Made by a program: the position numbers and the translations under genes | Notes under the pieces: generated by a model | Told to the model about the DNA's origin: nothing | Seen by the model: the letters and a program-made list of their open reading frames with translations, nothing else | Databases searched by the model: none | In this document: piece after piece, positions 1 through 37,155 of the stretch | Layout of the letters: each line of letters starts with the position of its first letter | Position numbering within the stretch: position 1 is the stretch's first letter | NCBI GenBank assembly: GCA_029260655.1 | Contig: JAJDCU010000023.1 | Location: 1 to 37,155, forward strand | Origin: Phycisphaeraceae bacterium | GTDB lineage: Bacteria; Planctomycetota; Phycisphaerae; Phycisphaerales; Phycisphaeraceae | Reading direction: 5' to 3' | DNA length: 37,155 nucleotides

Positions 1-63
1 CCCCCTACCCCCTACCCCGGAACCCCTACCCCCTAACCCCGAACCCCCAACCCCGAACCCCCA
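1..63. repeat. C-rich GGGGTT-family tandem repeat before the TPR gene
   Basis: The window opens with degenerate tandem units of the form CCCCTAACCCCGAA / CCCCCAACCCCGAA running up to the first ATG at 64. Bases 45-56 are a perfect 12-nt complement of 398-409 just after the stop of the TPR gene, so this gene is bracketed by complementary repeats. The same family occurs at 391-438, 7727-7758, 8134-8175, 12491-12530 and 28874-28908. The left edge is cut by the window. Confidence 0.8.
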
Positions 64-78
64 ATGTATACTCCCCCC

Positions 79-390
79 ATGACCGACCGACTCGAACAAC
101 TCGAAAAGCTCCTCGCCGCCGACCCGGACGATGCGGACGTCACCTACATGATCGCCATGGAGCACGCCAAGGCCGGCGACCCCGCCGCGGTCATCGATTG
201 GCTGAACAAAACCCTCGCCCTGGATGAGAACTACCTCTACGCCTACTTCCAGAAGGCCAAGGCCCAAAGCGAACAGGGCCACGACGACGCGGCCAAAGCC
301 ACCCTCCAACTGGGCATCGGCAAAGCCACCGAACACGGCGACGCCAAGGCACAGAGCGAGTTGAGCGAGTTGATGGGGTCGATGGAGTGA
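79..390 (+). CDS. small TPR-repeat protein
   Basis: This encodes about 103 residues with no signal peptide or membrane segment, so it is probably a cytoplasmic protein-protein interaction module. The helical pattern (DDADVTYMIAMEHAKAGDPAAVIDWLNKTL, given here only as its key spacing: A/G at TPR positions 8 and 20, Pro near the turn) followed by a second unit around YLYAYFQKAKAQSEQGHDDA fits two to three TPR units. I prefer the ATG at 79 (MTDRLEQLEK) over the ATG at 64, because the first five codons of the longer version lie in the tail of the C-rich repeat. No Shine-Dalgarno site is visible. It precedes dnaB by about 200 bases but has G-rich repeat after its stop, so co-transcription is uncertain. 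Partner unknown. Confidence 0.75.
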   Translation: MTDRLEQLEKLLAADPDDADVTYMIAMEHAKAGDPAAVIDWLNKTLALDENYLYAYFQKAKAQSEQGHDDAAKATLQLGIGKATEHGDAKAQSELSELMGSME

Positions 391-438
391 GAGGGGATCG
401 GGGTTGGGGATAAAGGGGATGGGAGTTGGAGGATCGGG
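391..438. repeat. G-rich GGGGTT-family repeat after the TPR gene stop
   Basis: Units such as GATCGGGGTTGGGGATAAAGGGG start directly after the TGA at 388-390. Bases 398-409 complement 45-56 exactly. The remainder up to 570 shows no coding signal. Confidence 0.7.
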
Positions 439-570
439 CTGCTCAGAAGCGTGTGTCCGGGGGTGGCCTCGCGTGATCCATTTATCCTGTGATATCGCCC
501 CCCCGAAGCCGACACCTTCTGCACGGCGATTACCCCGCCCACCGGACCTGGGCGTGGGGGTTGCACGGCG

Positions 571-579
571 TGCTATGAT
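571..579 (+). promoter_or_regulatory. candidate extended -10 promoter for dnaB
   Basis: TGC followed by TATGAT (574-579) matches an extended -10 element (TGnTATAAT). A TTGCAC at 561-566 is too close to serve as its -35. Transcription would begin near 586, which favours translation from the ATG at 624 over the one at 597. Confidence 0.4.
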
Positions 580-623
580 CTAGCCAGTCACGGACGATGT
601 CCCCTCCCGGAAGCCGCACCGCC

Positions 624-2036
624 ATGAGCACCGCGCCCACGCAGACAAGTCAGCACCGCCGTCAGCCGATCGAGGTCCGCCGGGTGGATGTGTCCAAGCT
701 GTTCGACAAGCTCCCGCCGCACGCGATCGAGGCCGAGTGCGCGCTGTTGGGCTCATTGATCCTGGACTGGCGTGTCTGCGGCGAGGTGGTCCAGGTCCTC
801 AAGGGCCCGGAAGACCTGTACAAGCCGGCCCACGCCGCGATCTACGAGACGCTCGTCGAGTTGTACGACAAGGTCCAGTCGATCGACATGGTCCAGCTTC
901 GGCAGCGTCTGGAGGACAAGGGCCAACTCGAACAGGTCGGGGGGCTTGATTACCTGATTGAGCTGGCCGAGTCGGTGCCGTCGGCGGCGAGCGCGGTGTA
1001 CTACGCAAATATCGTGCGTGAAAAGGCCGCGGTGCGCCACCTGATCGAGGCGGCCGGGCGCATCCTCGACGACTGTTACAACTCGTCGGACCCGGTCGGC
1101 GACCTGCTGGATAAAGCCGAGCGGGACATCTTCGAGATCGCCGAATCCAAGTCCACGCAGGAAGCCGCCCATCTCGGTGAACTGCTTCAGGAGACATACG
1201 ACCAGCTCCAGACCGACGACGGGATGCGGACCGGGATCGAGACCGGGTTCTTCGAGCTCGACGAGATGACCAACGGCCTTCAGCCGGGCGAACTGATCAT
1301 CGTTGCGGCAAGGCCCTCGATGGGCAAGACCGCGCTGGCGCTCAACATGGCCGAGCACATGGCCGCGGTCAACCGCCAGCCCTGCGCCGTGTTCAGCCTC
1401 GAGATGTCACGCCAGCAGCTCGCCCAGCGTCTGCTTTGCTCGCGGTCGGGGGTCGACTCGCACAAGCTTCGGCGTAACCTGCTGAACGACGACGACTACG
1501 CCAATCTGGCCAAGGCGGTCGGCGGGCTGTCCGAGGCGCCGTTGTACATCGACGACACCCCCGGGCTGACCCTGCTGGGTCTGCGTGCCAAGGCCCGGCG
1601 TCTGGTCGCCCGGCACGACATCAAGGCCGTCTACGTCGATTACCTGCAACTGATGAGCGCCCCGGGCTCCGAGAGCCGCCAGCAGGAGGTCTCCAGCCTA
1701 AGCCGGGGGATCAAGGCGCTGGCGCGCGAACTGAAAGTCCCGGTCATCTGCCTGAGCCAGCTCAACCGCGCCGCCGAGCAGCGCGAAGGACACCGCCCAC
1801 GGATGAGCGACCTGCGCGAGTCCGGCTCGATCGAGCAGGACGCCGACGTCGTCATGATGCTCCACCGCGAAGACTATTTTCACCGCGGCGAAGAGGACTA
1901 CGAAGAAACCAACACCGCCGAGGTCATCCTCACCAAGCAGCGCAACGGCCCGACCGGTGTGGTCAAGCTTCACTTCCACGGCCCAACGACACGGTTCCAC
2001 AACCTGGCGACCCACGTCGGCGGCGGTGGGTACTAG
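624..2036 (+). CDS. dnaB: replicative DNA helicase DnaB
   Basis: This is the hexameric 5'-3' helicase that unwinds DNA at the replication fork. From the ATG at 624 the protein has 470 residues, a normal DnaB length. The N-terminal DnaB domain (PPHAIEAECALLGSLI, about residues 31-46) is followed by a linker and the RecA-like motor. The Walker A is ARPSMGKTA (about 229-237), the Walker B region VYVDYLQL (about 336-343), then SQLNRAAE and the DLRESGSIEQDADVV arginine-finger/sensor stretch (about 396-410). No intein or insertion is present. The alternative ATG at 597 adds nine residues; I chose 624 because the candidate -10 at 574-579 would leave only a short leader before 597. No strong Shine-Dalgarno is visible. 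It is followed by the CysQ-like gene after a 187-base gap containing a small hairpin (2082-2098). Confidence 0.97.
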   Translation: MSTAPTQTSQHRRQPIEVRRVDVSKLFDKLPPHAIEAECALLGSLILDWRVCGEVVQVLKGPEDLYKPAHAAIYETLVELYDKVQSIDMVQLRQRLEDKGQLEQVGGLDYLIELAESVPSAASAVYYANIVREKAAVRHLIEAAGRILDDCYNSSDPVGDLLDKAERDIFEIAESKSTQEAAHLGELLQETYDQLQTDDGMRTGIETGFFELDEMTNGLQPGELIIVAARPSMGKTALALNMAEHMAAVNRQPCAVFSLEMSRQQLAQRLLCSRSGVDSHKLRRNLLNDDDYANLAKAVGGLSEAPLYIDDTPGLTLLGLRAKARRLVARHDIKAVYVDYLQLMSAPGSESRQQEVSSLSRGIKALARELKVPVICLSQLNRAAEQREGHRPRMSDLRESGSIEQDADVVMMLHREDYFHRGEEDYEETNTAEVILTKQRNGPTGVVKLHFHGPTTRFHNLATHVGGGGY

Positions 2037-2223
2037 GTCGGGTCCCGCACGTAAATCGATTTGAAGTCTTGCCGTTAAGCGGCGGATCGTAGATCCGCGC
2101 GTTGGGCCAAGGGGCCAAGCCAGGCGATCTGCGATCACCCGCTAAACAGGTTATAGCCCGCCCTCGCCTGGCCGTGATCCGCTACACTCCCCTCTCGACC
2201 CACACGAGACGGAGCAAGAGCCG

Positions 2224-3210
2224 ATGGACCTGACTCAAGAACGACAGACAGCCATCGCGGCGGTGCGGCTGGCCTCGACCGTGACCCAGGCGGTGCAGAA
2301 GAGTTTGGTCACGGCGGACACGCTGCAGAAGAAGGACCGCAGCCCGGTGACGGTCGCGGACTTCGCCAGCCAGGCGGTCGTCTGCAGGGCCCTGGCGGAC
2401 GCTTTCCCCGGTGACCCGATCGTCGGCGAGGAAGACGCCAAGGCGCTGCGTGAATCCGGGAACGTGGCACGGCTCGATTCGGTTGTCACACGGGTTTCCG
2501 CCGCGGTGGGCGGCGCCGACACGGACCAGGTGCTCGACTGGATCGACCTAGGCGGCGCGACACCGGACGCCTCGACCAAGCGGTACTGGACGCTGGACCC
2601 GATCGACGGGACCAAGGGGTTTCTCCGGGCAGGACAGTACGCGATCGCACTGGCGTTAATCGAAGACGGGCAGGTGGTTTTGGGCGTGCTGGGCTGTCCG
2701 AACCTTCCGATACAAGGCGGCGACGGGCAAGGCGTGCTGATGACGGCGACGGTTGGCCAGGGAGCCCATGCGATGCCGCTGAACACAGCCGCGACCCAGG
2801 GCACGGCCGTCAGCGTCAGTGACGTAACCGACCCCGCCGAGGGACGTTTCTGCGAGTCGGTCGAATCGGGCCACAGCGACCAGGACGACTCGGCAAGGAT
2901 CGCCGGGCTCTTGGGCATCACCGCCAAGCCCGTCCGCATGGACAGCCAGGCCAAGTACGCCGCCGTGGCGCGGGGCGACGCCTCGATCTATCTGAGACTG
3001 CCGACCAGCGCCGAATACCGAGAGAAGATTTGGGACCACGCCGGCGGGATGATCGCAGTGACCGAGGCGGGCGGGACTGTCACCGACGCTTTTGGCAAAC
3101 CGCTGGACTTCACCCACGGCCGCAAACTCGAACATAACCGCGGCATCATCGCCACCAACGGCAAGATCCACGACCGGGTCGTCCAGGCCGTCGGGCAGGT
3201 CATCGGGTAA
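2224..3210 (+). CDS. cysQ: 3'(2'),5'-bisphosphate nucleotidase, CysQ/Hal2-like inositol phosphatase family
   Basis: This is a Mg2+-dependent phosphatase of the inositol monophosphatase superfamily, likely hydrolysing 3'-phosphoadenosine 5'-phosphate (PAP), the by-product of sulfate activation and sulfation. The 328 residues carry the Hal2-style KDRSPVTVADFASQ region (37-50), the metal-binding GEED (68-71), DPIDGTKGF (125-133) and the C-terminal WDHAGG (270-275). KGF after DPIDGT and the long insert between GEED and DPIDGT fit Hal2/CysQ better than classical inositol monophosphatase. No signal peptide is seen, so it is cytosolic. A GGAG sits 9 bases before the ATG at 2224. It shares its strand with dnaB but probably has its own promoter. 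The exact substrate is inferred from the subfamily. Confidence 0.88.
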   Translation: MDLTQERQTAIAAVRLASTVTQAVQKSLVTADTLQKKDRSPVTVADFASQAVVCRALADAFPGDPIVGEEDAKALRESGNVARLDSVVTRVSAAVGGADTDQVLDWIDLGGATPDASTKRYWTLDPIDGTKGFLRAGQYAIALALIEDGQVVLGVLGCPNLPIQGGDGQGVLMTATVGQGAHAMPLNTAATQGTAVSVSDVTDPAEGRFCESVESGHSDQDDSARIAGLLGITAKPVRMDSQAKYAAVARGDASIYLRLPTSAEYREKIWDHAGGMIAVTEAGGTVTDAFGKPLDFTHGRKLEHNRGIIATNGKIHDRVVQAVGQVIG

Positions 3211-3245
3211 GTAATTCGAATCACGCTTTCAAACCGCACGTTTGT

Positions 3246-3323
3246 CCCTCAGCCCCCGGCTTCGCCGGGGGATTCAGGCCACCTTGTGCGTGCGTATCCC
3301 CCGGCGAAGCCGGGGGCTGAGGG
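3246..3323. repeat. nested palindrome / REP-like element, possible bidirectional terminator
   Basis: A 27-nt arm (3246-3272) is repeated as a perfect inverted copy at 3297-3323 with a 24-nt spacer. Each arm is itself a hairpin, CCCCCGGC-TTC-GCCGGGGG. It lies between the convergent CysQ-like (+) and YjfB-like (-) genes, where it could stop transcription in both directions, though no U-run follows. Confidence 0.8.
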
Positions 3324-3423
3324 GAGAGAAGATTCAAAACGGGATCCGAATAAGAACTGATGGCACGGAGTTGATCAGCGGTCAGGCGTCGTCTGCCTTC
3401 CCTACCCCACATCCCCCACGCAT

Positions 3424-3633
3424 CTACGCGGTGACGTCCAGGACCTGGCCTTTGCCAGGTTCCAGGCCGGATAGCGCCTGTTCCTGGACCTCGGCGGCGG
3501 CCTCGAGGAGCGAGATCGCGGCGTCTCCCTGGGCCCTGGCGGCATCCATCGCCTTGCCGGCGACTTTAACCGCGACCTGATGGGCAAGCTGCGCCTGTTC
3601 AAGACCCGATGTGGCGGAGGAGATGCCGGACAT
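3424..3633 (-). CDS. YjfB-like putative motility protein
   Basis: A 69-residue protein (MSGISSATSGLEQAQLAHQV...) with one long amphipathic helical stretch, the KAMDAAR.QGDAAISLLE core (about 28-44) and a short tail ending LEPGKGQVLDVTA. This matches the layout of the YjfB 'putative motility protein' family: an N-terminal Gln/Ala-rich helix, a KxMDAAKxQG-like motif and a G-hydrophobic-D end. The function of the family is not established. The longer reading frame starting at 3966 runs antisense through the porin and should be ignored. The ATG at 3633 is preceded by AGCAGGT, a weak Shine-Dalgarno. A sigma28-like promoter lies directly upstream. It is separated from the porin by a strong terminator, so it is likely its own transcript. 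Confidence 0.75.
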   Translation of the reverse strand: MSGISSATSGLEQAQLAHQVAVKVAGKAMDAARAQGDAAISLLEAAAEVQEQALSGLEPGKGQVLDVTA

Positions 3634-3640
3634 ACCTGCT

Positions 3641-3668
3641 GTATCGGCTCTCCCACGTCGTGTATTGA
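3641..3668 (-). promoter_or_regulatory. candidate sigma28 (FliA/SigD)-type promoter
   Basis: On the minus strand, GCCGATAC (3648-3641) differs in one base from the sigma28 -10 consensus GCCGATAA. TCAA (3668-3665) lies 16 bases upstream, against TAAA with about 15 expected. It ends 7 bases before the ATG, so the leader would be very short or absent. Confidence 0.35.
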
Positions 3669-3718
3669 ATCTTCCGGCCTGCCCATGCCCCCACGATGAC
3701 TGACTCACCGTGCGCAAG

Positions 3719-3745
3719 AAAAACCCCCGGGCGTGTGCCCGGGGG
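3719..3745 (-). terminator. Rho-independent terminator of the porin gene
   Basis: A perfect 9-bp stem (CCCCCGGGC / GCCCGGGGG, 3724-3745) with a GTGT loop is followed on the minus strand by five T residues (3723-3719). It lies 31 bases after the porin stop codon. Confidence 0.85.
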
Positions 3746-3776
3746 TGGTCAATCGTACGAGCTGTTCGCTTCGTTC

Positions 3777-5111
3777 TTAGAACAGAAGCTGGAACTGGAA
3801 GCGGGCGAAGAGTTCGTCTTCTTCGCCGGACAGCGTCCCGATCCCGGTGCTGTCGGTGCTGGCGCCGAACGGGTTCGACGTCGGGGTCATCTCGCCGAGC
3901 ACGGTCACGTCGGCGGTGAACTTGGTGCGGTGACCGTTGACGTAGTAGTTCACACCGAAGGTGCATGCATCGAAATCGTCTTCGCCATCGACGTCGCCAT
4001 CGATGAACACATAACGCGCGAAGAACTCGAACTTGTCCGGGACGATGTGGATGCCGCCCTGAGCGACGTAGCCGTCCATGTCACGGTCGGACCCTGCGGC
4101 GGCGTCGGGATCAATCGTCGCGCCGATGTAGGCGAAGAAGGCGTTCCACCCGTTGTTTTCCCAGGAAAGGTCGACGGTGTGGGCGTGGTAGTCGTCCCTC
4201 GAGCCGTTACGGCCGTCACCCAGCTGCAGGTGGTAGGCACCACCGAGGATGATCGACTGGCCCTCACCGCTCCAACCGGTGAAGTCCTTGCCTTGATCCA
4301 GGTCGCCTTCCAGGGCGATGTCGCCGCGGACGGTGGCCGCGAACTCGGAACTGTTATCTGAGAAGTCGCTGGTCTCGGAGTTGCCGCCATCACCGATCAT
4401 GGTCAGGAGCCGCCAGTTGGCGTCGGCATATCTCAGACGGACGCCTTCCGCGCGGTTGAGGGTGAAGAACTCGTTGGTGATCGAGCGCTCCGCGGCGAGC
4501 TGCCGGGACGAGCTAACCAATTCCTCGCGGAGGAACGGGTGCTTCATCTTACCGGCGGCGAGATTGGCCTGGTCGTTGATGTCGTAGCTGACGTTCCACT
4601 CTTCCAGGAAGGTGCTGGCGGTCATGCGGTCGTTGGCCAGCACGAGGTGGTACCCGACCTTCGGGTTGGCGACGTGGCCGTCGAACTTGACCTTGGCGCG
4701 GCGGGTCTGGAAGCCGCCTTCGTCTTCATCACCGCCTGGGGCCAGGGCCTTGTCGTCCTGGTTGTTGTAGATGTATCGGAACTGCAACTGGCCGCTGAGG
4801 TACAACGCGAAGGCGCCGTCGGCGCTGTGGATGAAGAAGTGGTTGCCGTCGTGCCCGGCGATCGCGCCGTCGGCCAGCAGCGATGCACGTGTGTCGGCGT
4901 CAGACAGCACTTCCATGATCAGGCCCTTGACCTCTTCGGCGCGGCGCTCGTTCAGCCAGTTATCGCCCTGGTCTGTCTGGACCTGCGTCAACTCCGCCCG
5001 GAGTGAATCGATCTGTGCCTGCATCTCGGTGATCTGATCACCCTGAGCCGGGGTCAAAAGACCCAACCCGGCAACAACAAATGCTGCAGTCTTCCAATGT
5101 GTTCGTACCAT
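3777..5111 (-). CDS. OprO/OprP-family outer-membrane porin
   Basis: A 444-residue protein with a signal peptide (KTAAFVVAGLGLLTPAQG, residues 7-24), a short periplasmic coiled coil (about 27-70) and a beta-barrel domain. The barrel resembles the phosphate-selective porin O/P family: LYLSGQLQFRYIYNNQDD near 103-120, FQTRRAKVKFDGHVANPKVGYHL, and alternating polar/aromatic strands to the end. It terminates FARFQFQLLF, with the C-terminal Phe that the BAM machinery recognises. The predicted location is the outer membrane. The substrate cannot be called; many family members are general or anion porins. A GGAG lies about 11 bases before the ATG. The gene is monocistronic by layout: a terminator follows immediately and over 400 bases of non-coding DNA precede it. 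Confidence 0.85.
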   Translation of the reverse strand: MVRTHWKTAAFVVAGLGLLTPAQGDQITEMQAQIDSLRAELTQVQTDQGDNWLNERRAEEVKGLIMEVLSDADTRASLLADGAIAGHDGNHFFIHSADGAFALYLSGQLQFRYIYNNQDDKALAPGGDEDEGGFQTRRAKVKFDGHVANPKVGYHLVLANDRMTASTFLEEWNVSYDINDQANLAAGKMKHPFLREELVSSSRQLAAERSITNEFFTLNRAEGVRLRYADANWRLLTMIGDGGNSETSDFSDNSSEFAATVRGDIALEGDLDQGKDFTGWSGEGQSIILGGAYHLQLGDGRNGSRDDYHAHTVDLSWENNGWNAFFAYIGATIDPDAAAGSDRDMDGYVAQGGIHIVPDKFEFFARYVFIDGDVDGEDDFDACTFGVNYYVNGHRTKFTADVTVLGEMTPTSNPFGASTDSTGIGTLSGEEDELFARFQFQLLF

Positions 5112-5521
5112 GGTGTTTAAGCTCCGTTCCGTGGGACTAGAAATCTCTCGTACGTTTGGACTGTATCGGCGACAACAGCGTCCGAACGCTTAAAATTGAC
5201 GCGCCGTCCAATGCGCGGATATTCTGCATGACCGCCGCGGACCGGTCAAACGCATGTGGAAAACCTGTGGCCGGCACCGGTGCAGGGCCGTCCGATAATG
5301 TGTCAACCCCCGCCGTCTCGACGCCAAACCCACAGCGACCGAGAGCCAGGACGCGCAGAAATTGCGCTAATAAAATAAATCGAAACCCCGGATATTCGGC
5401 GTTTTCGGACGCCGGGAGCCGGCCTATAAGTCGATATATCTTCTGAGTTATGGGAATTAGCGGGGGCAAACCCCGGCCTGCGGACAGGGGGCTACATCTC
5501 TTGCGTACCCGGAAAAGCATC
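5112..5521. other. non-coding region upstream of the porin and downstream of scpA
   Basis: About 410 bases hold no convincing reading frame. The AT-rich patch at 5368-5382 and a small hairpin at 5398-5413 (GGCGT/ACGCC) may belong to the porin promoter/leader region or the scpA 3' end. I cannot identify a clear promoter or terminator. Confidence 0.5.
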
Positions 5522-6553
5522 TTAGTCGCCGTTTGATGTCGGCTCAGGATCCACCTGGGATTCGCCGGCGGTATCGTCAGGCTCTTCAGACTCATCGGGC
5601 TGATCTGCGCCGCGCTGGGCACGCAGATCGGCACGCCGCTGAGCACGCAGCCGGGACGGCTCGTCCGGCCAGTCGTACTGGACCTCGCCCGTCTTAGGGT
5701 CGCGCCAGTCGGTCGCGGCCGTATCGGCCTGCATCGCCGAGGGGTCCAGATGGTCCGAATCAGGACGCAGCTCAAGGCGGATCTCATCCGCGTCCCGGTC
5801 CTGGATCACACGCACACGGCGTTGGCGCACCAGCTCAAGCATCGCCAGGAACAAGCCCACCAGCTCGCCACGCGATGCCCGGCCCTCGAAGATCTGCCCC
5901 AGGGTCATCGCGCCGTCACGCCTGAGGCGGTCGGCGATGTCTTCCTCGTGCAGCGAGATCGGCGTATCGTCATACATCACCTCGACCTGCGGCTTGTGGC
6001 CGATCGAATCGAGGATACGCCCAAACGCCTGGCACAGGTCCAGCACATTCGCGTCTTCCAGGTCCATCTCGACCATGGCCGCATCGTCGGGGTCGCCACC
6101 GTCCCCCGCCTGCCGCGTGCCGGGCTTCTCCACCGGCCGGGCCGTCGGGTGCGCCGGGTAGCGGTCGGACCACTGGCGCTGTCGGTCCTCCAGCTCGATC
6201 GCAGCCTCCTTAAAACGACGGTACGCCAGCAGTTGCTGCACCAGCTCGTAACGCGGGTCGGCCGGGTCCTCGATCGAATCGGTCGCGTCGGACTGGTCTT
6301 CCTCGGTCACGAAGGGCACGAGCATCTGGCTCTTGATCTCGAGCAGCGTCGCCGCCATCACCAGGAACTCCCCGGCCAGCTCGACATCGATCTCCTGGAT
6401 CACCTTCAAGTGATGCAGGTACTGCTCGGTCAGCTCGGCGACGGGGATGTCCTGAAGGTCGATCTCGTGACGCTTGACCAGGTACAAAAGCAGGTCCAGC
6501 GGCCCGGCGTAGGCGTCTAGCTTGACGCGGTAGTCTTGGCTGGTTCCGGTCAT
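5522..6553 (-). CDS. scpA: segregation and condensation protein ScpA
   Basis: ScpA is the kleisin subunit that bridges the SMC heads in the bacterial condensin. The N-terminal signature YRVKLDAYAGPLDLLLYLVK (8-27) and EIDLQDIPVAELTEQYLHHL (30-49) are diagnostic, followed by GEFLVMAATLLEIKSQMLVP (61-80). The winged-helix C-terminal kleisin region follows around 200-260 (MTLGQIFEGRASRGELVGLFLAMLELVRQ, here the pattern only). The protein is 343 residues, longer than most ScpA, because of an acidic linker (about 86-165) and a charged, repeat-like tail (RLRAQRRADLRAQRGADQPD and on). GGGAG lies about 9 bases before the ATG. scpB and smc are not in the window. Confidence 0.95.
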   Translation of the reverse strand: MTGTSQDYRVKLDAYAGPLDLLLYLVKRHEIDLQDIPVAELTEQYLHHLKVIQEIDVELAGEFLVMAATLLEIKSQMLVPFVTEEDQSDATDSIEDPADPRYELVQQLLAYRRFKEAAIELEDRQRQWSDRYPAHPTARPVEKPGTRQAGDGGDPDDAAMVEMDLEDANVLDLCQAFGRILDSIGHKPQVEVMYDDTPISLHEEDIADRLRRDGAMTLGQIFEGRASRGELVGLFLAMLELVRQRRVRVIQDRDADEIRLELRPDSDHLDPSAMQADTAATDWRDPKTGEVQYDWPDEPSRLRAQRRADLRAQRGADQPDESEEPDDTAGESQVDPEPTSNGD

Positions 6554-6660
6554 CGACTCATCTCCCTGGTGCCGCCGGGCATGGGCGGGGGTTATCCGGG
6601 GGTTTGACCTCGGATACGGTCATACGCGATCATAGTGCCACTTTAGGCAGGTTTATCCTT

Positions 6661-7722
6661 ATGAACAAGACCCAGCCCCAAACCGACCCCCGGCCTGACC
6701 CCGGCGCGGACCCCAAGGCCGACTCCCAAGACGAGCAGGCCCGGTTCGCCAGGCAGGTCATGGACGCCGAGGCCGATGCGATCCGACACGTCCAGGTCAC
6801 CGACGCTTTCCACCGGGCGGTGGACGTGGTGCTGGGCGCCAAGGCAGGGAACTTGGTCGTCTCCGGGCTAGGCAAGTCCGGGCTGATCGGCCAGAAGCTC
6901 ACCGCCACCTTCGCCAGTACCGGCACGCCGGCGCACTTCATGCACCCGGTCGAGGCCATGCACGGCGACCTGGGCAAGGTCCGCAAGGGCGACGCCGTGC
7001 TGATCCTTTCCTATGGCGGGAACACCGACGAGGTCGTCACCCTGGCCGAGCTATTGAAGCAAGACGAGGTCCCCGTGATCGCGATGGTCGGCAAAGAAGA
7101 CTGCGATCTGGCGCGGATCGCCACGGTGACGCTCCCGGTCGGGGATGTTGCCGAGGCCTGCCCGCTGAACCTGGCGCCCACCGCCAGCACCACCGCCATG
7201 CTCGCGCTGGGTGACGCGCTGGCCCTGGCTGTCAGCAGGCGGCGGAACTTCGGCGTCAGCGACTTTAAGAAGGTACACCCAGGCGGCGGACTGGGAAGAC
7301 AACTCATGCCCGTCGTCCACGCCATGCGGTTCAAGGCCGGGCAAAACCAGCCGCTGGTCAGCCTGGACCTGACCGTCCAAGACGCCTACGCACAGGCCGA
7401 GGCCTACGCCAAGGAGTCCGGCCTGCGCCGCGCGGGCGCGCTGCTGGTCATCGATGCTGATGGCAAGCTCGCGGGTATCGTCACCGACGGCGACCTGCGC
7501 TCGGCACTGATAAACCAAGGCCCCGACGTCTGGTCCGGCCCGATCCGAGGCGTCATGACCCAAAACCCCACCACCTTGCCCGACACCGCCCTGGTCCGAG
7601 ACGCCGTCCGCATCGTCAGAGAAAGACGCTTCGACGAGATCCCCGTCATCGACGACGCCGGCAAACCCGTCGGCCTGATCGACGTGCAAGACCTCGCGGC
7701 GCTGAAAGTGATCGAAGGGTAG
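6661..7722 (+). CDS. kdsD: D-arabinose 5-phosphate isomerase, KpsF/GutQ family
   Basis: This enzyme converts ribulose 5-phosphate to arabinose 5-phosphate, the first step of KDO synthesis for lipopolysaccharide. The 353-residue protein has a SIS domain (about 50-195: VVSGLGKSGLIGQKLTATFA, TPAHFMHPVEAMHGDLG, SYGGNTDE, CPLNLAPTASTTAMLALGDALA) and two CBS domains (about 220-283 and 295-350). I chose the ATG at 6661 (MNKTQPQ) over the in-frame start at 6604, because the residues before it look non-coding and a weak promoter-like TTGACC (6604-6609) lies there. The N-terminal 25 residues are Pro/Asp-rich and probably disordered. Its stop (TAG 7720-7722) is followed at once by ATG 7723 and the repeat-bounded S23 element, with kdsC beyond. 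Confidence 0.95.
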   Translation: MNKTQPQTDPRPDPGADPKADSQDEQARFARQVMDAEADAIRHVQVTDAFHRAVDVVLGAKAGNLVVSGLGKSGLIGQKLTATFASTGTPAHFMHPVEAMHGDLGKVRKGDAVLILSYGGNTDEVVTLAELLKQDEVPVIAMVGKEDCDLARIATVTLPVGDVAEACPLNLAPTASTTAMLALGDALALAVSRRRNFGVSDFKKVHPGGGLGRQLMPVVHAMRFKAGQNQPLVSLDLTVQDAYAQAEAYAKESGLRRAGALLVIDADGKLAGIVTDGDLRSALINQGPDVWSGPIRGVMTQNPTTLPDTALVRDAVRIVRERRFDEIPVIDDAGKPVGLIDVQDLAALKVIEG

Positions 7723-7764
7723 ATGGGGGTTCGGGATTCGGGGTTGGGGATTGGGGTTCAAGCC

Positions 7765-8133
7765 ATGGGCGTTTCCAGTTATCGGGATCTTGAAGTTTGG
7801 CAGATGGGTATAGAGTTGGTTAAGCGGGTGTATCGGTTGACTCGTGAGTTGCCGGCCGAGGAGCGATTCGCGCTTGGCGACCAGATGCGACGGGCGGTTG
7901 TTTCCGTACCCGCCAACATCGCTGAAGGCTGGGCGCGTGACCACACCAAAGAATATCTCCGGTTTATCTCGATCGCCCGTGGTTCACTGGCCGAACTGGA
8001 TACCTTCTTTACTTTGTGCATCGAGTTGGAGTATGTCCAAGCCGACCGCATGACACAGTTGACAGAGTTTTCCGACCGCCTCGGCCGAATGCTAAACACG
8101 CTACAAAGCTCTCTAAAAACCAAGATGAGGTGA
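7765..8133 (+). CDS. four-helix-bundle protein, 23S rRNA intervening-sequence (S23/IVP) family
   Basis: 122 residues from the ATG at 7765 (MGVSSYRDLEVWQMGIELVK). The family signature is clear: YRDLEVWQ, then LTRELPAEERFALGDQMRRA, VSVPANIAEGWAR, LRFISIARGSLAELDT and a C-terminal helix ending at the stop. These small proteins form pentameric four-helix bundles and are known from intervening sequences in 23S rRNA genes; their function is unclear. Reading in frame from ATG 7723 would add 14 residues encoded by the G-rich repeat (MGVRDSGLGIGVQA), which I take to be non-native. The TGA stop overlaps a GTG (8130-8132, sequence GTGA). Here the gene sits in a protein-coding operon, between kdsD and kdsC, bounded by complementary repeats. 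Confidence 0.9.
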   Translation: MGVSSYRDLEVWQMGIELVKRVYRLTRELPAEERFALGDQMRRAVVSVPANIAEGWARDHTKEYLRFISIARGSLAELDTFFTLCIELEYVQADRMTQLTEFSDRLGRMLNTLQSSLKTKMR

Positions 8134-8175
8134 CCCATCCCCAACCCCCAATCCCCAACCCCCAATCCCCAACTC
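8134..8175. repeat. C-rich repeat fused to the 5' end of kdsC
   Basis: Units CCCCAACCCCCAAT repeat between the S23 stop and the first conserved kdsC codon. Two C5 runs (8145-8149, 8159-8163) are present. In the kdsC frame it reads PIPNPQSPTPNPQ with no NTG codon. Confidence 0.85.
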
Positions 8176-8661
8176 ATCGTCTTCGATCTCGACGGCGTCC
8201 TCACCGACGGGTCGCTGATCTATGACAACCACGGCAACGAACTGAAGCGCTTCAATACCCGTGACGGATTCGGGATCCGTGCGGCGCAGTTCAGCGGGAT
8301 ACCCGTCGGCGTACTCACCGCAAGGTCCAGCGAGGTCGTGCATCGGCGGATGGAAGAACTCAAGATCGATCATTACCTGCACGGCTGCAAGGACAAGGCC
8401 GCGGGGATCGAGGCGATCGCTCAGCGGGCGCGGGTTTCTTTGGAACAAACCGCGTTCATGGGCGACGACATATTAGACCTGCCCGCATTGAAGCGCGTGG
8501 GCTACCCGATGGCTGTCGCCGATGCGGCAATCGAAGTGCTGGAGGCCGCGAAGTTCACGCCCCAAGCCAAAGGCGGCCACGGCGCAGCGCGCGAGGCGGT
8601 CGAACATATCCTGCGGGCACAAGGGAAGTGGGACGCGGTGTTGGCAAAGTTCGGCGGGTAG
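8173..8661 (+). CDS. kdsC: 3-deoxy-D-manno-octulosonate 8-phosphate phosphatase KdsC, without a canonical start codon
   Basis: KdsC removes the phosphate from KDO 8-phosphate. From 8173 the frame reads LIVFDLDGVLTDG (HAD motif I with both catalytic Asp), then FNTRDGFGIR (the KdsC family motif), VLTARSS (motif II), GCKDKAAGIEAI (motif III Lys), GDDILDLP (motif IV), MAVADA and the C-terminal GGHGAAREAVEHIL. The catalytic core is therefore complete at about 162 residues. No ATG, GTG or TTG lies in frame between the S23 stop (8131-8133) and motif I; the next in-frame start, near 8335, would lose motif I. Initiation would need ATC/CTC, TGA read-through, or a one-base change in a C5 run that would put GTG 8130 in frame. 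It may therefore be phase-variable, mis-assembled or non-functional. Family certain; expression uncertain. Confidence 0.8.
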   Translation, partial: LIVFDLDGVLTDGSLIYDNHGNELKRFNTRDGFGIRAAQFSGIPVGVLTARSSEVVHRRMEELKIDHYLHGCKDKAAGIEAIAQRARVSLEQTAFMGDDILDLPALKRVGYPMAVADAAIEVLEAAKFTPQAKGGHGAAREAVEHILRAQGKWDAVLAKFGG

Positions 8662-8669
8662 GGGGCGGA

Positions 8670-8898
8670 TAACCGCAGAGGCGCAGAGAGCGCAGAGAAA
8701 ACAGCAGAGGGGGAGTTATCCGCAGATTGCGCAGATGACGCAGATGCGGATGACAGAAAGAATATCACGGAGGGCGCGGAAACACGGAGAAGATTTCTGT
8801 GCGCAAGCACACACGCTCTCTCCTCTGCGTCATCTGCGGATCATGCGCCTTGTCTTCTCTGCTTTGTCTCCTCTGCGCACTCGGCGCCTCTGCGGTTA
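8670..8898. repeat. GCAGAG-type intergenic inverted-repeat element
   Basis: Terminal arms 8670-8697 (TAACCGCAGAGGCGC...) and 8871-8898 match as inverted repeats at 26 of 28 positions. Inside is a second pair built on CGCAGATGACGCAG (around 8730-8745 and 8824-8838). It starts 8 bases after the kdsC stop. No reading frame of substance lies inside, so it looks like a non-autonomous palindromic element of about 230 bp. Confidence 0.75.
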
Positions 8899-8993
8899 GT
8901 TCTTTTTCTTCACTTCATACTTCAGCACTCAGCAATCAGACTTCCAAAAATCCCCACGATTCTCCGGCGGTAGCGGCAGCCACGGGATCAGCG

Positions 8994-9168
8994 GGACCTG
9001 GTCGGGCCCGTGTACTGAGTTCCACCATCTGGCCGGGGCGGTGCGCTCCATCAAGTCCCGCCCCCGGAGGTGCTCCTTTTGAGAACACGACCTGGAAGGC
9101 CCGGCATCAACGATGCTGATGCTAAAAACCTTCCGAGGGGCGGGCAGCCCTCGAGTCCAGGTCCTTTT
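8994..9168 (+). ncRNA. candidate structured non-coding RNA of unknown class
   Basis: A closing stem GGACCTGG (8994-9001) / CCAGGTCC (9157-9164) continues inward (TCG/CGA and GG/CC) and is followed by TTTT (9165-9168). Inside, CGTGT (9009-9013) pairs with ACACG (9085-9089), CCGGGGCGG (about 9033-9041) with CCGCCCCCGG (about 9058-9067, one bulge), and GGAAGG (9094-9099) with CCTTCC (9129-9134). CCCGCCCC (9057-9064) could also pair with GGGGCGGG (9137-9144), giving an alternative fold. The overall shape recalls a 6S-like or other housekeeping RNA, but I see no signature for 6S, SRP, tmRNA, RNase P or a known riboswitch. The strand is set by the U-run. Confidence 0.45.
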
Positions 9169-9596
9169 AATCTTTGGATGCTCAGGGGAGTCGGTTAACC
9201 GCCATCGTGAGGTTGTCGGCAGACGCGATCAGAATTAATCACGCCTCCATACTTGGATGGAAAGTCGCGTTTGCGCGCACCGATCTGTCGCGGGAGGGTG
9301 GTTCAATCGTGCGTAAGTATTTGTGGGTCATTGAAATGAAAAAGTTTAGTCGAGGGCCACGATTTTGTGTCAGGCAGTACCGATCTGTGCGCAGCATCAT
9401 GACATTGGCCGGCCAAAGCGAAAGCATATCCACCGCTAAACACAGGAGAAAAAACGGCATCCAACACCGTCTTTTGCCCCATTTCTCTACAACCAAAGAG
9501 GTTTGAAAATTGCACAACCTTTGAATCCGGCCATGCATGATGATATACTGCGTTTCCTTCAGCCTACTGATATTCTACATCGGAGTCTGACAACTA
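9169..9596. other. lower-GC non-coding stretch upstream of the unknown membrane protein gene
   Basis: About 430 bases visibly poorer in GC than the surroundings. Reading frames here have no recognisable features. ACCGATCTGT occurs twice (near 9279 and 9379). The last 60 bases, rich in AT around 9535-9580, probably hold the promoter of the gene at 9597. Confidence 0.5.
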
Positions 9597-10931
9597 ATGG
9601 AAGCGACAAAACTCGCTGTTATTGAAGTCCTGGAGCGGGAGGAACAGAAGGTTCAAAATGCCATAACGGGCGCCACGCTACCCGTAGACCTTCGAGAGCG
9701 TCAGGAATTCCTCTTTCAGGACGTCCGAAACTCAACAAGGCATGGTCGGTACTCCGTATGGCCTCCTAAGATCGACTTCCTTCACTTCCTGCTTACTGTA
9801 CCAACCCCGCATGTTAACCTCTGGCCGATGTCGGAGATGGAATTCACTTCTGTGTTTCACATGTCGCCAGACCAGCTCTTAGAGCTAAGCAACAACAATC
9901 TGGTTGTGTTGAGCGTGTATGAGAGACGCCCCGAAGCATGGGAAAATTGTTGGGGAGAAATGCTCCCCTTGTTGAAGTCTGAACGAACGATCTCGGGTGG
10001 GCTACGAAACGAGCGACTTTATAGTGTTGCTGACAGTTCATTTCCAACCAAAGTAGATCGCAAAATCAGTGAGTTTGAGAAGTATTCGAAGGAGTTGCCT
10101 GACGATGTAAGAGACGGGTTCGGCTTTTCTTCAGAACACGAAAGTGCAATTCGCGCTCTTGGGTTTCGTTACATGTTTCTGAAGGCGAGGTACTCAGATC
10201 CAGAGTTGTGCGATCTGGTTGATTGGGATATCCGGCATCACAGGGTCGCCGAAGCGTTCGAACGATTAAACTTTTATCATGCCATGTTGACAAAACCAGT
10301 GACCGGAAGTGAGGGTGGCGACTATATCGCAGACAGTTCGGCTCAGTTTGAAGATGGCCCCAAGCTGGATCCCCGCTTCACGTCGTGGCAGCCCAAACAG
10401 CCCTTCTACGCAAAAATAGAGCCGGCAGCCATTGAATGGCTTACTCAAAAAATATTGAGGCCTGCTTGTCCACGTGAAAACATCGGGGCGAGCGCCCCAG
10501 TCGTTCCGAAGAACCTCTTTGACCATATCGTCACCCGGGATGACTTCGAAAGCGACAAAGAGGATTTGACTAAAGGACTTGAACGGCTATCTGTTGACCT
10601 ACGTAGAGTTGGCGTTACGTCGGATGATCTTGAGAAGAGCGCCAATCATATCGATAATATTCTCAAGGCCCAGAATAGCAAGATGGATGAGACCGATCGG
10701 CTCCTCGGGCAGGTGTCCTACTTTGGCGCGGTCTCCGGGTTGCTGTCCCTGACTACTGCAGTCAGCATTCCTTCATTCTACGCGGGTGCGGCTGGTTTGA
10801 CCATTTTATGCGCTAGTGGAATCGCTGATGCAATAAGGAAATTTCAACTCCCAGACAGGCTGGCACTGCAGCCTTATCGACATCACAAACTAATAAGTAA
10901 GAGTGATGATATTTTACTTGATCGAGAATAA
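9597..10931 (+). CDS. unknown protein with coiled coil and C-terminal membrane hairpin
   Basis: I do not recognise this 444-residue protein. The N-terminal two thirds (1-310) look globular and soluble, with aromatic-rich helices and no signal peptide. Residues about 318-370 are heptad-like and charged (LTKGLERLSVDLRRVG..SDDLEKSANHIDNIL). Residues about 373-411 form two closely spaced hydrophobic segments (a membrane hairpin, FGAVSGLLSLTTAVSIPSFY / AGAAGLTILCASGIAD), leaving a short basic tail. This architecture would place a large N-terminal domain in the cytoplasm. Its codon use and base composition are clearly lower in GC than the neighbours, suggesting acquisition by transfer. CGGAG lies about 12 bases before the ATG. 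It stands alone; no toxin, nuclease or defence motif could be made out. Confidence 0.7.
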   Translation: MEATKLAVIEVLEREEQKVQNAITGATLPVDLRERQEFLFQDVRNSTRHGRYSVWPPKIDFLHFLLTVPTPHVNLWPMSEMEFTSVFHMSPDQLLELSNNNLVVLSVYERRPEAWENCWGEMLPLLKSERTISGGLRNERLYSVADSSFPTKVDRKISEFEKYSKELPDDVRDGFGFSSEHESAIRALGFRYMFLKARYSDPELCDLVDWDIRHHRVAEAFERLNFYHAMLTKPVTGSEGGDYIADSSAQFEDGPKLDPRFTSWQPKQPFYAKIEPAAIEWLTQKILRPACPRENIGASAPVVPKNLFDHIVTRDDFESDKEDLTKGLERLSVDLRRVGVTSDDLEKSANHIDNILKAQNSKMDETDRLLGQVSYFGAVSGLLSLTTAVSIPSFYAGAAGLTILCASGIADAIRKFQLPDRLALQPYRHHKLISKSDDILLDRE

Positions 10932-11011
10932 TGAAGTGAGAAACAGTCTGCAAGTAGCTAATCCCTGATTGAGGGGTACGGGGAGGATTTGGCGGATGTA
11001 TCGTCGTTAAC

Positions 11012-12490
11012 TCACAAGTTTACTGATTCACTTGGCTTGATCTCTTTGGGAAGGTCGGCGTCTACGAGGTCGTCGGGTTCGATGGCGGTGAGGGGGGAGA
11101 TTTCTATTTTTGCGTTGACTTGGCCGTCGGCATCGCGGGGAATGGTTACGTTGTGGGTTTCCAGCCAGCGGGCGGCGCGTTGGGTTTGGAGTTGTTTGCT
11201 GGTGGCGGGGCAGTCGACTTCGCCGGGGGCGTCGGCGTTTTTGATGGGGGCGAACTCTTCGACGCGGTCGGTTTCGTAAAGGATCGAGTTGTCACATAGT
11301 GGCAGCGCATCGAAGACGAAGGTCTCGAACTTCACAGCCTTACCCCCGGAGTTACCCCCGGCGTTATCGGGAGAAACGGGCTCACCTGTATTCAAGTCGA
11401 TGCAGGGGACTTTCTTTTCGGCGCGGTGGAACGGCAGGGCGAAACCCTGCGGCGAGGTGTTTAGCGCTTCGACGAAGTCGACCTGGATGATGTGGATAGC
11501 GATGGAGCCGGCGCGGAATCGGAGGGTGCCGTCGTCGTTGATCTGGTAAGCGAGCTTGTCGGGGAGTTTAAGGAAGTCGGTGTACTCGATGACGGTCATC
11601 TTGCCGTCGGCCGTGCAGAAGTTGCCGACCTTTTCCTCGGGGCCGGTCTTGGGGACCATCTTGGAGGACATCTGCGCGCTGTCGAGGGCGTGCAGGCCGA
11701 TGAATAAGGGGTCGATGACGTGGACGGTGGGGTTGTCTATTTGAGTGTAGCTGATCTGGGTGACGCCGCGGGATTTCATGTCGGCGATCGCGCCGGAGGT
11801 GTGCAGGGCCTTGAGCGATCCGCCGTGGCCGTTGGGCGAGAGTGCCAGCGAGTCTTTGCCGGCGAGGAGGGCTTTGCCGCGCTGGGCGCCGTGCAGTCCG
11901 ATGGCGGGCATCATGGCCTGGGGGAAGTGGGTGACGTTTTTCGGATCGAGGCCGAAGGTGTCGTTTTCTTTGAAGAAGTCGACGGTGGGCTGGTGGTTAA
12001 CGGGGCTGGTCATGACGTACCAGGGGATGGTGCAGCCAAACTTCTGCTGGGCTTTATTGATGTAGTCGGCGAGGACGCCGAATAGCGGCCGGGCGGTGAC
12101 GGGCGTAGCGGGGAAGGTGCCCTTGGGCGCATCCCAGCCAAGGCGTGTGCCCTGGCCGCCGGCGACGGTGAAGGCGGCGACGCTGCCGCCGCGGATGAGT
12201 TTTTCGCCCAGTGATCGTGCCTCGCGGTACTTGCCTTCGAGCTTAGGCGTGGGTTGTTGCGGGTAACTTGGCGCGGGCTGGATGTCGGCGGGCAGGTTCA
12301 GCGGCGGGGTGTTTAACACATACGACTCGATGAGCCGGCCGACCTCGGGCCAGTCGATGCCTTCGATCTGCGAAAGCAGTTGGTCGCGTTGGGTGTCGTC
12401 AAGTTCGTCGTAGAACGTCAGGACGTGTGATTGGCCGACCGCCTGGAGGGTCTGACTGGCGGCGGCGTGGCGATCGGTGAGGGGGGGCAT
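11012..12490 (-). CDS. UDP-sugar pyrophosphorylase, eukaryote-like UAP1/UDPGP family
   Basis: This nucleotidyltransferase probably makes UDP-N-acetylglucosamine (or UDP-glucose/galactose) from UTP and the sugar 1-phosphate. The 492 residues show the AGGQGTRLG nucleotide loop (110-118), PKG (122-124), SPNGHGG (218-224), TQIDNP (249-254) and the C-terminal KFETFVFDALP. These match the UAP1/AGX branch of the UDPGP family rather than bacterial GlmU or GalU. The enzyme is cytosolic and feeds cell-envelope sugar synthesis, fitting the KDO genes nearby. The ATG at 12490 abuts a C-rich repeat, so there is no Shine-Dalgarno. It is the last gene of a same-strand row with rsmE and the heme protein. The sugar specificity is not readable. 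Confidence 0.9.
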   Translation of the reverse strand: MPPLTDRHAAASQTLQAVGQSHVLTFYDELDDTQRDQLLSQIEGIDWPEVGRLIESYVLNTPPLNLPADIQPAPSYPQQPTPKLEGKYREARSLGEKLIRGGSVAAFTVAGGQGTRLGWDAPKGTFPATPVTARPLFGVLADYINKAQQKFGCTIPWYVMTSPVNHQPTVDFFKENDTFGLDPKNVTHFPQAMMPAIGLHGAQRGKALLAGKDSLALSPNGHGGSLKALHTSGAIADMKSRGVTQISYTQIDNPTVHVIDPLFIGLHALDSAQMSSKMVPKTGPEEKVGNFCTADGKMTVIEYTDFLKLPDKLAYQINDDGTLRFRAGSIAIHIIQVDFVEALNTSPQGFALPFHRAEKKVPCIDLNTGEPVSPDNAGGNSGGKAVKFETFVFDALPLCDNSILYETDRVEEFAPIKNADAPGEVDCPATSKQLQTQRAARWLETHNVTIPRDADGQVNAKIEISPLTAIEPDDLVDADLPKEIKPSESVNL

Positions 12491-12648
12491 GGGTTGGGTT
12501 GGGGGTTAGGAGTTAGGGGTGGGGGTTGGTTATTCGCTAAACCGCAAGCGGGGGTTGAGCACGTGTGGGGTGTCGGGTATCGAGGGTCGGAGGGATTATT
12601 CTGGGGTGAACTAATAACTCATAGCTAACGGCTAACAGCTAATGGCTA
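12491..12648. repeat. composite intergenic repeat: GGGGTT-family block plus AGCTAACGGCT block
   Basis: Directly upstream of the pyrophosphorylase ATG, 12491-12530 is a GGGTTGGGTTGGGGGTTAGG-type block (C-rich on the coding strand). At 12621-12648 runs of GCTAAC/GGCTAA occur; the 13-mer ATAGCTAACGGCT (12621-12633) recurs exactly at 28934-28946 next to another GGGGTT-family block. Confidence 0.7.
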
Positions 12649-12650
12649 TA

Positions 12651-13358
12651 TCACATCTCTGCTTGCCAGACGACCTTGCCGACGAAGAACGGGCCGAGGT
12701 TGTCGATGTATTGTGAGGTTTGTTTGGTTTTGCGCATGGTCTGGACGATGGCCGAGAGCGGGTGGAGGTCCTTGCCCACAAGGGCGACGACGAAGTCGTT
12801 GTCGTGTCTGTCGAGTCCGTTGCATGCGAGGCGGATGTCATGCGCGTAGTCGGCCTGACCAAATGCCATGCCGATGGTTCCGTGCTCCTTGAGGATCTCG
12901 CGTTGTTCCTGTGGGGGGAGCTGATTGAACGCGCCGTTGCGCCTAAGCGGGTACCAGACGGCCCAGGGCCAGTCGGGGTTGAGCGCCGTGCGTCGTGGCC
13001 GATCAAACAGCGTGTCTTTAAGATCGGCTTCGTAGCCCAGAGAGTAGGTCCGGCCGACCATCACCAGCTCGTGGATCGGGGGCATGCCTGTGAACGGGGG
13101 TTTTTGAAATATCCCTCGGGCGGTCCCGACGAAATCTGCGGGGTCTTCGCTGATCGTCAGGATGCCGATGCCGTAGGGGTTGTTCAGATCTTCGTACACC
13201 ACGGCCTGGAGCCCGGACTTCTTGACCGCGTCCACGATGGCGGCGGTGTCCCGGCAGCCGCCGAAGCACATCAGCTGCATGTATAGCCGTGTGTCAGAGC
13301 GTTGGCCCTGAGCACCTTTTTCGTCGATGTCGGGTTTTTCAATTGTGGGTCGATTCAT
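12651..13358 (-). CDS. chlorite dismutase-family heme protein, coproheme decarboxylase (ChdC/HemQ)-like
   Basis: A 235-residue member of the Cld family. The heme-ligand region reads EQREILKEHGTIGMAFG (151-167) with His159 as probable proximal ligand; WYPLRRNGAFNQL (135-147) supplies Tyr136 where ChdC has its catalytic Tyr. The end, VGKDLHPLSAIVQTMR...GPFFVGKVVW, is the second ferredoxin-like half. The HemQ-like Tyr and the absence of a signal peptide favour a role in heme synthesis (coproheme to heme b) over chlorite detoxification, but the N-terminal half is divergent (LMCFGGCRDTAA, with two Cys). No other heme genes are in the window. It follows rsmE after 38 bases and precedes the pyrophosphorylase by 160 bases. 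Confidence 0.82.
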   Translation of the reverse strand: MNRPTIEKPDIDEKGAQGQRSDTRLYMQLMCFGGCRDTAAIVDAVKKSGLQAVVYEDLNNPYGIGILTISEDPADFVGTARGIFQKPPFTGMPPIHELVMVGRTYSLGYEADLKDTLFDRPRRTALNPDWPWAVWYPLRRNGAFNQLPPQEQREILKEHGTIGMAFGQADYAHDIRLACNGLDRHDNDFVVALVGKDLHPLSAIVQTMRKTKQTSQYIDNLGPFFVGKVVWQAEM

Positions 13359-13396
13359 GTGCCAAGCTTACCGGGCGTGGCCCGGGCGGGCAAAGG

Positions 13397-14194
13397 TCAC
13401 GGCCGGGCCAGGTAGCGGATCACCGCCGCGGCCGAAGTTGCCGCCGTCTCGACCCGCAGGACATGGGGCCCAAGCCCCCAGTCAAGACATCCCGACGCCG
13501 AGGCGGACGCCTGTTCCTGCGTGCTCCACCCGCCTTCCGGGCCGATCAAAACCAGCACATGGCTGGACGACGCGAGGCGCTTGGGTAAGTCCGCCGGCGC
13601 GCCGCCCGCCAAGCAGGCCAGCAGCTTCAGGTCGTAGCCGGGTTCGGACCAGACCTCGTCGAGCGCACAGACCGGCTCGACCCGCATCAGTGTCAGCCGA
13701 CCGCACTGCTTGGCGGACTGCACCGCCAGCTTCTTAAAGCGCTCAAGCTTGGTCGGGCGCGGGTCGACGACGCTGTGCTCGGCCCTAAGCGGGATAAGCC
13801 GATCGGCCCCGAGTTGAGAAAGCTGCTGGACCATCGCGTCGGCGCGGGGGCCCTTGGGGATCGCGGTGGCGACGGTCAGTGTGGGCTTTGGCGGGTTAAA
13901 TCGCTGAACCGAAATAACCCGGCAGACCGCCTTGCCCGACGAATATTCTTCGAGCACCGCCTGGGCGAGCGTGCCTTGGCCGTCAAATAACTCTACGCCG
14001 TCCCCTGCCGATAACCTAAGCACCTTGCGGGCGTGGTGGGTGTCTTCCTTGTCCAACAGGCAGCGGGCGTCCGATACCCCCGTGTCTTGGCCCGTATCAG
14101 AGCCGCTTTCGGGCTGTAAACCCCCTGTGGATACCCCCGTCAGGGCCGGGCAGAAAAAACGCGAGGATCGGGTCGTTTGGCCTGGGGACGACAT
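13397..14194 (-). CDS. rsmE: 16S rRNA (uracil-1498-N3)-methyltransferase RsmE
   Basis: RsmE methylates U1498 of 16S rRNA using S-adenosylmethionine; it is a SPOUT enzyme with a trefoil knot. The N-terminal PUA-like domain (HHARKVLRLSAGD, about 53-65) leads to TVATAIPKGPRADAMVQQLSQLG (about 107-129), EHSVV, SAKQCGR, then the knot motifs IGPEGGW (about 217-223) and LRVETAA (about 246-252). The start is the ATG at 14194 (MSSPGQTT), with AAAGGA about 8 bases upstream; the codon before it is TTG. An insert of about 20 residues (GVSTGGLQPESGSDTGQDTG) after FFCPAL is unusual. It is probably first in a short operon with the heme protein. Confidence 0.93.
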   Translation of the reverse strand: MSSPGQTTRSSRFFCPALTGVSTGGLQPESGSDTGQDTGVSDARCLLDKEDTHHARKVLRLSAGDGVELFDGQGTLAQAVLEEYSSGKAVCRVISVQRFNPPKPTLTVATAIPKGPRADAMVQQLSQLGADRLIPLRAEHSVVDPRPTKLERFKKLAVQSAKQCGRLTLMRVEPVCALDEVWSEPGYDLKLLACLAGGAPADLPKRLASSSHVLVLIGPEGGWSTQEQASASASGCLDWGLGPHVLRVETAATSAAAVIRYLARP

Positions 14195-14344
14195 CAATAA
14201 TCCTTTGGCTTCACTGGCGGGATGGGCCTTGAGTCGGGCCTTCCGTGCGTCGATAAATCCGGGTGTAGCGATTAGGTAAGCAGTGCTTGAACATCATGGC
14301 ATATCCGCCGCGGCGGGCCAACCTACCCCAGGACTCCTTAGCGC

Positions 14345-15736
14345 GTGACCGACACGCCCGAACAACCCGAAGACGATGCCCGCAGCCAGGATATGGACCT
14401 GGAGAGCCAGCTCGATTCGTTGCTGGAACGGCTGGAGGAGGCGGACCCCAAGACGGTCCCGGCCGACCTGCGCCATCCCCCTGAAGAGCTCCAGCCCGCC
14501 GAGGCGGCTACTGAGCCTGCCCCCGAACCGGTCGCCGAATCGGTCCCGTCCCAGCCCGAGCCGGACGCAAAGCCGCCAAGCGAAGAACCCGCACCTCAGC
14601 CGGTCGGTGAATCGCCCCAGCCCGCCGCCGCGATGGTTGACCCGGCTGACAGCGGTGTCGACGAAAAGCCGGCCAAGCCGACGGGCGGGTTCGACCTCGA
14701 CACGATCGCGGCGATGGCGGCGGACCTGCTCAATAATCAGGTCGATCAGACGATCGACGCCGCGAGCAAACCAGCGGACCCTGCCCCGGCCCCGCAACAG
14801 GCGGACGGCCCGGCCCAGCCGGTCGCCGAATCCACCGACGATGCGCCTTCGACCGAACCGGTCGCGGCAACGCCCGACGAGCCCGCAAAGCCCCAGCCCT
14901 CATCGGATCAGCCCGACGCCAAGGCGGCATCGCTGACCGAAGACGACCTGGCCGGTCAGATCCAGTCACTGCTTAATGATGTGAAGCAGCAGGACCAGGC
15001 CCCCGCCCCGCCAGCGGAAACCGACAAGCCCGCCGAGCCGGTTGCCGAAGCGCCCAGTCAGCCGGATACGCCCCAGGCCCAAGAGCAGGCCGTGGTAGAT
15101 CAATCCCCGGACACCGACGCAGACCAGGTCCCGGAGCCCGCCCAGGCCGAAGAACCTGCTGTCTCGATCGATCAAATCGACTCGATGCTCGCCGAGTCCG
15201 CGGAGCAGGCCATCGAGCAGGACGCCGACGAAGCCGGCGAGCCGACCGAGGCGGCACACGTGCCCGGGACCGACGAGGTGCTGGCCTCCCAGGCGCAGGC
15301 CGAGGAGCGGGCCGAACTCGAAGCCAAAGCCCAGGCCGAACTCAGCGCCCAAGCCTCAACCCAAGACCAAGCCCCGGCGCCAGCCGACGAGCCCCAGCCC
15401 GCCGCGGTCCCGAGCGCCGGCGCTACAGCCCAGGACGTTGCCGCCGAACTAGACCAGGACGCGCAAGCCGTACCCGTCGCCGCTGAGGTAGCTGACGCCG
15501 GGGACAGCCAGGGCGACGAAACCGAGCCCCAGCCGGTCAGCGCGGCGCCCAGCCCAGCCGTGGTGATCAAGCAGGGGAACCTGGCCAAGGCCGAGCGCAC
15601 CCTGCGGAAAGTCTGCGGCGTCATCAACAGCCCGCTAAGACGTGTCTCCCCCGAGCTGCGCGACACCGTCGGCTACGTCAGCATCCTCATCCTCGGCTCC
15701 GCGCTGAGCCTGCTGGCCTTCGGCCTGTTGTTCTGA
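14345..15736 (+). CDS. Pro/Ala/Glu-rich tail-anchored protein with four short amphipathic motifs
   Basis: I do not recognise a family. The 463 residues are mostly disordered Pro/Ala/Gln/Asp-rich linker, very acidic, with one C-terminal membrane segment (about 443-463, YVSILILGSALSLLAFGLLF) that ends the protein, so it is tail-anchored with a cytoplasmic bulk. A short basic helical region (AERTLRKVCGVINSPLRRV) precedes the membrane. Four similar amphipathic motifs stand out in the linker: DMDLESQLDSLLERL (16-30), GFDLDTIAAMAADLL (115-129), TEDDLAGQIQSLLNDV (198-213) and VSIDQIDSMLAESAE (273-287). They resemble the D-x-I-D-x-L-L peptide at FliM/FliN N-termini. The start is GTG at 14345. It is transcribed alone, divergent from rsmE. 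Confidence 0.75.
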   Translation: MTDTPEQPEDDARSQDMDLESQLDSLLERLEEADPKTVPADLRHPPEELQPAEAATEPAPEPVAESVPSQPEPDAKPPSEEPAPQPVGESPQPAAAMVDPADSGVDEKPAKPTGGFDLDTIAAMAADLLNNQVDQTIDAASKPADPAPAPQQADGPAQPVAESTDDAPSTEPVAATPDEPAKPQPSSDQPDAKAASLTEDDLAGQIQSLLNDVKQQDQAPAPPAETDKPAEPVAEAPSQPDTPQAQEQAVVDQSPDTDADQVPEPAQAEEPAVSIDQIDSMLAESAEQAIEQDADEAGEPTEAAHVPGTDEVLASQAQAEERAELEAKAQAELSAQASTQDQAPAPADEPQPAAVPSAGATAQDVAAELDQDAQAVPVAAEVADAGDSQGDETEPQPVSAAPSPAVVIKQGNLAKAERTLRKVCGVINSPLRRVSPELRDTVGYVSILILGSALSLLAFGLLF

Positions 15737-15976
15737 CTTTTACGCATCCTAAAAAAACACTCGTGCATCAGCGATGCTCGCGTTCGGCGAACTCCGGGCG
15801 CGGCCGCCCGGGCCAAACCCGTTGGCTCTACGCTACGAACGAAGTAGAAATGGTCGAGGCTCCGTCTGAAAAACGGTTCACCGATTGACTGCGCGGCGGA
15901 TTGCCTACAAGCCCTCACATGATCTGTCGCTGGAGCGCTACAGAAGACATGGAAATGATCTGAGATCGAAACCCGG

Positions 15977-17188
15977 TCAGCGAGCGCGAAGCAGTTCGAC
16001 GATCGGCAGTTCGCCGACCAGCGGGCCCAGGTAGTCGCGGAAGCTGGGATCGATGTTGTTGCCGTGAACGATGTACTTGGGGTCCAGGGTCTGCGTTTTG
16101 GCGGCGACGTCGGTCAGTTCGATCCGTTTGTACTCGACCTCGTAGGGGTTGTTGCTGACGCGCTGGATGGCGATCGATCCGTCGCGTTCGCCTGAGAGGG
16201 CGAGTTCGGCGGCCTTGCGTCCCGCGAGGCGCGCCTCGTGCGCGTCGGTCTGTGAGACGCAACCGGCGAAGCAGCGCTGTAGGTACCCGAACGTGTCGGC
16301 ACGGATACGGGTGTCCGTGCCGAGATGCTCCTTGAGAACTTCGGAGAGGTAGTCACCCAACGCGCCGGTGCCCGAGAGCTGGACGTTGCCGTGGGCGTCT
16401 TTCTCTACATTGGCGGCGAGCTGGGTCATGATCGGCGTGCCTTCGTGGTTGTGGATGCCTTCGGAGACAGCGATCAGACACCGCCCCAGTCGGCCGTAGA
16501 TTTCGGCGACGTCGGCTTTGAACTGATCGATGTCGAAGGCGGCCTCGGGGACGTAGATCAGGTGCGGGCCGTCGTCGTCGTGCTGGCGTGCGAGCATGCT
16601 GGCGGCGGTGAGGAACCCGGCGTGCCTGCCCATGATGATGTTGATCTTGATCCCCGGGAGCGAGCGGTTGTCCAGGTTGTCGCCGATGAACGCATGCGCG
16701 ACGAACTTCGCCGCCGAGGCGAACCCGGGGGTGTGGTCGTTGTTGACCAGATCGTTGTCGATCGTCTTGGGGACGTGGAAGCTGCGCAGGTCGTACTTGT
16801 TTTTCCTGGCCAGCTCGTTGACGATCCGGCAGGTGTCTGAGCTGTCGTTGCCGCCGATATAGAAAAAGTAACGGACGTTGCGCTTGGCCAGGACATCGAA
16901 GATCTTCTTGCAGTATTCGGCGTCGGGCTTGTCGCGTGACGAGCCCAGCGCGGCCGAGGGCGTTTTGGCGATGCGGTCCAGCCGGTCGTGAGGAATGTCT
17001 TGCAGCTCGATGAAGTCGTTCTTGATGATGCCCGAGACGGCGTGGTGGGCGCCGAAGATTTTCTCGATACAGGGCGAGCCGGACAGCCCCTCGACCACAC
17101 CGACCAGGGACTGGTTGATGACCGCGGTGGGCCCGCCGGACTGGCCGATGATCGCGTTGCCTTTAAGGAGTGGGTTTTGCGATGTCAT
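15977..17188 (-). CDS. pfp: 6-phosphofructokinase, probably pyrophosphate-dependent
   Basis: This is the phosphofructokinase-family enzyme of glycolysis. The 403 residues contain the phosphoryl-donor loop GQSGGP (15-20), GGNDSS (112-117), PKTIDNDL (140-147), IMGRHAGFL and a C-terminal YKRIEL region. In the donor site, Asp follows Asn in GGND where ATP enzymes have Gly (GGDG), and Lys replaces Gly in PKTIDND (ATP enzymes have PGTIDND). Both substitutions are the established marks of pyrophosphate dependence, which makes the reaction reversible. It is cytosolic. A GGAG lies about 13 bases before the ATG at 17188. The gene is on the same strand as the rhomboid gene but 218 bases with hairpins separate them, so it is probably separate. 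Confidence 0.9.
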   Translation of the reverse strand: MTSQNPLLKGNAIIGQSGGPTAVINQSLVGVVEGLSGSPCIEKIFGAHHAVSGIIKNDFIELQDIPHDRLDRIAKTPSAALGSSRDKPDAEYCKKIFDVLAKRNVRYFFYIGGNDSSDTCRIVNELARKNKYDLRSFHVPKTIDNDLVNNDHTPGFASAAKFVAHAFIGDNLDNRSLPGIKINIIMGRHAGFLTAASMLARQHDDDGPHLIYVPEAAFDIDQFKADVAEIYGRLGRCLIAVSEGIHNHEGTPIMTQLAANVEKDAHGNVQLSGTGALGDYLSEVLKEHLGTDTRIRADTFGYLQRCFAGCVSQTDAHEARLAGRKAAELALSGERDGSIAIQRVSNNPYEVEYKRIELTDVAAKTQTLDPKYIVHGNNIDPSFRDYLGPLVGELPIVELLRAR

Positions 17189-17280
17189 GGTGCTTGGACT
17201 CCGTCGTTTCGGTGCTTGCCCACGGATAAACAGCTGCTTATCACGGGCGTTACGGCTCGTTTAGGGGGGTATTCATGCCC

Positions 17281-17339
17281 GTGTGCTGGCGGCCGGGGAT
17301 CGGGGATCACATATTTTAGGAGATCAGAGGCCGGCACAC
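17281..17339. repeat. inverted repeat between rhomboid and phosphofructokinase genes
   Basis: GTGTGCTGGC (17281-17290) pairs with GCCGGCACAC (17330-17339), with one G-T pair and a 39-nt loop containing GGATCGGGGATC. It could be a regulatory stem in the phosphofructokinase leader. Confidence 0.45.
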
Positions 17340-17374
17340 AAAGACGGGGAATGCGGCCGGTGGCCTCGGTCTTG

Positions 17375-17393
17375 GGCGGGGAAAGAACCCGCC
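17375..17393 (-). terminator. weak hairpin after the rhomboid gene
   Basis: GGCGGG/CCCGCC 6-bp stem with a 7-nt loop, 14 bases after the stop codon of the rhomboid gene on the minus strand. No U-run follows, so termination is only suggested. Confidence 0.35.
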
Positions 17394-17406
17394 TGGGCGG
17401 ACCCGA

Positions 17407-18612
17407 TCAGCCGATCTCGTCGAGCACCTGTTTCGCCAGCGTCAGCTCGTCACCGTGGAGCCTGGGGACCGCCTGATTCAACAGCTCCTTGGCGCGCTGC
17501 CGCTGGTCGAGGTAACGCGCGAAGATCAGCCCCAGGATCAGTTGGACCTGTTGCCGATCGGCGTAATTTTTGTAGGTGACCAAAAAGAGTTGGTAAGCCC
17601 CGGCGGCGGCGGCGTAGCTGCCCTCGGACATGAGCTGGTTGGCGATATCCAACTGCTGTTGCTGGCCCATGACCTGCTCGGAGTCTTCCTGTAGCAGGTC
17701 GACATATAGCGACGCGGCCTTGGGCATGTCGTGGTCGGTCAGCGCGGCGCTGATGGCGGCTCTTGCTTTCATCAGCCGGGCCTCTTGCTCGGTGACCGGC
17801 GGGGCCTTGGCACTTTTACCCGGTGGGTCGCCGGGCTTGCCGTGTTCCCACGGGCGGTAACCCTGCCGTGTCATCCGGGTGAACTGGGCACGGCGTCGGC
17901 GGCGCTCGATCAGGGCGAGCATGTCGTAGGGTTCGCGCGGGAGGATACGACCCATGAGCAGCCCCATCCCGATGGCGAAACCGTAGGCGTAGCCCGCCAG
18001 GTGCGCCAGGTACGCCACGCCACTGGCCCCCCATACCTGGAACATCGCATCCTGGGCGACCCGGAACAGGATCAGCAGCATGCTGGATACCTCAAACGCC
18101 CCGAAGAAGATAAGCCAGTAGACGATCGTGACGTTCGAAAGCGGGAACAGCGCCAGGTAGGCCCCGGTGACGCCCGCGACCGCGCCGCTGGCGCCCAGGA
18201 CGGGGTTCAATTCGATCAGCCCGTGGCCCAGCCCCGCGACCACGCCCCCCGCCAGGTAGAAAAACAAGTACCCAACCTTGCCCAGCCGATCCTCCACGCC
18301 GTTGCCGAACACGTAGAGGAATATCATGTTCATAATCAGGTGCATCCAGTTCGCGTGCAGGAACTGGTAGCTGAAGTACTGCCACACGCTGCCATCGCCG
18401 GGAAGCAGGTAGTAGTTCAGGATCCCGGGCCGAGGCGGGATCGTTATGCTGGGGTCCTGCTGCGCCAGGTCAAGCACCGCGAAGTAATTACCGACCCGCG
18501 CCACGTGGTTCGCGGTGAGGATGAAGACGGCAACGTTGATAAAGATCAGCGCGTAGTTGACCCACGGCGTTTGCTTGAGTTGGCGGTCGGTGCTGGTGGG
18601 GAAGAAGATCAT
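17407..18612 (-). CDS. rhomboid-family intramembrane serine protease with C-terminal TPR-like domain
   Basis: A polytopic protease that cuts membrane proteins within the bilayer. From the ATG at 18612 (MIFFPTSTDRQLKQTPWVNY) it has 401 residues. Six or so membrane segments span 18-222. HANWMHLIMNM (86-96) is the oxyanion-side motif of helix 2; GASGA (140-144) holds the catalytic Ser142 and AHLAGYAYG (203-211) the catalytic His204, so the dyad is intact. A cytoplasmic linker with Arg-rich RRRRRAQ leads to TPR-like helices (about 280-395). An in-frame start at 18771 would add 53 Ser/Gly/Arg-rich residues and overlap nothing essential; I consider it false because the hydrophilic extension is unlike rhomboids. 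It lies 82 bases after the zinc-ribbon gene, probably one transcript. Confidence 0.92.
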   Translation of the reverse strand: MIFFPTSTDRQLKQTPWVNYALIFINVAVFILTANHVARVGNYFAVLDLAQQDPSITIPPRPGILNYYLLPGDGSVWQYFSYQFLHANWMHLIMNMIFLYVFGNGVEDRLGKVGYLFFYLAGGVVAGLGHGLIELNPVLGASGAVAGVTGAYLALFPLSNVTIVYWLIFFGAFEVSSMLLILFRVAQDAMFQVWGASGVAYLAHLAGYAYGFAIGMGLLMGRILPREPYDMLALIERRRRRAQFTRMTRQGYRPWEHGKPGDPPGKSAKAPPVTEQEARLMKARAAISAALTDHDMPKAASLYVDLLQEDSEQVMGQQQQLDIANQLMSEGSYAAAAGAYQLFLVTYKNYADRQQVQLILGLIFARYLDQRQRAKELLNQAVPRLHGDELTLAKQVLDEIG

Positions 18613-18694
18613 CGCTTTGTCGGGTCGTGCGGTTGTCGTGGATGAAGCCCCGGCGCAGGCGAGTTTTGTCCGCCTGCCCGTGCCCGTCCCGGAG

Positions 18695-19909
18695 TTATTC
18701 CCCGGCCGCGGCGACCGACCACCGGTCGATCCGCCACGATGGGGTAACGGCCGTGCGTGTGTAGAACTCAATCAGTTTGCCGGGCTTGATCGGCATCTGC
18801 CAATGCGTCTTCCACCGGCGAAGCGGCTCGTCTGTTGAACTCCAGGCGGTGATCACCAGCACGGCCTGCTCGATGGTCTCGCCGGTGTCGTTCTCGATGA
18901 GGATGCGTGTCATCGTGTCGGCGCCCTGGCCATGCTGCTCGATCTCGACAAGTTCGATGGGTATGGCTGGGGCCAGCGCTTCGTTGACCTGGATCGACCA
19001 GAACGCGTCCAGCGCTCTCGGGTCCAGGTCCGCGGGGATCGGCACACGGATCAGCATCGGCTGATCCTGGCTGACCATGGCGACGGGGAGGGTCGTCCGC
19101 GCCCGCTCCAGGCCCTGTCGGTCGACCAGCGACACCGTCAGTTCCGCGTCCACGATCACCCCCGGGTGCTCGGTGACGACCCGGCCGATGTAGTCGATCC
19201 CGCCGGCCTGCGATGCCGTCAACCCGTCACCCGCGATCGAGATCAACGCGTCCGTGTGAGCCGTTGCTTGATACGGCCGGTTGGGCCGTTGCCATGGGTT
19301 GTGCGCCAGGGCCTGTGATGGCGTCAGGGGCAGGTCTTGATACGTCGGGCCTTCGTACACGGGCTCGGGCTCGGGCAGGGGCTCGGGCAGTTCGACGGGC
19401 GCTTGCTGATATTGGGGGTACCAGGTGGTGAACCATATCCCCCCGCCCAACAGCGCCAGGGCCACAGCGCAAGCAGCCAGAAGCAGGTAGCCGCTGCGCG
19501 CCGCGCCGGCCTTTTTCTCCTTTGGGGGGGCTTTCGGGGCCGGGACCGAGTCCGGGGTGATCTTGATCGGCCGAGGCCGCGGGTCTTTGGCCGGGGCCAG
19601 CGTCTCGTAATCGTGGAACTTGCTGTCGCGGTCTTGGGCCGCTTCACGCTGCATCATCTCCGACAGGCCCGACACCCCGGGGATGCCGCCGTCCTTGGCC
19701 GGGTCGGCCGAATCCGGTGGTGGGGGCGCTTGATCCGTCAAAGACCCCGACCCATCGGCGGCAGGTGAGTCGGGCGCGGGCACACGGTGGATGTGAGATG
19801 CGTCGATGAGATACCGGTGTGCGCAGGATTCACAAGTCACCGCCGCGCCAACGCGGACGAACGGGGAACTGACAACAGCGCGGCAGGATGGGCAAGTTAC
19901 TTCATACAC
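18695..19909 (-). CDS. zinc-ribbon, single-pass membrane protein of unknown function
   Basis: The 404-residue protein starts with a zinc ribbon (CPSC at 6-9, CESC at 26-29), followed by an acidic Pro/Ser-rich linker (42-135), a basic stretch (PPKEKKAGAAR), one membrane segment (about 140-161) and an extracytoplasmic domain (about 165-404). That domain is beta-rich with conserved-looking Trp residues near the end (ITAWSS, RRWKTHWQMPIKPGK, SWRIDRW). Proteins of this shape, with a cytosolic zinc ribbon and exported beta domain, occur in planctomycetes without assigned function. The start is GTG at 19909; a TAGACT 8 bases upstream suggests a leaderless message. Linkage with the rhomboid gene raises the possibility that it is a substrate or partner, which is only a guess. 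Confidence 0.75.
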   Translation of the reverse strand: MYEVTCPSCRAVVSSPFVRVGAAVTCESCAHRYLIDASHIHRVPAPDSPAADGSGSLTDQAPPPPDSADPAKDGGIPGVSGLSEMMQREAAQDRDSKFHDYETLAPAKDPRPRPIKITPDSVPAPKAPPKEKKAGAARSGYLLLAACAVALALLGGGIWFTTWYPQYQQAPVELPEPLPEPEPVYEGPTYQDLPLTPSQALAHNPWQRPNRPYQATAHTDALISIAGDGLTASQAGGIDYIGRVVTEHPGVIVDAELTVSLVDRQGLERARTTLPVAMVSQDQPMLIRVPIPADLDPRALDAFWSIQVNEALAPAIPIELVEIEQHGQGADTMTRILIENDTGETIEQAVLVITAWSSTDEPLRRWKTHWQMPIKPGKLIEFYTRTAVTPSWRIDRWSVAAAGE

Positions 19910-19917
19910 AGTGTGTC

Positions 19918-19923
19918 AGTCTA
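19918..19923 (-). promoter_or_regulatory. candidate -10 element, leaderless zinc-ribbon gene
   Basis: TAGACT on the minus strand ends 8 bases before the GTG start at 19909. No good -35 is seen. Confidence 0.3.
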
Positions 19924-19981
19924 CTTTATCAGCCAGGGGGGCCCGGAACCAATAGCCCGAGGTCAAAGGGGGGGTTGCCCC

Positions 19982-19987
19982 TATAAT
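19982..19987 (+). promoter_or_regulatory. consensus -10 box of moaA, suggesting a leaderless mRNA
   Basis: A perfect TATAAT ends 7 bases before the moaA ATG at 19995, so transcription should begin at or next to the A of the start codon. There is no clear -35 (GAGGTC at the expected spacing) and no usable Shine-Dalgarno. Confidence 0.55.
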
Positions 19988-19994
19988 AACCAGG

Positions 19995-21083
19995 ATGACG
20001 ATCGCTCTTCCGATCCTCGACGTGGGCCCGCAGCGCCCCAGCTATGCCCAGGGGCCACGCAGCCTCGGGTCGGTCAGGCTGCTTCGGCTGTCGATCACCG
20101 ATCGGTGCAACCTGCGGTGTGTCTACTGCATGCCCGAGGACGGGGTCAGCTTCTACGACCGCAAAGACCTGCTGGACGCCCGGCAGATCGTCGCTGTCGC
20201 CGACGCGGCACGGTCGATCGGCGTCAGCCATTTCAAGGTCACCGGCGGCGAGCCGACCGTCCGCGGCGACCTGGTTTCGATTATCCAAGGCCTCAAGGCC
20301 CTCGACCCCGACGACCTGTCTATGACGACCAACGGCGTGCTGCTGCCGAGGTTGGCCGGGGACCTCAAACGCGCCGGGCTCGACCGGATGACGATCAGTT
20401 GGGATTCGATGAAGCCGCAGGTGTTCCAGGCCCTGACCGGGCGGCGGGGCTACAGCCTAAACGACCTGCACCGCGGGATCGAAGCCGCACAGGACGCCGG
20501 GTTCGACAGGCTTAAGTTCAACGTCGTGGTGGTCGGCGGTGTCAACGATCAGGAGGTCGTGGACTTCGCCAGGCTGACGCTCGATCGGCCCTGGACCGTG
20601 CGATTCATCGAGTACATGCCGTTGGGCGAGAGCCAGCTGCTGGCCGACGGGCTTGATACGGCTAACCTGTACACCGTCGATAACGGTCTTGTCGCCGACA
20701 GGATCGAACAGGCGCTGGGGCCGATGCGGCCGATCGGTCAGGCAGAGAACCCGCTTGGCGGATCGACGGGTGAGCCGGGGGAACCGGGGGTGGGGCCGGC
20801 CCAGGTCTTCTCACTCCCCGGCGCACGCGGACGGGTCGGGTTTATCTCAGCGATGAGCCGGCCGTTCTGTGAGCGCTGTAACCGCCTGAGGCTGACCGCG
20901 ACCGGGCAACTGCGGGCGTGCCTGTTCGACGGGGGCGAGGTCGATGCGCTGGCGGCGCTTAGCCGGCGCGGTGGGGGCGGCAACCGCAAACAGATCATCG
21001 AGCAGATGGCCCGATGCGTCGCGCAAAAGCCCGACACGCATTCCGGACACGGCGGCTGGCAGATGAGCCGGGTCGGCGGGTAG
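19995..21083 (+). CDS. moaA: GTP 3',8-cyclase MoaA
   Basis: MoaA is a radical-SAM enzyme that, with MoaC, turns GTP into cyclic pyranopterin monophosphate, the first step of molybdenum cofactor synthesis. The 362 residues contain the radical-SAM cluster site CNLRCVYC (Cys38, Cys42, Cys45), TGGEP (83-87), and the second 4Fe-4S site FCERCNRLRLTATGQLRACLF in part (Cys292, Cys295, Cys309). The protein ends in MSRVGG, the conserved double-Gly tail needed for activity. A Gly/Pro-rich loop (253-268) is a local expansion, and SWDSM replaces the usual SLDSL. No other cofactor genes are close. The gene starts right behind a TATAAT box and shares an 85-base divergent promoter region with the zinc-ribbon gene. 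Confidence 0.96.
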   Translation: MTIALPILDVGPQRPSYAQGPRSLGSVRLLRLSITDRCNLRCVYCMPEDGVSFYDRKDLLDARQIVAVADAARSIGVSHFKVTGGEPTVRGDLVSIIQGLKALDPDDLSMTTNGVLLPRLAGDLKRAGLDRMTISWDSMKPQVFQALTGRRGYSLNDLHRGIEAAQDAGFDRLKFNVVVVGGVNDQEVVDFARLTLDRPWTVRFIEYMPLGESQLLADGLDTANLYTVDNGLVADRIEQALGPMRPIGQAENPLGGSTGEPGEPGVGPAQVFSLPGARGRVGFISAMSRPFCERCNRLRLTATGQLRACLFDGGEVDALAALSRRGGGGNRKQIIEQMARCVAQKPDTHSGHGGWQMSRVGG

Positions 21084-21108
21084 ATCGCCACCGGGCGCAC
21101 TTCGCCGG

Positions 21109-21114
21109 TAGAAT
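21109..21114 (+). promoter_or_regulatory. candidate -10 box of the mutarotase gene, leaderless
   Basis: TAGAAT ends 6 bases before the ATG at 21121, the same arrangement as in moaA upstream. The CGGG before the ATG is not a Shine-Dalgarno. Confidence 0.4.
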
Positions 21115-21120
21115 CCCGGG

Positions 21121-22008
21121 ATGAGCCCACAACTGTCTATCGATGAACTTAATAATCAGTTCGCGATCCCCAATGCGCTGGCGTTTGAGACCGGTGGCGG
21201 GGGGCTGGCCTGCGCGGTGGTGCAGACCGGACACGCCGCCGCGAGGGTGTACCTGCAAGGGGCCCACGTCACGGACTATCAACCAGCGGGACACGAGCCC
21301 GTGATCTTCACCAGCGCGGCGTCGGGTTACGGCCCGGGCAAGGCGATCCGCGGCGGCGTGCCGATCTGCTTCCCATGGTTCGGGCCGCACCCGACCGACA
21401 AGTCGGCACCGTCACACGGCCCGGCGCGGATCAGCGCGTGGGAGCTGGCCGACGTCAAGCACCGCGACATGGGCTTGACACTCAGGTTCGGGGCGACGTT
21501 CGAACCGTTTGCGGTCAGCCATGAGGTGACGTTCGGCCCGGACCTGCGGATGACGTTATCCGTGCGGAACACGTCGCAAGAGGCGCAGACATTCGAGGCC
21601 GCACAACACACCTACCTAACCGTCGGCGATATCCATAACATCGAGATCAAAGGCCTTGAAGGGACCGACTATCTGGATAAAGTCGACGGGCACAAGCGCA
21701 AGAACCAGGGCGCAGCGCCGGTGCGTTTTACCGGCGAGACCGACCGGGTGTATCTGGACACACCGTCGACGTGCATGCTTGGCGATCCGGGGATGGCCCG
21801 AACCATCACGATTAGTAAAGCCGGGTCCGAAAGCACGGTCATCTGGAACCCCTGGTCGCAAAAGGCCAAGGCGATGAGCGACCTGGGCGACGATGACTGG
21901 CTTAGGATGGTGTGCATCGAGACCGCCAACGCCGGACCCAACGCGGTCACGGTCGATCCGAACCGGTCGCACACGATGGCCACAACGATCGCGGTCCAGC
22001 GGCTGTAG
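21121..22008 (+). CDS. D-hexose-6-phosphate mutarotase, YeaD family
   Basis: This aldose-1-epimerase-like enzyme interconverts alpha and beta anomers of glucose 6-phosphate and related sugars. The 295 residues show LQGAHVTDYQP (45-55), IRGGVPICFPWFGPHP (76-91), SHGPAR (98-103, catalytic His99), AQHTYLTVGDI (a second His) and the VCIETANA segment with the probable catalytic Glu. All active-site motifs of the family are present. It is cytosolic. It begins 37 bases after moaA and has its own -10-like box, so it may be read both ways; a link with cofactor synthesis is not implied. It converges on the 725-residue gene across a hairpin-rich element. Confidence 0.93.
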   Translation: MSPQLSIDELNNQFAIPNALAFETGGGGLACAVVQTGHAAARVYLQGAHVTDYQPAGHEPVIFTSAASGYGPGKAIRGGVPICFPWFGPHPTDKSAPSHGPARISAWELADVKHRDMGLTLRFGATFEPFAVSHEVTFGPDLRMTLSVRNTSQEAQTFEAAQHTYLTVGDIHNIEIKGLEGTDYLDKVDGHKRKNQGAAPVRFTGETDRVYLDTPSTCMLGDPGMARTITISKAGSESTVIWNPWSQKAKAMSDLGDDDWLRMVCIETANAGPNAVTVDPNRSHTMATTIAVQRL

Positions 22009-22042
22009 CCATGACTATCGGCGCAGCTTTGGGTGTCCCGTA

Positions 22043-22162
22043 AGAGCACTCTCCACGCATGGCAGTCCTCGTGGTCATAGCCGCCGGCTTACAGCCGACG
22101 AGTCCGCCATCAATAAAGATGGCGGCTATCAAGACACGCGACAGATGGATTGAGAATGCTCT
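22043..22162. repeat. 120-bp imperfect palindrome between convergent genes
   Basis: AGAGCACTCTC (22043-22053) and GAGAATGCTCT (22152-22162) are inverted repeats at 10 of 11 positions. Inside, ATAGCCGCC (22077-22085) pairs with GGCGGCTAT (22121-22129), CCGCCATC (22104-22111) with GATGGCGG (22118-22125), and CGGCT with AGCCG (22085-22097). It reaches the stop codon of the minus-strand gene and could act as a two-way terminator or be a MITE-like element. Confidence 0.65.
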
Positions 22163-24338
22163 AATGACGCTTGATGGTGGACGAGTCGACTTCTTCGCCG
22201 GTCTGCGCGGGTGTCTGGTCGGCCCCCTTGGACGCGTCCTGCTCGGGCATGGGAGGCGGGGGGAACATCCGGTCGGCGTTCAACCCGGCGGCGGCGGCGT
22301 GCTCGATGACCGTCTCGCGGAACCGCGGGTACGCCACGGCACGGAACTGCGACGGCGAGTTGGCGTAGACCTGTGCACGCTCGAGCAGGTCGTATCGGGG
22401 CGAGCGCATGTACGTGACGTAGGTGTCGCCCAACAGTTGCTCGAAACTCGTCCAGTTCACCAGCCGGCTGCGCCCGCCGGGCGCGGTGGGGTTGGCGTAG
22501 CCACGCTCACGGATCAACTTCTCTTCGACGCCGCGTGCGATCTCCAGGAAGTTCTGGAAGATGTCGTACCGTGCGACGGCCAGACCCTCGCGGAAGCTCT
22601 GGAACAGCAACATCTCGATGAACGGCCTGCCGACCTGATCGGCCATCTGCCAGTCGTCGCGGATCTCGGTGACGATCAGGTCTTCCAATGTCAGCTTGTA
22701 TCGGCCCGAGTACTTGTTGTGCGGCTTGTCCCCGTAGAGTTTGCGTAGCTCGTCGTAGTATTTCTGAGATTGTTCCTGGTCGCCGTAGAGGTATGAGTAG
22801 AGGATCGCGCGGAGCAGGAAGTTCTCGTGGCCCTGCTCGAAGGACTTTTGGTTCCCCCCGCCGGCAAAGTCGATGGACAGGGATCGCTCGTTCGCCTCGA
22901 CCAGCGCCTTGCCATAGGCGTCGATGAACCGCGGGTCGGGCACGGTGTCGAACCGCCCCGTCATGGGGTTGTAGTTGATGCTGCCCGAGTGCATCAGCAT
23001 CTGAAGGGCGTGGATGATCTGACGGTCGGTATTGAGCACGTCGATCTTGGTTTTGTGTTTCAATTCCCCGGCCTTCTCGACACCGACCGCCGCCCAGTAG
23101 CAGGCGTGGCTCGCGGCGTGGCGCCAGTCCATCGGGCCGAACTTGACCGTCAGGTCGTACATCCGAAGCGGGTCCATGTGGTAGTCTTCCAGGAGGACCT
23201 TGGCCTGGAGGTAAGGGACCAGCCCAGCGAACCCCTGAGCGTACTGCGGGTCCAGCAGCATCTGGTAGAGCTGTCGCTCGCGGTCACTTAAGAACGGCCC
23301 GCTGGGTCCCACGAGTTGTCGCGGATCGACGTACCGGTCGAACATGAGCAGTCGCCCTATTGCGCGCAGGGTCTGCTGGTCGATCTGGTACCCCGCTTCG
23401 CGGAGCAGCGCCACCACCTGCCGGGTCTGTGGGGCGTCTTCGTACAGAAGGGTCAGCGGGTCGCGCATCGACCGAACGACAAGAGCCCGGGCGTGCTCGG
23501 CGATCGGGGCCAGCTGCTTGGCCAGATCCGGGTCTTCCTGCTGGTATCGGGCGATGAGCCGGTCGATCTCGCCGCTGAACTGCGCCAAGTTTTTGCTCAG
23601 CGCTTCTTCGAGGTCATGCGCCTCGTCGGGCTGGTGATCCCGGATCGCGTCGATGATCTCCAGGACGCCGTCGCGGATCTGCAGGGTCGGGCGGTCGAAG
23701 GCGAAGTATTGATCCGCGGCCAGCACGATCGGCTTGAAGCCCACCACGGCCTGCTCATGGGTCGCCCCCTCGGTCGACGCGCCCAGCATCTCCTGCCACT
23801 GCTCGGCGTGTTTGATCTTGTAGTACAGGTTCATGTCGTCGGCTCGCTGGCCGACCTTGTGGAAATACGTCCAAGCGAGCTGGCGGTAGATCGCGACGTT
23901 GTTGGGGTTGTAGACGATCCCCTCGTCGCGCAGGAGCTTGATGCCTTTGTAGACCCAGTCCCACCGCTCCTCGGCGGTGTGGGTGATCACGGAGATGTTG
24001 TAGGACATGTTCCAGGACTGGAAGACCCAGACCTGCCCGAACCTGGGCTGGAGCGTGGTGATCCACTGGGCGGTGGTGTTGGCCTCGAAGAGCTTGCCCT
24101 CTTGCTTGAGCTTCTCGGCGCGGTACCACAGGAAGTCGGCGGCCAGGCCCCGGAACGTACCCATCGCGGCGGCGAGGACGGCGTACTTCGGGGGCATGCT
24201 GTCACCGGTGCGCGTCAGCAACACGATCTGAAGGTCGACGCGGCGCTGATTGATCGGCGCAACCAGCAGCGTCGAGCCCGCGATGCCTGCCGCGGCGATC
24301 GTCACGGCGGCGAGTTGTATCCATCGGTTACGGGTCAT
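22161..24338 (-). CDS. large membrane-anchored protein of the SPFH-ABC operon, TPR-like helical repeats suspected
   Basis: A 725-residue protein with one N-terminal membrane segment (about 7-28) and then an extracytoplasmic or periplasmic body. I recognise no catalytic motif. The sequence is helical and rich in Trp/Tyr: FRGLAADFLWYRAEKLKQEGK (62-82 in part), ITTLQPRFGQVWVFQSWNMSYN, and IVYNPNNVAIYRQLAWTYFHKVG resemble TPR-like turns, in which N-P-N-N and Y-x-x-L-A-W-x-Y stand out. It is the last gene of the operon, 38 bases after the ABC-2 permease, so it is probably the accessory subunit of that transporter. It could present or bind the exported substrate. No Shine-Dalgarno is visible. The tail (MFPPPPMPEQDASKG and on) is disordered. 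Confidence 0.75.
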   Translation of the reverse strand: MTRNRWIQLAAVTIAAAGIAGSTLLVAPINQRRVDLQIVLLTRTGDSMPPKYAVLAAAMGTFRGLAADFLWYRAEKLKQEGKLFEANTTAQWITTLQPRFGQVWVFQSWNMSYNISVITHTAEERWDWVYKGIKLLRDEGIVYNPNNVAIYRQLAWTYFHKVGQRADDMNLYYKIKHAEQWQEMLGASTEGATHEQAVVGFKPIVLAADQYFAFDRPTLQIRDGVLEIIDAIRDHQPDEAHDLEEALSKNLAQFSGEIDRLIARYQQEDPDLAKQLAPIAEHARALVVRSMRDPLTLLYEDAPQTRQVVALLREAGYQIDQQTLRAIGRLLMFDRYVDPRQLVGPSGPFLSDRERQLYQMLLDPQYAQGFAGLVPYLQAKVLLEDYHMDPLRMYDLTVKFGPMDWRHAASHACYWAAVGVEKAGELKHKTKIDVLNTDRQIIHALQMLMHSGSINYNPMTGRFDTVPDPRFIDAYGKALVEANERSLSIDFAGGGNQKSFEQGHENFLLRAILYSYLYGDQEQSQKYYDELRKLYGDKPHNKYSGRYKLTLEDLIVTEIRDDWQMADQVGRPFIEMLLFQSFREGLAVARYDIFQNFLEIARGVEEKLIRERGYANPTAPGGRSRLVNWTSFEQLLGDTYVTYMRSPRYDLLERAQVYANSPSQFRAVAYPRFRETVIEHAAAAGLNADRMFPPPPMPEQDASKGADQTPAQTGEEVDSSTIKRH

Positions 24339-24376
24339 GGGTATGGCTTACGTCTTCATGATCTCATACATACTAT

Positions 24377-26209
24377 TCAGACCGTCACCCGCGCCAGCTC
24401 CCGGCTGCGGAAGATCAACCAGCCCAGGAACCCCACGCCCCCGGTCCAGAAAAGGCCCGACCACAGCGCGGCGTTTGCGAGCATCTGCCCGGGCACGAGT
24501 CGGCCGTCGGAGACCAGCGGGGTCGGGTTGTATTCGCCGAACGACGGCGCGATCAGCATGAAACCCGTGCCGATCATCTTGATAAACATCTTGAGGATGT
24601 CGTAGTACTTGCCCTCTTCGGACAGCGCACCCACCTTCCCGATCAGCCAGGCGATCTTGTGCGGAAGGGGCAGTGAGTCTTTGGGGAACGCGGCGTAGTA
24701 CTGCAACGATTCGGTGAGGTACGAGCTGCCCGCGGCGGTAAAGAAGACCAGCAGGCAGACCAGCGTCGCGACCGGGAAGCTCAGGTACGTCCCCGCCGCC
24801 AACCCGAGCATCGCCAGGAACATCAGCTTCATCCACAGAACCGCGAGTGTCCGGGCGAGGTTGGCCTCGAAGTCGCCCACCCGGTAGAGCACCTCGACCC
24901 CGTCCTTGGGGTTGAAGTTCAGAGAGGGCTGGCTTCGGCCTTCCCGGCTTGGGTTGAAGATGTCGATCGTCAGGCCCCCGGCCGAGTCGATGTCGTGCGG
25001 GTCGATGTCCAGCACGTGGAAGTTGTTTTCCGCCAACTTCAAAAGTGGGTTCCCGGTTACCGGGTCCCGGTAGATCCGGCCGTTGATCCGAACACCCATC
25101 AGCAGGAACCCGTCGGGGGTGACGCCGGCGAGCTTGGGCTTGAATCGCAGTTGGACCGACTGGTTGTATAGCTTGGCTTGATCGAGCCCGTTGAACCGGT
25201 AGCTCTCCCAGGTCTCGTTGGCGATCGTGTACCACCGGATCACCACCTGCGTCTCGACCTCGGCGGCGTCTGCGGGCTTGACCTGATCCAACGGGTCGCC
25301 CGGCTCGCCGAAGCGCTCGGGGTTTTCGTTGCGGAGTTGTTCGAGCTGTGTCTCGTACATCCGCATCAACGCATCGGGGTCCGGCGGGACCGGTTCGACG
25401 GCTTGACGCGCGACCAACACCTGGTTGCTCACCGCCAGCCGATCGATCGTGTCACGTGCGGGCTGGCTCTCCAGCATTTTCGTGAAGGTATAAATCCCCG
25501 TCCCCGCGACGCCCAACAGCAGCAGGTTCAGCAGCGTGATCCCAAACCATTTGCCAATCAAATACTCGGCCCGGGTGATCGGCTTGGTCAGGGTCAGGAA
25601 GATCTGCCGCTGGGTCTGCTCCTTGGTGATCGTCGCAACCGCCAGGAAGATCGTCATCAGGCTCAGCAGCGCGGACGTCGCGATCAGCGACCAGGTCAGG
25701 AACGAGGTGATCCGGTACTTGAGGAAGTCCTCGGTGTCGATCACGAACGGGAGCACCGCGATCAGGATCAACATCTTGATGATCGGGACCAGCGCGATCT
25801 TCATACGGATCGCCTCGTCGATCAGCGTCCTGGCCACGGCGAACACCGCGACCCCCGGCGAAAGGATCGCCCGGATAAGCCAGAGCCCGGCGTAGAACAG
25901 CAGGCCCATGGCGTAAGCGCCGGCGGTGGCGATGACCATCTCGTACCAGCCCATCGCCCTGAAAAGCAGCGCGAGCATCCCGGCGGCGGCGGTCCCCAGC
26001 AGCAAGACGCCGAACCTGCGGACCCAAGGGACATGACGCCAGAGGATCAACCCGTAGATCAGCCAGCCATCGACGAGAAGCCGACCCAGGCTTCGGATGA
26101 TCCCAGCCACCGAACCGGACCCCTGGGCGGCCAACAGCCAGCCGACGCCTTCGGTCAGGCCGACCAAGGCAATCAGGACAACCAGCCACATCTTCCAGCT
26201 TCTGAACAT
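24377..26209 (-). CDS. ABC-2-type transporter permease
   Basis: A 610-residue polytopic protein, the membrane partner of the ATPase encoded just upstream. Membrane segments lie near 7-27, 47-58, 66-84, 90-128, 141-157, 168-192 and 222-241, then a large extracytoplasmic region (about 245-465) and further segments near 470-510 and 570-600. The cytoplasmic loop EQTQRQIFLTLTKPITRAEYLIGKW in part (197-221) has the coupling-helix pattern of ABC-2 permeases, also found in the divergent permease at 32263 (NKTVLTVVSKPVSRPLFVVGK). The ATPase gene ends 42 bases before its start. Direction of transport is probably export; the substrate is unknown. Confidence 0.85.
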   Translation of the reverse strand: MFRSWKMWLVVLIALVGLTEGVGWLLAAQGSGSVAGIIRSLGRLLVDGWLIYGLILWRHVPWVRRFGVLLLGTAAAGMLALLFRAMGWYEMVIATAGAYAMGLLFYAGLWLIRAILSPGVAVFAVARTLIDEAIRMKIALVPIIKMLILIAVLPFVIDTEDFLKYRITSFLTWSLIATSALLSLMTIFLAVATITKEQTQRQIFLTLTKPITRAEYLIGKWFGITLLNLLLLGVAGTGIYTFTKMLESQPARDTIDRLAVSNQVLVARQAVEPVPPDPDALMRMYETQLEQLRNENPERFGEPGDPLDQVKPADAAEVETQVVIRWYTIANETWESYRFNGLDQAKLYNQSVQLRFKPKLAGVTPDGFLLMGVRINGRIYRDPVTGNPLLKLAENNFHVLDIDPHDIDSAGGLTIDIFNPSREGRSQPSLNFNPKDGVEVLYRVGDFEANLARTLAVLWMKLMFLAMLGLAAGTYLSFPVATLVCLLVFFTAAGSSYLTESLQYYAAFPKDSLPLPHKIAWLIGKVGALSEEGKYYDILKMFIKMIGTGFMLIAPSFGEYNPTPLVSDGRLVPGQMLANAALWSGLFWTGGVGFLGWLIFRSRELARVTV

Positions 26210-26251
26210 CTGTCGTTTAACCGTGGTTTGCCAAGGCGGGGTCGGTACGGG

Positions 26252-27508
26252 TCAGCCTTGGTTTGGGTCCTGGCCGTCGTCTTGTTTCTTGATCAGCGAG
26301 TCGATCAGGTCGGTGTCGGCCTGATCCTGTTGATCTGGTTGATCCGGCCGGCGCGTCGTGTCGTCTTGCAATGATTCGTCCGGCGAGGGTGCGTGATCCC
26401 CGGCGGTCAGTGAGCCGATGACCGTTTGGTCGTGTATCGGCTCGGGCGGGGGCGGTTGCGATTGGGGCTGATCGGCGTGGCTGGGCGCTGCGCTTGCCAT
26501 CAGCTCGTCGATCAGTTGATCCCCGTGCGAAGCGGCCCCGGTCTCGTCGACCCCGGTCGCCAGGAACCGGGCGATCTGACCGCCGGATTGCGCCCCGCTG
26601 GTTGAGGCGCCCTCGGACTGGGCCTCGCTGACGATATTCAGGAACAGCGTCTCGAGTTTCTGGCGGGGCCGGCTGATGCTGGCGTCGCAGATGCCCTGCG
26701 ATTCAAGCAGTGCGACCAGGTGCTCCTCGGTCTCTGGGTCCATCGCCGGGGCGTTGATCATCGTGCGGTCGTGCTGCTCGAGCAGGTCGTCGATCTGGCC
26801 GTGCCTGCGGACCTTGCCGCCGTACATGATCGCCACACGATCGGTGACGTCCTCGACATCGGCCAACAGGTGCGAGCAGAGCAGGATCGTCTTGCCCCGC
26901 TCGGCCAGGCTCTTGATGACACGCTTGACGTCGGCGGTGGCGATCGGGTCCATCCCGGAGGTCGGCTCATCCAAGATCAGCAGGTCCGGGTCGTTGATCA
27001 GCGCCTGGGCCAGACCGATCTTCCGCTGCATGCCCTTGGAGTATTCCCCGACCGGGCGGCGCGCCACATGCTGGAGCCCGACCATCTCCAGGAGCGTGTC
27101 GATGCGTCCCCTACGGATGGTGCGCTTCTGATGGAAAAGCCGGGCGTAGTATTCGAGCGTCTCGCGGGCGTTGAGGAAGGGGTAGAGGTATGACTCCTCG
27201 GGGAGGTAGCCGATCCGCTGCTTGTTCTTGACATCGTGGGGGTGGTGGCCGAACACGGCGATGCGGCCGGCGGTGGGGTGCAGCAGCCCGAGGATCAGCT
27301 TGATGGTGGTGCTCTTGCCCGAGCCGTTGGGCCCCAACAACCCGAACACCTCGCCCCGGTAGATGTCCAGGTCGATGTCGTCGACGGCCTTGACGCGGTT
27401 ACGCATCCAGAAGTCGCGGAAGACCTTGGACAGCCCGACACACTTGACGACCAGGTCCTTGGACAGGGGCGCGCCAGACGCTACGGCTTGGGTGCTGGCT
27501 TGACTCAT
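26252..27508 (-). CDS. ABC transporter ATP-binding protein with long disordered C-terminal extension
   Basis: The nucleotide-binding subunit that powers the neighbouring permease. Residues 20-240 form a complete ATPase: Walker A GPNGSGKST (59-67), a Q-loop position reading LPEES (102-106, Glu instead of Gln), signature YSKGMQRK (156-163), Walker B LLILDEPTSGMDP (176-188) and H-loop His213. This is typical of ABC-2-type exporters (CcmA/NatA-like). After about residue 290 comes a Pro/Gln/Asp/Ser-rich tail of over 100 residues without order, unusual for this family. AGGAG lies 6 bases before the ATG. The gene follows the HflK-like gene after 54 bases. Confidence 0.93.
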   Translation of the reverse strand: MSQASTQAVASGAPLSKDLVVKCVGLSKVFRDFWMRNRVKAVDDIDLDIYRGEVFGLLGPNGSGKSTTIKLILGLLHPTAGRIAVFGHHPHDVKNKQRIGYLPEESYLYPFLNARETLEYYARLFHQKRTIRRGRIDTLLEMVGLQHVARRPVGEYSKGMQRKIGLAQALINDPDLLILDEPTSGMDPIATADVKRVIKSLAERGKTILLCSHLLADVEDVTDRVAIMYGGKVRRHGQIDDLLEQHDRTMINAPAMDPETEEHLVALLESQGICDASISRPRQKLETLFLNIVSEAQSEGASTSGAQSGGQIARFLATGVDETGAASHGDQLIDELMASAAPSHADQPQSQPPPPEPIHDQTVIGSLTAGDHAPSPDESLQDDTTRRPDQPDQQDQADTDLIDSLIKKQDDGQDPNQG

Positions 27509-27562
27509 AAATCTCCTGCCGTCGTCCGGCGTGCGACCGTCTTGTGGGGCCGGGGCGATTTC

Positions 27563-28873
27563 TTAGGGGTTGAGGCTCTGCGCGGCGTCGATCTCCGCCT
27601 GCTCGATGCGGTCCTGCTCACGCTTACGGCTCACCGCGGGGTCGACATTCGTAATAATCTGTGTCTGCCCGGTGCTGGTGTAGAACGTCTCGACATCACC
27701 GGTGAAGATCTTCTCTCTCGCCTTTTGCCACATACGGGTGCTGGTGAGGTTGGGGCTCTCGCGGTATCGGTCCAATTGGCTGACAAAACTGTTGGCCTCG
27801 GCCTTGACCTGCTCGACGACCTCGGTGCGGTAGGTGTTGGCCTGGTTGATCAGCTCCGACGCCTCCCCGCCGATCACCGCGCCGCCGCTTTCCGCGGGCG
27901 TGCGCAGTTGGCTAAAGGCCGTGGCGATCTGTTGATCCAGCGCCTCGGACTGCTGCGCATCGTTGACCGACCGGGCAAGCTCGTACGCCTTCACCATCTC
28001 AAACAGCGGGCCGTGCGCTTCACCGGCCGCCTCGTTGAGCAGGGTGGTGCGCTGCTGACGCGCGGCGCTGATTTTCTGGCCCTTCTCACTGTCGGCGTCG
28101 GTGACCAGGAAGTAGGCCTTGCGCACCGCCAGCGGCGGCGTGCTGTCGCGGATCAGCAGGTCTTCGATTGTGATCCCGGTCTGGAGCTTGTCCAGCACGC
28201 GCTGCATCCGCTGGATCGCGGCGCTGCTGTTGAGCTGGCTGTTGATAAAGTCGTCGGCCTTGACCTGGGCGACGGCATAGACGATGCCCTGCTCGGCGAT
28301 GTTGGTGACCAGCTCGTCGGCGAACGCGACGTCACCAACGTTCTCGACGAAGTCGACAGCGTTGTTGATCTTGTAGTTGACCTGGAACCGGCCGTGGACG
28401 ATGTTCGCGTCGCCGGTTAATAGCGACCCATCCTTCTCGGGATTCAGCGGCCCGCCGGTGAGTTGGTCGGGGGTCAGGGCGGCCTGCCTCTCGGTGACCT
28501 CGTACCAGAAGGCGCTACGGATCGAGACCGACCGCTGGGTGATGGGGACCTTGATCTTCTGCTCGAACGGGTAGGGAGCGCCGAGGTACCAGCCCTGCTT
28601 ATAGACCTCCTCCCCTTCCTCGCCGATGATCTTGCCGAACCACGTCCGGACGACCTGCTCCTGGGGCTTGACCGCGAAGGTGCCAGAGAAGGCGTAGAAC
28701 AGCAGCAGCAGGATCATGATGAGCTTGAGAATCCCGAAGCTGACGCGCATCGCGTCGGCCAGGGATTGCTGCGCGGGGTCCGCCGGCTCGAACGGCTCGT
28801 GGCTGTGCCCGTGGTCGTGGTCACAGTCGTCGTCGTGCGAGTGGATGAACGGGTTTTTGATTTTCTCAGCCAT
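27563..28873 (-). CDS. SPFH-domain protein, HflK-like, with His/Asp-rich N-terminus
   Basis: A 436-residue membrane protein of the HflK type. HflK and HflC normally form a large cage around FtsH in the inner membrane and modulate proteolysis. The cytoplasmic N-terminus holds HSHDDDCDHDHGHSHE (11-26), a likely metal-binding stretch, then one membrane segment (45-65) and the SPFH domain (about 67-270; VKPQEQVVRTWFGK, GWYLGAPYPFE). A coiled-coil region rich in Ala/Glu (about 270-390) follows. The protein is encoded between an HflC-like protein and an ABC ATPase. Its ATG at 28873 abuts a C-rich repeat, leaving no Shine-Dalgarno. FtsH is not in the window, so the partner may be the transporter instead. 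Confidence 0.88.
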   Translation of the reverse strand: MAEKIKNPFIHSHDDDCDHDHGHSHEPFEPADPAQQSLADAMRVSFGILKLIMILLLLFYAFSGTFAVKPQEQVVRTWFGKIIGEEGEEVYKQGWYLGAPYPFEQKIKVPITQRSVSIRSAFWYEVTERQAALTPDQLTGGPLNPEKDGSLLTGDANIVHGRFQVNYKINNAVDFVENVGDVAFADELVTNIAEQGIVYAVAQVKADDFINSQLNSSAAIQRMQRVLDKLQTGITIEDLLIRDSTPPLAVRKAYFLVTDADSEKGQKISAARQQRTTLLNEAAGEAHGPLFEMVKAYELARSVNDAQQSEALDQQIATAFSQLRTPAESGGAVIGGEASELINQANTYRTEVVEQVKAEANSFVSQLDRYRESPNLTSTRMWQKAREKIFTGDVETFYTSTGQTQIITNVDPAVSRKREQDRIEQAEIDAAQSLNP

Positions 28874-28946
28874 GGATTAGGGTTCGGGGTTCAGGGATCA
28901 GGGATCAGAATGCACAGACAACGAACAGGGCCAATAGCTAACGGCT
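28874..28946. repeat. composite intergenic repeat upstream of the HflK-like gene
   Basis: 28874-28908 is GGATTAGGGTTCGGGGTTCAGGG-type repeat (given by its units), C-rich on the coding strand and touching the start codon. ATAGCTAACGGCT (28934-28946) is identical to 12621-12633. The arrangement repeats the one before the pyrophosphorylase gene. Confidence 0.7.
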
Positions 28947-28960
28947 TTACACATCCCACA

Positions 28961-29902
28961 TCACTGATTGGTTTCGGGGCCCTTGCCTTCCAGCGGCCCG
29001 AGGAACCAGAGTTTGTTGGCGTCCAGGACGAAGGTGGTGTTGTGTTCGAGCATCTTTTCCAAGGCGTCGATCTGACGCTGGAAGATGGCGAAGTCTTCGT
29101 CCTCTCTAAAGGCGCTGAAGTACTGCTCGGCCTCGCGGTTGCCTTCGTCTCGGATCGCCTGGGCGCGGCGCTGGGCGAAGGCGAGGATCCGGCGCTTGGC
29201 GGACTCGGCCTGGCTGATGATCCGCCCGGCCTCGGCGTCGCCCTCGGCGCGGGCGTTCTCCGCCAGACGCTCGCGGGTCTTCGCCATCCGGTCGAATACC
29301 TTCTGCGTCGTGTTCTCCGGGAGGATGATCCGGCGGATACCCACCTGCTCGACCTTGATCCCGTAGCCGGGGTTGATCATGCTCAGTTTCTGACGCAACT
29401 GCTCCAGGCTCCTCTGCTCGATCTCTTCGAGTTTGATCATGTCCGGGTCGGTGTTAACCAGTTGATCGAACCGGTAGGTCGAGACGACGGCCTCGAGCTC
29501 GCTGAGCATCGAGGTCAGTTGTTTCCTGGCATTCGGGACGGTCTCCAGCCTGCGGAAGAAGGCGTAGGGGTCGTCGATCCGCCAGGCCAGGTAAAGCTTG
29601 ACGATCACGGCGTACCCGTCGGCGGTCTGGACCTCGCTGAGCTGGTCTTCCAGGAGCTGGATCCGCTTGGAGTAGTGCTTGACCTTCTGGATCGGGGCCG
29701 GGCCCTTGAACTTGATCCCCGGTTCGAGGACCAGGCTGCCGGGGTCGGTGATCCCCCCCTGGGCGTCGCGGGTCGGTTCGTCGGCCTTGTCCCAGGTGGT
29801 GAGCACAGCGACCTGGTCGTAGCGGACCTGGAAGCTGAACATGTACACCAGCAGCACCACGGCGATAATGCAGGCGAAAACAAAGATGAGCTTATTCTTC
29901 AT
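28961..29902 (-). CDS. hflC: SPFH-domain protein, HflC-like
   Basis: A 313-residue HflC-type protein with an N-terminal membrane anchor (5-24, FVFACIIAVVLLVYMFSF) and an SPFH domain (about 25-200). VRYDQVAVLTTW, GSLVLEPGIKFKGP, a KLYLAWRIDDPYAF strand and YGIKVEQVGIRRIILPENT are characteristic of HflC. A charged helical region with the QRRAQAIRDEGNREAEQYF pattern follows, the segment that packs into the HflKC ring. It should sit in the inner membrane with the domain on the periplasmic side. It lies 72 bases after the 701-residue SPFH gene and 87 bases before the HflK-like gene in transcription order, so hflK follows hflC here, reversed from enterobacteria. Confidence 0.9.
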   Translation of the reverse strand: MKNKLIFVFACIIAVVLLVYMFSFQVRYDQVAVLTTWDKADEPTRDAQGGITDPGSLVLEPGIKFKGPAPIQKVKHYSKRIQLLEDQLSEVQTADGYAVIVKLYLAWRIDDPYAFFRRLETVPNARKQLTSMLSELEAVVSTYRFDQLVNTDPDMIKLEEIEQRSLEQLRQKLSMINPGYGIKVEQVGIRRIILPENTTQKVFDRMAKTRERLAENARAEGDAEAGRIISQAESAKRRILAFAQRRAQAIRDEGNREAEQYFSAFREDEDFAIFQRQIDALEKMLEHNTTFVLDANKLWFLGPLEGKGPETNQ

Positions 29903-29974
29903 GGCGGTCGATTCTCCGACGGTCGTGCGTTGTTGGGGCAGGTAGCCTTTTTCAACGGGGCTCGTGCCCGGGTG

Positions 29975-32080
29975 TTATTCGATCCCGATCCCCTGGAGAT
30001 TGCTGGTGGTGGTCTGCGCCTCGATGCGGATCATCGGGGGCACGTCCTGCTCATCGAGCCCGATGAGGATAATCTTGCGGCGCTTAGCCAGGCCCTCGGC
30101 AAGAACGTTGAGGTACTCGCGCACCTTGTAGTATCGCGGCGCCTGCTGGTAGGCGTAGAACCTCGACGCGGTGCGCATCGCCCGGGCGCGCTCGTTGAGC
30201 GCATATTCCCAGCGGTACGCCCGCGCTTCGTAGATCAGCTTGCTGGCCTCGCCCCCGGCGTTGTCCATCAGCTGCTCGATCCCAGCCTTCTTACGGTTGA
30301 TCTCGTCGGCGAGCTGGTCGGCCTTGGCGGGGTCGTACCCGTCGTCGCTTTGACGCATGGCCTCCAGCGATTGCTGAAGCGCGACGACCTCCTGGATCGC
30401 CGCGTCGATCCTCAGGGCCTTGTCGCGTGACCCGGCGACCTGGGCCAGCGCGGACACCGCCCGGCGGTGGGCGTCCTGGATCTCGGTTTGCTTCTCCTGC
30501 CGGGCGTCGATCTGTTCGTGGAACTTCTCGGCGACCTCGCCCTCGCGCGGCGGGTGGATCGCCTCGAGCCCGACGTAGACAATCTCGACGCCCAGATGAA
30601 ATGCGTCGGCGTCGCCCTGGAGCTGGGCCCGGAGGGTTTCGCCTGCCTTAACACGCGCCGAGGTCAGCAGCGTATCGATGTCGTGCGACGCGAAGTACGC
30701 GTTGAATCGCCGATCCGCCATGGCCTCCAGCAGCTTCACCGGATCGTCGGCGGAAAGCGTGTAATCCAACAGCCCATCGTCGGCGATGCGGTACTTGATG
30801 ATCCCCAGCCCCCCCGCCAATTCCCCGGCGGCCGCGTCGACGCCCACGTCAACACCCACGTCCTGCGCGTCCACGTGCCGGCTCGGGGCCGTCACCATGT
30901 ACTGCTCAGCGTCCCCGGCGTGCTGGGTCGTCCACAGCACGGCGACGTCGGTATCAAAGTCGTCCGCGGACGAGCCGACGCGCAGCTCGTGGACGCGGAA
31001 GGCGTCGTATTTGTCGGCCCGGCCAAGCGGCCAGGGCAGTTTCCAGTGCAGCCCCGGGCCCGCCACGCTGTCCGGGGTCAGCTTGTTTAAACGGGTCACC
31101 ACCGCGCGCTGGTGCGGCGCGACGATCACGACCGAGGTCATCCCCAGCAGCACCAGCAACCCCACGACAATCAGCCGGGGGAACCAGTTCGAGAGCATGC
31201 GGTAGAACCAACTGGCCGAGATCTCAAACCCGAACTGGTAGTTGATCGCTTCGCCGACGATCTTGCCCAGGGACTCGGGGCGTGTCAGCCAGCCAAGGAT
31301 ACGGCTGTCGAACGCCGGCCTAGGCGTCTGGTCCGGGCGCCTGGGCTGATAGAACCCGAAGATCAGGCTCAACAACGTTTCCAAACCCAGCAGGACCATG
31401 ACGGCGGGCGCGGCGATCGCCAGGATGGGGAACAGCGTGTAATTGCTCATCGCGCCGGCGACGGCCGCGGCGATCAGCAGGACCGTCACGCAGACGTTGC
31501 CCATCAGGTACCCGGCGCCACCGCGCAGTAGCTGCCATTCTTTGATCTGCGTCATCCCCGAGACGTACCGCGAGACCAGGAACCCGATGAACCCGATCGC
31601 GAAGGCGAGGATGACGATGACCCCGGCGTTGCGCTGGGCGTCAAACGAGGCTTCTAATAGCTGGTCGGACTCGAGCCCCAGGCCGTGGTACAGCATCCCC
31701 CCGCCGACGATCAGCAGGTAGAGCCCGACGATCAGGCTGACGATCCCAAGGCCGTACTTATAAAGGTTGTTCAGCCGCTTGCGCGCCAGTTGAAGTTGTT
31801 GGCCGGCCTCCTCAAACAGGGCGGCGGCCTGGGCGTCTTCGGCGGCGAGCTGCTCGGTCTCCAGGGCCTCGATACGCTCCAGGCGGTGCTGGTTATAGAT
31901 CAGCCACAGGGCGACCCAGATCGGCAGGCCGCCGACGATATGCCAGGTGATGGCGTGGACGGCGATCGATCCGGCGTATAACCCGGTGAGCCCGGTGAGG
32001 ATCGCCAGAAGCAGCTGGATCGTCAGGCCGATCAGGGCCGCACTGGCCGCACGCCGATAGGTTTGCTGGTCGTGACTCAT
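29975..32080 (-). CDS. polytopic SPFH-domain protein, HflK-related, first gene of the operon
   Basis: A 701-residue fusion of a multispanning membrane domain with an SPFH domain. About seven membrane segments lie at 13-35, 37-62, 109-131, 151-171, 190-211, 214-243 and 301-321, with a coiled-coil loop between the second and third (64-104). After the last one the SPFH domain begins (VVIVAPHQRAVVTRLNKLTPDSVAGPGLHWKLPWP in part, 317-350), followed by a long coiled coil (about 515-650) and a hydrophobic end. This is unlike the single-pass HflK and HflC. GGGAAT lies just before the ATG at 32080. Transcription probably starts in the 116-base region shared with the divergent permease. Function inferred: scaffold of a membrane microdomain. 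Confidence 0.87.
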   Translation of the reverse strand: MSHDQQTYRRAASAALIGLTIQLLLAILTGLTGLYAGSIAVHAITWHIVGGLPIWVALWLIYNQHRLERIEALETEQLAAEDAQAAALFEEAGQQLQLARKRLNNLYKYGLGIVSLIVGLYLLIVGGGMLYHGLGLESDQLLEASFDAQRNAGVIVILAFAIGFIGFLVSRYVSGMTQIKEWQLLRGGAGYLMGNVCVTVLLIAAAVAGAMSNYTLFPILAIAAPAVMVLLGLETLLSLIFGFYQPRRPDQTPRPAFDSRILGWLTRPESLGKIVGEAINYQFGFEISASWFYRMLSNWFPRLIVVGLLVLLGMTSVVIVAPHQRAVVTRLNKLTPDSVAGPGLHWKLPWPLGRADKYDAFRVHELRVGSSADDFDTDVAVLWTTQHAGDAEQYMVTAPSRHVDAQDVGVDVGVDAAAGELAGGLGIIKYRIADDGLLDYTLSADDPVKLLEAMADRRFNAYFASHDIDTLLTSARVKAGETLRAQLQGDADAFHLGVEIVYVGLEAIHPPREGEVAEKFHEQIDARQEKQTEIQDAHRRAVSALAQVAGSRDKALRIDAAIQEVVALQQSLEAMRQSDDGYDPAKADQLADEINRKKAGIEQLMDNAGGEASKLIYEARAYRWEYALNERARAMRTASRFYAYQQAPRYYKVREYLNVLAEGLAKRRKIILIGLDEQDVPPMIRIEAQTTTSNLQGIGIE

Positions 32081-32195
32081 CGTATTCCCTGTTGCCGGGC
32101 GCCGGCCTTACGGCCGAGCCCTTGCGGTTGCCTCAATAACCTAAACTGCCCGCACGTTTTTTTGTCTGGGCCAAACCAAAGCGCCCCGGCCCCCG

Positions 32196-32201
32196 TATGA
32201 T
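32196..32201 (+). promoter_or_regulatory. candidate -10 of the divergent permease gene
   Basis: TATGAT (32196-32201) sits about 60 bases before the ATG at 32263; it supports that start over the one at 32197, which overlaps the box itself. No convincing -35 is seen. A small hairpin CGGCC-TTAC-GGCCG (32103-32116) lies in the leader of the opposite operon. Confidence 0.3.
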
Positions 32202-32262
32202 AAGCGTCGCCGGCCCGACCGGTGGGCACCCCAACCCGATTCAAATGGACCCGACCCACGCC

Positions 32263-33330
32263 ATGCTTCAACAACTTTTCACGATCGCACACAACACCTT
32301 CACCGAAGCCCTGCGTCAGCCCATCTTCGTGGTCCTGATCCTGCTGGGCACCCTGGCGATGGTCATCAACCCACAGCTCGCCGCCTACACGATGGAGGAC
32401 GACAACAAGCTGCTGATCGACATGGGCCTGAGCACGATCTTCCTGGTGTGCCTGCTGCTGGCCGCGTTCACCGCGACGGGGGTGTTTTCCAACGAGATCG
32501 AGAACAAGACCGTGCTGACGGTTGTGAGCAAGCCGGTGAGTCGGCCGTTGTTCGTGGTCGGCAAGTACCTGGGGGTGGCGTCGGCGATCGCGGTGGCGTA
32601 CTACATCCTCAGCACCGTGTTGGTGCTGACGATCCGCCACCGGGTGATGTCCACCGCCAGCGATCACTTCGACATGCCGGTGATCCTGCTTGGCTTTGGC
32701 GGGGCGCTGGTCGCGCTGATCGTTGCGACCGTGGGCAACTACCTCTACCGCCGGGTGTTCAGCTCGACCCTGGCGATCTGCCTGCTTGTCACCCAGACGC
32801 TCGGCCTGGCACTGGTGCTGGTGATCGATAAAGATTGGGCCTTCCAATCCCCCTTGACCGACTTCGCAGCGCACGACGGAGAACTGGGCCATGTCGTCGT
32901 CGGACTGGGGCTGGTCTTCCAGGCGGTGCTGATCCTGGCGGGCGTGGCGGTGGCGGCGTCGACCCGGCTGGGCCAGGTCATGACACTGCTGATCTGCTTC
33001 GGGGTCTTCCTGTTGGGACTCGCCAGCAACTCCCTGAGCCAGTTGGTCAACGCCAAGCTCTCGATCCCTGTCAGCACGGGCTATTACCAGAGCCTGCAAG
33101 CCATCTTCCACGCCGACGTCGCCCTGCACCAGAAGATCATCTACACGGCCGCCAAGCTGCTGTACATGCTGATGCCCAACCTGCAATTCCTCTGGCCGGC
33201 AGACGCGATCACGCAGAACACGCCGATCTCCGCAGGCCTGTTCGGGATGGTCTCGGCCTACGCGGCGCTTCAGATCCTGGCGATCATCGCGATCGCCGTC
33301 GCCCTGTTCCAGAACCGCGAGGTCGGGTAA
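32263..33330 (+). CDS. ABC-2-type permease divergent from the SPFH operon
   Basis: A 355-residue membrane protein starting MLQQLFTIAHNTFTEALRQP, a typical beginning of ABC-2 permeases. Membrane segments are at about 21-38, 53-76, 102-126, 138-155, 168-184, 212-232, 240-262 and 330-349. The cytoplasmic loop ENKTVLTVVSKPVSRPLFVVGKYLG in part matches the coupling region of the 610-residue permease at 24377-26209. No ATPase is encoded next to it, so it may use the ATPase at 26252-27508, giving a heteromeric transporter, or a distant one. I chose the ATG at 32263; the earlier ATGs at 32197 and 32245 would add polar residues before the conserved start. Confidence 0.85.
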   Translation: MLQQLFTIAHNTFTEALRQPIFVVLILLGTLAMVINPQLAAYTMEDDNKLLIDMGLSTIFLVCLLLAAFTATGVFSNEIENKTVLTVVSKPVSRPLFVVGKYLGVASAIAVAYYILSTVLVLTIRHRVMSTASDHFDMPVILLGFGGALVALIVATVGNYLYRRVFSSTLAICLLVTQTLGLALVLVIDKDWAFQSPLTDFAAHDGELGHVVVGLGLVFQAVLILAGVAVAASTRLGQVMTLLICFGVFLLGLASNSLSQLVNAKLSIPVSTGYYQSLQAIFHADVALHQKIIYTAAKLLYMLMPNLQFLWPADAITQNTPISAGLFGMVSAYAALQILAIIAIAVALFQNREVG

Positions 33331-33571
33331 GACCCACCGGCCGGCGCAACCTGCTTCTGCAAACATCGGAACACATCCATCAAACAGCGCGGCAAAACGC
33401 TGTGGACGGTGCCGGGATCGTTGCGCCTTGAGTGAAGATCGCTTAAGCGTCGGCGTGTTGTTTGAGGTATGTGTCAGCACGATTTAGTGGATGCGTTTTC
33501 AGTTGCGTTGATTAGCGGTCATGACGTTGCGTCGGTCGGTTAAAGCCAGACGGGCCGGGGGCCGTGTTGAT

Positions 33572-35578
33572 TCATGCCGGTGCGGCTTGACCTTGCGGGG
33601 GGTTTGGTTGTTCGGACCCGGCGCGGGCGGCGGCCTCCAACGCAAGGTGTTCGGCCTGCTCGATGTCTTCGCCTGCGCGGACCAGACGGGCGGAGTTGAA
33701 CACGACCGCCAGCGAACTGACCACGTGCAGGAACGCCGCGATCACCGGGGCGACCAGCCCGATCCCCGCGAGCACGAGGAACAGGAGGATGAACCCCCCG
33801 CCGATGATCATGTTCTGCTTGACCACCGCACTGGTCTGGCGCGACAGGCGGACCAGGAACGGGATGCGGTTGAGGTTGTTGTTCATCAGCGCGATGCTTG
33901 CCGAGTGGATGGCGACGTCTGACCCGGCGGCGCCCATGGCGATCGAGATGTCGCCGGCCTTGAGCGCGGGCGCGTCGTTGACCCCGTCGCCGATCACCGC
34001 GACCCGGTGGCCCCGGGCCTTGAGGTCGTCGACCATCTCCAGCTTCTGGTGCGGCAGGACCTCGGCCCGGTATTCGGTGTGCATCTGCTCGGCGACGCGC
34101 TTGGCGACGGACTCGCGGTCCCCGGTGACGATGATCAGACGCTTAAGGCCCATCTCCCGCAGGCTGTCCATCGCGCCGGCGGCCTGGGGACGGGTGTTGT
34201 CCGCCAGCCCCAGCCAGCCCAGCAGTTGCCCGTCACGGATCACGAACAGGGTCGACAGCCCCTCGGCCTGGGGATCGGCCATCGCCTGTTCGACCTGGCC
34301 GCGGACGTGGTCGTCATGGTGAGTTTCGGTGACCCAGTTGCCCCGGCCGACCAGGATCGTCTGGCCATCGACCGTCGCGCGGACGCCCTTGCCAGCCTCT
34401 TCGTGGAACTCGCTGGGCTCGGGCAGGTTCAGCCGGGCCTTGCGTGCAACTTCGAACACCGCCCGGGCGACCGGGTGGCGTGAGCGCTGTTCAGCGCTGG
34501 CGGCGGCCTTAAGTAGCTCCGCCCCGTCAACACCCTCAGCGGGCGCCAGGCGGGAAACTTCCAGTTGCCCGGTCGTCAGCGTGCCGGTCTTGTCGAAGAC
34601 CATCGCGGTGAGGTTGCGGGCCCCTTCCAAGTCGATCACGGACTTAACCAGCACGCCCAGCCGGGCTGCTGCGGAGATCGCAGCCACCATCGCGGTCGGG
34701 GTCGCCAGGATCAGCGGGCAGGGACAGGCGATCACCAGCATCGAGATCGCCCGGTAGGCGGCATCTTCCGCGTTGGTCTGGGCGGTGTAGAACCAGACGA
34801 TAAACACCAGCATCACCACGGTCGGGGTGTACCATCCGGCGTAGTGATCGATCATCCGCATGATCGGGATCTTGGTCCGCTCGGCTTCGAGGATCATATC
34901 CTTGACTTGGCCTAAGGTCGTGTCTTCACCGGCTTTAGTGACTTTAATGTCCATCGCACCGGTGAGATTGATCGTCCCGCCGAAGACCTCATCGCCCTCG
35001 ATTTTGTCTGCCGGGATCGATTCGCCGGTGATGTTGGCCTGGTTGACGGTGGAATAGCCGGTGTCGACCAGCCCATCGGCGGGGATGTTGTCGCCGGGGC
35101 GGACGCGGACGATGTCGCCGGGGGCCAGTTCACGGGCCTCGACCTCGGTTTCCTGGCCGTCGACCACCCGGTGGGCCTTGGTCGGGGTGATCCGCACCAG
35201 TTCTTCGATGCTGGCCTCAGCCCCAAGGGCCGTGCGGTTCTCGATCAGCACGGAGATGATCATGAAGAAGGCGATGAACCCCGCCTCGACGTACCAGCCG
35301 GTGGCGAAGGCCGAAAGCACCGCCAGGGCGACCAGCTCGTTCATATGCATGTGCCCGCGCCACAAGTCTTTAAGCGCGACCCAGATCAGCGGCGTCCCTA
35401 ACAGGACCGTGGCGACCAGCGCCAGCAGATCCGAGGTGTCCTGGCTGTCAAAGGTCATCCGGGCGATCAGGGCGCTGATCAACAGCGTCCCGCCCAGCAG
35501 GGTGACGATGATCTGGAACCCGACCCGCCCGGTCTTCGAGTCCAGTTCCAAACCTTCCTTCAGATAATCGTGGGCCAT
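33572..35578 (-). CDS. P1B-type heavy-metal-transporting ATPase, specificity unclear
   Basis: An inner-membrane ion pump of the P-type ATPase family. From the ATG at 35578 it has 668 residues. It carries TGES in the actuator domain (184-187), the transmembrane CPC motif as CPCP (285-288), the phosphorylation site DKTGT (329-333), SRHP in the nucleotide domain and GDGVNDAP in the hinge. There is no N-terminal heavy-metal-associated domain and no Cys-rich tail. The motif is CPCP rather than CPCA, and the last membrane helix reads LHVVSSLAVVFNSARL, closer to the MxxSS of copper pumps than the Asp of zinc/cadmium pumps, so the ion cannot be called. Translation from 35710 would add 44 poor residues; AAGGA about 13 bases before 35578 supports the later start. 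The gene stands alone. Confidence 0.9.
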   Translation of the reverse strand: MAHDYLKEGLELDSKTGRVGFQIIVTLLGGTLLISALIARMTFDSQDTSDLLALVATVLLGTPLIWVALKDLWRGHMHMNELVALAVLSAFATGWYVEAGFIAFFMIISVLIENRTALGAEASIEELVRITPTKAHRVVDGQETEVEARELAPGDIVRVRPGDNIPADGLVDTGYSTVNQANITGESIPADKIEGDEVFGGTINLTGAMDIKVTKAGEDTTLGQVKDMILEAERTKIPIMRMIDHYAGWYTPTVVMLVFIVWFYTAQTNAEDAAYRAISMLVIACPCPLILATPTAMVAAISAAARLGVLVKSVIDLEGARNLTAMVFDKTGTLTTGQLEVSRLAPAEGVDGAELLKAAASAEQRSRHPVARAVFEVARKARLNLPEPSEFHEEAGKGVRATVDGQTILVGRGNWVTETHHDDHVRGQVEQAMADPQAEGLSTLFVIRDGQLLGWLGLADNTRPQAAGAMDSLREMGLKRLIIVTGDRESVAKRVAEQMHTEYRAEVLPHQKLEMVDDLKARGHRVAVIGDGVNDAPALKAGDISIAMGAAGSDVAIHSASIALMNNNLNRIPFLVRLSRQTSAVVKQNMIIGGGFILLFLVLAGIGLVAPVIAAFLHVVSSLAVVFNSARLVRAGEDIEQAEHLALEAAARAGSEQPNPPQGQAAPA

Positions 35579-35886
35579 ATGCGGTTGGTCCTTCGGGTCC
35601 CATAACGCCTGCTCGTTTAAGACAGGCGGCTGGCGGGTTTTATCCTGTACGACGGGTATGCTAGAAAGTTCGCGCCAAACCTTCCAATCGGGGTAAAATC
35701 GGGCCGGCAAATACCCGCCGCAGGCTCAACCGCCAAGCGGGCGAAATAAGTCCATCCAAACGCCAGCCAAAGCACGATTCACGCCTGCGCCAGCCCCAGG
35801 ACACCCCCCGGATAGCCGCCCACCTCCACCCCACGCGGGTATCATCCAGTAGGTCGGTCTCCTGTCAACCCCCTGGGAGTAACGCC

Positions 35887-36558
35887 ATGCCCCTGACCAT
35901 CACATACCTGGGCCACTCCGGCTTCCTCTTCGACGACGGCACACACATACTCGCCGTCGACCCCTTCCTCACCGGCAATCCGCTGGCCAAACACAAACCC
36001 GATGACATCACCTGCCAATACATCGCCCTGACCCACGGCCACGAAGACCACTTCGGCGACACGATCCCAATCGCCAAACGAAACAACGCCACCGTCATCG
36101 CCGCCTTCGAGATCTGCAACTTCTGCAACGAACGGGGCATCCCAAACACCGACCCCGGCAACCCAGGCGGACGCATCTACACCGACTTCGGCTACGTCGC
36201 CTTCACTCCCGCCTTCCACTCCTCAAGCTACCAGGGCCGATACATGGGCCAGCCCTGCGGACTGGTCATCAGTATCGGCGGACACAAAATCTACCACGCC
36301 GGCGACACCGCGCTATTCAGCGACATGAAACTCATCGGCGAAATCGGCAAACCCGACATCGCCATGATCCCCGTCGGCGACCGCTTCACCATGGGCCCCA
36401 AACTCGCCACCTACGCCGCCGAATGGGTCAAACCCAAAACCGTCATCCCCGTCCACTACAAAACCTTCCCCCTATTGACCGACGACATCAGCGAGTTCAA
36501 ACCCCAAGGCGTCGAGGTCAAAGAAATGCAACCCGGCGAATCCTGGACCTGCAACTAA
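35887..36558 (+). CDS. UPF0173-type metal-dependent hydrolase, metallo-beta-lactamase fold
   Basis: A 223-residue cytosolic hydrolase of the UlaG/UPF0173 (YtkL-like) branch. The zinc site THGHEDH (49-55) and the N-terminal ITYLGHSGF (4-12) and AVDPFLTGNP are typical, followed by GNPGG, TPAFHSSS (a further His ligand), IYHAGDTALFSDM (metal-bridging Asp), and PVHYKTFP near the end. All metal ligands are present; the physiological substrate is unknown. GGGAG is 7 bases before the ATG, one of the best ribosome sites in the window. It is followed 29 bases later by the TfoX-like gene on the same strand, suggesting an operon. Confidence 0.9.
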   Translation: MPLTITYLGHSGFLFDDGTHILAVDPFLTGNPLAKHKPDDITCQYIALTHGHEDHFGDTIPIAKRNNATVIAAFEICNFCNERGIPNTDPGNPGGRIYTDFGYVAFTPAFHSSSYQGRYMGQPCGLVISIGGHKIYHAGDTALFSDMKLIGEIGKPDIAMIPVGDRFTMGPKLATYAAEWVKPKTVIPVHYKTFPLLTDDISEFKPQGVEVKEMQPGESWTCN

Positions 36559-36587
36559 ACAGTCGGCTTTCGGCGGGAGAAGAACGT

Positions 36588-36881
36588 ATGGGCGAGAAGG
36601 GACTTGGTATGGCAGATCCTGTGACGGATCTCGTTGGGATCGGCAAGGTATCCTCAAGCTGGCTGCGCGAGGTCGGTATTCACACACGCGGGGATCTTCA
36701 CCGGCAGGGAGTCGTGCGTGTGTACCAGAAGGTCAAGCATCACCGCGGAGAACGGGTCAGCCTGAACCTGCTGTGGGCGCTGCACGGCGGGCTGAACGAC
36801 ATGCACTGGACATTGATCCCCCCGCGGGAACGAGATCGCCTCAAGGAAGCGTTAGCGCTGGCTGAGAAAACCGCGGACTGA
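36588..36881 (+). CDS. TfoX C-terminal-domain protein
   Basis: A 97-residue protein: VTDLVGIGKVSSSWLREVGIHTRGDL in pattern (15-40), then VRVYQKVKHHRGERVSLNLLWALHGGLNDMHWTLIPPRERDRLKEAL. The GIGKxSxxWL helix-hairpin-helix and the SLNLLWAL..G.....HW..LPP-like end are those of the TfoX C-terminal domain, named from competence regulators; short stand-alone copies are common and of unknown role. I chose the ATG at 36588 (MGEKGLGMADP), behind CGGGAGAAG; the ATG at 36609 is also possible. The reading frame open upstream to 36423 overlaps the hydrolase and is not genuine. Confidence 0.82.
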   Translation: MGEKGLGMADPVTDLVGIGKVSSSWLREVGIHTRGDLHRQGVVRVYQKVKHHRGERVSLNLLWALHGGLNDMHWTLIPPRERDRLKEALALAEKTAD

Positions 36882-37120
36882 CCCCGACCTCACACGGCTT
36901 TGGCGGCTTGCCCGGGGGGAGGGAGGGGGCGGACACGGACGGGGTGGGGGTTTGAAGGTTTTGATTTATTGACCGGGCTTGGAGCAATCGCTAGGTTGTG
37001 CCTCCTCGATTGCCCATTTGTAGCCGTAGACGCTGCACCCAAGGCGTTCATACGGCACCCCCGGCCCCCCGGAATATCCCCGCAGACTCCCCCGAAGTAC
37101 CCCCCCTGGACTATCTCTAG
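36882..37120. other. non-coding G/C-run-rich spacer with a hairpin
   Basis: G-rich runs (36915-36950) and C-rich runs (37056-37110) flank a hairpin GCAATCG (36984-36990) / CGATTGC (37007-37013). No gene is visible. Confidence 0.4.
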
Positions 37121-37155
37121 ATGAACTTTACCGCGGCCCGCGTGGCCCAAGCTGT
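37121..37155 (+). CDS. possible start of a gene cut by the window end
   Basis: ATG at 37121 opens a frame MNFTAARVAQA that stays open to the window end. Too short to identify; the N-terminal pattern resembles small ligand-binding domains of several enzymes, which is not evidence enough for a name. Confidence 0.3.
   Translation, partial: MNFTAARVAQA

Follow-up and report, generated by a model that had tools for sequence, protein, structure and literature searches.

The joint between kdsD and kdsC in the window (the whole stretch of 37,155 nucleotides analysed here, from a Phycisphaeraceae bacterium) raises the question of why a gene of the 23S rRNA intervening-sequence (IVS) protein family lies between two genes of lipopolysaccharide synthesis, and of where translation of the second one begins. 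On the forward strand, the upstream gene kdsD (6661..7722) encodes a KpsF/GutQ-type arabinose-5-phosphate isomerase (TIGR00393, 250 bits; SIS and CBS domains), and its TAG stop codon (7720-7722) is abutted by an ATG (7723-7725). There follow, on the same strand, a 5' arm of about 4.4 tandem G-rich 7-mers (7726..7759), an S23/four helix bundle protein gene (7765..8133; PF05635, 126.6 bits; TIGR02436, 119.6 bits) with its stop codon at 8131-8133, a 3' arm of five tandem C-rich 7-mers of the form CCCCAAC/T (8137..8175), and the body of kdsC (8173..8661), which encodes a KDO-8-phosphate phosphatase of the HAD family (TIGR01670, 141 bits). Tandem Repeats Finder resolved 7726-7756 as 4.4 copies of GGGATTC (period 7) and 8139-8173 as 5.0 copies of CCCCAAC. 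The original prediction had drawn the same layout, from kdsD stop, ATG and G-rich block through the S23 ORF to the C-rich block and HAD motif, and each part was found where it had been placed. The S23 gene more likely starts at the ATG at 7765-7767 than at 7723; the former is conserved in G001, a species of the same genus. A relative of the S23 protein has a solved structure (PDB 2gsc, E 2.8e-39). A search of the region for sigma-70-like promoters was negative, and no close relative of the S23 gene was found in phages.

The two arms are complementary to each other. Recomputation reproduced the predicted pairing of 7727-7756 with 8146-8175, which in the best ungapped register covers 30 positions (27 Watson-Crick pairs, one G-U pair and two mismatches). 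The estimated duplex energy is -53 kcal/mol, and the arm-to-arm score of 23.5 corresponds to about the 99.9th percentile among 2756 mismatched upstream/downstream pairs. This architecture recurs widely: the proposed search for S23 genes bounded by repeats found inverted arms at 76 of 125 S23 loci, sampled in the window's family and across many phyla, against less than 1% in the mismatched-flank control. In the family set, matching arms are present at 33 of 53 loci (against 0.9% of the 2756 mismatched pairs). In the cross-phylum set, defined by the best 80 matches of one peptide pattern in named genomes (Proteobacteria, Bacteroidetes, Clostridia, Planctomycetes, Verrucomicrobia, Chloroflexi, Fibrobacteres and others), they are present at 43 of 72 loci (against 0.8% of mismatched flanks). 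The best period is 7 or 8 in 73 of the 76 armed elements (63 and 10, respectively), compared with 16.5 expected from shuffled arms, and the median arm has 31 nt, 4.4 units and an energy of -49 kcal/mol. The repeat unit itself varies by element (GGGGATT, AGTTAAA, AGTGATG, GGGTCTY, TAGGCGY and others). About 40% of the S23 loci examined are armless, which counts against the reading preferred below. The two other S23 genes of the source genome, G000 (C7:58558-58869 and C59:21720-22034), carry no heptad arms, so arms are not universal to S23 genes. The C7 gene sits a few hundred bases past an apparent tRNA gene.

A known counterpart is the 23S rRNA IVS of Coxiella, in which the S23 ORF is preceded by two to three tandem heptamers, strain-variable, with RNase III cutting at the first repeat; the IVS is excised without subsequent ligation, and the S23 protein is a pentamer (PMC4990558). 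Like it, the window element has an S23-family ORF within complementary arms, tandem 7-mers 5' of this ORF (GACAGAT x2-3 in Coxiella, the likeness being drawn on the 5' arm) and a similar length (about 450 nt, versus 428 nt). Unlike the Coxiella IVS, which lies in rRNA helix 45, it is located between the protein genes kdsD and kdsC and has no Rfam match. The Coxiella S23 protein is probably not made and is decaying, whereas the S23 gene of the window is under purifying selection. The features of an rRNA IVS found in the window element are thus a PF05635 protein, complementary arms, upstream 7-mers and a sporadic spread with empty sites; insertion in 16S or 23S rRNA is absent. The S23 match, the arms, the empty sites found elsewhere and the reach of the 3' end into the first codons of the next gene support the original proposal that an S23/IVS-type element, framed by self-complementary sequence, was inserted into an operon of protein genes.

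With moderate confidence, we therefore read 7723-8175 as an S23 element with heptad arms, seated at the kdsD-kdsC joint, whose stem would be cut in the mRNA as in an IVS and whose 3' arm would encode the N-terminus of KdsC. By analogy with Coxiella, it is most likely an rRNA-IVS-like element living in mRNA, the stem of which is probably cut by RNase III; such cutting is shown for the Coxiella IVS and is only inferred here. The S23/Avd-like four-helix-bundle gene, framed by inverted 7-mer arms and lodged at the stop/start joint, would be co-transcribed with the operon. Pairing of the arms in the mRNA would form a stem of about 30 bp and set off the S23 ORF as a loop, and cutting of this stem would separate the kdsD and kdsC messages, with no ligation. 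The S23 protein, which this transcript would also encode, may bind the repeat stem (a pentamer, with 4-5 units per arm) and may make the element tolerable or aid its spread. KdsC would then be produced with an arm-encoded N-terminal stretch via an unconventional start. No nuclease or recombinase domain is known in the S23 protein, which counts against this reading.

The original prediction also held that the element may be cut out of the RNA, with the ATG at 7723 rejoined to kdsC. Removal of 7726-8172 (447 nt) does join this ATG to CTC ATC GTC and reads MLIVFDLDGVL in frame. Its length is indeed a multiple of three, but this merely reflects the common frame of S23 and kdsC. Two further observations favour removal: kdsC has no canonical in-frame start past the S23 stop, and elsewhere, in Nostoc, an S23 element lies directly after TAATG. 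However, the ATG is absent from the sister species G001, where the sequence reads TGA-TTGGGA. The comparison with relatives did reveal tight kdsD-kdsC joints (G042, G046, G048 and G030), but tight joints read stop-ATG-6 to 8 codons-CTC, not an ATG joined to the HAD motif. M-LIVFD is therefore not a natural KdsC start; the natural KdsC proteins of relatives have 5-9 residues ahead of LIVFD. Moreover, Rfam gave no match in the region at E<=1, so that no group I or group II intron core was detected, and RNA excision would not rejoin the ATG to kdsC because in known IVSs no ligation follows excision (PMC4990558). It is unlikely that M-LIVFD is restored by a cut in the RNA, and we regard the repair of kdsC by removal of the element as highly improbable. 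The related claim that the insertion lies right after an old kdsC start codon fared better. Since the S23 element of the Nostoc plasmid pNsp_c sits at TAATG with an ATG on both sides, the ATG at 7723 could be, by analogy, a relic of a former kdsC start, or it could be there by chance; it is not kept in G001.

A kdsC match was found in 93 of 101 related genomes. G001 carries the same S23 gene with similar arms and likewise has no canonical kdsC start; in neither G000 nor G001 does an in-frame ATG, GTG or TTG lie between the S23 stop codon and the HAD motif. In G013, from another genus, which has S23 and arms, the kdsC start ATG overlaps the S23 stop (TAATG), and the arm is therefore translated (MASPNPQPPNPNSVRLLVFD). 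In G019, where S23 is also present, a normal kdsC ATG lies downstream of the arm. The candidate initiation signals in the window fall within 8130..8139 on the forward strand. A GTG at 8130-8132 overlaps the S23 stop, and reading kdsC from it requires a +1 shift; an ATC at 8137-8139 is in frame. Both the GTGA and the in-frame ATC also occur in G001. Translation of kdsC could thus start at the GTG at 8130 with a +1 shift on CCC-C or at the in-frame ATC at 8137, or ribosomes could read through the S23 stop.

The missing start codon, together with the finding of a single kdsC-like match in G000, could also mean that the insertion silenced kdsC and that the locus is decaying. The pattern of substitutions argues otherwise. 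Between the two start-less species, kdsC dN/dS is 0.08 (0.05-0.09 within the genus), similar to the values in start-bearing relatives, and the 13 codons from the S23 stop to the motif have kept their length without indels at a dS of about 0.9. S23 dN/dS is about 0.05 for the same pair, and purifying selection acts on both genes. Silencing of kdsC is accordingly improbable.

The 3' arm shares the frame of kdsC and translates as PNPQSPTPNPQ. A parallel is found in the cas6|cas4 region of Dolichospermum sp. UHCC 0315A and Anabaena sp. 90, which is 99.3% identical between the two and carries the element in Anabaena sp. 90 alone. There, the 3' arm codes for a new Cas4 N-terminus (MFQNELTNSLPTVTCHLSPVT-SDDYV, versus MSLENIN-SDDYV). 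The Dolichospermum joint carries another short sequence, unrelated. By analogy with cas4, the KdsC N-terminus seems to have been rewritten by the 3' arm. In Anabaena sp. 90 (L217, 1133-1450), the 5' side of cas6|S23|cas4 has grown to about 300 nt of AGGTGAC/AGGGAAC, with few units in the 3' arm. Presence and absence were also seen among Nostoc plasmids that are 92-95% identical: one S23 element lies exactly at the TAATG stop/start overlap in pNsp_c, three other plasmids carry a different one at the next joint upstream, and neither element is present in four. One Nostoc carries a shortened S23 gene within the same plasmid backbone. No clear target-site duplication was found at the Nostoc sites, only ATG or TTCTA microhomology.

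These comparisons bear on the possibility that S23 is inherited vertically as a normal operon gene that serves the host, perhaps through hairpin-mediated mRNA regulation, its arms being slippage repeats matched by template switching. S23 orthologues do persist at the atpH|atpA joint across four genera, and S23 dN/dS is about 0.05-0.13. Residence at genus level at several sites is as compatible with resident genes as with mobile elements, and this counts against our preferred reading. On the other hand, an ordinary gene would hardly leave clean empty sites in DNA that is 92-99% identical or the shortened gene of the Nostoc backbone. Losses at the kdsD-kdsC joint speak against it as well. In a tree of kdsD and kdsC, G000 branches outside G001, G003 and G005; the simplest history within the genus is therefore loss of the element in G003 and G005 and its retention in G000 and G001. 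We give this explanation a minor share of the probability.

In the aligned arms of G000 and G001, read by eye, one paired change (A-U to G-C) is accompanied by several one-sided ones, a modest signal. At atpH|atpA (four genera) and at a second joint (four genomes), the mean arm score is 23-25 within an element and 9-10 between orthologues. Such in-step replacement speaks for the preferred reading, but stem selection and template switching can both explain it; that template switching instead of selection can keep matched arms alike weighs against that reading.

Armed S23 genes also sit at operon joints elsewhere. The flanking genes, some of which could be named, were taken from an ORF heuristic. 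By this heuristic, where the ORF upstream is co-directional, its stop codon lies within 12 nt of the start of the 5' arm in 29 of 49 cases. Among the 19 loci with both flanks scanned, the flanks are functionally coupled at ten: atpH|atpA, pdhA|pdhB, pdhB|E2, groEL|dnaJ, cheB|cheA, nuoC|nuoD (twice), sdhA|sdhB (in Capnocytophaga felis), cysD|cysN and gltB|gltD. Two further loci have named but unrelated flanks (pyrG|yidC and livF|paaK), and in the remainder one or both flanks are unnamed. Named plasmids add the joints nrdA|nrdB and cas6|cas4. At nrdA|nrdB (Nostoc edaphicum), the S23 gene is antisense to the operon, which counts against the preferred reading; with the cas6|cas4 comparison, this case shows that insertion is independent of orientation.

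Independence of orientation would be expected if the element moved as DNA, in the manner of a MITE, with the inverted heptads as the substrate of the S23 protein or of a host enzyme and the RNA stem being incidental. Dispersal of the repeats points the same way. In G013, G040 and G045, the heptads of one S23 element have 35, 140 and 69 matches (at most one mismatch), often as closely spaced inverted pairs that form hairpins without a gene. In G040 and G045, such geneless heptad hairpins occupy the kdsD-kdsC joint itself. As with MITE and REP hairpins, short inverted repeats are thus dispersed, and geneless copies share arms with gene-bearing ones. Unlike MITE and REP elements, however, these have no transposase and no clear target-site duplication, and their arms of 7-mer arrays change between elements, even between orthologous sites; terminal inverted repeats conserved between copies were not found, as the arms match within an element and differ between elements. 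The loops of the geneless hairpins also look unrelated. We give DNA-level transposition of this kind a minor share of the probability as well. The exact heptad pattern occurs in five of 51 family genomes, three of which have an S23 gene with those arms, and a second heptad pattern reaches its highest density in the two genomes that have an S23 gene with the corresponding arms. The coupling of S23 and hairpins is not strict, because G040 (91% complete) has dispersed hairpins and no S23 match. In G040 (L189, L195, L207 and others), several geneless hairpins start near the upstream stop codon, and their loops look mutually unrelated.

Heptameric repeats have been described before. Tandem heptamers are the most abundant tandem repeats in the intergenic regions of prokaryotes, with no clear clue to their function across 7006 genomes (PMC6344855). 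They include GGGAATC in Xanthomonas and GGGGATT in Nostoc, and each Xanthomonas genome contains 70-75 convergent heptamer pairs (PMC4692102), which, as intergenic tandem 7-mers, resemble the geneless hairpins found here. Searching the text of PMC4692102 for S23 or four helix bundle gave no match, and an incomplete search of the literature returned nothing tying heptamer arms to S23 genes in protein operons. We tentatively propose, as a generalization that may well fail, that S23 elements form a widespread IVS-like class in bacterial protein-coding mRNA, with 7-mer or 8-mer arms and an S23 protein recognising its own stem, that they target stop/start joints in operons for multi-subunit complexes, and that geneless copies make up a large share of the unexplained tandem heptamers. 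This would connect the S23 ORFs of rRNA IVSs, a four-helix-bundle family without an assigned function and intergenic tandem heptamers, which are treated apart in the papers cited, and would give the unexplained 7-letter repeats of bacteria a concrete, testable context. It also suggests that bacterial operon mRNAs tolerate stem-forming insertions where genes meet, and that these can rewrite the N-terminus of the next protein.

Other relationships of the protein and its repeats were considered. Avd of diversity-generating retroelements belongs to a homologous four-helix-bundle family (PMC10053308), and the window S23 protein scores 22 bits against bAvd and 35.6 bits against DivGenRetAVD. These scores are below the Avd cut-offs, the equivalog cut-off for the latter being 80. 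We do not hold that the repeat sequence strictly follows the S23 protein, and the weakness of this link counts against the preferred reading: the correlation across phyla (best 80 matches) is not significant (r = 0.12, p = 0.07), and the value within the family (r = 0.57) is inflated by orthologous sites in the set. The 8-mer arms cluster on the S23 tree, with five changes overall, which is suggestive only.

Further repeats were noted in the source genome and its relatives. Just 3' of kdsC, a gene-free inverted repeat of 9-mers (CGCAGAGAG, CGCAGATGA) spans 8670-8898 of the window, with arms at 8670-8703/8865-8898 (34 nt, 88% complementary) and 8721-8744/8824-8847. In G003 (L028), a repeat similar to this one, and different from the S23 arms, fills the kdsD-kdsC joint. 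At four G000 loci (L018, L021, L023 and L024), unpaired CCCCAAC/T blocks lie just before or inside the starts of genes that by eye resemble exbD, gcvH, lolD and queD, and some of these blocks read as PNPQ-rich N-termini. The contig opens within a C-rich 7-mer array (window 1-64; CCCCCTA/CCCCGAA) that ends just ahead of an ATG; heptad arrays may break assemblies. A short AGGGTTC 7-mer array with no paired arm nearby lies at 28874-28908, and weaker 7-mer rows occur at 12624-12648 and 25048-25071.
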